DNA from: Betaproteobacteria bacterium
GTDB taxonomy: Bacteria; Pseudomonadota; Gammaproteobacteria; Burkholderiales; Burkholderiaceae_E
Direction: 5' to 3'
Assembly (NCBI GenBank): GCA_018970865.1
Contig: JAGWVN010000010.1
Span: 1 to 58,991, forward strand
Length of the DNA stretch: 58,991 nt
Below, piece after piece: positions 1 to 58,991 of the stretch (position 1 is its first letter; each line of letters starts with the position of its first letter). Below the pieces are notes generated by a model. It worked only from the letters and a program-made list of their open reading frames with translations. It was not told where the DNA came from and did no database searches. A program made the translations under genes and the position numbers.

Positions 1-831
1 GCCAGCGCCTACATGCTGGGCGCGTACTTCGCGTACACGATCAGTCAGGTCATCGGATTCTGGTGGGCGCTGCTGCTGGCGCCGGTGCTGTGCGGGCTGA
101 TCGGCGCGGCCATCGAGATGTGGGGTCTCAGACGGGTGCACCGCAACGGTCATGTGGCCGAGTTGCTGTTCACCTTCGGTCTGGCACTCATCATCGAGAA
201 GTGCGTGCAGATGACCTGGGGGCTGCTGCCGGTTCCCTACCGGGTGCCGGCCCTGCTCGACTTCCCGCTGTTCAGCGTCTACGGCACCCAGTTCCCGGCC
301 TACCGCGCCTTCATGCTGCTGATCTCCGCGGCGATGTTCGGTGCGATCTGGCTGGCGCTGACCAAGACCCGGGTGGGCCTGGTCATCCAGGCCTCGCTCA
401 CGCACCCCGACATGGCCCGTGCACTCGGCCATGATGTGCCCCGCATGTTCACCCTGGTGTTCGCCAGCGGCGCGGCGCTCGCCGGACTGGCCGGCGTCAT
501 CGGCGGCAACTACCAGACCACCGAGCCGTCCATGGCCTTCACCATGGGCCCGATCGTCTTCGTGGTGGTGGTGTTCGGTGGCCTGGGCTCGCTGCTCGGC
601 TGCTTCATCGCCTCGCTGCTGATGGGCCTGATCCAGACCTTCGCGGTGGTCTTCGACTACTCGGTGGCCGACCTGCTCAAGCATTTCGGGCTCACCGTGA
701 CCAGTGCCACGCCCTTTGCCGAGCTGCTCACCGTGCCTCTGCCGCGCATCGGCGCGCTGCTGCCCTACGCGCTGCTGGTGCTCATCCTGTGGTTCCGCCC
801 CCGCGGCCTTCTCGGGACTCGCGACACATGA
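1..831 (+). CDS. livH: Branched-chain amino acid-type ABC permease LivH (5' partial)
   Basis: Inner-membrane permease of a HAAT/Liv-type ABC importer, which takes up branched-chain amino acids, amides or aromatic acids. The frame is open from base 1 and reads ASAYMLGAYFAY before any possible start, matching the interior of LivH proteins, so the N-terminus lies outside the window. About 276 codons are visible, almost wholly hydrophobic helices, with the permease loop region GGLGSLLGCF near residue 195. The stop overlaps the livM start (ATGA), and livG and livF follow, so this is one operon. The substrate cannot be read from the permease; the periplasmic binding protein would have to be encoded upstream, outside the window. 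Confidence 0.93.
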   Translation, partial: ASAYMLGAYFAYTISQVIGFWWALLLAPVLCGLIGAAIEMWGLRRVHRNGHVAELLFTFGLALIIEKCVQMTWGLLPVPYRVPALLDFPLFSVYGTQFPAYRAFMLLISAAMFGAIWLALTKTRVGLVIQASLTHPDMARALGHDVPRMFTLVFASGAALAGLAGVIGGNYQTTEPSMAFTMGPIVFVVVVFGGLGSLLGCFIASLLMGLIQTFAVVFDYSVADLLKHFGLTVTSATPFAELLTVPLPRIGALLPYALLVLILWFRPRGLLGTRDT

Positions 832-2117
832 ACACTTTCTTCTCAGGCAAGCAGCGCGGGTACTGGGTGATCGCGCTGCTGGTGCTCGTGGCCCTGCCCT
901 GGGTGTTCTACAACTGGTCCACCGGGCGGCATTCGGGCTTCGCGCTCACCCTGGCCAGCGAGATCGGTCTGATGATCGTCTTCTCGCTGTCGTTCAACAT
1001 GCAGATGGGCCAGGCCGGTCTGCTGTCCTTCGGCCATGCCATCCTGTTCGGGCTGGCGGGCTACACCACCGCCCATCTGCTCAACGGCATCAAGTCGAGC
1101 GGTTTCTGGTTCCCGATGGAACTCGTGCCGCTGGTGGGCGGCCTGGCCGGGCTGGGCTTCGGCATCGTGTTCGGCTACCTCGCCACCAAGCAGCGGGCCA
1201 CGGCTTTCGCGATGATCACCATGGGCCTGGGCGAACTGGTGGCTGCGGCAGCGCTGATGTTCATGGGATTTTTCGGCGGCGAGGGCGGCATCACCACCAA
1301 CCGCGTGATCGAGGCGAGCCTGGTGGGCGCCACCTACAGCGCGCCCTGGCAGGTCTACTACCTGGTGGTGGCCTGGGGGCTGATCGCCACGGCGCTCATG
1401 CTGCTCCATACCCAGACCCCGCTCGGGCGCATGGCCAACGCCCAGCGTGACAACTTCGAGCGCGCGCAGTTCGTGGGCTACGACCCTCAGCGCATCCGCT
1501 TCTACCAGTTCGCCATCTCGGGCTTCTTCGCCGGCATCCCGGGTGCGCTCTATGCGATCCTCTACGAGATCGTCACCTTCGACGCGGTCGGCGCGGCCAA
1601 GTCCACCACGGCCCTGCTGGCCAGCTACATCGGCGGCGTCGGCGGCTTCTTCGGGCCGGTGATCGGCGCCATTCTGGTGGTGCTGCTGCAAAGCGGCGTG
1701 AGCCTGCTCTCCAATGCCTGGCTGCTGTACGTGGGCGTGCTGTTCATCGTGATGGTGATGTACGCGCCGGGCGGCATCGTGGGCATCCTCGCCGAGCATC
1801 GGCCGATCGCCCAGTCACGCCAGCTTGGTCAACTGGTCGTGCCCTACCTGCGGCTGCTGCCGGCGGCGCTGCTCACGCTGTTCGGGTTCGTGATGCTGGT
1901 GGAGCTGGCCTCTTTCACCACCATCGGCGCGGCCCAGGGCAAGCAGTTCAAGGTCGGCGGCATGGCCATTGTCACCGGCAGCCTGCAGCCCTGGCTGATC
2001 GCAGCCGCGGCGCTGGTGCTCGGTGGCCTGTGGCTGCGCTGGGAGGGCCGCCGCTTCATGGCCCGCTGGAACGAACTCATCGAGCAGGCCAAGCTGGCCG
2101 TTGGAGGTGCGCGATGA
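828..2117 (+). CDS. livM: Branched-chain amino acid-type ABC permease LivM, C-terminally extended
   Basis: Second membrane permease of the Liv-type importer. I start it at ATG 828, which overlaps the livH stop; an upstream in-frame GTG at 789 would add a non-membrane leader. The protein has 429 residues. The core carries the LivM hallmark region LSFNMQMGQAGLLSFGHA around residues 55-75 and GGVGGFFGPVIGA near 280. After the usual family end (about residue 325) come roughly 100 further residues with two more hydrophobic helices and a basic tail, longer than a standard LivM of some 320-350 residues. The stop overlaps the livG start. Confidence 0.93.
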   Translation: MNTFFSGKQRGYWVIALLVLVALPWVFYNWSTGRHSGFALTLASEIGLMIVFSLSFNMQMGQAGLLSFGHAILFGLAGYTTAHLLNGIKSSGFWFPMELVPLVGGLAGLGFGIVFGYLATKQRATAFAMITMGLGELVAAAALMFMGFFGGEGGITTNRVIEASLVGATYSAPWQVYYLVVAWGLIATALMLLHTQTPLGRMANAQRDNFERAQFVGYDPQRIRFYQFAISGFFAGIPGALYAILYEIVTFDAVGAAKSTTALLASYIGGVGGFFGPVIGAILVVLLQSGVSLLSNAWLLYVGVLFIVMVMYAPGGIVGILAEHRPIAQSRQLGQLVVPYLRLLPAALLTLFGFVMLVELASFTTIGAAQGKQFKVGGMAIVTGSLQPWLIAAAALVLGGLWLRWEGRRFMARWNELIEQAKLAVGGAR

Positions 2118-2863
2118 CCGCAGCGCTCGAACTCACCGATGTCCGCAAGAGCTTCGGCCAGACCGAGATCATCCGCGGCGTCAACCTCAGCATTCCCAAG
2201 GGCCAGCGCCACGCCGTGATCGGTCCGAACGGCGCCGGCAAGACCACGCTGTTCAACCTGATCAGCGGCCGCTTCCCGGTCACCTCCGGAACCATCTCGC
2301 TCAACGGCCAGCGCATCGACCAGCTGCCCCCTCATGAGATCAACCGGCGCGGCCTGTCGCGCAGCTTCCAGATCACCTCGATCTTCCCGCGCATGACGGT
2401 GTTCGAGAACATCCGCTGCGGGCTGCTCTGGGCGCGCGGCTACAAGTACTCGTCATGGCATCTGCTCGGCCGACAGAAGGCGCTCAACGAGGCCAGCGAG
2501 GCGCTGCTCGAGCGCCTGAACCTGAAAGCGCGGCGCGATCTGGTGGCGGGCCTGCTCTCGTATGCCGAGCAGCGCTCGCTCGAGATCGGCATCACCATCG
2601 CGGGCGGCGCCGAGGTCATCCTGCTCGACGAGCCCACCGCCGGCATGAGCCACAGCGAGACCGACTATGCGGTGGAGCTGATCCGCTCGGTGAGCGAGGG
2701 CAAGACCCTGCTCATGGTGGAGCACGACATGAGCGTGGTGTTCGGCCTGGCCGATGTGGTGTCGGTGGTGGTGTACGGCGAGGTCATCGCCAGCGATGTG
2801 CCGCAGAACATCCGGGCCGACAAGGCCGTCCAGGAAGCCTACCTCGGAACCGAGGCCGCATGA
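2114..2863 (+). CDS. livG: Liv-type ABC transporter ATPase LivG
   Basis: Cytoplasmic ATP-binding subunit that pairs with LivF to power the LivHM pore. It has 249 residues from ATG 2114, which overlaps the livM stop and has GGAGG eight bases upstream. Motifs in order: Walker A GPNGAGKTT near residue 40, signature LSYAEQRSLEIG near 155, Walker B VILLDEPTAGMS near 175, and H-loop VEHDMSVV near 205. The FQ(I/L)T..FP segment before the signature is typical of LivG. All catalytic residues are present, in contrast to the neighbouring LivF. Confidence 0.95.
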   Translation: MTAALELTDVRKSFGQTEIIRGVNLSIPKGQRHAVIGPNGAGKTTLFNLISGRFPVTSGTISLNGQRIDQLPPHEINRRGLSRSFQITSIFPRMTVFENIRCGLLWARGYKYSSWHLLGRQKALNEASEALLERLNLKARRDLVAGLLSYAEQRSLEIGITIAGGAEVILLDEPTAGMSHSETDYAVELIRSVSEGKTLLMVEHDMSVVFGLADVVSVVVYGEVIASDVPQNIRADKAVQEAYLGTEAA

Positions 2864-3558
2864 TGCTCGAAGTCCGCGATCTGCACGCCTATTACGGCAA
2901 GAGCCACATCCTGCAAGGGGTGGACCTGACGGTCTCGCAGGGCGAGATCGTCAGCCTGCTCGGGCGCAACGGGGTGGGCCGCTCCACCACCTGCAAGGCG
3001 ATCATGGGTCTGGTGACACCGCATGGCAGCATTCGCTTCAAGGGACAGCCGATCTCCGGTCTGCGGCCCGAGCAGATCGCCCATGCCGGGGTGGGCTACG
3101 TGCCCGAGGACCGGCAGGTGTTCCCCACGCTCACCGTGCAGCAGAACCTCGAACTCGGCATGAAGAAGGCCGGCCGCTTCGGTCGCTGGACCTTCGACGA
3201 TGTCTACAAGCTCTTTCCCAATCTCGACCAGCGCCGCCACAACCCGGCCGGCGTGCTCTCGGGCGGCGAGCAGCAGATGCTCACCATGTGCCGCACCCTC
3301 ATGGGCGACCCCGATCTTGTCATCATCGACGAGCCCACCGAGGGCCTTGCGCCCAAGCTGGTGGAGCAGGTGGGCACGCTGCTCGACGAGATCGCCCGCC
3401 GTGGCGTGGCCATCCTGCTGGTTGAGCAGAAGCTCACCATCGCGCTGCGGATCTCCTCCCGGCTCTATGTCATGGGCCACGGCCGGATCGTGTTCGAAGG
3501 CGATACCGCCGCCCTGAACGCCGACGCCAGCGTGCGCAAGGAGTGGCTGGAGGTCTGA
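2860..3558 (+). CDS. livF: Liv-type ABC transporter ATPase LivF with Arg in Walker A
   Basis: Second ATP-binding subunit of the importer, 232 residues. Two adjacent ATGs (2860 and 2863) are possible starts; the first overlaps the livG stop as ATGA. Signature LSGGEQQML, Walker B LVIIDEPTEGLAP and a switch-region His-to-Gln (VEQKLTIA, usual for LivF) are visible. The Walker A reads GRNGVGRSTT: codon 2974-2991 context shows CGC where the invariant Lys (AAG/AAA) should be. Arg in place of this Lys usually cripples ATP hydrolysis, so the heterodimer may rely on LivG, or this may be a tolerated lineage variant. It ends the operon. Confidence 0.94.
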   Translation: MMLEVRDLHAYYGKSHILQGVDLTVSQGEIVSLLGRNGVGRSTTCKAIMGLVTPHGSIRFKGQPISGLRPEQIAHAGVGYVPEDRQVFPTLTVQQNLELGMKKAGRFGRWTFDDVYKLFPNLDQRRHNPAGVLSGGEQQMLTMCRTLMGDPDLVIIDEPTEGLAPKLVEQVGTLLDEIARRGVAILLVEQKLTIALRISSRLYVMGHGRIVFEGDTAALNADASVRKEWLEV

Positions 3559-3715
3559 GTGGCCTGAGGGTGGCTGCGTGGCGATGCCGGCCCTCGGGGT
3601 CGGTTTTCGCGCCCCGGCAAGGCCGGTGGCCGCCACCGTCTGTCGATCGGCGGCGGGCGTTCGGCGCCACCTCGGCTTACACTCGGAGGGCTTGTCTCAT
3701 TGAGGTGTCGCTTTC

Positions 3716-4087
3716 ATGGATGAAAAACCGGCGGATCAGGCCGCACCGGCCGCCTCCGGCATGGAGCGGCGGCAGTTCGAGCGCCGCCCCTTGCGCAGCA
3801 CCGCCTTGCTCGCCCTGCCCGGCCAGGGCCCGGTGCAGGTGCAGACCGTGGACATCAGCGCCGGCGGCATGGGCCTGGTGGGTTCGGTGAACCCGGTGCC
3901 GCGCACGGCCTGCGCCATCCGTCTGGCGCTGCCGGTGTCGGCCTGGGACCGGGTCAACATCGAGGCCCAGGGTCGCATCACCCACAGCGTGTTCTCCAGC
4001 AAGGATGGCGCCTTCAAGATCGGCATGCAGTTCGTGGATCTGCCAGCGGTGATCGCCGTGGCCATCAATCGCTATGTGAAGGGCTGA
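3716..4087 (+). CDS. PilZ domain protein, putative c-di-GMP receptor
   Basis: Small cytoplasmic protein of 123 residues consisting essentially of one PilZ domain. The c-di-GMP contact motifs are both present: RxxxR as RRPLR near residue 22-26 and D/NxSxxG as DISAGG near residue 50. PilZ proteins bind cyclic di-GMP and alter motility, secretion or envelope functions by protein contact. The following gene starts one base after the stop, so the two are probably co-transcribed. A TACACT element at 3678-3683 could be a -10 box, without a convincing -35. Confidence 0.85.
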   Translation: MDEKPADQAAPAASGMERRQFERRPLRSTALLALPGQGPVQVQTVDISAGGMGLVGSVNPVPRTACAIRLALPVSAWDRVNIEAQGRITHSVFSSKDGAFKIGMQFVDLPAVIAVAINRYVKG

Positions 4088-4088
4088 C

Positions 4089-4886
4089 ATGAGCTTCCTG
4101 TCGCTGAACCTGCTGATGGCGGCCGGGTTCGTGGCAGGAATCCTGGTCTGTTTCGAGCTGGGCCGGCGCATCGGCCGGTGGGCCCTCGCGGCCGGCCCCG
4201 ACGGCCTGGCCAAGGGCGTGGGCCCCGCCGAAGGCGCGGTGTTCGCGCTGCTCGGTCTGATCATCGCCTTCATGTTCTCGGGCGCTGCCGCCCGCTTCGA
4301 GGCCCGCCACCACCTCGTCACCCAGGAAGCCAACGCCATCGGCACCGCCTGGTTGCGCCTGGATCTGCTGCCCGCCGATGCCCAGCCCGGGCTGCGCGAG
4401 GCCTTCCGCCGCTACACCGAGCTGCGCGCGGTGGCCTACCAGGATGCCCATGACGATGCCCTGACCCGGCAGCGGCAGTCGGAGGGGGATGCCCTGCAGG
4501 CCGCCATCTGGCGCGATGCCGTGGCGGCGGCCACCCGGCCCGGCCAGCCACCCTCGGTGGCCTCGCTGATGCTGCCGGCGCTCAACGACATGATCGACAT
4601 CACCACCACCCGGCTGATGGCGGCGCGCAACCACCCGCCGGCGGTCATCCTGCTGCTGCTGGCCGGCCTGATTGCGGTGGGCGCGATGCTCTTCGGCTAC
4701 AGCACCGCCGACAGCCGCCAGCGCAGCTGGTTCCATGTGCTGGCCTTCGCGTGCATCCAGGCGCTGGCGGTGTTCGTCATCCTGGACATGGAGTTCCCGC
4801 GGCTGGGCCTCATCCGCATCGACGGCTCGGATCAGGTGCTGCTCGATCTGGCCGCCAGCATGCGCCAGCCTGCGCTTACTCGGTGA
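4089..4886 (+). CDS. DUF4239 (bestrophin-like) membrane protein
   Basis: Membrane protein of 265 residues. Two hydrophobic helices lie near residues 5-25 and 48-68, a long soluble helical region spans about 75-190, and two more helices lie near 185-205 and 215-235. This helix pattern and the segment EGAVFALLGLIIAFMFSGAA with downstream EANAIGTAWLRLDLLP match the DUF4239 family, sometimes called bestrophin-like and suspected to be channel-related; its function is unknown. It follows the PilZ gene with a one-base gap, so c-di-GMP control is conceivable. Its last 11 bases overlap the convergent tctA stop. Confidence 0.75.
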   Translation: MSFLSLNLLMAAGFVAGILVCFELGRRIGRWALAAGPDGLAKGVGPAEGAVFALLGLIIAFMFSGAAARFEARHHLVTQEANAIGTAWLRLDLLPADAQPGLREAFRRYTELRAVAYQDAHDDALTRQRQSEGDALQAAIWRDAVAAATRPGQPPSVASLMLPALNDMIDITTTRLMAARNHPPAVILLLLAGLIAVGAMLFGYSTADSRQRSWFHVLAFACIQALAVFVILDMEFPRLGLIRIDGSDQVLLDLAASMRQPALTR

Positions 4887-6381
4887 ACACATCCTCTCGC
4901 TTGCGGCGGATGGCCGGCAGCAGCACCACCACCAGCAGCAGCGCGGCAATGCCCAGCAGGGTGGCGCTCAGCGGCCGCTCGAAGAACACCACCGGGTCGC
5001 CCTGCGCGTAGCGCATGGCGCGGCGCAGGTTCTCCTCCATGAGCGGGCCCAGCACGAAGCCGAGCAGCAGCGGCGTGGGCTCGAAGCCGAACTTCAGCAG
5101 TCCGTAGCCCATCAGCCCGAAACCCGCGGCCATCATCACCTCGAGCGTGGAGTTGTTCAGGGTGTAGACCCCGATGCAGCAGAACAGCACGATCGCCGGG
5201 AACATCAGCCGATAAGGCACCCGCAGCAGCGACACCCACATGCCGATCATCGGCAGGTTGATGATCACCAGCATCAGGTTGCCCACCCACATGCTGGCGA
5301 TCATTCCCCAGAAGAGGTCGGGCCGCTTGGTCATCACCTCGGGGCCGGGCTCGATGCCCTGGATGATCATGGCGCCCACCATCAGCGCCATGACCGCGTT
5401 CGACGGGATGCCCAGCGTGAGCATCGGGATGAACGAGGTCTGGGCTGCGGCGTTGTTGGCCGACTCGGGGCCGGCTACGCCCTCGACCGCGCCCTTGCCG
5501 AAGCGAGACGGGTCACGCGCGATCTTCTTCTCGACGGTGTAGGCCGCGAACGAGGCCAGCACCGCGCCGCCGCCCGGCAGCAGGCCCAGCACCGAGCCCA
5601 GGCCGGTGCCGCGCAGCACCGCCGGCAGCGCCTCGCTCAGCACGCTCGCCTTGGGCCACAGCCCGGTGACCTTGGAGTCGAGTACCGAGCGATCGGTCTC
5701 GTCGGTGTCGAGGTTGCGCAGGATCTCGGCGATGCCGAACAGGCCCATGGCCAGCGCCACGAAGCTGATCCCGTCGGAGAGCTCGCCCACGCCGAAGGTG
5801 TAGCGCATGGCGCCGGTGTCGACATCGGTGCCGATCAGCCCCAGCAGCAGGCCGAAGAAGATCATGGCGAAGGACTTGATCACCGAGCCGCGGGCCATCA
5901 CCACCGCGGCCACCAGGCCGAGCACCATCAGCGAGAAGTACTCGGCCGGGCCGAACTTCTGCGCGATGCCGGCCAGCGGCGGGCCGGCCGCGGCGATCAG
6001 CAGCGTGCCCACGCACCCGGCCAGGAAGGAGCCGAGCGCCGCGATGGCCAGTGCGTCGCCCGCCCTGCCCTGCCGTGCCATCTGGTGGCCGTCGAGCGTG
6101 GTGACGATGGACGAGGCCTCGCCGGGCAGGTTCACCAGGATGGCGGTGGTGGAGCCGCCGTACTGGCTGCCGTAGTAGATGCCGGCGAGCATGATCAGCG
6201 CGCTGGCCGGCTCGAGCTTGAAGGTGATCGGCAGCAGCATGGCGATGGTGGTCACCGGGCCGATGCCGGGCAGCACGCCGATCAGGGTGCCCAGCAGGGT
6301 GCCGATCAGGCAGTAGAGCAGGTTCTGCCAGGTGAGCGCGACACCGAAGCCCAGCGCGAGGTTGGCGAGCAGATCGGTCAT
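4876..6381 (-). CDS. tctA: Tripartite tricarboxylate transporter large permease TctA
   Basis: Large membrane subunit of a TTT-family, cation-driven importer for citrate-like or other carboxylates. It has 501 residues from ATG 6381, the usual family length, with about eleven to twelve hydrophobic helices. Family landmarks are visible: GTLIGVLPGIGPVTTIAMLLP near residue 30, ASALIMLAGIYYGSQYGGST near 60 and a second GLGSVLGLLPGGGA near 265. The start overlaps the tctB stop (ATGA on the minus strand), so tctB-tctA is one unit. The receptor genes tctC lie divergently just to the right and would be the third component. Confidence 0.95.
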   Translation of the reverse strand: MTDLLANLALGFGVALTWQNLLYCLIGTLLGTLIGVLPGIGPVTTIAMLLPITFKLEPASALIMLAGIYYGSQYGGSTTAILVNLPGEASSIVTTLDGHQMARQGRAGDALAIAALGSFLAGCVGTLLIAAAGPPLAGIAQKFGPAEYFSLMVLGLVAAVVMARGSVIKSFAMIFFGLLLGLIGTDVDTGAMRYTFGVGELSDGISFVALAMGLFGIAEILRNLDTDETDRSVLDSKVTGLWPKASVLSEALPAVLRGTGLGSVLGLLPGGGAVLASFAAYTVEKKIARDPSRFGKGAVEGVAGPESANNAAAQTSFIPMLTLGIPSNAVMALMVGAMIIQGIEPGPEVMTKRPDLFWGMIASMWVGNLMLVIINLPMIGMWVSLLRVPYRLMFPAIVLFCCIGVYTLNNSTLEVMMAAGFGLMGYGLLKFGFEPTPLLLGFVLGPLMEENLRRAMRYAQGDPVVFFERPLSATLLGIAALLLVVVLLPAIRRKREDVFTE

Positions 6382-6866
6382 GGCAGGATGCGCAGCGGCA
6401 GGTTCAGGGCGAAGGGAAAGAGCAGGCACGCGAAGCCCGCCATGCACAGGGCCAGCAGCACGATCTCGCGCAGCCGCGGCGAGGGCGCGGCCAGCGCGGC
6501 CAGGGCCACGGCCAGCGTCGAGGCGATCAGCAGGCCGGTGCGTTCGATGCACAGCGCAAACACGACCAGCGAGCCCAGCACCAGCACCATGGGGCGCAGC
6601 CGCCACTTCTCGAGCGCTGCGCCGCGAGCCACCAGGCTGCTCAGCACCAGCACCGCTCCGAACGCGCCGGTGATCCAGGCAAGCAGGATGGGCACATAGC
6701 CGGGGCCCATGCGATAGGCGGTGCCCACCTTCAGGGGCTGGGCGAACCACCACGCGAGCGCGGCGACCACCAGTAGGAACAGGCCCGCGGCAAGTTCGGT
6801 GGGGCCGGCGATCAGCCGGCGCGCAGCCCCGGTGGCCGGGGGTGTGGGGTGTGGTGATGAAGACAT
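6378..6866 (-). CDS. tctB: Tripartite tricarboxylate transporter small permease TctB
   Basis: Small membrane subunit of the TTT importer, 162 residues with four hydrophobic helices (about residues 20-38, 55-75, 90-110 and 115-155 as a split pair). The short first helix is followed by the motif MGPGYVPILLAWITGAFG typical of TctB. I chose ATG 6866 because GGGAG lies ten bases upstream and the longer in-frame extension to 7073 is hydrophilic and would overlap the receptor gene's promoter region. It is the first gene of the tctB-tctA transcript and is divergent from the first tctC. Confidence 0.9.
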   Translation of the reverse strand: MSSSPHPTPPATGAARRLIAGPTELAAGLFLLVVAALAWWFAQPLKVGTAYRMGPGYVPILLAWITGAFGAVLVLSSLVARGAALEKWRLRPMVLVLGSLVVFALCIERTGLLIASTLAVALAALAAPSPRLREIVLLALCMAGFACLLFPFALNLPLRILP

Positions 6867-6927
6867 GCGGCTCCCTGGCCAGAACGCGTCGATCCCGGAA
6901 TGCCGGCTTGCCCCGCCGTGAGGCTTC

Positions 6928-6939
6928 GCAGGTAGGATC
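6928..6939 (+). promoter_or_regulatory. Putative -10 element GCAGGTAGGATC
   Basis: Twelve-base string containing TAGGAT in the divergent region between tctB and the first tctC. The same twelve bases occur at 24140-24151 in front of a GST gene. TAGGAT could be a -10 box for tctC; no strong -35 is seen, so the call is tentative. Confidence 0.25.
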
Positions 6940-7020
6940 CCTCGGCGTCCGCGAGTGTCGCAGGATGCGCCAGCCGGTCGACGAACCGGCGGTTCAAATC
7001 GAAACCCAGGGAGACACCCG

Positions 7021-8010
7021 ATGACCATCCACTTCAGCAGGCGAAAGGCCCTCGCGGCCGCCGGCGGCGCCATGGCGATTGCCGCCGCGCCGCGTCATGC
7101 CCTCGCGCAGTCACTGCCCACCGGCACCATCCGCGTGCTGGTGGGGTTTCCGGCCGGTGGCGGCACCGATGTGATGGCCCGCATCATCGTCGAGAAGCTC
7201 AAGGAGAAGACCGGGCTGAACATCATCGTCGACAACCGGCCGGGCAACAGCGGCAACCTGGCCTGCGAGATGCTCAAGAACGGGCCCACCGACGGATCGC
7301 TGCTGATGTACGGCACCAGCGCCACCACCGTCGCGCAGAAGGTCACCCGCAAGCAGCTCAACTACGACATCGACAAGGACCTGATGACGCTCGGTCTCAC
7401 CGGCACGGTGTCGGTGGCCTATGTGGTGTCCTCGACCATCGGCGTGAAGACCTTCGCCGAGTATCTGGACTGGCTCAAGAAGAATCCCAAGCGGCAGAAC
7501 TTCGGCACCACCGCCATGGGCAGCATGACCCACTTCTTCGGCGTGCTGATGGGCCGCGAGATCGGCATTCCGCTCGAGCCGATCGCCTACAAGGGCGCCG
7601 GCCCCCTGATCGCCGATCTGTCGGCCGGGCATGCCGCCGCGGGCTGCGGGGGCGTGTCCGACTTCCTCACCCACCATCGCGCCGACAAGATGCGGATCAT
7701 CGCCATCAGCGCGCCCAAACGGGTGGCCGCTGCCCCCGATCTGCCCACCATCGCCGAGCTCGGCTATCCCAAGCTCGCCTACGAGGGGTTCTACGGGTTC
7801 TACGCGCCCGCGCGCACGAACCCGGCGGTGGCTGCCCTCTGGCACAAGGAGCTGCGCGCGGTGGTCGATTCCCCCGACACCAAGCAGCGCCTGCTCGGCG
7901 TGGGCCTCGAGGTGCTCACCTCCACGCCGGCCGAGATGACCACCCGCCAGACCAACCTGATCGCCTACATGACCTCGGTCATGAAGGCTGCCGGCGTCGA
8001 GCCGGAGTAA
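7021..8010 (+). CDS. tctC: Bug/TctC-family periplasmic solute receptor
   Basis: Periplasmic substrate-binding protein of the TTT/Bug family, 329 residues from ATG 7021 with GGGAG upstream. The N-terminus (HFSRRKALAAAGGAM, cleavage probably after HALAQ near residue 30) looks like a twin-arginine-type or Sec signal. The Bug signature follows: IRVLVGFPAGGGTDVMARII and later VDNRPGNSG. The ligand loop contains a conserved Gly-rich segment near residue 130-175 (GTTAMGSMTHFFGVLMG). It faces tctBA and is followed by a near-identical paralogue, so one or both are the receptors of that transporter. Confidence 0.93.
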   Translation: MTIHFSRRKALAAAGGAMAIAAAPRHALAQSLPTGTIRVLVGFPAGGGTDVMARIIVEKLKEKTGLNIIVDNRPGNSGNLACEMLKNGPTDGSLLMYGTSATTVAQKVTRKQLNYDIDKDLMTLGLTGTVSVAYVVSSTIGVKTFAEYLDWLKKNPKRQNFGTTAMGSMTHFFGVLMGREIGIPLEPIAYKGAGPLIADLSAGHAAAGCGGVSDFLTHHRADKMRIIAISAPKRVAAAPDLPTIAELGYPKLAYEGFYGFYAPARTNPAVAALWHKELRAVVDSPDTKQRLLGVGLEVLTSTPAEMTTRQTNLIAYMTSVMKAAGVEPE

Positions 8011-8038
8011 TGCCTCTTTCAACCCGGAGATGTCCCGC

Positions 8039-9028
8039 ATGAGCTTCCAAGTCAATCGCCGCAAGGCACTCACGCTCGCTGGCGGTGCCGCGCTGGCCAG
8101 CGCCCTGCCCGCGCCCAGCCTCGCCCAGGCCCTGCCCTCGGGCCCGATCCGCATGATCGTGGGCTACCCCGCCGGTGGTGGCACCGATGTGATGGGCCGC
8201 ATCATCGCCGAGAAGCTCAAGGAGCGTCTGGGCATCAATGTGCTGGTCGAGAACCGCGCCGGCGCCAGCGGAACCCTGGCCAACGATGTCGTCGCCAAGG
8301 GCCCCACCGACGGCTCCATGATCCTCTACGCGCCCAGCGCGGCCACCACCGCCCAGAAGGCCACCCGCAAGTCGCTGCCCTATGACCTCGATAAGGACCT
8401 CGCCCCGATCACCATGGCCGGAACCGTGGCCATCGTGTACGTGGTGTCGCCCACCATCGGCGTGAAGACCCTGCCCGAGTACATCGAGTGGCTCAAGAAG
8501 AACCCCAGGAAGCACAGCTTCGGCTCCACCGCCATGGGCAGCCCCACCCACTTCTTCGGTGTCGAACTCGGTCAGGCGATCGGGATGCCGCTCGAGCCGG
8601 TGGCCTACAAGGGCGCGGCGCCCCTGATCGCCGATCTCTCGGCGGGTCACGCCCCGGCCGGCTGCGGTGGCCTTACCGACTTCCTCACCCACCACCGGGC
8701 CGACAAGCTGCGCATCCTGTGCATCTCCTCGCCCAAGCGGGCCTCGGCCGCGCCCGATCTGCCCACCATCGTCGAGCTCGGCTATCCCAAGCTCGCCAGC
8801 GACGCCTTCTATGCCTTCTACGGCCCGGGCAAGATGAGCCCGGCGCTGGTGAACCTCTGGAACAAGGAGCTGCGCGCCATCCTCGACGCGCCCGAGATGC
8901 GCCAGCGCCTGGTCGGTCTTGGCCTGGAGGTTCAGACCTCCACCCCGGCCGAGCTTGCCACCTACCAGACGAAGCAGTTCCAGCAGTTCCTCGCCTCGAT
9001 GAAAGCTGCGGGCTTCGAACCGGAGTGA
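8039..9028 (+). CDS. tctC: Bug/TctC-family periplasmic solute receptor, tandem paralogue
   Basis: 329-residue receptor of exactly the same length as its upstream neighbour and colinear with it through long shared blocks (VGYPAGGGTDVMGRII, GSPTHFFGVELG, LTHHRADKLRI, DLPTIVELGYPKLA), so the pair arose by tandem duplication. I use ATG 8039, which has CCGGAGA upstream at 8024-8030; the ATG at 8030 lies inside that ribosome-binding site. The signal peptide contains NRRKALTLAGG and probably ends after PSLAQA. The MFS gene overlaps its stop codon, which suggests co-transcription of receptor, receptor and permease. Confidence 0.93.
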   Translation: MSFQVNRRKALTLAGGAALASALPAPSLAQALPSGPIRMIVGYPAGGGTDVMGRIIAEKLKERLGINVLVENRAGASGTLANDVVAKGPTDGSMILYAPSAATTAQKATRKSLPYDLDKDLAPITMAGTVAIVYVVSPTIGVKTLPEYIEWLKKNPRKHSFGSTAMGSPTHFFGVELGQAIGMPLEPVAYKGAAPLIADLSAGHAPAGCGGLTDFLTHHRADKLRILCISSPKRASAAPDLPTIVELGYPKLASDAFYAFYGPGKMSPALVNLWNKELRAILDAPEMRQRLVGLGLEVQTSTPAELATYQTKQFQQFLASMKAAGFEPE

Positions 9029-10233
9029 GTCCGCGCGCGCTCACGGCGCTGATGTGCACCTACCTCGGCCTCACGGTGCTGGGGTTCCACGGTGTCGCGG
9101 CGCTGCTGCCAGGGTTCATGGACCTCTGGCAGCTGAGCGAAACCCAGGCGGGCTGGCTGCTCGGCGTGATGTCGCTGTGCTCCCTGCTCGCCTCCCCGGC
9201 CATCGCCCTCACCGACCGGGTCGACACCCGGTGGGTGCTGCTGGCGGGCACGGTCTGCAACATCGTCGGCTACGCCGGCTTCGGCCTGTTCGCCGACGGG
9301 CTTTTCTCGGGCATGTTCTTCCGCGGCCTGGCCGGCGTGGGCTATGTGCTCTCGTACATGCCGGGCATCAAGGCGATGGCCGATCGGCTCGCGCCGGCCG
9401 ATCAGGCCCGCGCCACGGCCACCTATGTGTCGAGCTTCTCGATCTGCTCGAGCCTGTCGGTGGCGCTGGCCGGGCTGGTGGCCGGCTGGGCCGGCTGGCG
9501 CTGGGCCTTCGCGGTGCCGGTGGTCAGCAACCTGATCGCGGCCGCGCTGGTGCTGTTCGTGCTGAAGCCGGCCGCCCCGGCGGGGGCCGGGCGGCCCGCC
9601 GCTGCCGGCGCGGGCCTGTTCGGCTGGCGCGCGGTCACCGGCAACCGCAGCGCCATGGGCTTCGTGGCGGGCGGCTTCTCGCACACCGTGGAGCTGCTCG
9701 CCATGCGCGGCTGGACGGTGGCCTTCCTGGCCTTCGCCGTGTCGCTGCATCCCGGCTCCGCGCCGGCCTGGAACCTGTCGCTGGTGGCCACGCTGCTCAT
9801 CCTGCTGGGCGTGCCCAGCGGCGTCATCGGCGGGGCGATCGGCGCGCGCCACGGCCTGGCCCGGGTGTCGGTGGTGGTGATGGTGCTCTCGGCGATCAAC
9901 GCGCTGGTGGTGGGCTTTTCCGCTGCGCTGCCCTTCTGGGTGTTCTTCCTGGGGCCGATGGTCCTGCACAACATCCTGGTGCTGGCCGACAGCGGCACGC
10001 TCTCGGCCGGCCTGATGTCGCGCGCCGATCCGGCGCGCCGCGGCGCGACCGTGGCCTTCTACACCATGGTGGCCTCGGTGGGCTCCTTCGTGGGGCCGGT
10101 GCTGCTCGGCACGGTGCTCGACGCCGCGGGCGGGCGCCAGTCGCTGCTCGCCTGGGGCCTGGCCTTCGGCAGCGTGGGCCTGATCGGCCTGATGGCCGCG
10201 GCCACGCTGCACCGGCTCGCCGGCCGAGACTAG
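9025..10233 (+). CDS. MFS transporter
   Basis: Major facilitator superfamily permease, 402 residues if started at GTG 9025, which overlaps the tctC stop as GTGA; ATG 9052 is an alternative start nine residues later. About twelve hydrophobic helices are visible, with the loop 2-3 region LTDRVDTRWVLLAGTVCN near residue 55-70, and a central hydrophilic Ala/Gly-rich linker near 185-200 that separates the two six-helix halves. The substrate is not recognisable. Being coupled to two tctC receptors suggests that it moves a related carboxylate or the product of its metabolism. Confidence 0.85.
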   Translation: MSPRALTALMCTYLGLTVLGFHGVAALLPGFMDLWQLSETQAGWLLGVMSLCSLLASPAIALTDRVDTRWVLLAGTVCNIVGYAGFGLFADGLFSGMFFRGLAGVGYVLSYMPGIKAMADRLAPADQARATATYVSSFSICSSLSVALAGLVAGWAGWRWAFAVPVVSNLIAAALVLFVLKPAAPAGAGRPAAAGAGLFGWRAVTGNRSAMGFVAGGFSHTVELLAMRGWTVAFLAFAVSLHPGSAPAWNLSLVATLLILLGVPSGVIGGAIGARHGLARVSVVVMVLSAINALVVGFSAALPFWVFFLGPMVLHNILVLADSGTLSAGLMSRADPARRGATVAFYTMVASVGSFVGPVLLGTVLDAAGGRQSLLAWGLAFGSVGLIGLMAAATLHRLAGRD

Positions 10234-10328
10234 CGCGCCTGCGCGCGGCGCCGGGCTGGCGCAGAATGCGCAGCGTTCCTCCAGTCACGCTGCGTTCCTC
10301 CCTCCAACGCCTTTCGCGAGCTCCCGCC

Positions 10329-11027
10329 ATGATCCGCTTCTACTTCAACGCCGCCCCCAACCCCATGAAGGTGGCCCTGCTCCTCGAGGAGCTCGGCCTG
10401 CCCTACCAGGGCGTGCCGGTGGATACCCGCAAGGGCGAGCAGTTCGCGCCCGCCTTCCTGCAGGTGAACCCCAACGGGAAGGTGCCGGCGCTGGTCGATG
10501 GCGAGGCCGTCATCTTCGACAGCAATGCCATCCTGCTCTACCTGGCCGACAGGGCCGGCCACTTCGTGCCGCCGGTGTCCGACGCGGTCGGCCGCGCCGA
10601 GATGCTCTCCTGGCTGATGTTCGTGGCGAGCGGCATCGGCCCCTTCTCGGGCCAGTCGGTGCATTTCCGCCACGCCGCCCCCGAGCCGAAGGAGTACGCG
10701 CTCAACCGCTATGACTACGAAGCCCATCGTCACTGGAAGCTCATCGAGGACCGGCTCGCGGCCCATCCCTACATGGTCGGCGGCCAGTACGGCATCGTCG
10801 ACATGGCGGTGTGGGGCTGGGCGCGCCTGCTGCCCTTCGTGCTCGGCGGCGAGCAGCACTGGGCGCAGTACCCGAATGTGCGCCGCCTGCTCGACGAGGT
10901 GAATGCGCGGCCGGCGGCTGCGCGGGCCGAGCAGCTCAAGGCCTCGCACACCTTCAAGACCGAGAACGACGACGAGGCCCGTCGCTTCATGTTCCCGCAG
11001 AACGAGCGCCTCAAGCGCGGCGCCTGA
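10329..11027 (+). CDS. Glutathione S-transferase family protein (Ure2p/Nu-like)
   Basis: Cytosolic GST-fold protein of 232 residues. The N-terminal thioredoxin-like domain runs to about residue 80 and has the glutathione-contact motifs NPNGKVPALVD and DSNAILLYLAD; PNPMKVALLLEELG places it near Ure2p/Nu-class GSTs, which often act as disulfide reductases. The C-terminal helical domain carries YGIVDMAVWGWARLLPF, the usual capping box. The upstream 95 bases contain a direct repeat GCGTTCCTCC (10273-10282 and 10292-10301). An SDR gene follows 28 bases downstream and is probably in the same transcript. Confidence 0.88.
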   Translation: MIRFYFNAAPNPMKVALLLEELGLPYQGVPVDTRKGEQFAPAFLQVNPNGKVPALVDGEAVIFDSNAILLYLADRAGHFVPPVSDAVGRAEMLSWLMFVASGIGPFSGQSVHFRHAAPEPKEYALNRYDYEAHRHWKLIEDRLAAHPYMVGGQYGIVDMAVWGWARLLPFVLGGEQHWAQYPNVRRLLDEVNARPAAARAEQLKASHTFKTENDDEARRFMFPQNERLKRGA

Positions 11028-11055
11028 TTCCTTTCCAATCCCACAGGAGACATCC

Positions 11056-11829
11056 ATGGATCTCGGACTCACCGGCAAGGTGGCCATCATCACCGGCGGC
11101 ACCCAGGGCATCGGCAAGGCCACCGCGGAACGGCTCGCCGCTGAAGGCGCGAAGGTGGTCATCGTGGCCCGCGGCCAGCCGCGGCTCGATGCCGTGGCCG
11201 CGGGCATCCGCGCCGCCGGCGGCGCAGTGCACACCGTGTCGGCCGATGTGGCCCAGCCCGGCGAGGCGCAGCGCATCGTGGCCGAGGCGCTCAAGGCCTT
11301 CGGCGGCATCGACATCGTGATCAACAACGCCGGCACCTCGGCCACCGGCGCCTTCGAGTCGGTGACCGACTCGGCCTGGCAGGCCGACTTCGACCTGAAG
11401 CTGTTCGCCGCGGTGCGCCTGGTGCGCGAGGCCATCCCCCACATCCGTCAGCGCGGCGGCGGGCGGATCGTGAATGTCACCAACATCGGCGCCAAGCAGC
11501 CCGGGGCGCGCACCATGCCCACCACCGTCACCCGGGCCGCCGGCCAGGCCATGACCAAGGCGCTCTCCAAGGAGTACGCGCCCGACAACATCCTGGTGAA
11601 CTCGGTGTGCATCGGGCTGGTCCGCGCCGGCCAGCACGAGACCAAGGCCGCCGCGGCCGGTGTCGATCTCGAGACCCACTACGCCACGATCGGCAAGACC
11701 GTGCCGCTGGGCCGGGTGGGCCGTGCCGAGGAGGCCGCCAGCGTGATCACCTTCCTGGTGTCCGACATGGCGAGCTTCGTCACCGGCTCGAGCATCAACA
11801 TCGACGGCGGCGCCTCGGCGGTGTTCTGA
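11056..11829 (+). CDS. SDR-fold protein lacking the catalytic Tyr-Lys pair
   Basis: Short-chain dehydrogenase/reductase fold, 257 residues from ATG 11056 with AGGAG seven bases upstream. The NAD(P) site TGGTQGIG is near residue 14 and the structural NNAGT near 90, and the C-terminus ends in the standard GSSINIDGGAS. At the active site the expected YxxxK reads T-T-V-T-R (codons ACC ACC GTC ACC CGG at about 11521-11535), so both the catalytic Tyr and Lys are absent. This matches the divergent BKR-like SDR subgroup, which lacks a perfect tetrad. Function as an ordinary ketoreductase is doubtful. It follows the GST gene and converges on the hydrolase gene. Confidence 0.85.
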   Translation: MDLGLTGKVAIITGGTQGIGKATAERLAAEGAKVVIVARGQPRLDAVAAGIRAAGGAVHTVSADVAQPGEAQRIVAEALKAFGGIDIVINNAGTSATGAFESVTDSAWQADFDLKLFAAVRLVREAIPHIRQRGGGRIVNVTNIGAKQPGARTMPTTVTRAAGQAMTKALSKEYAPDNILVNSVCIGLVRAGQHETKAAAAGVDLETHYATIGKTVPLGRVGRAEEAASVITFLVSDMASFVTGSSINIDGGASAVF

Positions 11830-11860
11830 GGTCAGGGCGCGGCGCGCCCGGCCGGGACCG

Positions 11861-11882
11861 CGCGGGGCTTCGGCCCCCGCGG
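11861..11882. terminator. GC hairpin between convergent genes
   Basis: Short inverted repeat GCGGGGC / GCCCCCGC around a TTCG loop in the 66-base gap between the convergent SDR and serine hydrolase genes. There is no T-tract on either side, so it is at best a pause or processing hairpin for both transcripts. Confidence 0.35.
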
Positions 11883-11895
11883 CCTGGCGCCTGCG

Positions 11896-13071
11896 TCAGC
11901 CCAGGGCCGCGTAGGCCGCGCGCTTCATGTCGAACGAGAACGGGTGCCAGAAGGCGATGTCGCGCTGCGCCATCACCACCCCGGCGATGTTGCGGCGCGG
12001 ATTGATCCACCAGTGGGTGCCGGCCATGCCGCCCCACTGGAATTCATCGACCGAATCGGCCGGGTCGCCGGGCGCCTCGGCCAGCGTGACCGCGCCGCCC
12101 AGGCCGTAGCCCTTGCCCGGGATCGGGCCCGGAAAGCCGGCGTACACCCCCTCCGGCAGGTGGTTGCGCATCATCAGGGCCAGGGTTTCCGGCCTCAGCA
12201 GACTGGGCCCGCCGGGCATCAGGCTGCGGATCAGCGCGATGGTGTCGGGCAGCGTGGACACCAGGCCGCCACCGCCCGAGAGCCGCGCCACCGGCTGCAG
12301 GTGCGCGCCGCGCCAGGGCACGTTGTCTACCCGGGTGAGCCCGGGCTTGAGCGGCCGGCTCAGGCTCGCGCCGCGGTAGTGGGCCACCAGGCGATCGCCA
12401 CCGCCGGGCGGCACCACGAAGCCGGTGTCGTGCATGCCCAGCGGCGCGAAGATGCGCTCGCGCAGGAACCCGTCGAAGGTCTGGCCGCTGACCACCTCCA
12501 CCAGTCGTCCGAGCACATCGCTGGCGATGGAATAGGCCCAGCCCTCGCCGGGATGGAAGTAGAGCGGCAGCGGCTCGAGCCGGTCCATCATCACCGACAG
12601 CGGCGTGGTCTCGTCGCGCACCTTGTGGTCGATGAAGGCCTGGTAGAGCAGCGTGCCGGGGTCGAGCAGGCCGTAGCCCAGGCCCGAGCCGTGGCACAGC
12701 AGCTGGCGCAGCGTGATCGAGCGGCGCGCCGGCTCGGTGTCGTCGAGCGAGGTGGCGCCGGGCCGCAGCACCCGTCGGCGCGCGAGCTGCGGCAGGTGCT
12801 CCTCGATCGGCGCGTCCAGACCCACCCGGCCTTCGTCGACCAGCATCAGCGCCGCGCAGGAGGCGATCAGCTTGGTGCTCGAGAACATGCGAAAGAGGTG
12901 GTCGGGCCGCAGCGCCTCGCCGCGCTCGCGGTCGGCCCAGCCGATGCAGTGCTGGTCGACCACCTCGCGGCCGACCAGCACCGCCGAGGACACGCCTGCG
13001 AGCAGCTCGCCATCGACCGCCGCCCGCATGGCGGCGTGCAGTCCAGCGAAATCACGCGTGGTGGTGCTCAT
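11896..13071 (-). CDS. Serine hydrolase, beta-lactamase class C/EstB family
   Basis: 391-residue serine hydrolase with the penicillin-binding-protein/class C beta-lactamase fold. The nucleophile motif SxxK is SSTK near residue 65 (FRMFSSTKLIAS), the second motif Tyr is in GWAYSIASDVLGRL near 175, and a Gly-rich GGMAGTHWWINP near 350 stands for the HxG/KTG strand. No signal peptide is present, so it is cytoplasmic and likely an esterase (EstB-like) rather than a beta-lactamase. Its ATG overlaps the stop of the acyl-CoA dehydrogenase gene, indicating translational coupling and a shared catabolic role. Confidence 0.88.
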   Translation of the reverse strand: MSTTTRDFAGLHAAMRAAVDGELLAGVSSAVLVGREVVDQHCIGWADRERGEALRPDHLFRMFSSTKLIASCAALMLVDEGRVGLDAPIEEHLPQLARRRVLRPGATSLDDTEPARRSITLRQLLCHGSGLGYGLLDPGTLLYQAFIDHKVRDETTPLSVMMDRLEPLPLYFHPGEGWAYSIASDVLGRLVEVVSGQTFDGFLRERIFAPLGMHDTGFVVPPGGGDRLVAHYRGASLSRPLKPGLTRVDNVPWRGAHLQPVARLSGGGGLVSTLPDTIALIRSLMPGGPSLLRPETLALMMRNHLPEGVYAGFPGPIPGKGYGLGGAVTLAEAPGDPADSVDEFQWGGMAGTHWWINPRRNIAGVVMAQRDIAFWHPFSFDMKRAAYAALG

Positions 13072-14210
13072 GCGGCCCCCGTGCCCAGGTTGCGGCTGAT
13101 GATGTCGCGCAGCACCTCGGAGGCGCCGCCGGCAATGCGCGAGACCCGGGCATCGACCCAGGCGCGGCCGATGCCGTACTCGGCGCTGTAGCCGTAGCCG
13201 CCGTGCAGCTGCAGGAATTCGTCGAGGAAGCGGCCCATGGTCTCGGTGGCCACCAGCTTGGCCATGGCGGCCTTCTCGCTGCTGATGCCGCCAGCCATGT
13301 GCTCGGCGGCGCAGGCATCGACGAAGGTGCGCAGCATCGTGATGTAGGCCTTGGCCTCGGCGAGCTTGAACTTGGTGTTCTGGAAACCGATGATGGGGTT
13401 GCCGAAGACCTTGCGATCGGTGGTGTAGCGGATGGTGGCCTCGAGCTGGGTCTCGAGGGTGGCGGCCGAGCGCATCGCGATCACTAGCCGCTCCTGCGGC
13501 AGCTGCTCCATCAGGTACACGAAGCCGCGGCCTTCCTCGCCCACCAGGTTGCCGGCGGGCACGCGCACCGAGTCGAAGAAGAGCTCGGCGGTGTCCTGGG
13601 CCTTCAGGCCGATCTTGTCCATCGGCTGGCTGCGGGTGAAGCCCGGCGTGCCCTCTTCCACGGCGATCAGCGACACGCCTTTCGCGCCGGCGGCCGGGTC
13701 GGTCTTGCAGGCCACCAGCACCACGCCGCAGTTGAAGCCGTTGGTGATCCAGACCTTCTGCCCGCTGATCACCCACTCGTCACCGTCGCGCACGGCATGG
13801 GTGCGGATGCTCTTGAGGTCGCTGCCGGTGCCGGGCTCGGTCATGGCGATGGAGCCGATGATCTCGCCGGCGCACAGCCGCGGCAGCAGGCGCTGCTTGA
13901 GGGGCTCGCTGCCGTAGTGCAGCAGGTAGGGCGAGACCATGTCGGAGTGCACCGGGATGCCGAGATTGGCGCCCACCCGCACCATCTCCTCGGTGACGAT
14001 GCAGGCATGGAGGAAGTCGCCGCCCGGCCCGCCGTACTCGGTGGGGATGGTGGTGCACAGCACGCCGTGCTCGCCGGCCTTGCGCCAGAACGCGCGCGGG
14101 CTGTGGCCGGCCTTCTCCCACTCGCGGTAGTGGGGGGCGATCTCGCGTTCGCAGAATCGTCGGACCTGCTCGCGGAACTGTTCGTGCTCGGGGGAGAAGA
14201 GGGTGCGCAT
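13068..14210 (-). CDS. Acyl-CoA dehydrogenase
   Basis: FAD-dependent acyl-CoA dehydrogenase of 380 residues from ATG 14210, introducing the alpha,beta double bond in a CoA thioester. The FAD/substrate segment MTEPGTGSDLKSIRT lies near residue 125 and the C-terminal LHGGYGYSAEYGIGRAWVDA near 340. The catalytic Glu position of medium-chain enzymes (in YEGT) is Gly here (RIAGGASEV), so the base is probably on the earlier G-helix, as in isovaleryl- and long-chain enzymes. First gene of a two-gene transcript with the serine hydrolase; the acyl substrate is unknown. Confidence 0.92.
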   Translation of the reverse strand: MRTLFSPEHEQFREQVRRFCEREIAPHYREWEKAGHSPRAFWRKAGEHGVLCTTIPTEYGGPGGDFLHACIVTEEMVRVGANLGIPVHSDMVSPYLLHYGSEPLKQRLLPRLCAGEIIGSIAMTEPGTGSDLKSIRTHAVRDGDEWVISGQKVWITNGFNCGVVLVACKTDPAAGAKGVSLIAVEEGTPGFTRSQPMDKIGLKAQDTAELFFDSVRVPAGNLVGEEGRGFVYLMEQLPQERLVIAMRSAATLETQLEATIRYTTDRKVFGNPIIGFQNTKFKLAEAKAYITMLRTFVDACAAEHMAGGISSEKAAMAKLVATETMGRFLDEFLQLHGGYGYSAEYGIGRAWVDARVSRIAGGASEVLRDIISRNLGTGAA

Positions 14211-14307
14211 GGCGTCCTGATGTCGGCCTGAAGATGACTGCCTGATGATAGGCCGCGCGCAGCGCGTGGCCGTTCCGAAAGCCCCCGCCGACCGGTATGC
14301 TGACTTG

Positions 14308-15006
14308 ATGAGACCCCGACACTCCGAATCCCACCGCACCCATCGCATCGGCTGGCTGCGCGCCGCGGTGCTCGGCGCCAATGACGGCATCGTCTCCACC
14401 GCCAGCCTGCTGCTCGGCGTGGCCGCCGCGCAGGCCGACCGGCCGGCCATCCTGGCCGCGGGGGTGGCGGCACTGGCCGCCGGCGCGATGTCCATGGCGG
14501 CCGGCGAGTATGTGTCGGTGCACTCGCAGGCCGACACCGAGCAGGCCGAGCTCGCGCGCGAGCGCGACGAGCTGGCCACCGACAGTGCCGGCGAGCTGCG
14601 CGAGCTCACCGCCATCTACACGGCCCGCGGTCTCGAGCCGGCGCTGGCCGCGCAGGTGGCCGAGCAGCTCACCGCGCACGACGCCCTCGCCGCCCATGCC
14701 CGCGACGAGCTCGGCATCTCCGACACCCTGGGCGCGCGCCCGGTGCAGGCCGCGCTCGCCTCGGCGGGCAGCTTCTCGGTGGGCGCCCTGCTGCCGCTGG
14801 CGGTGGCGGCGCTCGCGCCGCGCGCCCAGCTCGACGCGGCAGTGGCCGGGTCGGCGCTGGTCTTCCTGGCGCTGCTCGGCGCGGTTGCCGCGCGCGCCGG
14901 TGGCGCCCCGCCCGTCCGGGCCTCGCTGCGGGTGACGCTCTGGGGGGCGCTCGCCATGGCGGTCACCGCGGCGGTGGGCGCCCTCTTCGGCACGGTGGTG
15001 GCCTGA
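14308..15006 (+). CDS. VIT1/CCC1-family transporter
   Basis: Membrane protein of 232 residues in the VIT1/CCC1 family, which moves Fe(II) or Mn(II). ATG 14308 is chosen because the preceding in-frame residues are hydrophilic and unlike the family. The first helix motif LRAAVLGANDGIVSTASLLLGVA (residues about 14-36) and the second AAGAMSMAAGEYVSVHSQAD (about 56-75) are diagnostic. A charged cytoplasmic helix region (about 75-135) carries Glu-rich metal-handling segments, followed by three helices. It is divergent from the acyl-CoA dehydrogenase and stands alone. Confidence 0.9.
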   Translation: MRPRHSESHRTHRIGWLRAAVLGANDGIVSTASLLLGVAAAQADRPAILAAGVAALAAGAMSMAAGEYVSVHSQADTEQAELARERDELATDSAGELRELTAIYTARGLEPALAAQVAEQLTAHDALAAHARDELGISDTLGARPVQAALASAGSFSVGALLPLAVAALAPRAQLDAAVAGSALVFLALLGAVAARAGGAPPVRASLRVTLWGALAMAVTAAVGALFGTVVA

Positions 15007-15107
15007 ACGCAGGGCGCCCCGCCCGGGGGCTGGAGTAGCATCCGCGCGTCCAGGCGGCGCGGCCCAGCACGGTCGCGCCGGCTCCTCCTTGTCTTCGGAG
15101 CGAACCC

Positions 15108-17048
15108 ATGAGCAGGTTCTTCGAACCCTTTGCAGGCACGCCCAACCCGTCCACCCAGCCCAGCATCGGCGAGCTGATCGCCAACCCGCAGCGCCGAACC
15201 TGGCTGGGCGGGGCCACCGCCGCCTCGCTCGCCTCGGTGCTGGCCCTGGAGGGCTGCGCGGCGCTGCCGGCGTCGTCTGCGGGCGCGCCGGCCGGTCCGC
15301 TGCTTGGCTTCAAGGGCATCGCGGCGTCTGCCGAGGATGCGGTCCGGGTGCCCGAGGGCTATCGCGCCGATGTGCTGGTGGCCTGGGGCGACCCGATCGG
15401 CGATGTGCGCGGCATGCCGGCCTTCCAGTGGGATGCCGGCAACAGCGCCCAGGATCAGGAGCTGCAGTCGGGCACTCACCATGACGGCATGCACTTCTTT
15501 CCGCTGCCGCTCGGGTCGCGCGGGTCCACGCATGGCCTGCTGGTGATGAACCACGAGTATCCCGACAACAACGGCCTGTTCCCCGACGGCATGGCCAACT
15601 GGTCGCTGGCCAAGGTGCGCAAGTCGCAGGCCTCGGTGGGCTGCTCGGTTCAGGAGATCCGCCTGGTCGATGGCCGCTGGTCGCTGGTGCGGCCCTCGCG
15701 CTTCGCGCGCCGCATCCACGCCAACACCCCCATGCGCATCGGCGGGCCCGCGGCCGGCCATCCGCTGATGCGCACCGCGGCGAGCCCCGCCGGCCGCGAG
15801 GCCGCGGGTACGGTCAACAACTGCGCCAATGGCTTCACACCCTGGGGCACCTACCTCACCTGCGAGGAGAACTTCAGCTTCCACTTCAGGGCGCCGGCGC
15901 AGCCCACCGCCTTCGAGGAGCGCTACGAGCTCAGCCCGAAGGTGCGCTTCTCGTTCCGCTGGGGCGAGGCCGATCCGCGCTTCGACCTCGATCGCAACCG
16001 CAACGAGGCCAACCACTTCGGGTGGGTGGTGGAGATCGATCCCTTCGACCCGGCCTCGGTGCCGGTCAAGCGCACCGCGCTCGGCCGCTTCTCCCACGAG
16101 GGCGCCACGGTCACGGTCTGCAAGGATGGCCGGGTGGCGGTCTATTCGGGCGATGACCGCGGCTTCGAGTACCTCTACAAGTTCGTGAGCAGCCGGCCCT
16201 GGAACCCCGCCGATCGCGCCGCCAATGCCGGCCTGCTCGACGAGGGCACGCTGCATGTGGCGCGCTGCAACCCCGACGGCAGCGGCGAGTGGATCGAGCT
16301 CGTGCATGGCCGCAACGGTCTCACCGCCGAGGCCGGCTTCGACTCGCAGGGCGCGGTGGTGATGTTCGCGCGCGCCGCCGCCGACCGGGTGGGCGCCACC
16401 CGCATGGACCGCCCCGAGTGGGTGGCCCGCCATCCCCGCACCGGCGACATGTATGTCACCCTCACCAACAACGCCGGCCGCGGCCGTGACGGCGCCGAAG
16501 GCCCCAACCCGGCGAACCCGCGCGCGCCCAACCGCTACGGCCACATCATGCGCTGGACCGAGGAGGGCGCCGATCACGCCGCCACCCGATTCCGCTGGGA
16601 GACCTTCATCCTTGCCGGCGACCCGGCCCACGCCGATGCCGGCCAGCGCGGCAACATCCAGGGCGATCTCTTCGCCTCGCCCGATGGCCTGTTCATCGAC
16701 GATCGTGGCGTGATGTGGGTGCAGACCGATGTCTCGCCCAGCGCGCTGCTCAAGACTGACCACGCGATCTACGGCAACAACCAGGTGGTGGCGGTCGACC
16801 CGGTCACCCGCGAGGCGCGCCGCTTCCTCACCGGGCCGCGCGGCTGCGAGCTCACCGGCGGCTGCATGACCCCCGATGGCCGCACGCTGTTCGTGAACAT
16901 CCAGCATCCCGGCGAGATGGGCGCCCTCGGCACCGATCCGGCCAATCCGCGCCAGCTCTCCAACTGGCCCGACTTCCGGCCCGACGGCCGGCCGCGCTCG
17001 GCCACGGTGGCGGTGCGTCGCGCCGACGGCGGCGTGGTGGGCACCTGA
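15108..17048 (+). CDS. PhoX-family alkaline phosphatase (DUF839)
   Basis: Exported protein of 646 residues in the PhoX/DUF839 family; characterised members are Ca/Fe-dependent Tat-exported phosphatases that release phosphate from monoesters. The N-terminus has NPQRRTWLGGATAASL near residue 25-42, a twin-arginine signal, and a Cys in LEGCAALP that could be a lipobox. Typical PhoX segments follow: HHDGMHFFPLP, NHEYPDNNGLFPDGM, NNCANGFTPWGTYLTCEENF and RFSHEGATV. GGAG lies ten bases before ATG 15108 and TAGCAT (15036-15041) is a possible -10 box. It converges on the MFS gene downstream. Confidence 0.92.
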   Translation: MSRFFEPFAGTPNPSTQPSIGELIANPQRRTWLGGATAASLASVLALEGCAALPASSAGAPAGPLLGFKGIAASAEDAVRVPEGYRADVLVAWGDPIGDVRGMPAFQWDAGNSAQDQELQSGTHHDGMHFFPLPLGSRGSTHGLLVMNHEYPDNNGLFPDGMANWSLAKVRKSQASVGCSVQEIRLVDGRWSLVRPSRFARRIHANTPMRIGGPAAGHPLMRTAASPAGREAAGTVNNCANGFTPWGTYLTCEENFSFHFRAPAQPTAFEERYELSPKVRFSFRWGEADPRFDLDRNRNEANHFGWVVEIDPFDPASVPVKRTALGRFSHEGATVTVCKDGRVAVYSGDDRGFEYLYKFVSSRPWNPADRAANAGLLDEGTLHVARCNPDGSGEWIELVHGRNGLTAEAGFDSQGAVVMFARAAADRVGATRMDRPEWVARHPRTGDMYVTLTNNAGRGRDGAEGPNPANPRAPNRYGHIMRWTEEGADHAATRFRWETFILAGDPAHADAGQRGNIQGDLFASPDGLFIDDRGVMWVQTDVSPSALLKTDHAIYGNNQVVAVDPVTREARRFLTGPRGCELTGGCMTPDGRTLFVNIQHPGEMGALGTDPANPRQLSNWPDFRPDGRPRSATVAVRRADGGVVGT

Positions 17049-17100
17049 GCGCCGCGGGTCTCTGGCCGCGGGCCGCGGTTCTGTCAGGGACGGGCGCTGA

Positions 17101-17117
17101 TCGCGCGGGCCGCGCGA
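17101..17117. terminator. Perfect inverted repeat between convergent genes
   Basis: TCGCGCGG and CCGCGCGA flank a single base just outside the 3' end of the MFS gene and 53 bases past the PhoX stop. It can form a tight hairpin on both strands but has no T-tract, so its role as a terminator is only suggested. Confidence 0.3.
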
Positions 17118-17120
17118 TGC

Positions 17121-18350
17121 TCAGGCCGGCGGCGCCGGACGGCGCGCCAGCGCGAAGAGCAGCGAACCCGCGCCGGCCAGCAAGGCCAGCACCGTGAAGC
17201 CGGCGCGGTAGTTGCCGGTGGCGTCGCCCAGGATGCCGGCCACCATCGGGCCGCCGATCTGGCCGATGGCGATGATCACCGAGGACAGGCCCAGGATCAT
17301 GCCGATCGAGCGGCGCCCGAAGTAGTCGGCGCGGATGGCCTGCATGAAGGGCCCGCGCACGCCCCAGGCCAGGCCGTGCAGCACCGCGAAGGCGGTGAGC
17401 ATCACCGGCCCGGTGGCGAAGGTGAGCATCAGCAGGCCGGCGGCGTGCATGAGCATGCAGGCCGCGCATATCCAGCGCTTGCTGTAGCGATCGCCCACCG
17501 CGCCGCCGATCAGCACGCCGGCCACCTGGCAGGCGGTCATCACCATGATCACCATGGCGGCCTGCGACACGCTGTAGCCGAGTGACTGCCGCATGTGGTT
17601 GATGGCGTGCACATTCACCGCGGTGACCACGAACAGCGCGAAACCATGGCCCAGCGAGAGCAGCCAGAACGCGCTGGTGCGCAGCGCCTCGCGGGCGGTG
17701 AACTCGCGCTGCGGCGAGCCCTGGTCGGTGCCGGCGGTCTCGCCGGGCGCGGGCGGGGGCAGGCCGTCGAGGGTCTCGCCGATGTCGGAGGGCCGGCGCT
17801 TGAACAGCCGTGCCATCGGCCAGCCCAGCGCGATCATCAGCACCCCCGACCCGAAGGCGGTGGCCCGCCAGCCGAAGTGCTGCATGCACCAGGCCACCAG
17901 AGGCACGAGGATGCCGCCCAGGGCCAGCCCCAGGCCCGAGATGGACAGCGCCCGTGCGCGCTTGCGCTCGAACCAGTGGATGAGCGCGATGTTCAGCGGG
18001 AAGTAGCCCGAGAGACTGGAGCCCAGCGCGATCACCAGCACCGCGGCATACAGGCCGGCCAGCGAATCGATCTGGCTGAAGAGCATCAGCCCAACGCCGA
18101 AGGTGATGATGCCGGCCCGGATCATGTTTTGCGGGCCGAACCTGTCGATCAGCCAGCCCATGGCCGGCCCGATGATCGCGGTCTCGGCCGACTGCATGGC
18201 TGACGCGGCCGACAGCGAGGTCTTGCTCCAGCCCTTCTGCTCGATCAGCAGCGAGAAGTAGGCCCCGAAGGACTGATGCAGCAGCGCCGCGTGCAGCATC
18301 TGGATGCCGGCGCTGGCGCCGGCCATTTTCCAGCCGTGGAAGATCTTCAT
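17121..18350 (-). CDS. MFS transporter (oxalate/monocarboxylate-type)
   Basis: Major facilitator permease of 409 residues from ATG 18350 with about twelve hydrophobic helices. The N-terminus FHGWKMAGASAGIQMLHAA and the loop FGPQNMIRAGII are characteristic of the subfamily of Burkholderiales MFS carriers for small carboxylic acids; the substrate is unproven. A central hydrophilic linker (residues about 190-225) separates the two halves. It is divergent from the flavin monooxygenase gene across a 227-base region with no clear promoter boxes apart from a GGCTAGACT string near 18503 on the plus strand. Confidence 0.85.
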   Translation of the reverse strand: MKIFHGWKMAGASAGIQMLHAALLHQSFGAYFSLLIEQKGWSKTSLSAASAMQSAETAIIGPAMGWLIDRFGPQNMIRAGIITFGVGLMLFSQIDSLAGLYAAVLVIALGSSLSGYFPLNIALIHWFERKRARALSISGLGLALGGILVPLVAWCMQHFGWRATAFGSGVLMIALGWPMARLFKRRPSDIGETLDGLPPPAPGETAGTDQGSPQREFTAREALRTSAFWLLSLGHGFALFVVTAVNVHAINHMRQSLGYSVSQAAMVIMVMTACQVAGVLIGGAVGDRYSKRWICAACMLMHAAGLLMLTFATGPVMLTAFAVLHGLAWGVRGPFMQAIRADYFGRRSIGMILGLSSVIIAIGQIGGPMVAGILGDATGNYRAGFTVLALLAGAGSLLFALARRPAPPA

Positions 18351-18577
18351 CGGGGGGTGGCGGTGCGGCGGTGCGGCGGGGGTGGTGCGCGGGGCGTGAA
18401 GCGCCCCGTGGGCGCGGCAGACGCAGTGTACCGGCCCCGCAGCCGACCTCGCCGATTGGTTCGATCGGTGAAACCTGAGGGCCAGCAGCGGCGATCGGAA
18501 GGCTAGACTGACGGCCTTGCCCCGGTCGGGCCCCGCCGCGCGCGGCGCCGGCCGATCCGATCGCCCCGGAGAGCCCG

Positions 18578-20356
18578 ATGGACCGCATCGTCCCTGCCGA
18601 GACCCCCGTCGCCGCCGCCCTGACGGACTGGCTCGCGGCCTGCAACCAGGCCCTCGCCCGCGGGGATGCCGCCGCGGTGGCGGCACTCTTCGAGTCCGAG
18701 GGCCATCTGCGCGATCTGGTCGCCCTGGGCTGGCAGGTGCGCACCGTGAGCGGCCGCGACGCGGTGGCCGCGCTGCTGCGCGAGAGCCTGCCCGCGGCGG
18801 GCCTGCGCGGCCTGCGGGTGGCGGCCGGGCGCACTCCGCCGCGCCGCGTGCACCGCGCCGGTCGCGATGTGCTCGAGGCGATGGTCGACTTCGACACGGC
18901 CCACGGCAGCGGCGCTGGCGTGCTGCGCCTGGTCGACGACCCCGAGGGCCCGGGCGGCCTGCGCGCCTGGATCGTGCTGCTCAGCCTGCGTTCGCTGCGC
19001 GGCCACGAGGAGGCGAGCAATGCCTGCGGCTCGCAGGGCCGCGATCACTACCTGCGCGATTTCGGGGGCGAGAACTGGGAGGACAAGCGCCGGCGCGCGG
19101 CCCGCTTCGAGGACCATGATCCGGCGGTGCTGGTGGTGGGCGCGGGCCAGGCCGGCTTGTCGATCGCGGCCCGCCTGGGCCAGCTCGGCGTGGACACGCT
19201 GGTGGTCGACCGCGAGGCCCGGGTGGGCGACAACTGGCGCCAGCGCTACCACGCGCTCACCCTGCACAACGAGGTGCATGTCAACCATCTGCCCTACATG
19301 CCCTTCCCCACCACCTGGCCGGTGTTCATCCCCAAGGACAAGCTCGCCAACTGGTTCGAGTCGTATGTGGACAGCCTCGACCTGCGGGTGTGGACCGGCA
19401 CCGAGCTGGTCAGCGGCCACCATGACGCGCAGGCCGGTCACTGGACGCTGACCGTGCGCCGCGCCGACGGCTCGCAGCGCGAGATGCGCCCTCGCCATGT
19501 GATCTTCGCCACCGGCGTGAGCGCCATCCCGGTGATGCCCGATCAGCCCGGGCTGGCCAGCTTTGCCGGCACGGTGATGCACTCCGGCCGATACACCAGC
19601 GGCGCGGCCTGGAAGGGCCGGCCGGCGCTGGTGCTGGGCACCGGCAACAGCGGCCATGATGTCGCCCAGGACCTGCATGCCGCCGGCGCGCAGGTCACGC
19701 TCATCCAGCGCAGCCCCACCTACGTGGTGAGCATCCAGGAGGCGCAGCGGGTGTATGCGCTCTACGCCGAGGGCATGCCCACCGATGACTGCGACCTGCT
19801 CGCCACCGCCATGCCCTACCCGGTGCTGCGGCATGCCTACCAGCTCTCCACGGCGGTCTCGCGCGAGGCCGACCGCGCGCTGCTGCAGGGGCTGGCCGCG
19901 CGCGGCTTTCGCCTCACCGAGGGCGAGGACCGCACCGGCTTCCAGATGATGTACCTGCGCCGTGGCGGCGGGTACTACTTCAATGTCGGCTGCTCCGATC
20001 TGATCGCCCAGGGCCGGGTCGGCCTGGTGCAGCATGAGGACATCGAGCGCTTCGTCCCGGAAGGTGTGCGCCTCAGGGATGGCCGCGTGCTGCCCGCGGA
20101 GCTGCTGGTGATGGCCACCGGCTATCACAACCAGCAGGAGGTGGTGCGCCGCAGCCTGGGCGATGCCGTGGCCGATCGCATCGGCCGGGTCTGGGGCGTG
20201 GACACCGACGGCGAGCTGCGCAACCTCTGGCGGCCCACGCCGCAGCCCGGCCTGTGGTTCATCGCCGGCAGCCTTGCCCAGTGCCGCATCTATTCCCGCT
20301 TCCTCGCCCTGCAGATCAAGGCGCGCGAGGAGGGCCTCGCTCCCTACGCCAGCTGA
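18578..20356 (+). CDS. FAD/NAD(P)H monooxygenase with N-terminal NTF2-like domain
   Basis: 592-residue flavin-containing monooxygenase. Residues 1 to about 170 form a SnoaL/NTF2-like domain, followed by the linker NWEDKRRRAARFEDHDP and the FAD Rossmann motif GAGQAG near residue 190. The YHALTLHNEVHVNHLPY segment and the second nucleotide site GTGNSGHDVAQDL near 355 are typical of class B monooxygenases, which insert oxygen into ketones, amines or sulfides. An FAH-fold hydrolase gene (now broken) follows 20 bases downstream, suggesting a short catabolic route. The closest described architecture is the large group of YUC-like bacterial proteins of unknown substrate. Confidence 0.88.
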   Translation: MDRIVPAETPVAAALTDWLAACNQALARGDAAAVAALFESEGHLRDLVALGWQVRTVSGRDAVAALLRESLPAAGLRGLRVAAGRTPPRRVHRAGRDVLEAMVDFDTAHGSGAGVLRLVDDPEGPGGLRAWIVLLSLRSLRGHEEASNACGSQGRDHYLRDFGGENWEDKRRRAARFEDHDPAVLVVGAGQAGLSIAARLGQLGVDTLVVDREARVGDNWRQRYHALTLHNEVHVNHLPYMPFPTTWPVFIPKDKLANWFESYVDSLDLRVWTGTELVSGHHDAQAGHWTLTVRRADGSQREMRPRHVIFATGVSAIPVMPDQPGLASFAGTVMHSGRYTSGAAWKGRPALVLGTGNSGHDVAQDLHAAGAQVTLIQRSPTYVVSIQEAQRVYALYAEGMPTDDCDLLATAMPYPVLRHAYQLSTAVSREADRALLQGLAARGFRLTEGEDRTGFQMMYLRRGGGYYFNVGCSDLIAQGRVGLVQHEDIERFVPEGVRLRDGRVLPAELLVMATGYHNQQEVVRRSLGDAVADRIGRVWGVDTDGELRNLWRPTPQPGLWFIAGSLAQCRIYSRFLALQIKAREEGLAPYAS

Positions 20357-20376
20357 TTTCGCCCAAGGACCTCCCC

Positions 20377-21160
20377 ATGGAAAGACGCTCGATGATCGGC
20401 ACCGCGGCCGCGATGGCCACCGGTGCCCTTGCCGGCTGCGCCCTGCCTGGCACCGCCTCGCAGTCGCCCCGCATGCCCTTTGCGGTGCCGGTCACCACCG
20501 TCCCGATCGCCGGCACCGACATGGTGTTCCCGGTGCGGCGCATCTACTGCATCGGTCGAAACTACGCCGCCCATGCCCGCGAGATGGGCTCGGACCCCAC
20601 CCGCGAACCGCCCTTCTTCTTCCAGAAGCCCACCGACGCCATCCAGTTCGTGGCCCCGGGCACGCTGGCCGACCATCCCTATCCGCCGCTCACCCGCAAC
20701 TACCACTACGAGGTCGAGCTGGTGGCGGCGCTGCACAAGGGCGGACGCGATGTGCCGATCGCGCGCGCTCGAACTGGTCCATGCCTATGCGCTGGGCCTG
20801 GACATGACCCGGCGCGACCTGCAGCGCTTCATGGGCGACCAGAAGAAGCCCTGGGAGATCGGCAAGAGCTTCGACCGCTCCGCGCCGATCGGCCCCCTGC
20901 ACCTGGCCGCGCGCACCGGCCACTTCACCCAGGGTGCGATCTGGCTGAAGGTGAACGGGCAGACGAAGCAGAACGCCAATCTCAACCAGATGATCTGGAG
21001 CGTGGCCGAGCAGATCAGCAAGCTCTCGGAGGCCTTCGAGCTGATGCCCGGCGACATCATCTATTCCGGCACGCCGGAGAATGTCGGGCCGGTGGTCAAG
21101 GGCGACCGTATTGATTGCCACATCGACGGCCTGCCCGATCTCAGCGTGCGCATCACCTGA
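20377..21160 (+). pseudogene. Frameshifted FAA-hydrolase family protein with export signal
   Basis: Fumarylacetoacetate-hydrolase-fold protein split by a frameshift. ATG 20377 opens residues reading RRIYCIGRNYAAHAREMG and NYHYEVELVAALHKGGRDVPIAR; the remainder (ALELVHAYALGLDMTRRDLQ to the stop at 21160) continues in the frame two positions over. The break lies in the GC tract GCGCGCG at about 20760-20768. Adding back one GC pair restores DVPIARALELVHAY and a 261-residue protein, so loss of one dinucleotide by slippage, or a sequencing error, explains it. The metal-binding E-x-E is in YEVELV. Unusually, residues 1-25 resemble a lipoprotein or Tat signal with ERRSMIGT and lipobox LAGC (Cys 21). 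Probably co-transcribed with the monooxygenase. Confidence 0.85.
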
Positions 21161-21299
21161 GCCGGGGAGCGGACCGCGCGCGGCGCGCCGGCCGGATCGG
21201 TGGCCGCCCGCGCCGGTATCATTGCCCGGCTGCATCGCGCCCTCGGGCGCCCCACCTGTCGAGCCCCGCCCGCGTCCTGCCCACCCTGCGAGCCCGCCC

Positions 21300-22127
21300 A
21301 TGATCCGCACCCCCGCCGGCTTCAACCCCGCGCTGAACCTCGAGCTGCACGATGACGCCATCGCCCATGTGTTCGTGCGCGATGCCATGGTGCTGTTCAG
21401 CGACTCGCCGGGCGCGCTGCCCTGGCGCTTCTACCGCGGCGAGGGCCTGCGCGCCGCCCGCTTCCACGGCATTGGCGAGCATGAAGGCCGCCAGCATGTG
21501 GCGGTGGCGCTCGATGACGACATCTCGCCGCGCTCGCTGCCGCCCGGCCTGAAGGCGTCCAATCTGCGCAGCTGGTTCGGCGTGATCGATGACGCCACCC
21601 TGGCCATCGCCATGCGCGCGGTGCAGGTGCTGGAGTGGGACCGCACCCACCGCTTCTGCGGCGCCTGCGGCACCCGCACCGAGCAGGCCGACAACGAGCG
21701 CGCCAAGCGCTGCCCGGCCTGCAACCTCACGGTGTATCCGCGCATCTCGCCGGCCATGATGGTGCTGGTCACCCGCGGCCGCGAGCTGCTGCTGGGCCGC
21801 GGCGTCAACTTCCCGCCCGGCCGCTACAGCGCGCTGGCCGGTTTCCTGGAGGCCGGCGAGACCATCGAGGAGGCGGTGATCCGCGAGGTGCGCGAGGAGG
21901 TCAATGTCGAGGTGACCAACCTGCGCTACTTCGGCAGCCAGAGCTGGCCCTTCCCCAACTCGCTGATGATCGCCTTCCAGGCCGAGTACGCCGGCGGCGA
22001 GATGCGCCACGACCCGGCCGAGCTTGCCGATGCGCAGTGGTTCACGCCCGAGAACCTGCCGCAGCTGCCGCCGCCGCTGAGCATCGCCCGCGCCCTGCTC
22101 GACGCCACGCTGGCCGAGCTGCGCTGA
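21300..22127 (+). CDS. nudC: NAD(H) pyrophosphatase NudC
   Basis: 275-residue Nudix hydrolase of the NudC type, which cleaves NADH to NMNH and AMP and removes NAD caps from RNA. A four-Cys zinc site (CGAC ... CPAC) sits near residues 119-142. The Nudix box GFLEAGETIEEAVIREVREE starts near residue 180, and the family-specific SQPWPFPxS motif appears as SQSWPFPNS near 218. ATG 21300 fits the family start and the following RTPAGFNPALN. TATCAT at 21217-21222 may be a -10 box. The gene stands alone, followed by a convergent tctC. Confidence 0.93.
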   Translation: MIRTPAGFNPALNLELHDDAIAHVFVRDAMVLFSDSPGALPWRFYRGEGLRAARFHGIGEHEGRQHVAVALDDDISPRSLPPGLKASNLRSWFGVIDDATLAIAMRAVQVLEWDRTHRFCGACGTRTEQADNERAKRCPACNLTVYPRISPAMMVLVTRGRELLLGRGVNFPPGRYSALAGFLEAGETIEEAVIREVREEVNVEVTNLRYFGSQSWPFPNSLMIAFQAEYAGGEMRHDPAELADAQWFTPENLPQLPPPLSIARALLDATLAELR

Positions 22128-22134
22128 GCGGCGC

Positions 22135-23106
22135 TCACTCCGGCTTGATGTTGCGCTCGCGGATCAGCTTCACCCAGCGGGTTTCCTCACGGGCCATGAA
22201 CTCGCGGAATTCCGCGGGTGTGGAGGCGCGGATCTCCACCCCCTGTGGCTTGAACTGCTCGATCACCTCGGGGTCGAGGGCCACCTTCGCGATCGCCTTC
22301 TGAAGCCTGTCGATGATCGGCCGGGGCGTACCCGCGGGCACGACCATGCCCTGCCAGAAGGTCACCACGAAATCACGCTTGCCGGTGGCTTCGGCCATCG
22401 TCGGGATGTCCGGGAAGGCCGGCGAGCGCGCACCGCTGGTGATGGCGATGGCCCGGGTCTTGCCGCTGGCCAGGAAAGGCCGGGCCTCGAGCGCCGCCGA
22501 GAACATCATCTGCGCCTGACCACCGGCCACATCCTGGCCAGCCTGCGCGCCACCCTTGTAGGGCACATGGGTCAGGTCGATGCCGGTCTCCTGCTTGAGC
22601 ATCTCGGCGATCAGATGGTTGGTGGCGCCGATGCCCGAGCTGGCGATGTTGAACTTCCCGGGATTGGCCTTCACATGGGCGATCAGTTCGGCCATGGTGC
22701 GGGCTGGAAACGCCGCGTTCACATGCAGGATGAACGGCGTGAACGACATCAGCGAGACCAGCTCGAAGCTGCGGTTCGGGTCGTACTGCACCTGGCCGGT
22801 GAGGGTGGGATTGATGACCAGCGAGGTGCCGGCCGCGTAGAGGGTGTAGCCGTCGGGAGCCGCGCGGGCCACATGGTTGGAGGCCACGGTGGTGGCCGCG
22901 CCGGCGCGATTGTCGATGAGCACCGGCTTGCCCAGCTCGAGGGCCAGCTTGTTCGCATAGCCCCGGGCCACGGCGTCGTTCACGCCGCCGGGCGGATAGG
23001 GCACGACCAGGGTGATGGGCTTCTGCGGCCAGTCGGTCTGCGCCGCGGCCGGCAATACGGTGGTGAGCGCCGTGGCGACCAGCGCCAGGCAGGTGAACCG
23101 TCTCAT
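22135..23106 (-). CDS. tctC: Bug/TctC-family periplasmic solute receptor
   Basis: 323-residue periplasmic receptor from ATG 23106, which has a strong AAGGAG eight bases upstream. A Sec signal peptide (RRFTCLALVATALTTVLPAAAQ) ends near residue 23 and is followed by the family signature WPQKPITLVVPYPPGGVNDAVAR and VLIDNRAGAATTVASNHVA. No tctAB lies nearby, so this is an orphan receptor that must borrow a distant permease, as is common for Bug proteins in Burkholderiales. The substrate is unknown. Confidence 0.93.
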   Translation of the reverse strand: MRRFTCLALVATALTTVLPAAAQTDWPQKPITLVVPYPPGGVNDAVARGYANKLALELGKPVLIDNRAGAATTVASNHVARAAPDGYTLYAAGTSLVINPTLTGQVQYDPNRSFELVSLMSFTPFILHVNAAFPARTMAELIAHVKANPGKFNIASSGIGATNHLIAEMLKQETGIDLTHVPYKGGAQAGQDVAGGQAQMMFSAALEARPFLASGKTRAIAITSGARSPAFPDIPTMAEATGKRDFVVTFWQGMVVPAGTPRPIIDRLQKAIAKVALDPEVIEQFKPQGVEIRASTPAEFREFMAREETRWVKLIRERNIKPE

Positions 23107-23177
23107 GGGCGTCTCCTTCGGGTTTGCGCTTTTGTGGTCGAGTCTAGCTGGAGGCCTGGGGGGCCGATCATCCGGAT

Positions 23178-24035
23178 TCAGCCGGTCGACATCGGCAGGC
23201 TGGCGTCGGCGGCCCACTCCTGCAGCGAGTTGTCGTACACCTGCACCGCCTCATGCCCGAGCAAGGCGGTGAGCGCGAAGGCGTCGCCGGTGGCGGCGAT
23301 GCCGCCGCCGCAGTAGGCGATCACCAGCTGTTGCCGGTCGATGCCGCGCGCCGCGAAGACCTCGCGCAGCGCCGCGGGCGGAAGGTAGCGCCCCCGTTCG
23401 TCGAAGAGCGCGGCCGCCGGCAGATTGATGCTGCCGGTGATGTGGCCGGGCCGGCCGTAGTGCAGGGCGGCGGTGCCGTCGTGCTGCTCGGGGCGCAGGC
23501 AGTTGACCACCACCGCGCTGCCCCGGTCGAGCGCGGCCTGCACGCCGTGCCGGTCGGTGAACACCGGCCTTGGCCGCGGCGTGAGGCGGGCGGCGGGCGG
23601 GTGGCGCACCGGCTCGCGCGACAGCGGCCGGCCCTCGTCCACCCAGGCCCGCTGGCCGCCGTCGAGCACCGCGGCGCGGTCCATGCCGATGGCGCGCAGC
23701 AGCCACCACACCCGGGTGGCCCACCAGGCATCGCTGGCCGAGTAGAGCACCACCTCGGTGTCGTCGCCCACGCCCAGCGCCTGGAAGCGACGCGCCAGAT
23801 CGTCGGGCGCCGGCGCGGTGAAGCGCAGGCCGTTGGCCGGGTCGGAGAGATCGGCCTGCAGGTCGATCAGCGCGGCCCCCGGCAGGTGGCCTTCCTCGTA
23901 GCCGCGCTGGCCGGTCTCCACCCGCAGCCGGTGGGTGCCGGGCTGCGGGTGCAGGAAGGTGGTGCAGTCGAACAGCCGCAGCGTGGGCGAGCCGAGGCGG
24001 GCGGCGAGGTCGGCAGGGGTGATCAGGGCAGGCAT
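23178..24035 (-). CDS. sseA: Rhodanese-like sulfurtransferase
   Basis: 285-residue sulfurtransferase with two rhodanese domains (about residues 1-140 and 155-280). The second carries the active-site loop CGGGIAAT with the persulfide Cys near residue 242; CGxGxxA resembles 3-mercaptopyruvate sulfurtransferase (CGSGVTA) more than thiosulfate sulfurtransferase (CRKGVT). Family blocks EEGHLPGAALIDLQADLSD, LYSASDAWWATRVWWLLRAIG and HITGSINLPA are visible. It lies upstream of, and in the same direction as, the orphan tctC, but the 71-base gap with its own ribosome-binding site makes co-transcription uncertain. Confidence 0.88.
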   Translation of the reverse strand: MPALITPADLAARLGSPTLRLFDCTTFLHPQPGTHRLRVETGQRGYEEGHLPGAALIDLQADLSDPANGLRFTAPAPDDLARRFQALGVGDDTEVVLYSASDAWWATRVWWLLRAIGMDRAAVLDGGQRAWVDEGRPLSREPVRHPPAARLTPRPRPVFTDRHGVQAALDRGSAVVVNCLRPEQHDGTAALHYGRPGHITGSINLPAAALFDERGRYLPPAALREVFAARGIDRQQLVIAYCGGGIAATGDAFALTALLGHEAVQVYDNSLQEWAADASLPMSTG

Positions 24036-24139
24036 GGGCGTGGCTCAGGGAGGAGGCAGCCGTCACAGTAGCGGGTTTCGGCGGCACGGGCCGCCGGCCG
24101 CGCGGGCGGCGGGGTTCCACCGGCAGGGCCTGATGTCGG

Positions 24140-24151
24140 GCAGGTAGGATC
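24140..24151 (+). promoter_or_regulatory. Putative -10 element GCAGGTAGGATC
   Basis: Second copy of the twelve-base string seen at 6928-6939; TAGGAT ends 28 bases before the GST start, a sensible distance for a -10 box. The -35 side is weak. Confidence 0.3.
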
Positions 24152-24178
24152 GGGGTTCCGATCGTTGCGGGGTGCCCC

Positions 24179-24895
24179 ATGCGCGAGCTCTTCATCACCA
24201 ACAAGAACTACTCGTCCTGGTCGCTGCGGCCCTGGCTGCTGATGACCGAACTCGGCATCGACTTCCAGGAGCGCCTGGTGCCCTTCGGCGCCCATCAGGG
24301 CCCGGAAGGCTTCGCGCGCTTCTCGCCCACCGGCCGCGTGCCGGTGCTGCGCGAGGACGGCCTCACCATCTGGGACTCGCTGGCCATCGTCGACCATCTG
24401 GCCGAGGCGCGGCCCGATGTCTGGCCGGCCGACCGGGCGGCCCGGGCCTGGGCGCGCAGCGCCACCGCCGAGATGCATGCCGGGTTTGCGCGGGTCCGCG
24501 ATGTCTGCAGCATGAACTGCGGCATCCGGGTGGCGCTGCATCCGCAGGATGCCGCCTTTGACGCCGAGTGGGCGCGGATCGACGCGCTCTGGTGCGAGGG
24601 CCCGCGCCGCTTCGGCGGGCCCTTCCTGGCCGGTGACCGTTTCAGCGCGGTGGATGCCTTCTACGCGCCGGTGGCCTTCCGGGTGCAGACCTATTCGCCG
24701 CCGCTGTCGGCCGCGGCGATGGCCTATGCCCGGACCCTGCTCGCCCTGCCCGGCATGCAGGCCTGGTATGCCGCAGCACTGGCCGAGACCGTGCGCGACG
24801 AGCCGCACGAGGCCGAGGCCCGCGCGGCGGGCCGCTGGCTGCACGACCTGCGGGCTCAGCCGGCCGCGTCGAACAGCGCCATGGGCGGGCGGTAG
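24179..24895 (+). CDS. Glutathione S-transferase family protein
   Basis: GST-fold protein of 238 residues. The thioredoxin-like domain begins ELFITNKNYSSWSLRPWLLM, with a Ser-Ser-Trp-Ser contact for the glutathione thiol typical of bacterial GSTs of the YfcF/zeta-like group, and contains FSPTGRVPVLREDG and DSLAIVDHL. The helical domain has FLAGDRFSAVDAFYAPVAFR. The last 13 codons overlap, on the opposite strand, a decayed dehydrogenase fragment, so the natural C-terminus may have been extended when the neighbouring gene was truncated. Confidence 0.9.
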   Translation: MRELFITNKNYSSWSLRPWLLMTELGIDFQERLVPFGAHQGPEGFARFSPTGRVPVLREDGLTIWDSLAIVDHLAEARPDVWPADRAARAWARSATAEMHAGFARVRDVCSMNCGIRVALHPQDAAFDAEWARIDALWCEGPRRFGGPFLAGDRFSAVDAFYAPVAFRVQTYSPPLSAAAMAYARTLLALPGMQAWYAAALAETVRDEPHEAEARAAGRWLHDLRAQPAASNSAMGGR

Positions 24896-25005
24896 AGTCC
24901 GCCAGCGAGGAGGAAGCGGCCGTCCTCCTTGCGGCGCAGCGCCGCGCCCACGCCCTGCCCGGGGCGCGCGCGGGTGGCGAGGTGCCGGGCGTCGCTCTCG
25001 TTCAT
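24856..25005 (-). pseudogene. N-terminal remnant of a molybdopterin hydroxylase large subunit
   Basis: A 49-codon frame starting at ATG 25005, which overlaps the stop of the amidohydrolase gene as ATGA. It reads GQGVGAALRRKEDGRFLLAGG near residues 17-37, the conserved opening of xanthine dehydrogenase / aldehyde oxidoreductase / CoxL-type molybdenum subunits, which are normally 750 residues or more. The frame stops at 24856 inside the end of the opposite-strand GST gene and nothing of the rest is present. I infer that a deletion removed the remainder. The hydroxylase once formed an operon with the amidohydrolase and GntR gene. It may still be translated as a short peptide. Confidence 0.6.
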
Positions 25006-26291
25006 GCCGCCTCGCTCACCGGCAGGATCGGGGCGTCGGCGTCGAAGCGCACGCCCTCGCGCAGGCAGAAGTCGGGTCGCAGCAGGCGCTCGGCGGTGAG
25101 GCGCGTGTCCTCGTTGTCGCGCAGCGCGAAGCGGCCGCGCTCGTCGTGCAGCACGCTGACATCGGCCGGGCAGCCCGGGGCGAGCGTGCCGAGCTCGGCC
25201 GGCAGCCCGAAGATGTCGACCACATTGCTGGTCACCATCCGCACCACCTGGCTGATCGGCAGGCCCAGCGCCAGCATCGCGGTCATCGCCGAGGTCAGCG
25301 AGAAGCGGGTCTGGCCGAAGAACATGTGCTCGGTGTCGCTGTGCTGCTCGGGCGTGCCCGCTGGCGCCGGCACATGGGTGTTGTAGCCGTGCATGTCGGC
25401 GCCCAGGGTGTCGGGCACGATGCCGGCGTCGAGCGCGATGCGGGCCATGCGGTAGCTGAAGTGCGAGCCATGGCCGACATCCACCTTCAGGCCGCGGGCG
25501 AGCGCTTCGCGCACGATCGCGTGGACCTTGCCGCTGCGGTCGACGAAGCCGCCGGGATGGCGGGTGAACGGATGGGCCAGGATGTCGCCGGCCTTCAGCA
25601 GCGGCACCACCTCGGCGAGAATCTGGTCGGGGTCGACGCCGTTGGTGCCCTCCGCAGGCAGCGGCCAGAGCTGGCCGAAGTGGATGTAGAGCGGCTTGTC
25701 GGCGCGCCTTGCGATCTCCGCGGCCTGCTGCATCACGGCGATGCCCCAGCGCGCGAAGCCGCCGAGTTCGGCATGCGCCTTGAAGCCCTTGACGATGTCG
25801 GCGTTGGCCTGCGCCGCGCGCACCGTGGCCTCGACATCGACGCAGTCGGGCTTGTAGAGCGCGGGGTAGTAGTGGCCCTCGAGGCCGCCCACCAGATAGG
25901 CCGACAGGTAGGCGAACACCCGCGTCTGCTTGGCCTTGACCACATGCTCGCGGAAGGCCGGCAGGGTCATGCACGAGGGCCCGCCCTGGTCGATCAGGGT
26001 GGTCACCCCGGAGCGCACGCCGCACAGGTCGGCTTCGAGGCCGAAGCGGCCGGTCACATACTGGAAGACATGGGCGTGGGTGTCGATCATCCCGGGGATG
26101 ACCAGCCGGCCGCGCACATCGATGCGCTGGCGCGCCTGGGCTGCCGCGCCGGGGGCGAGCACGGCCGCCACCCGGCCATCGCGGATCGCGAGGTCATGCG
26201 GGCCGTCGAGGCCCTGGCGGGGATCGATCAGATGGCCGCCGGTGAGCAGCAGATCGAAGGGTCGGGGGTCGAAGGCGATGGGCTGCGCCAT
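25002..26291 (-). CDS. Amidohydrolase family protein (dihydroorotase-like/deacetylase-like)
   Basis: 429-residue metal-dependent hydrolase with a TIM-barrel amidohydrolase fold. Binuclear metal ligands are visible: HxH in DTHAHVFQY near residue 67, the bridging Lys in IVKGFKAHAELGG near 160, His in YIHFGQ and LAHPFTRH, and Asp in LGADMHGYN near 305. The family blocks start with LLLTGGHLIDPRQGLDGPHD. ATG 26291 is used, 13 bases after the GntR gene. The substrate is likely a cyclic or linear amide; the broken hydroxylase downstream suggests a lost heterocycle-oxidation route. Confidence 0.88.
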   Translation of the reverse strand: MAQPIAFDPRPFDLLLTGGHLIDPRQGLDGPHDLAIRDGRVAAVLAPGAAAQARQRIDVRGRLVIPGMIDTHAHVFQYVTGRFGLEADLCGVRSGVTTLIDQGGPSCMTLPAFREHVVKAKQTRVFAYLSAYLVGGLEGHYYPALYKPDCVDVEATVRAAQANADIVKGFKAHAELGGFARWGIAVMQQAAEIARRADKPLYIHFGQLWPLPAEGTNGVDPDQILAEVVPLLKAGDILAHPFTRHPGGFVDRSGKVHAIVREALARGLKVDVGHGSHFSYRMARIALDAGIVPDTLGADMHGYNTHVPAPAGTPEQHSDTEHMFFGQTRFSLTSAMTAMLALGLPISQVVRMVTSNVVDIFGLPAELGTLAPGCPADVSVLHDERGRFALRDNEDTRLTAERLLRPDFCLREGVRFDADAPILPVSEAA

Positions 26292-26304
26292 GGCGGTGCC
26301 TTTC

Positions 26305-27054
26305 TCAGGAACGCGGCTCGGCGCCGCGCGAGGCGAGCGAGAGCCGGTGCAGGGTGATGCGCCGGATCTCGGCGCGCGAGGCGCCGATGTGCGCGCGGAT
26401 GAGCATCTCGACATCACCCGTGCGGCGCGCGAGCAGGGCGCCAAGGATCCTGGCGTGCTCCTCGTAGGCGGCGTGGATGCGATCGGGCTCGATGAAGTCG
26501 AGCCGGCGGATGATGCGGATGCGCTCGGTGAGGTCGCGGTGCGTGCGCAGCATCTCGCGATTGCCGGCGAGCTCGACCAGGGTGCTGTGCAGCCGCTCGT
26601 CCTCGCGAGCCACGGTCTGGCCGTCGAGGTTGCGCTGGCGCTTGGGCACGCGCCAGAAGGCGCACAGCGCGCCGAGGTCGGGCGCCGGGTCCATCGCGCA
26701 CAGCCGCCGCACCGCGATCAGCTCGATCTGGGTGCGGAAGTCGTAGAGATCCTCGTAGTAGCCGAGATCGAACGCCGGCACCTGCCAGCAGGCATGACCG
26801 CTCACCCGCTGCAGCGATCCCTCGCGCGCCAGCACATGCAGCGCGAAGCGCAGCGGCGTGCGCGACACGCCGAGCCGGTCGGCGAGCTCCTGCTCGGCGT
26901 AGCGCCGGCCGGGCGCCATGCGGAACTCGAAGATGTCGTCCTTCAGTCGTTCGTAGACCGTCTGCGCGAGCGTGGTCTTCTCGCGGTCGGCTGCGGCGGT
27001 CTGCACCAGATCGAGGCTGGGTGGCGCCGAACGGGGAGTCTTGTCCACCATCAT
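26305..27054 (-). CDS. GntR/FadR-family (FCD) transcriptional regulator
   Basis: 249-residue regulator. An N-terminal winged helix-turn-helix (about residues 27-95) has TVYERLKDDIFEFRMAPGRRYAEQELADRLGVSRTPLR, given here only as the typical GntR recognition region, and a C-terminal FCD all-helical ligand domain (about 100-235) with DFRTQIELIAVRRL and an HxxxH-like metal site HSTLVELAGN. FCD regulators usually sense carboxylic acids. It lies 13 bases upstream of the amidohydrolase and shares its transcript. A perfect palindrome just upstream (27072-27083) is a probable autoregulatory operator. Confidence 0.9.
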   Translation of the reverse strand: MMVDKTPRSAPPSLDLVQTAAADREKTTLAQTVYERLKDDIFEFRMAPGRRYAEQELADRLGVSRTPLRFALHVLAREGSLQRVSGHACWQVPAFDLGYYEDLYDFRTQIELIAVRRLCAMDPAPDLGALCAFWRVPKRQRNLDGQTVAREDERLHSTLVELAGNREMLRTHRDLTERIRIIRRLDFIEPDRIHAAYEEHARILGALLARRTGDVEMLIRAHIGASRAEIRRITLHRLSLASRGAEPRS

Positions 27055-27071
27055 GAGGAGTTGCGCACCAA

Positions 27072-27083
27072 TTGGGATCCCAA
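27072..27083. promoter_or_regulatory. Palindromic operator TTGGGATCCCAA for the GntR regulator
   Basis: Perfect 12-base palindrome centred 23 bases upstream of the GntR start codon, within ATTGGGATCCCAAAT. The GATC-centred form resembles operators of FCD-type GntR proteins. It probably controls the regulator-amidohydrolase transcript. Confidence 0.5.
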
Positions 27084-27303
27084 ATGGGTTCGAGCCAGGA
27101 GCCGACGAATGCCATGCAAGACTTGTGCCAGCGGGATCGCGGGCCGGGCATGGCGTGTCGCGGGCCGTGCCTGCCGTTCGTCGGCCGGAGGCCGCCGGTC
27201 GGGCGGCGTTCCGTTAGGGTCGATGCACTGCCCGCGGGCCGGTGATCACGCCGGGTCGGGTGTTCCGCGCGATCGCGCCCTCTCCTCCCGATACCGTCCC
27301 GCC

Positions 27304-28671
27304 ATGTCCGTTTCCGCTCGATCCTCCCGCGCCGGCGCCCGCCTGCGCTCGCCCTTCCTGATGCTCTCGGTCGCCCTGCTGGCTTGCGCCTGCGGCGGCG
27401 GCTCCTCCTCGGGCACCGCCGCGGGGGACACCGCCGCGGTGACCACCGACGGCCTCAAGGGCGGGTCAGTGCCCACGCCGGCGCCGGCGCCCACGCCCGT
27501 CAGCGCGCCTGCCCCGACGACTGCGCCGGTTCCGGCGCCGCCCCCGCCGGCTCCCGCCCCGGCGCCGGCTGCCAGCACGGCCACGCCGCTGTCGGTGGGG
27601 GCCTTGCTGTTCCGCGAGAAGTCGCTGTCGGCCAGCGGCCAGCTCGCCTGCGCCAGCTGCCATGACGAGGCCAGCGCGCATGCCGATCCCGCGGGCACCA
27701 CCCTGCCCCTGGGCGGCGTGAGCATGAGCGTGCAGGGTTTTCGCAGCAGCCCTTCGTTGCGCTATCTCGAGGACAACACCGCTTTCCGCTTCGGCGGCAA
27801 CGGCGCGCCTCGCGGCGGTTTCACCTGGGATGGCCGGGCCGACACCCGCGCCGCCCAGGCGGCAGGCCCGCTGCTGGCCGTCAACGAGATGGCCAATGCC
27901 GACATCGCTGCGGTGGCCGCCAGGGTTCGCTCGCTTGGCTATTTCAGCGACTTCGCCCGCGTCTTCGGTCTGGCCGCGGGCGCCGGCGATCAGGCGGTGT
28001 ACGACACCCTGCGCACCGCGCTGCAGACCTACCAGCAGCTCGATCCCGACTACCAGCGCTTCAACAGCCGCTTCGACCAGTTCCTCGACGGCAAGATCGC
28101 CCTCAGCGCCCAGGAGCAGCGCGGACTCGCGGTGTTCAACGACCCCGCCCGCGGCAACTGCAGCAGCTGCCACAGCAGCCAGACCGGCGGCGACGGCAGC
28201 CGGCCGCTGTTCACGAACTTCGGCTACTTCGCCCTGGGCGTGCCGCGCAACCCGGCCATCACGGCCAACGCCGATCCGGCCTTCTTCGACATGGGCCTGT
28301 GCGGCCCGAAGCGCACCGACCTCAGCGCCCGCACCGACCTGTGCGGCTTCTTCAAGGTGCCCACCCTGCGCAATGCGGCCCTGACCGCGCCCTACTTTCA
28401 CAACGGCGCGGTCGCCCGCCTGGAGGATGTGGTGCGCTTCTACGCCACCCGCGACAGCAACCCGGCCTGGTATCCGGCGGTGGCGCCCGGGGTGCTGCCC
28501 TACAACGACCTGCCGCCCACCCTGCGCGGCAATGTGCACCAGGGCGCGCCCTTCAACCGCGGGCGCGCGCCGCGGATCAGCCCGCAGGATGCCGACGATC
28601 TGGTGGCCTTCCTGCGCACCCTCACCGATGACCCGACGCTGCCGCCGGCCAGCCGCTTCGTGGGGCGATAG
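27304..28671 (+). CDS. Di-haem cytochrome c peroxidase/MauG-family lipoprotein
   Basis: 455-residue periplasmic protein of the bacterial di-haem peroxidase/MauG family. Two haem sites are visible: CASCH near residue 117 and CSSCH near residue 286. The N-terminus is a lipoprotein signal with lipobox LLAC (Cys 28, or Cys 30 in the same CAC) followed by Gly/Ser, so the enzyme is probably membrane-anchored. A Pro/Ala-rich tether (about residues 55-92) separates anchor and enzyme. C-terminal blocks FKVPTLRNAALTAPYFHNG and LRTLTDDP are typical of the family. It may reduce hydrogen peroxide or modify a protein; the electron donor is unknown. It stands alone, divergent from the GntR gene. Confidence 0.9.
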   Translation: MSVSARSSRAGARLRSPFLMLSVALLACACGGGSSSGTAAGDTAAVTTDGLKGGSVPTPAPAPTPVSAPAPTTAPVPAPPPPAPAPAPAASTATPLSVGALLFREKSLSASGQLACASCHDEASAHADPAGTTLPLGGVSMSVQGFRSSPSLRYLEDNTAFRFGGNGAPRGGFTWDGRADTRAAQAAGPLLAVNEMANADIAAVAARVRSLGYFSDFARVFGLAAGAGDQAVYDTLRTALQTYQQLDPDYQRFNSRFDQFLDGKIALSAQEQRGLAVFNDPARGNCSSCHSSQTGGDGSRPLFTNFGYFALGVPRNPAITANADPAFFDMGLCGPKRTDLSARTDLCGFFKVPTLRNAALTAPYFHNGAVARLEDVVRFYATRDSNPAWYPAVAPGVLPYNDLPPTLRGNVHQGAPFNRGRAPRISPQDADDLVAFLRTLTDDPTLPPASRFVGR

Positions 28672-28808
28672 GCGCGCGGGTCCGTGCCGGCCGATTCCCT
28701 CGCCTGCGAGCGCTGCCGCGCGGACGATTCCGCCCCCTGACGGCCGGCGAGCCTCTGCAATTCGGGACTCATAAACGCACCCACCGCGCGCAATGCAGCG
28801 GCTGATGC

Positions 28809-30119
28809 TCAGGCGTGTTCGGTTTTCTGATCGAAGCCCGGGTAGGCGAACGCCGAGGCGATCTTCCCGCAGTCCCGCTCGCTGACGCCCGCCGCGCGCG
28901 CCATCGGGTACCAGGAGCCGCGTACCTGCGCTTGCATCGCATCGACGATCGCACGCGCTTCGTCCGGATCGAGCAGGAAGCGGGCGCTTTGCGAGAGCAG
29001 GTTTTCGGCATTCGCGAACCGGCCCGCGTCGCCGCACTCCATCGACAGATCGCGCCGCTCCAGGCTGACCGGCACGGCAGGCGTCAAGTCATAGGCAGGC
29101 GAGAGGCTCCAGTCGGCAGCGCGCGCAAGGACCGCATGATTGCGCGGGTGATCATCGACATTGGAGATCAGCGCGTTGAAGCACATCCGTCGGAACAGCT
29201 CGGCGGTGCTTTGCCGGGGCTCAGCACACACGCGCCGTAGCTCTTCCGCGAGCAAGACATACGACCACTTGTCGCGGGACTGGTCGGTGTCCTCCGCGCG
29301 CAGCAGCGTCAGGGCGCTCACCATGCGGGCGCGCCGGTAGCCTGCATCGGTCTTTTCGCGGTCGAAGCGCTTGACCAGAAGGACATCGCGCCCGGCGACT
29401 TCGACAACCCGGCTTTCCGCCGTGACGAGACCGCAAGCCCTTGCGAGGGTCAGCATGGCGTGTTCGACCCGCGCGTTGTTCCAGCCGTCGTCCGGCCTGT
29501 TGAACTTCGCGATCCAGAGCCCGTCGTCGTCTTCGACCACGGCCTTGGGGCGCGCGCCGCCCATCGACGTGCCGATCACCATCAGATTCCCGACCTGATC
29601 GTGATCAGCATCGGCAACGCCGTCACCGCCGCCAGCACCACCGGCGGCGGGCTGATCCTCATCGGCCACGATGGCATCGGCGATGGCCTGCACCGTTGCC
29701 AGATCGAGTGTCCGGTTGAAGGTGCGCTTGGGTGCGGGGGGCGTCTGGTGGAGCCCGAAGCCGAGCGCGCCCGCCCGGTCATCGGGCGAGTACAGCAGGT
29801 AGTCCATCTCACCGGGTTGCGCCCTGCCAAGATGCCGCTGGATGACCCGGCGGCCCCAGTAGTCCGGACTCGCATCGCGCAGCGCGCCGAAGACGCCCTC
29901 CATCGACGCGGTTGCATAGGTTCGCGGTGCCAGCTTCAGCTCGACTGGGTCGATCGCCACGGCATTGGGCCGCTCAAGGTAGCTGCGTCCGTAGACAAAG
30001 CGCCCCTCGGGTACGCCCCGTCGGTCAACGGAAAGCGCGAAGCGCCCCGCCGTGACGGGCTCGGTCTCTCCGGGCAGCGTGATGTAGACGAAGCACTCGC
30101 CCGGCGCTTCAGAAGTCAT
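28809..30119 (-). CDS. hipA: HipA-family toxin kinase
   Basis: 436-residue serine/threonine kinase of the HipA family; E. coli HipA phosphorylates glutamyl-tRNA synthetase and induces dormancy. HipA blocks are complete: the P-loop-like TSMGGARPKAVV near residue 185, WIAKFNRPDD, the catalytic NVDDHPRNHAVL near 318-330 and the metal site LSPAYDLTP near 340. No residue needed for kinase activity seems missing. It starts 11 bases inside the hipB gene and so is translationally coupled. HipA of this branch may have a different target from E. coli. It ends convergently with the peroxidase gene. Confidence 0.9.
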   Translation of the reverse strand: MTSEAPGECFVYITLPGETEPVTAGRFALSVDRRGVPEGRFVYGRSYLERPNAVAIDPVELKLAPRTYATASMEGVFGALRDASPDYWGRRVIQRHLGRAQPGEMDYLLYSPDDRAGALGFGLHQTPPAPKRTFNRTLDLATVQAIADAIVADEDQPAAGGAGGGDGVADADHDQVGNLMVIGTSMGGARPKAVVEDDDGLWIAKFNRPDDGWNNARVEHAMLTLARACGLVTAESRVVEVAGRDVLLVKRFDREKTDAGYRRARMVSALTLLRAEDTDQSRDKWSYVLLAEELRRVCAEPRQSTAELFRRMCFNALISNVDDHPRNHAVLARAADWSLSPAYDLTPAVPVSLERRDLSMECGDAGRFANAENLLSQSARFLLDPDEARAIVDAMQAQVRGSWYPMARAAGVSERDCGKIASAFAYPGFDQKTEHA

Positions 30120-30450
30120 TGCTCAGCTCCGTCTTCGGACGGGCGCGGCTCCGTTCGCGCGAAAGCGCCAGGGTCTGTCCTTCCTGATCCCTTTCCGGCG
30201 TGGCGACAAGATCAAGCTGATCAAGCAGGTCGAGCGCCCAGAGGAGCGCCGCATAGACGGCGATGCCGGTCGAGGGCTTGCCCTTCTCGGCGTCGGCGAC
30301 GGCACGCTCGCCGGTGCCGATCTTCTCGGCCATCTCGCCGATGGTGAGGTTGCGCCGCAGCCGCGCCGTGCGCAGGTTCGCACCCAGCCCTTTCAGCGTC
30401 TTTTCGACGGCGTAGGGCGGCGCAGTGAGCAGTTTGTTGCGGGCCGTCAT
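30109..30450 (-). CDS. hipB: HipB-like HTH antitoxin
   Basis: 113-residue DNA-binding antitoxin. A Cro/C1-type helix-turn-helix lies at about residues 25-65 (LRTARLRRNLTIGEMAEKIG; TGERAVADAEKGKP). The tail after residue 80 is hydrophilic and probably contacts HipA. ATG 30450 has AGGTG nearby; an upstream frame to 30513 is possible but lies inside the leader. HipB normally binds HipA and its own operators; two palindromes with TGCTCTT half-sites lie 70-115 bases upstream and fit this. Confidence 0.85.
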   Translation of the reverse strand: MTARNKLLTAPPYAVEKTLKGLGANLRTARLRRNLTIGEMAEKIGTGERAVADAEKGKPSTGIAVYAALLWALDLLDQLDLVATPERDQEGQTLALSRERSRARPKTELSNDF

Positions 30451-30520
30451 CGAAGCACCTCTGTCAGTGTTCCTGTCTCCTTGATCAGTACCATGGCGGG
30501 AGGTGGAGTTCAAGGAAAAA

Positions 30521-30534
30521 TGCTCTTAAGAGCA
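30521..30534. promoter_or_regulatory. hip operator 1 (TGCTCTTAAGAGCA)
   Basis: Perfect 14-base palindrome upstream of hipB. It shares 13 of 14 bases with the second element at 30552-30565; the two centres are 31 bases apart, about three helical turns. It would lie just downstream of the predicted hip transcription start. Confidence 0.6.
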
Positions 30535-30545
30535 CTCTAACCCAT

Positions 30546-30551
30546 ATAATA
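30546..30551 (-). promoter_or_regulatory. Putative hipBA -10 box TATTAT
   Basis: A-T-rich -10-like hexamer on the minus strand, located between the two hip operators. A start about 30539 would put operator 1 at +5 to +18 and operator 2 in the spacer, so HipB binding would block it. The same bases read TATAAT (30545-30550) on the plus strand and may also serve a rightward promoter towards prfC. The -35 side is weak. Confidence 0.4.
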
Positions 30552-30565
30552 TGCTCTTGAGAGCA
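30552..30565. promoter_or_regulatory. hip operator 2 (TGCTCTTGAGAGCA)
   Basis: Near-perfect 14-base palindrome (one central mismatch to full symmetry) and copy of operator 1. It is spaced for binding of a second HipB dimer on the same helix face. Confidence 0.6.
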
Positions 30566-30581
30566 AATAATAGTAATCTTG

Positions 30582-30590
30582 TGCTAGAAT
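30582..30590 (+). promoter_or_regulatory. Extended -10 promoter TGCTAGAAT for prfC
   Basis: TGnTAnAAT-type extended -10 motif, 126 bases before the prfC start codon. It would give a leader of about 118 nucleotides that contains a stem-loop and a direct repeat. No -35 is needed for extended -10 promoters, and none is obvious. Confidence 0.4.
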
Positions 30591-30607
30591 CTCCATCGTG
30601 GGGAGTC

Positions 30608-30635
30608 CTCAGGAGCAGGGGTTTCCCAGCCTGAG
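30608..30635 (+). other. Stem-loop in the prfC leader
   Basis: CTCAGG pairs with CCTGAG, and an inner GGG pairs with CCC around TTT. The hairpin lies in the untranslated leader of prfC, about 80 bases before the start codon. I do not recognise it as a known riboswitch or terminator. Confidence 0.4.
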
Positions 30636-30677
30636 AAGAGAAGGCCGGCGTGCCGCCGCTATGGGCACCTTCAGAAA

Positions 30678-30699
30678 TGCGTACATAGCTGCGTACATA
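30678..30699 (+). repeat. Direct repeat TGCGTACATA x2 before prfC
   Basis: Two exact copies of a ten-base sequence, period 12, 17 bases upstream of the prfC start codon. Each copy contains GTAC. No function is recognised. Confidence 0.5.
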
Positions 30700-30715
30700 A
30701 CGGGGTTCTTGGGTG

Positions 30716-32320
<1,605 letters not shown>

Positions 32321-32418
32321 GCGCGCCGGCCCTGATTCGGCGTGACGCCGCAGGCCGCGCGCGGCGATGCTGGCGCGACCGCTTCACGGCCATCACCGCG
32401 CATCGCGCAGAGAACGCC

Positions 32419-33345
32419 ATGACCGACTGCATCCTCCATCACTACGACTTCTCCAACTTCGCCGAGAAGGCGCGTCTCGCGCTGGGTTTCAAGGGCCTTG
32501 CCTGGGGCGCGGTCACCATCCCGCCGGTGGCGCCCAAGCCCGATCTGGTGGCGCTCACCGGCGGTTATCGGCGCACGCCGGTGCTGCAGACCGGCGCCGA
32601 CATCTGGTGCGACACCCGCCTCATCGTGCGCGAGCTGGAGCGGCGTCACCCGCAGCCGCCGCTGCTGCCGCCGGCGCTCGCCGCCCAGGCCGAGGCCATC
32701 GCCTTCTGGGCCGAGAACCGGCTGATGCGCCCGATCACGCTCTATGCCTCGGGCATGAATGGCGATGTGCTGCCGCCGGGCCTGCAGGCCGACCGCTCGG
32801 CCATGCGCGGCCTGCCCGCGCCCGACGAGGCCACGATGCTGCGCGCGGCGCGCCGCAACGCGCCGCTGGCCCGCGCGCAGATTCCGCAGATCGAGGCCAT
32901 GCTCGCCGATGGCCGCCCCTGGATCCTGGGCGCGCAGCCCACGGTGGCCGACCTCGCGGTGTATCACCCGCTGTGGTTCCTCACCGCGCGCACCCAGCGG
33001 CTCGCCTTCGAGCTCTCGGGCTTTTCGCGCCTGGCCGACTGGATGCAGCGGGTGCGCGCGATCGGCCACGGCCGGCCGCAGCCGATGCCGGCGCAAGAGG
33101 CCATCGCCGTGGCCCGCGCCGCCACGCCCGCGCCGCTGCCGCCTTCGGCCGCGCAGCCCGAGGACCCGCCCCTGGGCAGCCCGGTGCGGGTGCGCGCCGA
33201 CGACAATGGCCAGGAGATCACCCAGGGTGAGCTCGTTCACCTGGCCGCCGACGAGATCGCGCTGCGTCGCGTGGATGAGCGCGCCGGCGAGGTGGTGGTG
33301 CACTTCCCCAGGCTGGGCTACGACCTGCGTCCGGCCCGGGGGTGA
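32419..33345 (+). CDS. Glutathione S-transferase family protein with C-terminal extension
   Basis: GST-fold protein of 308 residues from ATG 32419. The N-terminal domain (HHYDFSNFAEKARLALGFKGL) has the Ser/Tyr-type glutathione site region and GYRRTPVLQTGADIWCDTRL with the cis-Pro. The helical domain runs to about residue 225. An extra C-terminal region (about 235-308) rich in Pro and Ala leads into a small beta domain (GSPVRVRADDNGQEITQGELV), not part of ordinary GSTs. The function of the fusion is not recognised. It converges on the SDR gene with nine bases between. Confidence 0.85.
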   Translation: MTDCILHHYDFSNFAEKARLALGFKGLAWGAVTIPPVAPKPDLVALTGGYRRTPVLQTGADIWCDTRLIVRELERRHPQPPLLPPALAAQAEAIAFWAENRLMRPITLYASGMNGDVLPPGLQADRSAMRGLPAPDEATMLRAARRNAPLARAQIPQIEAMLADGRPWILGAQPTVADLAVYHPLWFLTARTQRLAFELSGFSRLADWMQRVRAIGHGRPQPMPAQEAIAVARAATPAPLPPSAAQPEDPPLGSPVRVRADDNGQEITQGELVHLAADEIALRRVDERAGEVVVHFPRLGYDLRPARG

Positions 33346-33354
33346 GGCAGCCGC

Positions 33355-34077
33355 TCAGAGGTGCCGCGTCAGGCCGCCGTCCACCCGCAGGTTCTGGCCG
33401 GTGATGTAGCCGCCACCCTCGCCCGACAGGAACACGGCGGTGCGGGCGATCTCGTCCACCCGGCCGTAGCGGCCCAGCGGGATGCGGGCGCGCCGCTCGG
33501 CGGTCTCGGGCAGGCTGTCGATGAAGCCCGGCAGCAGGTTGTTCATGCGGATGCCCGAGGCCGCATGCTGATCGGCAAAGAGCTTGGCGAAGTGCGCCAG
33601 CGCCGCGCGCAGCGTGCCGCTCACCGGGAACAGCGGGTCGGGCTCGAGGGCCGCGTAGGTGCTGATGTTCAGGATCGAGCCGCCGCCCTGCGCGCTCATC
33701 ACCGGCACCAGCAGCCGGGCCATGCGGATCACCGGCATCAGGATGACATCGAGACCCTTGTGCCAGTCGGCATCGGCGATCTCGAGCAGCTTGCCCTTGG
33801 GCGGATGCGGCGAGGAGCACACCGCGGCGTCGATGCGGCCGAAAGCGTCGAGCGTGGCCTGCACCGCGCGCTGCAGGTCGTCGGCCTGCAGCACGCTGCC
33901 GGTGATGCCGACCCCGCCCAGCTCGCGGCCCAGCGCCTCGCCGCGGCCGCTCGAGGACATCACCGCCACCTGCCAGCCCTGCGCGGCGAACTCGCGCGCG
34001 CAGGCCGCGCCCATGCCGCTGCCGGCGGCGGTGATCAGGGCCACGCGCCGTGCCGGCGCGCCTGCGGGTGTGCTCAT
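33355..34077 (-). CDS. SDR-fold protein with altered active site
   Basis: 240-residue short-chain dehydrogenase/reductase homologue, last gene of the six-gene minus-strand cluster. The nucleotide site is ITAAGSGMGAA near residue 15, and the N-terminal and C-terminal SDR blocks (RIDAAVCSSPH, GQNLRVDGGLTRH) are present. The Ser of the tetrad remains (ILNIST), but the YxxxK position reads S-G-T-L-R within FPVSGTLRAALAHF, so the Tyr and Lys are replaced. This form recurs in a subset of SDR annotated in catabolic operons, so the fold may bind a substrate or use a different mechanism. Confidence 0.85.
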   Translation of the reverse strand: MSTPAGAPARRVALITAAGSGMGAACAREFAAQGWQVAVMSSSGRGEALGRELGGVGITGSVLQADDLQRAVQATLDAFGRIDAAVCSSPHPPKGKLLEIADADWHKGLDVILMPVIRMARLLVPVMSAQGGGSILNISTYAALEPDPLFPVSGTLRAALAHFAKLFADQHAASGIRMNNLLPGFIDSLPETAERRARIPLGRYGRVDEIARTAVFLSGEGGGYITGQNLRVDGGLTRHL

Positions 34078-34113
34078 GCGGAGGCCTCCGGGTGTTGTTG
34101 CGTCTGGCTGCGA

Positions 34114-34782
34114 TCAGCCGACATGGGTGGCCAGGAACTGCAGGCTGCGCTGGCGCGCGAGCGTGGCGCTGGCCGCGTCGTAGGAGCCGCGCTGGTCGCA
34201 GTTGAAGCCGTGGTCGGCCGGATAGACATGGGTGACCGCCTGCGGGTGCGCGGCGGCGATCTCGCGCGCCTGCGCGATGGTGGGCGAGCGGTCGCGTTCG
34301 GCGAACTGGAACATCACCGGGCACATCGGCTGCGCGGCGATGTTGGCGTGGATGCCGCCGCCGTAGTACGGGATCGAGCAGGCCAGGCCGGCGATGCGCG
34401 AGGCCGCCACCCAGGCCACCGTGCCGCCCCAGCAGTAGCCGGTGATGCCCGCCTTGCCGGCGCCGGCCACATGGGCGAGGCAGGCCTGCACATCGAGCAT
34501 GGCGCCGTCCATCGAGGCCTTCTGCATCAGCGCGATGCCGGTCTGGATGTCCTCGGGGCTGTAGCCGGTCTCGAAGCCGCGCTGCACGCGGTCGAACAGC
34601 GCCGGCGCGATCGCGAGATAGCCGTCGGCGGCATAGCCGTCGGTGACCGCGCGGATGTGGCTGTTCACGCCGAAGATCTCCTGCACCACCACCAGCGCGC
34701 CGCGCGGCGTGCCGGCGGGCTGCGCCACCCAGGCCTGGAAGCGGTGGCCGTCAGCGGCGGTGAGTTCGATGAAGTGTCCCAT
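34114..34782 (-). CDS. Dienelactone hydrolase family protein
   Basis: 222-residue alpha/beta hydrolase of the dienelactone hydrolase family, which opens lactone rings in aromatic-acid degradation. The unusual Cys-based triad can be located: Glu 35 in QEIFG, nucleophile Cys 117 in GYCWGG, Asp 164 in AERDRSP, and His 191 in ADHGFN. Start ATG 34782 is preceded by GGAGACACTGC-type bases on the minus strand. It lies 55 bases after the FolE-like gene and 36 before the SDR in one transcriptional direction. Confidence 0.92.
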   Translation of the reverse strand: MGHFIELTAADGHRFQAWVAQPAGTPRGALVVVQEIFGVNSHIRAVTDGYAADGYLAIAPALFDRVQRGFETGYSPEDIQTGIALMQKASMDGAMLDVQACLAHVAGAGKAGITGYCWGGTVAWVAASRIAGLACSIPYYGGGIHANIAAQPMCPVMFQFAERDRSPTIAQAREIAAAHPQAVTHVYPADHGFNCDQRGSYDAASATLARQRSLQFLATHVG

Positions 34783-34837
34783 GCAGTGTCTCCTGGCCGC
34801 GCGGGCGGCGATCGGTGGGGTGGTGGCGCGACGCGGC

Positions 34838-35497
34838 TCAGATCGACGGACCGGGCAGCGCGCGCATGAATTCCGCGCGCAGCTGGGCATCGTGCCCGAA
34901 GCAGCCCGCGAAGGCCTGCGTGACCACGCGCTCGTCGCCGCGCCGATCCTCGCCGAGCAGCAGGCACAGCTGCTCGGCCTCGATCACGCAGGCCGCGCCG
35001 GCGGCCCGACCATGCTGGTGGAGCGCGTCGGCGATGTCGCGGGTCATCCATTCCTGATAGGTGAAGCGGTGGCCGATCGCGTCGACCAGGCGCGCGATCC
35101 GGCCGAAGCCGTGCAGCCGGCCGCCGGGCACATAGGCGACATGGGCCACGCCGCGAAACGGCACGAGGTGGTGCGGGCACACGCCGTGGATGGCGATGCC
35201 GCGCACGATGACCATGTCGGTGCGCGGATCGGCAAAGCCCTCGCCGAGCGCCTGCGCCGGATCGAGGTTGTAGCCGCCGAGCAGGCGTCGCTCCCAGAGC
35301 TCGCGCACGCGCCGCGGGGTGCTGCCGGTGTGCGCGCCCTCGGGCTCGATGCCGCAGGCGCGCAGCAGGTCGGTGATGGCGCGCTCGAAGGCCGCCGGGT
35401 CGAAGCCGCCGATCCGCGCGATGCCCAGCGTGCCGCCGGGCGGCGGCGGGTGGGCGTGATCATGATCGTGATCGTGCGGGTGGGCGTGGTCGCTCAT
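34838..35497 (-). CDS. folE: Divergent GTP cyclohydrolase I homologue with His-rich N-terminus
   Basis: 219-residue tunnelling-fold protein of the GTP cyclohydrolase I family. Residues 4-16 alternate His with Asp/Ala/Pro, a likely metal-binding tail. Aligned by the spacing of zinc ligands to E. coli FolE (Cys110, His113, Cys181), Cys 107, His 110 and Cys 178 are kept. Catalytic His112 is kept as His 109, but His179 becomes Gln 176, Arg185 becomes Gly 182 and Ser135 becomes Gly 132; Glu152 is kept as Glu 149. Loss of these residues argues against normal conversion of GTP to dihydroneopterin triphosphate. It sits in a catabolic-looking cluster, so another substrate is likely. The name FolE denotes family, not proven activity. 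Confidence 0.82.
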   Translation of the reverse strand: MSDHAHPHDHDHDHAHPPPPGGTLGIARIGGFDPAAFERAITDLLRACGIEPEGAHTGSTPRRVRELWERRLLGGYNLDPAQALGEGFADPRTDMVIVRGIAIHGVCPHHLVPFRGVAHVAYVPGGRLHGFGRIARLVDAIGHRFTYQEWMTRDIADALHQHGRAAGAACVIEAEQLCLLLGEDRRGDERVVTQAFAGCFGHDAQLRAEFMRALPGPSI

Positions 35498-35584
35498 GGC
35501 GGACGGCGGCGTGGGCGGACGGCGCGGCGCGGGCGGCAGGCGGGGTGGTCGGCGCTCGGCTCGGTCGGCAGGCAGCGGCGCCGC

Positions 35585-36754
35585 TCAGGCCGGCGCGAGC
35601 TTGCGCTCGACCACGCTCGCGAAGAAGCTCGCGCCCAGCGGCAGGGCCGCGTCGTTGAAGTCGTAGGCCGGGTTGTGCACCTCGCACGACCCTTCCACAT
35701 CGCCGTTGCCGATGTTGATGAAGCAGCCCGGCACCTTCTCGAGCATGTACGAGAAGTCTTCGGAGGCCATGATCAGCGGCGCGTCGGTGACCACCTGCGG
35801 CGCCCCGACCAGATCGCGGCAGACCGACAGCGCGAAGTCGGCCTGCTCGGGATCGTTGATCAGCGGCGCGAAGTTCACGCGGAAATCCACGCTGGCGCTC
35901 GCGCCCATCGACTCGGCCACGCCCCGCGCCACGCGGCGCATGTTGGCTTCGATCAGGCGCATGGTCTCGTGCGAGAACGCCCGCACCGTGCCCGAGAGCC
36001 GGCTGGTCTGCGGGATGACGTTGTAGGCGTCGCCGGCGTGGAACTGCGTCACCGAGAGCACCGCGGTGTCCACCGGGCGCACATTGCGCGAGATGATGGT
36101 CTGCAGGGTGCTGGCGATCTGCACGCCCACCATCAGCGGATCCACCGACGATTCGGGCCGCGCGCCGTGCGCGCCCACGCCGGTGATGTCGATGTCGAAG
36201 AACGCGCCGCCGGCCATCATCGGCCCGCGGTGCACCGAGAAGCGGCCCACCGCGAGCTTGGGCCGGTTGTGCATGCCGAACAGGCTGTCGCAGGGAAAAC
36301 GCTCGAACAGGCCGTCTTCCAGCATGGCGCGGGCGCCGCCCAGGCCCTCTTCGGCCGGCTGGAAGATGAAGTTCACCGTGCCGTCGAAGCGGCGGCTGGC
36401 GGCCAGGTAGCGGGCCGCGCCGAGCAGCATCGCGGTGTGGCCGTCATGGCCGCAGGCATGCATCCGCCCGGCGTGACGCGAGCGGTGCTCGAAGTGGTTG
36501 GCCTCCTCCACCGGCAGCGCATCCATGTCGGCGCGCAGGCCCACGCTGCGCGTGGAGCTGCCGTTGCGCAGCACGCCGACCACGCCGGTGCGGCCCACGC
36601 CGCGGTGCACCTCGATGCCGAAGCCGGCGAGCTGCTCGGCCACCAGGGCGGCGGTGCGGGTCTCCTCGAAGCCGAGCTCGGGGTGGGCGTGGATGTCGCG
36701 CCGCCAGGCCTGCATCTGGCCATGGCCTTCCTGGATGAGCGGGATGATCTTCAT
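35585..36754 (-). CDS. M20 amidohydrolase, hippurate hydrolase-like
   Basis: 389-residue zinc-dependent M20 peptidase of the aminoacylase/hippurate hydrolase branch, which cleaves N-acyl amino acids. Start ATG 36754. Family landmarks: RRDIHAHPELGFEE near residue 18, LRADMDALPVEE near 75, HACGHDGHTAMLLGAA near 100 (metal Cys and His), QPAEEGLGGA near 135 (catalytic Glu pair), and GAHGARPESSVDP near 185. The C-terminal ASEDFSYM motif is present. Third gene of the minus-strand cluster, 35 bases after another M20 gene, so two amide-cleaving enzymes are made together. Confidence 0.93.
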   Translation of the reverse strand: MKIIPLIQEGHGQMQAWRRDIHAHPELGFEETRTAALVAEQLAGFGIEVHRGVGRTGVVGVLRNGSSTRSVGLRADMDALPVEEANHFEHRSRHAGRMHACGHDGHTAMLLGAARYLAASRRFDGTVNFIFQPAEEGLGGARAMLEDGLFERFPCDSLFGMHNRPKLAVGRFSVHRGPMMAGGAFFDIDITGVGAHGARPESSVDPLMVGVQIASTLQTIISRNVRPVDTAVLSVTQFHAGDAYNVIPQTSRLSGTVRAFSHETMRLIEANMRRVARGVAESMGASASVDFRVNFAPLINDPEQADFALSVCRDLVGAPQVVTDAPLIMASEDFSYMLEKVPGCFINIGNGDVEGSCEVHNPAYDFNDAALPLGASFFASVVERKLAPA

Positions 36755-36789
36755 GGCGGGCTCCGGGATGGGGATGATGTGCGGCCGGG

Positions 36790-38064
36790 TCAGCGCTGCA
36801 CCGTGCCGCACCAGTGCGCGATGAACAGGGCGATGGTGCGGGTGACGCGGCGGATGGACTCGATCTCGACCCGCTCGTCGAAGGCGTGGATGCGCTCGGC
36901 GGTGGGTCCGTAGACCAGCGCCGGAATGCCGGCGTACAGGCCGAAGAAGCGGGCGTCGGTGGTGCCGGTGCTCGGGCCGGTGGCCAGCGGCTTGCCGGTG
37001 ACGGCATCGTGGCAGCGCGCCAGCACGGCCTGCGCCTCGGTGCCCTCGGGAAGCACCCAGCCCTCGGCCTGGAAGCCGTGGTAGACCACCTGCGGCGGAT
37101 TGGCCGAGAGGAAGGCATCGGCGGCGGCGGCCTTCGCGATGCAGGCCTCGACATCGGCGCGCACCTGCTCGAGCGACATGCCCGGGAACAGGCCGATGCG
37201 CATGTCGAAGGTGCACCAGGCCGGCACCGAGGAGGTCCAGTCGCCGCCTTCGATGCGGCTGACCACGAAGTTGATCGGGTGCGCATGGCCGGCGAAGGCC
37301 GGGTGGCCCTGCGCGTTCCAGTCGTGCTCGAGGCGGTGCAGCGCCTGCATGATCGGCCAGCAGGCCTCGATGGCATTGGCGCCGGTGCCGGCCACCGCCA
37401 CATGCGCGGGCCGGCCGCGCACCTTCACCTGGAACCACATCACGCCGACCTGCGCGCTCATCAGTTCCTCGCCCATCGGCTCGGGGATGATGGCCGCGTC
37501 GGCCCGGTAGCCGCGCTCCAGGCAGGCGAGCGCGCCATTGCCGGTGCACTCCTCCTCGATGACCGACTGCAGGTAGACATCGCCAGCGGGCGCCAGGCCG
37601 ATGCGATGAAGCGCATCGAGCGCGAACAGGTTGGCCACCAGACCGGCCTTCATGTCGCCGGCGCCGCGGCCGTGCATCCAGCCGCCGCGCACCGCCGGCA
37701 CGAAGGGCGGGGTGCTCCACATGTCGAGGGGGCCGGTGGGCACGACATCGATGTGCCCGTTCAGGATCAGCGAGCGGCCGGTGGGCGAGGCCGCGCGATG
37801 GGCGCCCACCACATTCCAGGCATTGTCGTAGGAGACCGCCACCGGCGAGAAGCCGGGCAGCTCGCGGATCCGGTCGACCTCGATGCGCCAGCGGTCCACC
37901 TGCAGGCCGCGGTCGGCGTAGGCCCGCGCCATGAAATCCTGCGCCGAGGCCTCCTCGCCGCGCAGCGAGGGCAGCCGCACGAGGTCGGCGAGGAAGCGGA
38001 TCTGCGCGTCGAAGCCCGCGTCGACGGCGTCGATCAGGCGCTGGTTGAGGGAGGTGTCGGTCAT
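36790..38064 (-). CDS. M20 peptidase of the ArgE/DapE family
   Basis: 424-residue M20 metallopeptidase resembling acetylornithine deacetylase / succinyl-diaminopimelate desuccinylase. Metal and catalytic motifs: LNGHIDVVPTG near residue 100, GRGAGDMKAGLVA near 132, and IEEECTGNG near 170 (catalytic Glu). The dimerisation domain region begins at SAQVGVMWFQVKVRGRPAHVAVAG. The final STGTTDARFFG near 375 supplies the last metal ligand area. A biosynthetic ArgE role is unlikely from its location among catabolic genes. Confidence 0.92.
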   Translation of the reverse strand: MTDTSLNQRLIDAVDAGFDAQIRFLADLVRLPSLRGEEASAQDFMARAYADRGLQVDRWRIEVDRIRELPGFSPVAVSYDNAWNVVGAHRAASPTGRSLILNGHIDVVPTGPLDMWSTPPFVPAVRGGWMHGRGAGDMKAGLVANLFALDALHRIGLAPAGDVYLQSVIEEECTGNGALACLERGYRADAAIIPEPMGEELMSAQVGVMWFQVKVRGRPAHVAVAGTGANAIEACWPIMQALHRLEHDWNAQGHPAFAGHAHPINFVVSRIEGGDWTSSVPAWCTFDMRIGLFPGMSLEQVRADVEACIAKAAAADAFLSANPPQVVYHGFQAEGWVLPEGTEAQAVLARCHDAVTGKPLATGPSTGTTDARFFGLYAGIPALVYGPTAERIHAFDERVEIESIRRVTRTIALFIAHWCGTVQR

Positions 38065-38125
38065 CGGGCAGGGGGCGGCTGGGGCAGCCGCGGGAAAGCG
38101 GGTCGAGCCCCGATGCTATCCGGTC

Positions 38126-39112
38126 TCAGGCTGCCGGTGCGCTCAGCAGCGCCGCGAAGCGGGCCATGTCGATGTTGCCCCCGCTCACGATCACCCCCAC
38201 GCGCCGGCCGGCGAGCGCGCATACGCCCTCGAGCGCGGCGGCCGCGGCCAGGCAGCCGGTGGGCTCGACCACCAGCTTCATGCGCTCGGCGAAGAAGCGC
38301 ATGGTGCTGACCAGCTGCGCGTCGGTGGCGGTGACCACCTCGTCGACACACTCGCGCATGACCGCGAACGTGAGCTCGCCGGCATGCAGGGTCTGGGCGC
38401 CGTCGGCGATGGTCTCGGGCAGGGGGATGCTGACGATGCGCCCGATCGCGAGCGACTGCTGGACATCGTTGCCGGCCTGCGGCTCGACGCCGATCACGCG
38501 GCAGCCGGGCGCGAGGTGGCGCGCCGCCACCGCGCAGCCCGAGATCAGGCCGCCACCGCCCAGGCAGACCAGCAGCGCCTCGGGCGGGCCCTCACCGGCG
38601 GCGATCATGTCCTCGATGAGTTCGAGCGCGGCGGTGCCCTGGCCGGCCATCACATCGGGGTGGTCATAGGGTGGCACCAGGGTCATGCCGCGCTCGGCGG
38701 CGAGCTGTCGGCCGATCGCCTCGCGGTCTTCGGTGCGCCGGTCATAGAGGACCACCTCGGCGCCGTAGCCGCGGGTGGCCGCCACCTTGATCGCCGGGGC
38801 GTCGCGGGGCATGACCAGTGTGGCCGGCATGCCGAGCAGGCGCGCGGCCAGCGCCACCGCCTGGGCATGGTTGCCCGACGAGAAGGCCACTGCCCCGGCC
38901 TGCCGCTGCGCCGGGCTGAAGCGCGACAGCGCGTTGTAGGCCCCGCGGAACTTGAAGGCACCGATGCGCTGCAGGTTCTCGCACTTGAAGAACAGCTGCG
39001 CGCCGGTGCGGGCATCGGCCGCGGCGCTGCGCATCATGGGGGTGCGATGGGCCACCGGCCGCAGCCGGTCGGCGGCCGCGAGGATGTCGTCGAAGGAGAT
39101 CGGCAGGGCCAT
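38126..39112 (-). CDS. PLP-dependent serine/threonine ammonia-lyase family protein
   Basis: 328-residue fold-type II PLP enzyme of the threonine dehydratase / threo-3-hydroxyaspartate ammonia-lyase / serine racemase group. The PLP Lys is Lys 54 in GAFKFRGA, SSGNHAQAVALAAR near residue 78 and the Gly loop CLGGGGLISG near 185 bind the cofactor, and no ACT regulatory domain is present, so it is not the biosynthetic IlvA. It is first in the minus-strand cluster and would deaminate a beta-hydroxyamino acid to a keto acid. The substrate is not identified. Confidence 0.9.
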   Translation of the reverse strand: MALPISFDDILAAADRLRPVAHRTPMMRSAAADARTGAQLFFKCENLQRIGAFKFRGAYNALSRFSPAQRQAGAVAFSSGNHAQAVALAARLLGMPATLVMPRDAPAIKVAATRGYGAEVVLYDRRTEDREAIGRQLAAERGMTLVPPYDHPDVMAGQGTAALELIEDMIAAGEGPPEALLVCLGGGGLISGCAVAARHLAPGCRVIGVEPQAGNDVQQSLAIGRIVSIPLPETIADGAQTLHAGELTFAVMRECVDEVVTATDAQLVSTMRFFAERMKLVVEPTGCLAAAAALEGVCALAGRRVGVIVSGGNIDMARFAALLSAPAA

Positions 39113-39186
39113 GGCGACGGGCGGGAGCGGATCAGGTCGGGGCGAGGGGAACGACCACGGCGCCGTGGCGCCGTGGCGCGGCGCGG

Positions 39187-39666
39187 TCAGAGCGGGGTGA
39201 CCCGCACCTGGCCGCGGTTGTCGGTGAGCAGGCGCACCCGCTGCCCGGCCTCGAAGCGGTCGTTGCCGGCAGCCTGCACGATGGCGATGGTCTTGCCGTC
39301 GTCGGTGCGCAGCGTGATCTCCAGGCCCTCGGTGCTGGTGCCGGCCTTCTCGAGCTGGCTGCCCACCACGCCGCCGGCCACCGCGCCGATCACCGAGCTG
39401 ATGATCGAGCCCTTACCGCCGCCGACATTGGAGCCGGCCACCCCGCCGATCACCGAGCCGGCGAGCGTGCCCACGCCGCCGCCGCCCTCGCGGTCGAGCT
39501 TCACGGTGCGCACGCCCTGGATGGTGGCGGTCTGCACCTGCATGGGCTGGCGGGTCTCGCGGGCGGAATAGGACGAGCCGTCGCGGTTCGGCGTGGCGCA
39601 GCCGGCGGTGAGCGCGAGGACGCCGGCAGCGGCGATCAGTGCAAGACGGGAAGGGAGTCGGGTCAT
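39187..39666 (-). CDS. Glycine-zipper outer-membrane lipoprotein (SlyB-like)
   Basis: 159-residue lipoprotein with signal peptide and lipobox LTAGC (Cys 23). Two glycine-zipper helices lie around residues 62-103 (GTLAGSVIGGVAGSNVGG and SVIGAVAGGVVGS), typical of the SlyB/OmpA-glycine-zipper 2TM family that stabilises the outer membrane. The C-terminal domain (LEITLRTDDGKTIAIVQ) is an unnamed beta region common in such proteins. It is divergent from the VOC gene over 93 bases. Confidence 0.88.
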   Translation of the reverse strand: MTRLPSRLALIAAAGVLALTAGCATPNRDGSSYSARETRQPMQVQTATIQGVRTVKLDREGGGGVGTLAGSVIGGVAGSNVGGGKGSIISSVIGAVAGGVVGSQLEKAGTSTEGLEITLRTDDGKTIAIVQAAGNDRFEAGQRVRLLTDNRGQVRVTPL

Positions 39667-39759
39667 GGGGATGGCCTCCTGGAGTCAGGGGATTGGCTGC
39701 GGAATGATAGTGTTTTTTGTCGGTGACCCTTGCGTCGGCCCAAACCGGAGCCCCATTTC

Positions 39760-40179
39760 ATGCCCCAGCATCCCTTCCACCTGGCTTTTCCCGTGCATGA
39801 CCTCGCCGCGGCGCGCGCCTTCTACGGCGGCCTGCTCGGCTGTCCCGAGGGGCGCAGCTCGCCCGAGTGGGTGGACTTCGACCTCTATGGCCATCAGGTG
39901 GTGGCGCATCTGGCGCCCGACGAGACCCGCGCGGCCGCCACCAGCGCCGTGGATGGCGACAATGTGCCGGTCCGGCATTTCGGGGTGGTGCTGCCCATGC
40001 CCGACTGGGAGGCGCTGGCCGAGCGGCTGTCGGCGGCCGGCACCCGCTTCATCATCGAGCCCCATGTCCGCTTCAAGGGCCAGGTGGGCGAGCAGGCCAC
40101 CATGTTCTTTCTCGATCCCTCGGGCAATGCCCTGGAGTTCAAGGCCTTCAAGGACATGGCCTCGCTCTTTGCGCGCTGA
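39760..40179 (+). CDS. VOC-family glyoxalase-fold protein
   Basis: 139-residue protein of the vicinal oxygen chelate superfamily. ATG 39760 is preceded by GGAG. The first beta-alpha-beta-beta-beta unit begins [21 protein letters not shown] and the second ends [16 protein letters not shown], with His in the first strand and Glu in the last as metal ligands. Substrate unknown; such proteins include dioxygenases and glyoxalases. Stop at 40179 is followed at once by the terminator of the opposite-strand small RNA, so the two transcripts converge. Confidence 0.88.
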
Positions 40180-40181
40180 GA

Positions 40182-40217
40182 CAAAAAAATAGCCCGGGCG
40201 GCGAAAGCCGTCCGGGC
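40182..40217 (-). terminator. Rho-independent terminator of the minus-strand small RNA
   Basis: On the minus strand, stem GCCCGGACGGC/GCCGCCCGGGC (one A-C mismatch in 11 pairs) with a TTTC loop is followed by TATTTTTTT. That is a standard intrinsic terminator. On the plus strand the T-run is absent. Confidence 0.75.
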
Positions 40218-40268
40218 AAACTCCTGTCACGGAGAACGCAGGAGACACAGGCAAGAGTCTGCGTCCCA
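40182..40268 (-). ncRNA. Candidate small regulatory RNA
   Basis: About 87 nucleotides on the minus strand between the VOC gene and a divergent tctC, with no plausible coding frame. A promoter with TTGACA and TAATGT 16 bases apart lies at 40275-40302. The transcript would fold into hairpin A (GACGCAG with CTGTGTC, eight-base loop ACTCTTGC; 40244-40265), hairpin B (TCCTG with CAGGA, 12-base loop with TTCTCC; 40222-40243) and the terminator hairpin with a U-tail. The C/U-rich loops and the joint TGTCTCCTG can pair with ribosome-binding sites such as CAGGAGACA. It resembles Hfq-dependent RNAs in design; I do not recognise a named family. Confidence 0.55.
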
Positions 40269-40274
40269 CCCCTG

Positions 40275-40302
40275 ACATTAATCTGACGCCGGGCAATGTC
40301 AA
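40275..40302 (-). promoter_or_regulatory. Promoter of the candidate small RNA (TTGACA-16-TAATGT)
   Basis: On the minus strand a perfect -35 box TTGACA (40297-40302) and a -10 box TAATGT (40275-40280, four of six consensus bases) are 16 bases apart. The start would be near 40268. Confidence 0.5.
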
Positions 40303-40315
40303 GTGTCATTGACAC
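40303..40315. promoter_or_regulatory. Inverted repeat GTGTCA-T-TGACAC
   Basis: Perfect six-base half-sites around one base, next to the small-RNA -35 box and upstream of tctC. More TGACA/TGTCA boxes lie at 40273-40277, 40297-40301 and 40343-40347. Together they look like a regulator-binding cluster controlling both directions. Confidence 0.35.
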
Positions 40316-40371
40316 AAATGGCACACCGTCTGATTGACGGATTGACACGGCGCGACCCACGAGACCCCGAT

Positions 40372-41388
40372 ATGACGGCTTCCTTTCCGATGATGTCGCG
40401 TTCGCCTGCCGCCCGCGCCAACCGGCGCCGCGGCCTGGCGGCAGCCCTGGTCGCGAGCGTCGCGGCGCTGCTGCCGTCGCTGTCGGCGGCGCAGGCCTAC
40501 CCGCAGCGGCCCGTCAAGCTGGTGGTGACCTTCCCCACCGGCGGCGCGCCCGACATCCTGGCCCGCCTGTTTGCCGAGAAGGCCCAGCTCGGCCAGCCGG
40601 TGGTGATCGACAATGTGCCCGGCGCCGGCGGCAACATCGGCGCCGATCGGGTGGCCAAGGCGGCGCCCGACGGCCTCACGCTGGTGATGGGCACGGTGGG
40701 CACCCACGCCATCAATGGCTCGCTCTACGCGAAGATGCCCTACGACATGGTCCGCGATTTCGCGCCGGTGTCGCTGGTGGCCTCCACCCCCAACCTGCTG
40801 GTGGTCACGAATGCGCTGCCGGTGAAGACCGTGCCCGACCTCATCGCCTATGCCAAGGCCCATCCCGACCGGCTGTCGTTCGGCTCGCCGGGGGTGGGCT
40901 CCTCGGTGCACATCTCGGGCGAACTCTTCAAGTCGATGGCCGGGGTCACCATGACCCATGTGCCCTACAAGGGCCGTCAGTTCGCCATCCCCGATCTGGT
41001 CGGCGGCAGCATCCAGCTGATGTTCGACAACATGCCCTCGGCGCTGCCGATGGCCCGCGAAGGCAAGATCCGCCCCATCGCCCAGACCGGCGCGCGGCGC
41101 TCGCCCTCGGCGCCCGACATCCCCACGGTGGCCGAGTCCGGCCTGCCCGGCTTCGAGGCCACTTCCTGGTTCGCGCTGTTCGCGCCGGCCGGCACGCCGC
41201 GCGAGGTGATTGCCCGTCTGAATACCGAGGTCCAGCGGGTGTTCCGGCTGCCCGATGCGCAGGAGCGGTTGCGTCAGCTCGGACTCGACCCCATCCTGGG
41301 CGGGCCCGAGGACCTGACCCGCTTCCAGCAGGCCGAGATCGCGAAATGGGCGCGCGTGGTCAAGGAGTCGGGCGCGCAGGCGCAGTGA
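40372..41388 (+). CDS. tctC: Bug/TctC-family periplasmic solute receptor
   Basis: 338-residue periplasmic receptor. ATG 40372 is used; the nearby ATG 40390 is possible. The signal peptide has a basic run ANRRRGLAAALVASVAALLPSLSAAQA (residues about 15-40, shown in part) before YPQRPVKLVVTFPTGGAPDILARLF and the receptor core with IDNVPGAGGNIGADRVAKA. It is an orphan receptor with no permease nearby. Its upstream region is shared with the small-RNA promoter and has a cluster of TGACA elements. Confidence 0.92.
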   Translation: MTASFPMMSRSPAARANRRRGLAAALVASVAALLPSLSAAQAYPQRPVKLVVTFPTGGAPDILARLFAEKAQLGQPVVIDNVPGAGGNIGADRVAKAAPDGLTLVMGTVGTHAINGSLYAKMPYDMVRDFAPVSLVASTPNLLVVTNALPVKTVPDLIAYAKAHPDRLSFGSPGVGSSVHISGELFKSMAGVTMTHVPYKGRQFAIPDLVGGSIQLMFDNMPSALPMAREGKIRPIAQTGARRSPSAPDIPTVAESGLPGFEATSWFALFAPAGTPREVIARLNTEVQRVFRLPDAQERLRQLGLDPILGGPEDLTRFQQAEIAKWARVVKESGAQAQ

Positions 41389-41453
41389 CGCGCCGCCCGC
41401 ACCCGCACCTGCACTGACCCCCACAGCCGCCGGCAGGGCGGCGGAGAGCCGAG

Positions 41454-42212
41454 ATGGACTGGATCGCCGACCCCAATGCCTGGATCGCCCTGGCCACCCT
41501 GATCGCCCTCGAGGTGGTGCTCGGGGTGGACAACATCATCTTCATCTCGATCCTGTGCGGTCGCCTGCCCGAGGCGCAGCGCAATCGCGCCCGCACCCTC
41601 GGCCTGAGCCTCGCGCTCGTCATGCGCATCGGCCTGCTGCTGTCGATCGCCTGGATCATGAAGCTCACCGAGCCGCTGTTCACGGTGCTGGGCAATGCCA
41701 TCTCGGGGCGCGACCTGATCCTGATCGTGGGCGGCCTGTTCCTGCTCTGGAAGAGCGTCCACGAGATCCACCAGTCGCTGGAGGGCGCCCACGACGAGGG
41801 CTCGGCGGGCGCGGCCGCAGGGCGTTTCGGGGCGGTGCTGGTGCAGATCGCGCTGATCGACCTGGTGTTCTCGCTCGACTCGGTGATCACCGCGGTGGGC
41901 CTGGTCGACGAGGTCGGCATCATGGTGGTGGCGGTGCTGGTCTCGGTGGTGGTCATGATGCTGTTCGCCCGGCCGATCGGCGAGTTCGTCGACCGGCATC
42001 CCACCATCAAGATGCTGGCGCTGTCGTTCCTGGTGCTGGTCGGCCTGGTGCTGGTCGCCGAGGGCTTCGACACCCACATCCCCAAGGGCTATGTCTACTT
42101 CGCCATGGCCTTCTCGATGGCGGTCGAGATGCTCAACCTGCGCCAGCGGGCCCGCCGTCAGGCCAGGCCGGTGAAGCTGCACAAGTCGATCGAGGAGACC
42201 GGCGAGCGCTGA
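41454..42212 (+). CDS. TerC-family membrane protein
   Basis: 252-residue integral membrane protein of the TerC family, with about seven helices. Family motifs: LEVVLGVDNIIFISIL near residue 20 and the paired LVFSLDSVITAVGL near 140, whose acidic residues bind metal. TerC-type proteins export Mn(II) or are linked to tellurite resistance and metal loading of exported proteins. It stands alone. Compared with YoaE/YkoY it lacks the C-terminal CBS domains. Confidence 0.92.
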   Translation: MDWIADPNAWIALATLIALEVVLGVDNIIFISILCGRLPEAQRNRARTLGLSLALVMRIGLLLSIAWIMKLTEPLFTVLGNAISGRDLILIVGGLFLLWKSVHEIHQSLEGAHDEGSAGAAAGRFGAVLVQIALIDLVFSLDSVITAVGLVDEVGIMVVAVLVSVVVMMLFARPIGEFVDRHPTIKMLALSFLVLVGLVLVAEGFDTHIPKGYVYFAMAFSMAVEMLNLRQRARRQARPVKLHKSIEETGER

Positions 42213-42221
42213 GCGCGGGGT

Positions 42222-42776
42222 TCAGGTCCGGGCGCTCGCCTGGGCCCGGGCGTCGGGCTCGAGGAGCCGGGCCAGACGCGCCAGCCGGCGGTCGCGCACG
42301 CCCAGCGCGAGCAGGGCCTGATGGGTGTTCATCGCGTAGTCGCGATTGCGTCCGCGGTCGCCGCCCGCGTGTCGCAGGCGGTGCAGGATGTCGGTCTCGG
42401 ACAGCCGCTGATAGGCCTCGCTCACCCGATTGGCCACGAAGGTCAGCGCCTGTTCGGTGCGGCCGTTGGCCAGCGCCACCGGCACCAGCGTCGGCCGATA
42501 GACATCGGCCAGCATCTCGCGGGCGTAGAGCCGTTCGAGCGATTGCCGCCGGGTGGGCCGGGCCAGCCGGAACGCCATGCCCACGCAGCTGCCGCCGGGT
42601 TGCAGACCGAGCACCACGCCCGGCTGCTGCGGGGTGCCGCGGTAGCGGGTGGAGCGGATGCAGAAGGCGCGGTGAAAGCCGTGCAGCCGGGCCACTGCCT
42701 GCTCGGTGTAGTCGAACTCGGGGTGCCAGATCAGCGACCCGTAGCCGAATACCCAGTCGGACTCCGGCAGGTTCAC
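42222..42776 (-). CDS. ChaC-like gamma-glutamylcyclotransferase
   Basis: 184-residue protein of the ChaC-type gamma-glutamylcyclotransferase fold, which splits gamma-glutamyl peptides such as glutathione into 5-oxoproline. It begins at GTG 42776: ESDWVFGYGSLIWHPEFDY near residue 5-22 is the classic cyclotransferase motif. The general acid Glu is probably in the middle YAREMLADVY region. It follows topB by 20 bases and is probably co-transcribed. GTG is required since no ATG exists between the topB stop and this motif. Confidence 0.85.
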   Translation of the reverse strand: MNLPESDWVFGYGSLIWHPEFDYTEQAVARLHGFHRAFCIRSTRYRGTPQQPGVVLGLQPGGSCVGMAFRLARPTRRQSLERLYAREMLADVYRPTLVPVALANGRTEQALTFVANRVSEAYQRLSETDILHRLRHAGGDRGRNRDYAMNTHQALLALGVRDRRLARLARLLEPDARAQASART

Positions 42777-42796
42777 GGGTTGCGGACGGGGCGTAC

Positions 42797-45595
42797 TCAG
42801 TCGCCGGTGCGCCGGCGGGTGGCGGGGACGCTCGAGCGGGCCGGACGAGGGCTGGCGCTGGCGGACTTGGCCGCCGGCTTGGCGGCCCTGGGGGTGGTCC
42901 GGGTGCCTGACGCGGCGGCAGTCTTGGTGGCGGTCTTGCCGACCGTCTTGGTGGCGGCTTTGGTCGCTGACCGGGCGGCCGTTTTGGCCCCGGCGCGGGC
43001 GGTCGGGGAGCCTGCCGCCTTGGCGGGCGTCTTGGCGGCCGTGGCGGTGGCGGTCCGGCCGGCCACCGGCGCCGGGCGTTCCGAATCGCCTTCGGTGTCG
43101 GCCGCGGGTTCGGCAGCGGCGGGCTTGCCGGGCCGCGGGGTGAACTCGAATCCGATCTTGCCATCGGCCCCGCGCACCAGGAAGGCCTTGAACTTGCGCC
43201 GGGTGCGCTGGGACACGAAGCCCTGGAGCAGGTCGGTGCGGCCCTCGGCCAGCAGCTTGCGCATCTGTTCCGGCGCGATTTCCTGCTGCAGGATGATCTT
43301 GCCGCTGCGGAAGTCGCAGCTGCGCTCGGGGCCGACCGACTTCTCGCACACGAACGACAGGCCGTGCTCGTGCACCGCGCTGCCGCACTTCGGGCAGGGG
43401 CCCAGCGCCGGCTGGCCGGAGAAGTCGACCGGCTCGGCGTTGGCCTCATCGTCTTCGCGCGACTGGCCGAAGTCGAACTCGAGCTTGTGCTCGTCGGAGA
43501 GCTTCAGGATGGCCGCGAAGGGCCGGCCCAGCCGGCTGCGGAAGCCCTGCAGCGGCCCGAGGGTGCGCTGCGAGAGCAGGACCTCGGCCTCGGCGACCTC
43601 GAGCTGGCGGCTGCCAGGGATCTTGGTGATGGAGAAGTCGCAACGGGTGCAGGCGAAGCGCTTGTAGTTCTCCTGGACCGTGCCGCCGCACTTCGGGCAG
43701 GGCGAGGCCAGCGTGGCGTATTCGCCGGGCACAGTGTCGGCCTGATAGTTCTTGGCGCGCTCGACGATCCGCCGGGTGACCTCGGCGATCTCGTTCATGA
43801 ACTCCTCGCGCCGCAGGCGTCCGCGCTCCATCTGGGCAAGCTTGTATTCCCAGTCGCCGGTGAGCTCGGGCATGGTGAGCTCCTCGACGCCGAGGCCGCG
43901 CAGCAGGGTGAGCAGCTGGAAGGCCTTGGCCGTGGGCAGCAGATCGCGGCCATCGCGCAGCAGGTAGTTCTCGGCGATCAGGCCCTCGATGATCGCGGCG
44001 CGGGTGGCCGGCGTGCCCAGGCCCTTCTCGGCCATGGCCTCGCGCAATTCCTCGTCATCGACCAGCTTGCCGGCGCCTTCCATGGCCGAGAGCAGCGTGG
44101 CCTCGTTGAAGCGGGCCGGCGGGCGGGTGGCCAGCGACAGCGCCTCGATGGCGTCGGTGCTCACGATCTCGTCAGGCGCCACCGGCACGAGCATGCCCGC
44201 GCCCTCCTGGGCGCCGGACTCGACCGACTCGCGCCCGTAGATGGCGAGCCACCCGGCGTTGACCAGCACCCGGCCCTCGGTCTTGAAGGCGTGCGATTCG
44301 ACCTGGGTGATGCGCGTGGTGACCCGGAATTCGGCCGACGGGAAGAACACCGCCAGGAAGCGGCGCACCACCAGGTCGTAGATCTTCTGCTCGGCCTCCG
44401 ACAGCGCCTTGGGCGCCTGCAGCGTGGGGATGATGGCGAAGTGGTCGGAGATCTTGCTGTTGTCGAAGATGCGCTTGTTGCCGGGCCGGACCCAGTCGTT
44501 GTCGAGCACCTGGCGGGCGAAGGGCCGGTAGGCCGAGCTGCCCGACAGCATGGTCAGGGTCTGGCGCACCGTGGGCGCGTAGTCTTCCGGCAGCGCCTTG
44601 GAGTCGGTACGCGGGTAGGTGAGGGCCTTGTGCTTCTCGTAGAGCGCCTGGGCCAGCGACAGCGTGGTCTTGGCCGAGAAGCCGAAGCGGCCGTTGGCCT
44701 CGCGCTGCAGGCTGGTGAGGTCGAAGAGCGCCGGCGCGGCCTGCGTGGCCGGGCGCGCCTCCTCGGTGACCGTGCCCGGCCGGCCCTGGCACTCGGCCAC
44801 GATGGCCCGGGCGCGGGCCTCGTCCCAGAGGCGCTCGGGGCGCAGATCGGCATCGGCGGGATTGCGCGCGAAAGCGGGGTCGAACCAGCGGCCCTCGTAC
44901 TGACCGGCCTGGGCGCCGAAGGTGGCCTTGACCTCGAAGTAGGCCCGCGGCTTGAAGCGCCGGATGCGTTCCTCGCGCTCGACCACGATGGCCAGGGTGG
45001 GTGTCTGCACCCGGCCCACCGTGGTGAGATAGAAGCCGCCGTCGCGGGAGTTGAACGCGGTCATGGCCCGCGTGCCGTTGATGCCCACCAGCCAGTCGGC
45101 CTCGGAGCGGCAGCGCGCGGCATCCGCGAGCGGCATCATCTGGCGGTCATCGCGCAGCTGGCCGAAGGCGTCGCGGATGGCGGCCGGGGTCATGGACTGC
45201 AGCCACAGGCGGCGCACCGGCTGCCGCGCCTTGGCGTACTGGGTGATCAGCCGGAAGATGAGCTCGCCTTCGCGCCCGGCGTCGCAGGCGTTGATCAGGG
45301 CGTCGATGTCCTTGCGGCGGATGAGCCGCGCCAGCAGCTTGAGCCGGTCTTCGTTCTTGGCGATGGGCTGGACATCGAAGTGCGGCGGGATCACCGGCAG
45401 GTGAGCGAAGGACCATTTGCCCCGCTTGACCTCGAACTGCTCGGGCGCGGCGATCTCCACCAGATGCCCGACCGCCGACGACAGGACATAGTCATCGCTC
45501 TCGAAGTACTCGCCCTGTCGGGTGAAACCGCCGATCGCTCGCGCGATGTCGGCGGCGACCGAGGGCTTCTCGGCGATGATCAGCGACTTGCCCAT
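42797..45595 (-). CDS. topB: DNA topoisomerase III with basic Ala/Lys-rich tail
   Basis: 932-residue type IA topoisomerase. Start ATG 45595 at MGKSLIIAEKPSVAADIARAIGG, the TOPRIM opening. The catalytic Tyr lies in LTYPRTDS near residue 330. Two C4 zinc-finger units follow near residue 632 (CPKCGG.. CTRCDF) and 732 (CPKCGSA.. with CEKSVG). From about residue 830 the tail is Ala/Lys/Thr/Arg-rich (for example KTAARSATKAATKT), like histone H1-type DNA-binding tails. It unlinks DNA strands in replication and recombination. A -35/-10 pair upstream (45634-45663) may drive it. Confidence 0.95.
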   Translation of the reverse strand: MGKSLIIAEKPSVAADIARAIGGFTRQGEYFESDDYVLSSAVGHLVEIAAPEQFEVKRGKWSFAHLPVIPPHFDVQPIAKNEDRLKLLARLIRRKDIDALINACDAGREGELIFRLITQYAKARQPVRRLWLQSMTPAAIRDAFGQLRDDRQMMPLADAARCRSEADWLVGINGTRAMTAFNSRDGGFYLTTVGRVQTPTLAIVVEREERIRRFKPRAYFEVKATFGAQAGQYEGRWFDPAFARNPADADLRPERLWDEARARAIVAECQGRPGTVTEEARPATQAAPALFDLTSLQREANGRFGFSAKTTLSLAQALYEKHKALTYPRTDSKALPEDYAPTVRQTLTMLSGSSAYRPFARQVLDNDWVRPGNKRIFDNSKISDHFAIIPTLQAPKALSEAEQKIYDLVVRRFLAVFFPSAEFRVTTRITQVESHAFKTEGRVLVNAGWLAIYGRESVESGAQEGAGMLVPVAPDEIVSTDAIEALSLATRPPARFNEATLLSAMEGAGKLVDDEELREAMAEKGLGTPATRAAIIEGLIAENYLLRDGRDLLPTAKAFQLLTLLRGLGVEELTMPELTGDWEYKLAQMERGRLRREEFMNEIAEVTRRIVERAKNYQADTVPGEYATLASPCPKCGGTVQENYKRFACTRCDFSITKIPGSRQLEVAEAEVLLSQRTLGPLQGFRSRLGRPFAAILKLSDEHKLEFDFGQSREDDEANAEPVDFSGQPALGPCPKCGSAVHEHGLSFVCEKSVGPERSCDFRSGKIILQQEIAPEQMRKLLAEGRTDLLQGFVSQRTRRKFKAFLVRGADGKIGFEFTPRPGKPAAAEPAADTEGDSERPAPVAGRTATATAAKTPAKAAGSPTARAGAKTAARSATKAATKTVGKTATKTAAASGTRTTPRAAKPAAKSASASPRPARSSVPATRRRTGD

Positions 45596-45633
45596 GAATG
45601 GTCTTGGCCCGCCCGCGGCGAAAAAGGGGGCCA

Positions 45634-45663
45634 ATCATAAGAGCGCGTTGTCGACCGGCGCAA
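45634..45663 (-). promoter_or_regulatory. Putative topB promoter (TTGCGC-18-TATGAT)
   Basis: On the minus strand -35 TTGCGC (45658-45663) and -10 TATGAT (45634-45639) are 18 bases apart in the 70-base gap between dprA and topB. The start would be about 45627, giving a leader of around 32 bases. Confidence 0.45.
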
Positions 45664-45665
45664 GC

Positions 45666-46964
45666 TCAGCCTGAGGAAGCGGATGGCCATGGAGTGTCGA
45701 AGCGCGTGACGGCGGCTTGCGGCGGCAGGCGTTGGCAGCGGCCATCGGGCAGGCGCTCGAGCCAGCCACGCAGCTCGAGACCGGCCAGGCCCGCCAGCAA
45801 CTCAGGCACGCCGAGGGCACGGCCCTCGCCCGCCAGGGCGGACTGCGCCCGGGCGAGCAGGTGATCCGGGTGGAGCGGGTCCCAGCCGATCGCGGCGAGC
45901 AGGGCCTGTTCGGCCGCGCTGGGCTGATCCGGATCGGCGGGGTGAAGCCCCGACGGGACCGATGGCGCCACCCGCGCAGCCCGAGGCTCCGCGCCGGCAG
46001 CCGCGAGCGCCGCAGCGCCGCGGGCCTGACCGCCTGGGGGCGGGGCGGTTGGATGGCTGCCCGGGGCTCGGGCGCACCATGGCGGCAGCAGCGTCAGGAT
46101 GTCCTGCACGCTTTCCACCAGCTGCGCGCCCTCCTGGATGAGGCGATGGCAGCCGCGCGCGGTGGGCGAGTGGATGGAGCCGGGAATGGCGCAGACCTCC
46201 CGCCCGAGTTCGGCGGCGAGACGGGCGGTGATCAGCGAGCCGCTGTTGAGCGCGGCTTCGACCACCAGCACGCCCAGCGACAGCCCGGCAATCAGCCGGT
46301 TGCGGCGCGGAAAGGCCGCGCGGCTTGGCCCGACCGGGGGAGGCAGCTCGGACACCAGCGCCCCATCGGCCTGGATGGCCTGCGCCAGCGCCCGCTGGCT
46401 CTGCGGGTAGACGCGGTCTGCGCCGGTGCCCAGGACGGCGAGGGTGCTGGCGGCGCTGCCCAGGGCGCCGCGATGGGCCGCGGCGTCGATGCCGCGCGCC
46501 AGGCCGCTGACGATGGTGAGGCCGTGACCGGCCAGCGCCTGGGCGAAGGCCTGAGCGGTGGCCTGCCCGCCGGCCCCGGCCGACCGGCTTCCGACGATGG
46601 CCAGCGAGGGCGCTTGCAGCAGTTCGACCCGGCCGCGCACCCAGAGCAGCGGCGGCGGGTCGGGCAGGTGCAGCAGGCGTGGCGGGTAGCGGGGGTCATC
46701 GAGCGCGATGAGGTGACAGCCCGGCTGGGCGGCCCAGCGCAGCGCGGCCTGCAGCGACGCTTCCCGGGCGGGATCGGGTTGCAGCAGGGCCCGCGCGAGA
46801 TGAGCGCCTACCACGCCGGCGAGCGCCGAATGGCTGGCCTGGAGCACCTGCTCGGGCAGGCCGAAGCCGGCCAGCAGGCGGGCCACGGCGACCGGCCCGA
46901 TGCCGGGGGTGAGGACGAGATGTAGCCAGGACGCCAGCCCGGCGCCCGGCGCCGGCTGGGTCAT
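45666..46964 (-). CDS. dprA: DNA processing protein DprA
   Basis: 432-residue DprA, which loads RecA on incoming single-stranded DNA during natural transformation. The N-terminal SAM-like helices (about residues 1-70) are followed by the Rossmann fold: LAIVGSRSAGAGGQATAQAF near residue 122, IVSGLARGIDAAAHRGAL near 155, VLGTGADRVYP near 180, and FPRRNRLIAGLSLGVLVVEA near 215. After a Pro/Ala-rich linker (about 300-350) a winged-helix domain closes the protein. It lies 13 bases after the LysM gene. No smg (DUF494) gene is present between dprA and topB, although that gene is usual in this position in related genomes. Confidence 0.94.
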   Translation of the reverse strand: MTQPAPGAGLASWLHLVLTPGIGPVAVARLLAGFGLPEQVLQASHSALAGVVGAHLARALLQPDPAREASLQAALRWAAQPGCHLIALDDPRYPPRLLHLPDPPPLLWVRGRVELLQAPSLAIVGSRSAGAGGQATAQAFAQALAGHGLTIVSGLARGIDAAAHRGALGSAASTLAVLGTGADRVYPQSQRALAQAIQADGALVSELPPPVGPSRAAFPRRNRLIAGLSLGVLVVEAALNSGSLITARLAAELGREVCAIPGSIHSPTARGCHRLIQEGAQLVESVQDILTLLPPWCARAPGSHPTAPPPGGQARGAAALAAAGAEPRAARVAPSVPSGLHPADPDQPSAAEQALLAAIGWDPLHPDHLLARAQSALAGEGRALGVPELLAGLAGLELRGWLERLPDGRCQRLPPQAAVTRFDTPWPSASSG

Positions 46965-46977
46965 GGACTGGCCAGAG

Positions 46978-48204
46978 CTAGGGGGTGAGGATGTCGTCGC
47001 CCACCGTGACCGACTTGGTGGCGCGCACGATCAGACCGTAGGCGATGCTATCGAAGACCCGGAACACCAGCACCTGGCCGATGGTCTCACCCGGAAGGCT
47101 GATCATCTTGCGGGTCTCGTCGTCACGGACTTCCCGGGCCCGCTCGCGGATGGAGAGCACATGGCCCGCCTCGAGACCGTCCTTGCGGCCAAGGCTGACC
47201 GAGATCACGCTGTTGCGCCCGGCCTGCGCCACCCCGCGGTAGACCGAGATGAGCCGCCCTGCCAGGGCCGCCTGGGGCGCGCGCGGCGCGTAGTTCAGAT
47301 CGGCGGCGCCCTCGGCCGGCACCAGACGGTCGCCCAGACCGATCTCCTCGGTGGCTCTCAGGATGCGGAATGCCGCCGGGTCGCCGCGCCGCTCGAGGCG
47401 GGCGGTGCCGATGAAGACCGCCTCGTAGGCGATCGGCTTGCGGGTGTCCGGATGCAGCAGCGGCGCCCCCGGACGATAGACATGCCACTCGGTGACGGTC
47501 TGTTCAGGCTTGAGGCCGCGCGCGAAGGCGAGCTCTCCGGCGCTCAGGTAGACCCGGCCTTCCTGGGCGCCCACGATGCGGGGATGGTCCTTCAGCCCCT
47601 TCTCGTCGACCACGAGCGGGCGGTTCAGGAAGGGCTCGATCGCCGCCGCGTTGACCATCGGGATCGGCTGCGCCGGCAGCGGCTGCACCCGCACGCGGGG
47701 GCTCAGGCGCTCCTCCACCGGCGGCGGGGGCGGTGCGTCGGGGCGCGATGGGTCGATCCCCACGCCCGCGGCGCGAGCGGTGAGGGCCGCGCCATCCACC
47801 GGCCGGGCCAGCCGCAGCCGGTTGCGGCCGCCGCTGCTGTCCAGATAGATGATGTCGCCCGGGTAGATGAGATGCGGGTTGCGCACCTGCTCGCGGTTCA
47901 TCTGCCAGATTTCCGGCCAGCGCCAGGGTGACTCGAGGAAGCGGCCGGCGATGCCCCAGAGCGTGTCGCCCGCCACGACCACATGCTTGTCGGGCGCGTC
48001 TTTGGCCAGTGCCGGGCCGCCGGCGGGCGCGGGCTCGGCGCTCGCGGGCGTGATCGGGGCAGCGCCCGCCGCGGGCGCCGCGACCGGCGCATTCGCCGGG
48101 GCATTCGGGGCCGTTGGCACGGCCGCCGTCGACTGGGCGATTGCCGGGCCGGCGGCCAGAGAAAGCGCCATCGCCAGAAGTCGCGTGCTAGACTTGAATG
48201 TCAT
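46978..48204 (-). CDS. LysM-domain periplasmic protein
   Basis: 408-residue secreted protein. ATG 48204 opens a Sec signal (TFKSSTRLLAMALSLAAGPAIAQ) followed by an Ala/Pro-rich stretch and one LysM domain, about residues 65-115, HVVVAGDTLWGIAGRFLE near its start and NPHLIYPGDIIYLD near its end; LysM binds peptidoglycan. The rest (about 130-408) is a long domain of unknown function, typical of the LysM protein encoded next to dprA in Burkholderiales. It is divergent from def. Confidence 0.9.
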   Translation of the reverse strand: MTFKSSTRLLAMALSLAAGPAIAQSTAAVPTAPNAPANAPVAAPAAGAAPITPASAEPAPAGGPALAKDAPDKHVVVAGDTLWGIAGRFLESPWRWPEIWQMNREQVRNPHLIYPGDIIYLDSSGGRNRLRLARPVDGAALTARAAGVGIDPSRPDAPPPPPVEERLSPRVRVQPLPAQPIPMVNAAAIEPFLNRPLVVDEKGLKDHPRIVGAQEGRVYLSAGELAFARGLKPEQTVTEWHVYRPGAPLLHPDTRKPIAYEAVFIGTARLERRGDPAAFRILRATEEIGLGDRLVPAEGAADLNYAPRAPQAALAGRLISVYRGVAQAGRNSVISVSLGRKDGLEAGHVLSIRERAREVRDDETRKMISLPGETIGQVLVFRVFDSIAYGLIVRATKSVTVGDDILTP

Positions 48205-48283
48205 GGATGGCGGCACCAGATGGGGGTGGTTCGGGCTGCTCCGACCGCTCTGACATCTGATCGGGCGCTTGAAATAAGCCCGG

Positions 48284-48298
48284 CAAATCAAGGATTTG
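48284..48298. promoter_or_regulatory. Inverted repeat CAAATC-AAG-GATTTG
   Basis: Six-base half-sites separated by three bases in the 202-base gap between the divergent LysM gene and def. Its position suits a shared operator or an mRNA stem; no regulator is known. Confidence 0.25.
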
Positions 48299-48406
48299 GC
48301 GTTGGGAAGTAAAGCGCCAGATCAAGCGGGAGGCAGGGCAGCCGAGTCTGCCGCCAATCCCCGCGTGCCGCAAGTTCGAACCTGTTTCAACGGTAGGTAG
48401 TTGCCG

Positions 48407-48913
48407 ATGGCCGTCCGTCCGATTCTCCGATTCCCCGACGAACGTCTGCACACCGTGGCCAGGCGGGTCGAGCATTTCGATGACGCCCTGCGCCAGCTGG
48501 TGGCCGACATGGCCGACACCATGTACCGCGCCCCGGGCATCGGCCTGGCCGCCACCCAGATTGATGTCCATCTGCGGGTCATCGTCATCGATGTCTCCGA
48601 GACCCACGACCGCCTGCAGGTCTTCATCAATCCCGAGATCATCGGCGAAGACGGCGAGCGCCGGGTCAGCGAGGAAGGCTGCCTGTCGGTGCCCGGCATC
48701 TACGAGGAGGTCGAGCGGCCCGAGCGGGTTCGCGTGCGCGCCTTCGACGAGCACGGCAAGCCCTTCACGCTCGAGGCCAGCGGCCTGCTCGCGGTCTGCC
48801 TGCAGCACGAGATCGACCACCTCAATGGCCGCGTCTTCGTCCAGTACCTGTCCCGCCTGAAGCAGAACCGGATCCGCACCCGCCTGCTCAAGCAGGTGCG
48901 CGAAGCCGCCTGA
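48407..48913 (+). CDS. def: Peptide deformylase
   Basis: 168-residue metalloenzyme that removes the N-formyl group from nascent proteins. ATG 48407 ([14 protein letters not shown]) is preferred to TTG 48401. The three family motifs are present: GIGLAATQ near residue 43, EGCLSVPG near 86 and HEIDHLNG near 131, giving the Cys-His-His metal site. It lies 52 bases before fmt, the gene for the enzyme that adds the formyl group, and probably shares a transcript. Confidence 0.96.
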
Positions 48914-48965
48914 CGCGCCGCCGGCGCCCGTGGCGGCGTCGGCTCGCCGCGACCGCCCGCCTCCC

Positions 48966-49925
48966 ATGAGACTGATCTTCGCCGGCACGCCGGAATTCGC
49001 CAGTGCCGCCCTCGACGCCATCGTGGCGGCCGGCCACGAGGTGGCGCTGGTGCTCACCCGCGCTGACAAGCCGGCCGGGCGCGGCCAGAAGCTGATGCCC
49101 AGCCCGGTCAAGCAGCGGGCGCTGGCGCTCGGCCTGCCGGTGCAGCAGCCATCCACGCTGCGCGATCCCGGCGCGGCGCCGGCGCTCGCCGCCATCCAGC
49201 CCGAGGCCATGGTGGTGGCGGCCTACGGCATGATCCTGCCGCCGGCGGTGCTGGCGGTGCCGACGCGGGGCTGCCTGAACATCCATGCCTCGCTGCTGCC
49301 GCGCTGGCGGGGCGCCGCGCCCATCCAGCGGGCCATCGAGGCCGGCGACCCGGTCACCGGCATCACCATCATGCAGATGGATACCGGCCTCGACACCGGC
49401 GACATGCTGCTCGCCGAATCGCTGCCCATCCTGCCCGAGGACCATGCCGGCAGTCTGCACGATCGGCTGGCCGCGCTTGGCGCCCGCCTGATCGTGCGCG
49501 CCCTGGATGACCTCGCCGCCGGCCGCCTGGTGGCCACGCCGCAACCGGCCGAGGGCGTCACCTACGCGCACAAGATCCTCAAGACCGAGGCGCCGCTCGA
49601 CTGGTCGCAGCCGGCGCCCCGACTGGCCGACCGCATCCGCGCCTTCGATCCGTTCCCGGGCTGCACCGCCGTCCTGGCCGGCTCGGCCGAGCCGATCAAG
49701 ATCTGGCGGGCGCGGGCGCTCGCCGAGCCCGCGCCCGCCGGCGCCCCCCCGGGCAGCCTGCTGCCGGTGGCTGACGGCCGGGTGCGCGTCGTCTGCGCGC
49801 ACAACAGCCTGCTCGAGCTGCTCGAGGTGCAGCGGCCGGGCGCGCGCCGGGTCGGCGCGATGCCCTGGCGCCAGTCCTTGCCGCCGGACGCCGCGCTCGC
49901 GTTCCAGCCTGCTTCGCCCCGGTGA
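48966..49925 (+). CDS. fmt: Methionyl-tRNA formyltransferase
   Basis: 319-residue enzyme that transfers a formyl group from 10-formyl-THF to Met-tRNAfMet. ATG 48966 (MRLIFAGTPEFA). The catalytic region NIHASLLPRWRGAAPIQRAI near residue 107 contains Asn, His and (further on) Asp of the GART fold: the TGITIMQMDTGLDTGDML segment near 130. The C-terminal OB-fold domain begins near residue 205. Follows def. Confidence 0.96.
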   Translation: MRLIFAGTPEFASAALDAIVAAGHEVALVLTRADKPAGRGQKLMPSPVKQRALALGLPVQQPSTLRDPGAAPALAAIQPEAMVVAAYGMILPPAVLAVPTRGCLNIHASLLPRWRGAAPIQRAIEAGDPVTGITIMQMDTGLDTGDMLLAESLPILPEDHAGSLHDRLAALGARLIVRALDDLAAGRLVATPQPAEGVTYAHKILKTEAPLDWSQPAPRLADRIRAFDPFPGCTAVLAGSAEPIKIWRARALAEPAPAGAPPGSLLPVADGRVRVVCAHNSLLELLEVQRPGARRVGAMPWRQSLPPDAALAFQPASPR

Positions 49926-50027
49926 TCTCCCTGCTGCAATGAGCGGCACTTGCATCCGACTCACGCAGGCCCCACCTTCCCACCTGCGGTGCGAGTGCGC
50001 CCGCCAACCCCTTCTGGAGAGACCGTC

Positions 50028-50879
50028 GTGTTCAACTGGATGAAGACCGCCATGCTCATGGCCGCCATCACCGCGCTGTTCGGCGTGGTGGGCGCGGCGC
50101 TCGGCGGGCAGGCCGGCATGCTGCTGGCGCTGGCCTTCGCCCTGGTCACCAACTTCTTCGCCTACTGGTTCTCCGACAAGATGGTCCTGCGCATGTACAA
50201 CGCGCGGGAGGTCGACGAGACCACGGCGCCGCAGTTCTACGGCATGGTCCGCGAGCTCGCCGAGCGCGCCCGCATGCCCATGCCCCGGGTCTATCTCATT
50301 GATGAGGCCGCGCCCAACGCCTTCGCCACCGGCCGCAATCCGCAGCACGCCGCGGTGGCGGCCACCACAGGCATCCTGTCGGTGCTCTCGGCGCGCGAAC
50401 TGCGCGGCGTGATGGCCCACGAGCTCGCGCATGTGAAGCACCGGGACATCCTCATCTCCACCATTTCGGCCACCATGGCCGGCGCGATCTCGGCCCTGGC
50501 CAACTTCGGCATGCTGTTCGGCGGCCGCGACAGCGAGGGTCGCCCGGCCAACCCGATCGCCGGCATCCTGGTGGCCATCCTGGCGCCGCTCGCAGGCGCG
50601 CTCATCCAGATGGCCATCTCGCGGGCCCGCGAGTTCGAGGCCGACCGCGGCGGCGCCGAGATCAGCGGCGACCCGGCGGCGCTCGCCTCCGCGCTCGACA
50701 AGATCCACCGCTACGCCCAGGGCCTGCCCCTGGAGGCCGCCGAGCGCCATCCCGAGACCGCGCAGATGATGATCATGAACCCGCTCTCGGGCGGCGGGCT
50801 GCGCGGGCTGTTCTCCACCCACCCGGCCACCGAGGAGCGCATCGCCCGCCTCATGGCGCTGGCGCGTCGCCCTGGCTGA
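50028..50879 (+). CDS. htpX: Membrane metalloprotease HtpX
   Basis: 283-residue inner-membrane zinc protease that removes misfolded membrane proteins. The start is GTG 50028 with GGAGA six bases upstream; the [19 protein letters not shown] helix follows. Motifs: catalytic [10 protein letters not shown] near residue 130 and the third ligand Glu in [14 protein letters not shown] near 202. Four membrane helices are visible. Its last bases overlap the presumed start of rsmB. Confidence 0.95.
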
Positions 50880-52221
50880 GGCCCCCGTCCCGCGGGCGGC
50901 GGCCGGGCGGCCCCCGCTCGCCGACGAGTTCATCGCCGCCGCCCAGGCGCTCGGCCAGGTTCTCGCCGGCCGGGCGCTGCCGCAGGCGCTCGCCACGCTC
51001 AACCGCGAGCATCGGCTCGAGGGCGCCTCCCGCGCCGCCGTGGCCGACATGGCCCATGGCGCCATGCGTCGGCTGGGCACCGCCCAGGCCCTCGCGCAGC
51101 GGCTCAATGCGCGCCCGCCCGCGCCCGAGCTGGCCGCCCTGCAGCTGCTCGGCCTGTCCGAACTGCTCGCGCCGGCCAGACGACATGAGGCGGTGGTGGT
51201 CGACCAGCTGGTGTCGGCCGCCCGCAGCCGGCCCGCCCTCGCGCCGGCGGCGTCGTTCCTGAACGCCACCCTGCGCCGCTTCCTGCGCGAGCGCGACGCC
51301 CTCCTGGCCGCGCTGGCCGATGATCCGCAGGCCCGCTGGAACCACCCGGCCTGGTGGATCGATCAGCTTCGCCGCGACCATCCCCGCCACTGGGAGTCGG
51401 TGCTGGCCGCGGCCGACGAGCGCCCGCCCATGACCCTGCGCGTGAACCGGCGTCGCGGCAGCGTGGCCGACTACCTGGCGCGCCTGGCCGAGGCCGGCCT
51501 CGCCGCCACGCCGATCGGCCCCGACGCGGTGCTGCTGGCGCAGCCCCGTGAGGTCACCGCGCTGCCAGGCTTCGCGCAGGGCGATGTCTCGGTGCAGGAT
51601 CTGGCGGCGCAGATCGCCGCGGTGGCGCTCGACCCCCAGCCCGGCGAGCGCGTGCTCGATGCCTGCGCGGCCCCGGGCGGCAAGACCGCGCACCTGCTCG
51701 AGCGGGCCGACTGCCGCCTGCTGGCCATCGATACCGACGCCAGCCGCCTGCAGCGGGTGCACGAGAACCTGCAGCGGCTGTCGCTGCAGGCCGAGGTGCG
51801 CCAGGGCGACGCCAGCCGGCCAGCCGACTGGTGGGACGGCCGTCCCTTCCAGCGAATCCTGCTCGATGCGCCCTGCTCGGCCTCGGGCATCGTGCGCCGC
51901 CACCCGGACATCCGCTGGCTGCGGCGCCGTCGCGATATCGCGACACTGGCCGAACGGCAGTGGCAAATGCTGGCTGCCCTGTGGGGGCTGCTCGAGCCGG
52001 GTGGTACATTGCTCTTCGCCACCTGCTCGGTGTTCCGGGCCGAAGGCGAGAGGGTGGTCGAGCGCTTCTGCGCCGGCCGGCCGGATGCCCAGCAACAGCC
52101 CCTGTTCTGGCGCTGGCAGGGCCAGACCGCGGCGCACCGCCTCTCGCAGTTGCTGCCGCATGCCGCGGCCGACCGGAACCACGACGGATTCTTCTACGCC
52201 TCCATCCGCAAACGCCAGTGA
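50872..52221 (+). CDS. rsmB: 16S rRNA m5C967 methyltransferase RsmB
   Basis: RNA cytosine-C5 methyltransferase acting on C967 of 16S rRNA. Catalytic core: SAM site [10 protein letters not shown] near residue 262 and the Cys pair in DAPCSASG and ATCSVF. The N-terminal NusB-like domain ([21 protein letters not shown]) is coded from about 50930, yet the first conventional start in this frame is GTG 51040, which would remove half of that domain. No ATG, GTG or TTG lies in the open frame from 50779 to 51040. I therefore suggest CTG 50872 (449 residues, the normal family length), overlapping the htpX stop; GTG 51040 gives 393 residues. The start is uncertain, the gene is not. Confidence 0.9.
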
Positions 52222-52805
52222 CAGTCCGCCTCGTCCGGGCGTTGGCCCTGATCATCGGGATCGGGGCGGCGCTGGCGCTTCTGCCGCCGTCTGCCAGGGC
52301 CGACGGCATCGAGGTCCGCGCTGCGCGGCTCGAGCCCTCGGCCGAGGGCTGGGTGCTGGCGGCCGATTTCGGTCTGACGCTGCCGGCGCGCCTCGAGGAG
52401 GCGGTCAATCGCGGGGTGATGCTCCATTTCGTGGTCGAGTTCGAGCTCATCCGGCCGCGCTGGTACTGGTTCGATGAATCGGTGGCCTCGGCCACGCTGG
52501 CCTACCGGCTGTCCTACCACGCCCTCACCCGGCAGTACCGGCTGGCGCTCTCCGGCATCGCGCAGAGCTTCCCCGAACTGGCCGACGCGCTCGGCGTGAT
52601 GTCGCGGGTACGTGGCTGGCGGGTGCTCGAGCCCGACCAGGCGCGGCCCGGCGCCCAGTACGAGGCGCAGGTGCGCCTGCGCCTCGACACCGCGCAGCTG
52701 CCCAAGCCCTTCCAGGTGAATGCCCTGACCAACCGCGAGTGGACGCTCAGCTCCGAATGGAAGCGCTTCCGGTTCAATCCCGAGACAACGAAAAGCGCGC
52801 CATAA
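52218..52805 (+). CDS. DUF4390 protein
   Basis: 195-residue exported protein of the DUF4390 family, of unknown function. GTG 52218 overlaps the rsmB stop as GTGA. A signal peptide (VRLVRALALIIGIGAALALLPPSARA) is followed by an all-beta-like domain (ADFGLTLPARLEEAVNRGV, VEFELIRPRWYWFDE, YRLSYHALTRQYRL). The family is always found next to this histidine kinase in betaproteobacteria, so an envelope link to the NtrYX system is possible. The ntrY frame overlaps its last 49 bases. Confidence 0.88.
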   Translation: MTVRLVRALALIIGIGAALALLPPSARADGIEVRAARLEPSAEGWVLAADFGLTLPARLEEAVNRGVMLHFVVEFELIRPRWYWFDESVASATLAYRLSYHALTRQYRLALSGIAQSFPELADALGVMSRVRGWRVLEPDQARPGAQYEAQVRLRLDTAQLPKPFQVNALTNREWTLSSEWKRFRFNPETTKSAP

Positions 52806-55105
52806 GCCGGGCGCTGCGGCTCGCGCTGATCGCCTCCCTGGTGATCGCGGTGGTGCTGCTCGGCCTGCTGATCTCGGCCAGCGGCAACACCCGCCTGTTC
52901 GAGGACCGCTACCCCATGCTGCTGGGGCTGGCCACCCTGGTGTCGGTGATGCTCACGGTGCTGGTGCTCGAGCTGCTGCGCCGGCTGCTGGCGCGCTACC
53001 GGCGCGGCCTGTTCGGCACCCGGCTGATCGCCCGCATGGCCGGCTCCTTTGCCCTCATGACCGTGCTGCCGGTGGCGCTGGTGTTCTTCGTGGCGGTGCA
53101 GTTCGTGGGGCGTTCGATCGAGTCCTGGTTCGACTTCCCGGTCGAGCGCGCGCTCGATTCCGGACTGAGCCTCGCGCGCACCTCGCTCGACGCCATGCTG
53201 GGCGACCTCTCCCAGAAGGCGCGGGTGATGGCGGGCGACCTCGCCGAGACGCCGTCCACCCTCTGGCCGGCCGCGCTCGGGCGGCTGCGCGAGCAGGCCG
53301 GTGCGCAGGAGGCGGTGGTGCTCACCGGCAGCGGCCGGATCGTCACCGCCAGCGGGGGGCAGTTCGCCCGCCTGGTGCCTGACCTGCCATCGGCCGATGC
53401 CCTGCGCCAGGTGCGGCTCACCCGCCAGTTCGCCCGTGTGGAGCCGGCCGATGCCGATGCCGACAGCGCCGGGCGCGGCCTGAAGCTGCGCGTGATCGTG
53501 CCCCTGCTCACCGACAGCCAGCGTCTCGACGAGAGCCGCTACCTGCAGCTGCTGCAGCCGGTGCCGGCGGCCCTCGCCGAGAACGCCGAGGCGGTTCAGC
53601 AGGGCTTTCGCGACTTCCAGGAGCTCTCGCTGTCGCGCGGCGGCCTCAAGCGCATCTTCCACATCACGCTGACGCTCACCTTCCTGCTCACCGTGCTGGC
53701 CGCGGTCTCGGGCGCCTTCCTGCTTGCCGGCTGGCTCACCGGGCCGCTGTCCGAACTGGCGGCCGCCACCCGGTCGGTGGCCGGCGGCGACTTCCGGCCC
53801 ATCAAGGACTACTCCGGGCGCGACGAGCTCGGCGTGCTCACCCGATCCTTCAACGCCATGACCCGACAGCTGCAGGAGGCGCGCTCGCTGGCCGAATCGA
53901 ACCAGCACGAGCTCGAGCGGGTGAACACCCGGCTCGAGAGCGTGCTGGCCAATCTCGATGCCGGGGTGCTGGTGCTCGATGTCGACCAGCGGCTGAGCCT
54001 GGCCAACCGTGGCGCCGAGCGCATCCTGGGCGCGGAGCTGGGCAGCCTGCTCGGGCAGCCCCTGGCGGCGCTGCCGGGCCTGGGCCCGCTGGAGCCGCAG
54101 ATCCGGGCTGCCTTCAACGAGCAGACCGCCACCGGCCCGGTCGCCTGGCAGCGCCAGTTCGGGCTGAGCGTCGATCCGGCCCGCGCCGGCGCAGGCGGCG
54201 CTGATGCCGGCCCGGCGCCCGACCCCACCCGGCCCGGTGACCAGACCCTGCTGGTGCGCGGCTCGGTGCTTCCCGGCCAGCCCGGGGGCTATGTGATCGT
54301 GTTCGACGACATCTCGGGGCTGCTCGGCGCGCAGCGCGCCCTGGCCTGGAGCGAGGTCGCGCGCCGGCTCGCCCACGAGATCAAGAACCCGCTGACGCCC
54401 ATCCAGCTCGCGGCCGAGCGCATGGCGCACAAGCTGCACGATCGCCTGCCGCCGCCCGATGCCGAGCTGCTCGCGAAGAACACGCAGACCATCGTCAACC
54501 AGGTGGCGGCGCTCAAGACCCTGGTCGACGAGTTCCGCGACTATGCCCGTCTGCCCGCGGCCCAGCTGCAGCCGCTGCAGGTCAACGAGCTGCTCGAGGA
54601 TGTGCTGCGGCTGTACGCCGCGGGCGACCCGCAGGCCGCGATCCAGGTCGCGCTCGATCCGGCCGCGCCGCGCGTGCTCGGCGACGCCACGCAGCTGCGG
54701 CAGGTCTTCCACAACCTGCTCAAGAACGCCCAGGAGGCGCACACCACCCTGGGCGCGGCGCCGGCGGGTCCGATCGAGGTGAGCAGCGAGCGGGTGGCGC
54801 TCGCCGATGGCCGCGCCGCGCTGCAGGTCCGGGTGCGCGATCACGGCGGCGGCTTCTCGCCCGGCATGCTCGCCCGGGCCTTCGAGCCCTATGTCACCAG
54901 CAAGCCGCGCGGCACCGGTCTGGGCCTGCCGATCGTGCGCAAGATCATCGACGAGCACGGCGCGCGAATCGACATCGGCAACTGGCACGACGAGAGCGGA
55001 ATCACCCTCGGCGCGCAGGTGGCGATCCTATTTACCAAACTCCCGAAAACCATGGAGAATCCGGCCATGCTTGAAGTGGGCGATCGCGACAGGGACCATG
55101 GCTGA
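52757..55105 (+). CDS. ntrY: NtrY-like sensor histidine kinase
   Basis: 782-residue membrane histidine kinase. ATG 52757 is preferred; an upstream GTG 52739 is possible. Order: transmembrane helices near residues 18-38 and 45-65, and a pair near 85-110; an extracytoplasmic sensor region to about 290; a helix (LTLTFLLTVLAAVSGAFLLAG) near 300-320; HAMP (about 322-370) with LTGPLSELAAATRSVAGGDF; a PAS domain (about 390-500); HisKA with the phospho-acceptor His 540 in RLAHEIKNPLTPIQ; and the ATPase domain with GTGLGLPIVRKI near 720. Partner is the next gene. Confidence 0.92.
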   Translation: MEALPVQSRDNEKRAISRALRLALIASLVIAVVLLGLLISASGNTRLFEDRYPMLLGLATLVSVMLTVLVLELLRRLLARYRRGLFGTRLIARMAGSFALMTVLPVALVFFVAVQFVGRSIESWFDFPVERALDSGLSLARTSLDAMLGDLSQKARVMAGDLAETPSTLWPAALGRLREQAGAQEAVVLTGSGRIVTASGGQFARLVPDLPSADALRQVRLTRQFARVEPADADADSAGRGLKLRVIVPLLTDSQRLDESRYLQLLQPVPAALAENAEAVQQGFRDFQELSLSRGGLKRIFHITLTLTFLLTVLAAVSGAFLLAGWLTGPLSELAAATRSVAGGDFRPIKDYSGRDELGVLTRSFNAMTRQLQEARSLAESNQHELERVNTRLESVLANLDAGVLVLDVDQRLSLANRGAERILGAELGSLLGQPLAALPGLGPLEPQIRAAFNEQTATGPVAWQRQFGLSVDPARAGAGGADAGPAPDPTRPGDQTLLVRGSVLPGQPGGYVIVFDDISGLLGAQRALAWSEVARRLAHEIKNPLTPIQLAAERMAHKLHDRLPPPDAELLAKNTQTIVNQVAALKTLVDEFRDYARLPAAQLQPLQVNELLEDVLRLYAAGDPQAAIQVALDPAAPRVLGDATQLRQVFHNLLKNAQEAHTTLGAAPAGPIEVSSERVALADGRAALQVRVRDHGGGFSPGMLARAFEPYVTSKPRGTGLGLPIVRKIIDEHGARIDIGNWHDESGITLGAQVAILFTKLPKTMENPAMLEVGDRDRDHG

Positions 55106-55829
55106 GATTCTGGTGGTGGATGACGAGATCGGCATCCGCGAGCTCCTGTCCGAGATCCTTGGCGACGAGGGCCACACCGTGCTGCTCGCCGACAGCGCCA
55201 CGCAGGCGCGGCGCATCCGCGACGGCAACGCGCTCGATCTGGTCCTGCTCGACATCTGGATGCCCGACACCGACGGCGTCACGCTGCTCAAGGAGTGGGC
55301 GGCGGCCGGCAAGCTGACCATGCCGGTGATCATGATGTCGGGCCACGCCACCATCGACACCGCGGTCGAGGCCACCCGCATCGGCGCTCTCGACTTCCTC
55401 GAGAAGCCCATCGCCCTGCAGAAGCTGCTCAAGGCGGTCGAGCAGGGTCTGGTGCGTGGCCGTGCCGGTCTCGCGCGGACGATCAACGCCGCGCCGGCCG
55501 CGGCGCAAGCCCAGTCGGCCCAGTCGCCGGTCGCCGCGCCCGCGGTGGCGGCCAGCCCCGTCGTCAGCCCCGCGCCGTCGTCCCCCGAGGGCCCCGCCCC
55601 GGCGGCCGGCACCGGCGCCACGGTGGCGGTGCGCGACCTGCCCATCGACATGCCCCTGCGAGAGGCCCGTGATGCCTTCGAGCGCGCCTACTTCGAGCAC
55701 CATCTCGCGCGCGAGCACGGCAGCATGACCCGCGTGGCCGAGAAGACCGGCCTCGAGCGCACCCACCTCTACCGCAAGCTAAAGCAGCTCGGCATCGATC
55801 TCTCCCGCGGCGCCTACCGCAAGGGCTGA
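55098..55829 (+). CDS. ntrX: NtrX-like response regulator lacking the AAA+ domain
   Basis: 243-residue response regulator overlapping ntrY by eight bases. The receiver domain covers about residues 1-120 with phospho-acceptor Asp 52 (LVLLDIWMPD), Asp 8/9 and Lys in DFLEKPIA. An Ala/Pro/Ser-rich linker (about 135-175) leads to a C-terminal Fis-type helix-turn-helix (about 185-243, MTRVAEKTGLERTHLYRKLK). The central sigma-54-activating AAA+ ATPase domain of canonical NtrX, which should carry GAFTGA and Walker motifs, is missing. The protein therefore cannot activate sigma-54 in the usual way and may act on other promoters. Confidence 0.9.
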   Translation: MAEILVVDDEIGIRELLSEILGDEGHTVLLADSATQARRIRDGNALDLVLLDIWMPDTDGVTLLKEWAAAGKLTMPVIMMSGHATIDTAVEATRIGALDFLEKPIALQKLLKAVEQGLVRGRAGLARTINAAPAAAQAQSAQSPVAAPAVAASPVVSPAPSSPEGPAPAAGTGATVAVRDLPIDMPLREARDAFERAYFEHHLAREHGSMTRVAEKTGLERTHLYRKLKQLGIDLSRGAYRKG

Positions 55830-55936
55830 CCGCGCGCCTCGGGGAAAACCCTAGGCGCATGGCGCGTGACAATCCGGGTGGGCGGCTCCTAGCATGGCGA
55901 TCCGCTGAAAACGCATCACCCAGGAGACGATCGCCC

Positions 55937-57064
55937 ATGACCGACACCGCCGCCACCCCCGCCAGCCGCCGCCGCTTCATTGCCGGCGCCACCGCCGCCA
56001 CCGCCGGCGCGGCGTCGCTGGGCTTCCCCATGATCGCCACGGCGCAGACCATCTCGCTGCGCTTTCAGAGCACCTGGCCGCAGAAGGACATCTTCTCGGA
56101 GTACGCCAACGACTTCGCCACCCGGGTCAATGACATGGCCGGCGGCAAGGTCAAGATCGAAGTGCTGCCCGCCGGCGCGGTGGTCAAGGCCTTCGACCTG
56201 CTCGACGCGGTCAGCAAGGGCACCCTCGATGGCGGCCACGGCGTGCTCGCCTACTGGTACGGCAAGAACTCCGCCATGGCCCTGTGGGGCTCGGGCCCGG
56301 CCTTCGGCATGGACCCGAACATGGTGCTCGCCTGGCACCAGTACGGTGGCGGCAAGCAGATGCTCGAGGAGATCTACAAGAGCCTGAACATGGATGTTCA
56401 GTCGTTCGTGTACGGCCCCATGCCCACCCAGCCGCTGGGCTGGTTCAAGAAGCCGATCGCCAAGCCCGAGGACATCAAGGGCCTGAAGTACCGCACGGTG
56501 GGCCTGTCGATCGACATCTTCACCAAGCTTGGCGCGGCCGTGAACGCGCTGCCCGGCGGCGAGATCGTGCCGGCGATGGACCGCGGCCTGCTCGACGCGG
56601 CCGAGTTCAACAACGCCACCTCCGACCGCATCCTCGGCTTCCCGGATGTGGCCAAGGTCTGCATGCTGCAGAGCTTCCACCAGTGCTCCGAGAACTTCGA
56701 GATCCTCTTCAACAAGAAGAAGTACGACGCGCTGCCCAAGGAAGTGAAGTCGATCATCGAGCACGCGGTCGAGGCCTCGTCGGCCGAGATGTCCTGGAAG
56801 GCGATCGACCGCTACTCCAAGGACTACTTCGAGATGCAGCAGAAGCAGGGCGTGAAGTTCTACAAGACCCCTGACTCCGTGCTGCGCGCGCAGCTCAAGG
56901 CCTGGGACGAGGTCACCGCCGCCAAGTCGGCCGAGAACCCGATGTTCAAGAAGGTGCTCGAGTCGCAGCGCGCCTTCGCCGCGCGCGCGGTGCGCTGGCA
57001 GAACGACACCAATGTCGACTACCGCATGGCCTACAACCACTTCTTCGCGGCCAAGAAGGCCTGA
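55937..57064 (+). CDS. dctP: TRAP transporter substrate-binding protein (DctP/TakP-like)
   Basis: 375-residue periplasmic receptor of a TRAP importer. ATG 55937 has CAGGAG upstream. The signal SRRRFIAGATAATAGAASLG is of the twin-arginine kind (residues 11-30) and cleavage should follow MIATAQT. The core has QSTWPQKDIFSEYANDFAT and LPGGEIVPAMDRGLLDAAE near 210-228, typical of the TakP-like branch that binds 2-oxo acids or aromatic acids. The permease genes dctQM follow; a strong hairpin between dctP and dctQ could reduce permease expression. Confidence 0.93.
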   Translation: MTDTAATPASRRRFIAGATAATAGAASLGFPMIATAQTISLRFQSTWPQKDIFSEYANDFATRVNDMAGGKVKIEVLPAGAVVKAFDLLDAVSKGTLDGGHGVLAYWYGKNSAMALWGSGPAFGMDPNMVLAWHQYGGGKQMLEEIYKSLNMDVQSFVYGPMPTQPLGWFKKPIAKPEDIKGLKYRTVGLSIDIFTKLGAAVNALPGGEIVPAMDRGLLDAAEFNNATSDRILGFPDVAKVCMLQSFHQCSENFEILFNKKKYDALPKEVKSIIEHAVEASSAEMSWKAIDRYSKDYFEMQQKQGVKFYKTPDSVLRAQLKAWDEVTAAKSAENPMFKKVLESQRAFAARAVRWQNDTNVDYRMAYNHFFAAKKA

Positions 57065-57143
57065 TGGCCGCCGTGCGTCCCGGGGCGCGCTGCGCTCCGG
57101 GCGCGCGGCCCTGCGGCGCGGGCACGCGCCATTGATCTGATCG

Positions 57144-57173
57144 GCGCAGGCCCGTCCCCCGACGGGCCTGCGC
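57144..57173 (+). terminator. Intergenic hairpin between dctP and dctQ
   Basis: Perfect 13-base stem GCGCAGGCCCGTC/GACGGGCCTGCGC with a CCCC loop, followed by GTTCATT rather than a T-run. It looks like a partial terminator or a 3'-end-stabilising structure that would make receptor mRNA more abundant than permease mRNA. Confidence 0.5.
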
Positions 57174-57204
57174 GTTCATTCCGCTGACCTGGCCGGAGTG
57201 CGTC

Positions 57205-57864
57205 TTGGGTACCCAGGGTTTTCTGTTTCTCATCGATCGCTTCACCACGGCGATCGGCAAGCTGGCCGCCTGGCTGCTCATGGCGCTGATGCTGCTGGTG
57301 TGCGCCGATGTGTTCGCCCGCTATGTGCTCAACCGCCCCAGCCAGTGGGGCTTCGAGCTGAGCACCATGATGTACGGCGCGCTCTTCATGCTCTGCGGCG
57401 CCTACACCCTGGCCCAGAACGGTCATGTCCGCGGCGACTTCCTCTACGGCTCGATGAAGCCGCGCACCCAGGCCCTGCTCGACCTCATCCTGTACCTGCT
57501 CTTCTTCCTGCCCGGCATCGGCGCGCTGGTGTTCGCGGGCATGGACTTCGCCTCCTACAGCTGGTCGATCAACGAGCGCTCCAGCATCACCGCCAACGGG
57601 CCGCCGCTGGCGCCCTTCAAGACCGTGATCCCGGTGGCCGGCGCGCTGGTGCTGCTGCAGGGCGTGGCCGAGATCGTGCGCTGCGTGGTCTGCCTGCGCA
57701 CCGGCGAGTGGCCGCAACGGCTCAATGATGTCGCCGAGATCGACATCGTCAAGACCCAGCTCGAGCAGTCGGCCTATGTGGACGAGGAGGCGCGCCGCGC
57801 CGCCATCGCCAATGTCGGTGACATCGACCAGGCGGCCCACCAGCGCGCCGGAGGCCTGAAATGA
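57205..57864 (+). CDS. dctQ: TRAP transporter small permease DctQ
   Basis: 219-residue small membrane subunit with four hydrophobic helices. It starts at TTG 57205 with GGAG seven bases upstream; no ATG or GTG in frame fits the homology. The family segment LMLLVCADVFARYVLNRPSQWGFELSTMM and the helices near 55-75, 90-115 and 145-165 are seen. A hydrophilic C-terminal tail (about 170-219) is longer than in most DctQ. The stop overlaps dctM as ATGA. Confidence 0.9.
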   Translation: MGTQGFLFLIDRFTTAIGKLAAWLLMALMLLVCADVFARYVLNRPSQWGFELSTMMYGALFMLCGAYTLAQNGHVRGDFLYGSMKPRTQALLDLILYLLFFLPGIGALVFAGMDFASYSWSINERSSITANGPPLAPFKTVIPVAGALVLLQGVAEIVRCVVCLRTGEWPQRLNDVAEIDIVKTQLEQSAYVDEEARRAAIANVGDIDQAAHQRAGGLK

Positions 57865-58991
57865 CCAGCGGATACCTCGGCCTGCTGATGCTCGGCCTGA
57901 TCGTGGCCGCGATCATGATGGGCTTTCCCACGGCCTTCACGCTGATGGGCCTGGGCATGGTGTTCGGCTTCATCGCCTATTTCGATGCCGACCAGGCCAT
58001 GCTCGCCAACAAGGTGTTCGACCTGATGGTCCAGCGCACCTATGGCGGCATGACCAACGACACCCTGCTGTCGATCCCGCTGTTCGTGCTGATGGGCTAT
58101 GTGATCGAGCGCGCGGCGCTGGTCGACCGCATGTTCCACGCGGTGCAGCTCTCGTTCCGGCGCCTGCCGGCTTCGCTGGCGGTGGCCACGCTGGTGGTGT
58201 GCACCTTCTGGGGCATTGCCAGCGGCATCGTCGGCGCGGTGGTGGTGCTCATGGGCGTGATTGCCATGCGCCCCATGCTCAAGGCCGGCTATGACGTGCG
58301 GCTCGCCTCGGGCGTGATCGCGGCCGGTGGCACCCTGGGCATCCTCATCCCGCCCTCGGTGATGATCATCGTGTACGCGGCCGTGGCCGGCCAATCGGTG
58401 GTCAAGCTCTATGCCGCGGCCATGGTGCCGGGCTTCTTCCTCGCCTTCCTGTACTTCGTCTACATCGTCGGCTGGGCGGTGATCGATCCCAAGGTCGCGC
58501 CAAGGCTGCCGGAGTCCGAGCTGCAGGTCGACGTGCCGCCCTGGCTGGCGCGGCTCACCGCGCTGCACGGCGGCAATGCGCTGGTGGCGGTGTTGCGCGG
58601 CCTGGTCTCGCCCGGGCGCCTGCGCGCGGCCATGGGCGAAGACGCGCCGTCCACCCGGCGCCTGCTCGGCGCGCTCGCCGTGGGCCTGGGGCCGCTGCTG
58701 ATGGTGGTCTCCACCTTCGCGCTGGCCTGGTGGTATGTGGTCATCCACAACGGCGCCTCGCCCAACCAGCCCGAGCCGGTGAGCGCCGTGTCGGCGGCCG
58801 GCGAGCAGCGCAGCGCGTTGCCCGCCGGCGGCCTGGCCGAACCGCCGGGCACGGCGGCCGAGCCGCGTGCGGCCGGCGTGGCCGAGCCGCCTTCGCCCAC
58901 CGCCCCGGGTCTGGCCGAGCCGCCCGGGGCAGGCGCGGCGCCCGCCACGCAGGTTGCGGCCGCGCCCGGGCTGGCCGAACCGCCGGGCGCT
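57861..58991 (+). CDS. dctM: TRAP transporter large permease DctM (3' partial)
   Basis: Large membrane subunit, cut by the window edge after 377 codons. The first 225 residues are typical DctM helices, with SIPLFVLMGYVIERAALVD near 75, GIASGIVGAVVVLMGVI near 115 and GGTLGILIPPSVMIIVYA near 155. From about residue 265 the frame enters a helix (GLGPLLMVVSTFALAWWYV) and then a long hydrophilic insertion with four copies of (L/V)AEPP, beginning near residue 324. The insertion is not part of standard DctM. The end is not in the window. Confidence 0.92.
   Translation, partial: MTSGYLGLLMLGLIVAAIMMGFPTAFTLMGLGMVFGFIAYFDADQAMLANKVFDLMVQRTYGGMTNDTLLSIPLFVLMGYVIERAALVDRMFHAVQLSFRRLPASLAVATLVVCTFWGIASGIVGAVVVLMGVIAMRPMLKAGYDVRLASGVIAAGGTLGILIPPSVMIIVYAAVAGQSVVKLYAAAMVPGFFLAFLYFVYIVGWAVIDPKVAPRLPESELQVDVPPWLARLTALHGGNALVAVLRGLVSPGRLRAAMGEDAPSTRRLLGALAVGLGPLLMVVSTFALAWWYVVIHNGASPNQPEPVSAVSAAGEQRSALPAGGLAEPPGTAAEPRAAGVAEPPSPTAPGLAEPPGAGAAPATQVAAAPGLAEPPGA
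58830..58988 (+). repeat. (L/V)AEPP repeats in the dctM insertion
   Basis: Four copies of the peptide G-(L/V)-A-E-P-P separated by Ala/Pro-rich spacers: GGLAEPPG, AGVAEPPS, PGLAEPPG, PGLAEPPG. The corresponding DNA keeps the pattern GGC/GGT-CTG/GTG-GCC-GA(A/G)-CCG-CC(G/T/C). Looks like an expandable low-complexity linker; it runs to the window edge. Confidence 0.7.

Follow-up and report, generated by a model that had tools for sequence, protein, structure and literature searches.

A clade of FolE-like proteins with retained zinc ligands, an altered active site and a coexisting GTP cyclohydrolase I

A gene in a 58,991-nucleotide stretch of Burkholderiales DNA (the whole stretch is called the window) belongs to a clade of FolE-like proteins that is under purifying selection, has retained its zinc ligands and coexists with another GTP cyclohydrolase I. 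The clade arose once from FolE (GCYH-IA), the zinc-dependent GTP cyclohydrolase I, and its active site has been altered. The clade protein is very probably not the GTP cyclohydrolase I of its organism. That it represents a FolE derivative with a new function, with FolE2 or a second FolE supplying the folate enzyme, is in our judgement close to an even call, if slightly short of one. The clade is apparently undescribed: among open-licence papers in PMC we recognised none that treats it, which is weak as a sign of absence.

The window ORF is a real gene and a homologue of GTP cyclohydrolase I (PF01227). Its GC content by codon position is 0.79/0.50/0.91, and its product scored 170.4 bits with PF01227 (cut-off 27), covering positions 2-177 of the 179 of the profile (Pfam). 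PF01227 was the sole Pfam match at E <= 0.001; PF02649 (FolE2/GCYH-IB) was not matched. Among solved structures, the window protein had 15 sequence matches, GTP cyclohydrolase I chains. Its AlphaFold model is of moderate confidence (pLDDT 73.1, pTM 0.65; residues 1-25 and 180-186 are among those with pLDDT < 50) and was for that reason taken as evidence of fold only. A Foldseek search with this model listed 50 PDB matches, every one of them a GTP cyclohydrolase I; the best had an E value of 5.7e-18, 38% identity and a TM score of 0.62 by query, and the rmsd between the model and FolE chains was ~5 Å. As modelled, the window protein is a member of the tunnelling-fold superfamily. The features discussed below are collected in Table 1.

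Table 1. Coordinates in the window of the FolE-like gene and of the residues that distinguish its product
Feature	Position	Strand	Basis or remark
FolE-like gene of the window (L003)	34838..35497	-	219 aa, ATG start, stop codon within coordinates
His/Asp-rich N-terminal tail, residues 4-16	35450..35488	-	pLDDT < 50 for residues 1-25
Glu66 (E. coli Lys68 position)	35300..35302	-	Joint alignment
Cys107-Pro-His-His110: ligands Cys110/His113 and His112 kept, Pro at the Glu111 position	35168..35179	-	Alignments
His129-Gly-Phe131-Gly132-Arg133: Ile132, Leu134, Ser135 and Lys136 positions all replaced	35099..35113	-	Alignments
Tyr147-Gln148-Glu149-Trp150: Gln151/Glu152 kept, Val150 and Arg153 replaced	35048..35059	-	Joint alignment
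Clade signature Gln176-Leu-Cys178-Leu-Leu-Leu-Gly182-Glu-Asp-Arg-Arg-Gly-Asp-Glu-Arg190: ligand Cys181 kept; His179, Arg185 and Gly186 replaced	34928..34972	-	Joint alignment and distinct cores

Active-site residues and family models

The original prediction described a FolE homologue with intact zinc ligands in which three catalytic residues of the E. coli enzyme, His179, Arg185 and Ser135, had become Gln176, Gly182 and Gly132. E. coli residue numbers follow that prediction; the E. coli sequence used here runs one higher. A phmmer alignment with the FolE proteins of M. tuberculosis and Listeria (PDB 11yz, 4uqf) placed Gln176 on the catalytic His of the H-x-C motif. The Arg of the R-G pair was matched by Gly182, and the Ser of L-S-K by Gly132. 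Cys107, His110 and Cys178 aligned with the zinc ligands of both proteins.

We then aligned 99 clade loci, including the window gene (L003), jointly with 36 other FolE rows, one of which is E. coli FolE. Across these clade rows the three replacements show no exception: all 99 rows have Gln at the His179 position (His in 36/36 others), Gly at the Arg185 position (Arg in 35/36 others) and Gly at the Ser135 position (Ser in 35/36 others). The prediction had named these residues correctly and counted too few, for others are replaced clade-wide too. Lys136, present in 36/36 other rows, is Arg133 throughout the clade; Gly186, likewise present in 36/36, is Glu183; Thr146 is fixed where 35 of the 36 other rows have Gln; and the changes of Ile132 to His, Leu134 to Phe and Val150 to Tyr are also clade-wide. 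The position of Lys68 likewise carries an acid in 97 of the 99 clade rows and Lys or Arg in 30 of the 36 others. The loop after Cys181 is replaced in the whole clade, arginines 185, 186 and 190 are new and clade-invariant, and His129, Phe131, Tyr147 and Trp150 do not vary across the 99 rows. The zinc ligands Cys110, His113 and Cys181 are present in 99/99 clade rows, and the tabulated positions common to all clade and non-clade rows are Thr60, Arg63, Cys107, His109, His110, Gly130, Gln148, Glu149 and Cys178 of the window protein.

Since some of the 99 loci repeat a genome, loci were collapsed to distinct cores. The 104 distinct clade cores (from 137 loci) contain EQLCLLLGE in 104/104 cases and HGFG in 103/104, with HGFS in the remaining 1/104. 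Further clade members with the Gln, a search for which had been proposed with the original prediction, were thus found, the residue being present in 104/104 distinct cores. L160 (G1098:C193) is the HGFS case and the sole core of the 104 with Ser at the Ser135 position. Outside the clade, the long-branch FolE homologue L131 (G112:C6:62406-66933) keeps His179 and has Gly at the Ser135 position and Ser at that of Arg185; it is possibly another altered FolE lineage.

With the folE equivalog model TIGR00063, the window protein scored 113.4 bits, below the cut-off of 181.6, and three more clade members scored 111.5-116.1 bits, the best of 28 members having an E value of 6.2e-34. With the equivalog NF006824 the window protein reached 75.7 bits, below the cut-off of 202. 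Control FolE proteins (five from plasmids and one from a viral contig) passed TIGR00063 and missed NF006824, and L002, the canonical second FolE of the window's genome, failed both (147.4 bits with TIGR00063 and 145.7 bits with NF006824). Because the TIGR00063 cut-off excludes the canonical L002 too, it is not decisive alone, and residues and tree carry the weight instead. The subfamily models NF006825 and NF006826, both named FolE, were passed by the window protein (203.4 of 174 and 190.7 of 162 bits) and by the three further clade members scored, and were matched by 28/28 clade members at E <= 0.001. These NCBIfam subfamily models, passed by the four clade members scored, would give them the name 'GTP cyclohydrolase I FolE'. 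The replaced residues, together with the other enzyme in 55/55 clade genomes, point to systematic misannotation of the clade.

The subfamily scores, and a pocket in which the zinc site, His112, Gln151, Glu152, Arg65 and Arg139 are all kept, would also fit a genuine GTP cyclohydrolase I with a re-engineered pocket, where Gln would take the place of His179 and arginines 185, 186 and 190 would hold the triphosphate. We regard this explanation as improbable in view of the constancy of His179 (36/36) and Arg185 (35/36) in the other rows, of the missed equivalog cut-offs and of the second GTP cyclohydrolase I that accompanies the clade gene in 55/55 genomes.

Origin, distribution and coexistence with other GTP cyclohydrolases

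In a tree of 64 rows (28 of the 99 clade rows and 36 others), the clade occupies one side of a 100/100 branch with a length of 3.46 changes per site, and the inner clade branches of the same tree measure <= 0.23. As some outer rows of the tree are long, we name no sister group for the clade. Values of dN/dS were 0.15-0.24 in 11/11 pairs with the window gene, and 111 columns are invariant in 28 aligned clade sequences. Alignment A1 comprises the window gene and 27 of 80 loci, these being the best 80 of 327 relatives; it omits L007, L063 and L070 (stop within the extracted range) and L005, L006 and L008-L010 (orientation uncertain). L022, a non-clade locus with canonical residues, was kept out of the clade counts, and out of the tree as a copy of L117. 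Such a pattern, in which a long stem gives way to tightly conserved descendants, would be expected of a copy that took on and held a new role. The description of the window protein as a re-purposed tunnelling-fold hydrolase agrees with this single origin, long stem and strong constraint, as well as with the other GTP cyclohydrolase I in 55/55 genomes. That residues required by the parent enzyme for its complete reaction have been lost might alternatively mark a decaying, functionless paralogue; purifying selection, seen in the dN/dS values and in the invariant columns, contradicts decay for the clade and leaves that explanation barely credible.

The clade gene was found in 43/399 genomes of the order sample, where no match fell between an E value of 1.1e-91 and the limit of 1e-40. 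In the relatives search, a clade match was present in 19/121 genomes, counting that of the window (G000) and with the match of G061 split into two pieces; full-length clade members had at least 74% identity, versus 25-39% for other FolE copies. At E <= 1e-40, the class sample contained the gene in 1/370 genomes (G000 only) and the phylum sample in 2/397 (G000 and G114). Within the genome samples the clade occurs only in the order of the window, which the named carriers indicate to be Burkholderiales in the GTDB sense. Among the best 80 of the 327 relatives, these carriers include Thauera, Thiobacillus, Azoarcus, Aromatoleum and Denitromonas, and also Candidatus Accumulibacter, Gallionellaceae, Parasulfuritortus and Quisquiliibacterium. 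The finding points to an enzyme without an assigned role in Thauera, Thiobacillus, Azoarcus, Accumulibacter, Gallionellaceae and their relatives. Of 231 matching plasmid records, none reached 60% identity, and the 7 loci found in viral contigs (31-41% identity) included 0 clade members. On two different Rhizobium plasmids (L177, L178), an SDR gene comes after folE, which is arranged divergently with respect to a gene labelled 'Urease operon accessory protein'.

Other GTP cyclohydrolases were sought in 55 clade genomes, 19 from the relatives search and 36 further ones from the order sample. FolE2 was found in 17/19 and 36/36 of these, respectively (53/55 in total). The two genomes without FolE2, G002 and G007, have FolE copies (L134, L132, L136) with His179, Arg185 and Ser135, so that another GTP cyclohydrolase I is present in 55/55 clade genomes examined. 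The clade gene as the sole GTP cyclohydrolase I is thereby ruled out for these 55 genomes, and the clade protein is unlikely to be the folate enzyme. The window's own genome, in which a canonical folE had been suggested as a check on the prediction, contains both a second FolE with canonical residues (C108) and FolE2 (C139). This second FolE (L002, 1333-2049 of G000:C108) has kept His179, Arg185 and Ser135, yet is divergent. Directly after it lies an ORF of 142 aa (2062-2490, G000:C108), which by eye resembles BLUF proteins.

Six of the 36 further genomes carry another high-scoring FolE (248-254 bits); the one checked, L166, is canonical at the three sites. Where no such FolE copy is present, FolE2 is likely the folate enzyme. 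FolE2 occurs in 316/399 genomes across the order sample, in 42/43 clade genomes versus 274/356 others (Fisher p 5e-4, relatedness ignored), and since it is so common in the order, finding it beside the clade gene carries moderate weight only. RibA (PF00925) was detected in 55/55 clade genomes, the two matches in G000 being partial. A replacement of RibA by the clade gene is ruled out by this count, and a riboflavin role for the clade gene is not needed.

Proposed reaction and relation to known enzymes

Judged from its residues, the clade protein is probably still a catalytic zinc enzyme. The original prediction had it opening another heterocycle, which is possible; the kept Gln151 and Glu152 would argue for a guanine-like ring over an arbitrary heterocycle. 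We tentatively favour, at somewhat under even chances, a guanine-like substrate that would undergo ring opening only. A more specific proposal, which we put forward as doubtful, is that clade members are half-reaction zinc enzymes that would open the imidazole ring of a non-triphosphate substrate of guanine type and release a formamido- or diamino-pyrimidine for a pathway or repair step new to bacteria. In the ring opening that we favour, Gln151 and Glu152 would hold a guanine-like 2-amino-4-oxo heterocycle, a zinc-bound water would, with His112, attack the imidazole carbon (C8), and the product would be ring-opened, a formamido- or diamino-pyrimidine and not dihydroneopterin. Under the doubtful half-reaction proposal, the substrate could be a guanine nucleotide, guanine that has been damaged or modified, or a compound resembling a pterin.

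In FolE, Lys68 takes part in phosphate binding, Arg185 and Ser135 lie on the triphosphate and ribose side, and His179 is required for the steps after ring opening. With Arg185, Ser135 and the basic residue 68 gone and an acid at position 68, the substrate of the clade enzyme is probably not a triphosphate; with His179 replaced by Gln, the reaction probably stops at the ring-opened product. At the same time, Arg65, Arg139 and an Arg at the Lys136 position remain which, with the new arginines 185, 186 and 190, could rebuild phosphate binding. The E. coli His179 mutants, laboratory proteins described in work dated to Bracher 1999, reportedly yield the formylamino-pyrimidinone triphosphate. They resemble the clade in that the same His is gone and differ from it in their otherwise canonical pocket, whereas the clade is changed at the Arg185, Ser135 and Lys68 positions too. 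A report on human GTP cyclohydrolase I (PMC7750480) assigns R216, the equivalent of Arg185, to coordination of the beta and gamma phosphates and E183, the equivalent of Glu152, to recognition of guanine, and gives a ring hydrolysis of ~5 per s that is followed by a slow Amadori rearrangement and ring closure; the mapping of human to E. coli residues by +31 is our own. The clade offers a natural test of how a ring-expanding enzyme can be reduced to its first hydrolytic step or diverted from it.

Compared with FolE/GCYH-IA (PF01227; PDB 11yz, 4uqf, 1wm9, 1fb1, 1fbx), the clade shares whole-length homology, the Cys/His/Cys ligands, His112, Gln151 and Glu152. Unlike FolE, it has replaced His179, Arg185, Ser135, Lys136, Gly186 and the loop after Cys181, forms a separate group on a long stem and bears Cys and His at its N-terminus. 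RibA (GTP cyclohydrolase II), archaeal GCH III and the formamidases ArfB and BrbF represent formylamino-pyrimidine chemistry from GTP, and their folds are unrelated to that of the clade. According to PMC9478397, formylamino-pyrimidine intermediates are made from GTP in enzyme steps of bacteria and archaea. FolE2/GCYH-IB (PF02649), which according to PMC6718149 and PMC1971073 carries out the reaction of FolE with active sites built from matching segments, is unlike the clade in being encoded by a separate gene that accompanies the clade gene in 53/55 genomes; it is probably the folate enzyme of the clade genomes that carry it. A precedent for a tunnelling-fold enzyme with an altered reaction is QueF-like (QueF-L), the archaeosine synthase of Crenarchaeota, whose active site is partly kept in spite of the changed reaction (PMC5485725). 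In contrast to the clade, QueF-L is derived from QueF and acts as an amidinotransferase on preQ0-tRNA.

N-terminus and gene neighbourhood

A His-rich N-terminus, part of the original prediction, is real in the window gene; across the clade it proved to be one form of a Cys/His/Asp N-terminus. Clade N-termini range from a Cys/His/Asp motif of the type MSDCCDHDH (MSDCCDHD in many) to long His/Asp runs. At least 2 His or Cys lie within the 22 residues before the core in 98/99 clade rows, the start codons not being fixed, and at least 5 His in 15/99 only. As a rough control, 8/31 non-clade rows scored when the first 25 residues of the trimmed rows, which are not true N-termini, were counted. These N-terminal residues, the lost catalytic residues and the coexistence with FolE2, an enzyme without a strict need for zinc (PMC6718149), would suit a non-catalytic binder of zinc or a ligand, such as a zinc store, a sensor or a regulator of folate or FolE2, that combines the old active site with the Cys/His N-terminus. 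The invariance extends beyond the zinc site to the whole pocket, which suggests a small-molecule ligand. In addition, no Zur-like palindrome rose above simple letter shuffles in 98 upstream regions scanned with an E. coli-like consensus. We consider such a binder unlikely.

The window gene is surrounded on the same strand by SDR, dienelactone hydrolase and M20 amidohydrolase genes (Pfam), and the original prediction drew upon this catabolic setting. The neighbours recur in the near-identical genome G006. In a tblastn search (E <= 1e-12, at least 40% of the query), the congener G003 had the hydrolase, both M20 genes, the ammonia-lyase, GST and RF3 nearby, with the SDR gene not found. Around the clade gene of the congeners G002 and G007, the search recovered no neighbour of the window gene (regions of ~13-14 kb). 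When 100 loci were clustered, many of them too short for neighbours, no operon common to the clade emerged. Directly upstream of the clade gene at L057, L073, L082, L088 and L100 is a dienelactone-hydrolase-family gene of another kind, whose product looks secreted, its start resembling a signal peptide. Pfam named it from one representative, and it is distinct from the window's own downstream hydrolase, which had no tblastn match at these five loci.

Could the clade protein be a catabolic opener of an unrelated heterocycle that works with these SDR, dienelactone hydrolase and M20 amidohydrolase products, as first proposed? The arrangement in the window, the hydrolase and M20 genes of G003 and the other upstream hydrolase gene at five loci are consistent with it. 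We nevertheless rate it as highly improbable, given that neither G002 nor G007 showed the window's neighbours around the gene, that most other clade loci have different ones and that Gln151 and Glu152 are kept. The neighbourhood argument is accordingly weak, with no common operon behind it and the five upstream hydrolase genes as its remaining point, and a catabolic operon as a feature of the clade is unsupported, the window's neighbours being mostly local to close relatives. At 38126-39112 of the window, a threo-3-hydroxyaspartate ammonia-lyase gene (NF005454, 526.9 of 452 bits) lies beside two M20 deacylase genes. These likely form a local amino-acid catabolic group, which is probably unrelated to the FolE-like gene.

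Neighbours of another type, found at loci of Thiobacillaceae/Hydrogenophilaceae type, were counted among the 100 loci as DUF2238 (16), PEMT/ICMT-like (19), cytochrome b561 (9) and YceI (15 and 9), each cluster being named from one representative. Other groups do not share this set, and for that reason no function is built upon it. At L027, L036, L060, L068, L080 and similar loci, the clade gene follows a gene for a DUF2238 membrane protein, often with a 4-base overlap, and PEMT/ICMT-like, cytochrome b561 and YceI genes come next on the same strand.
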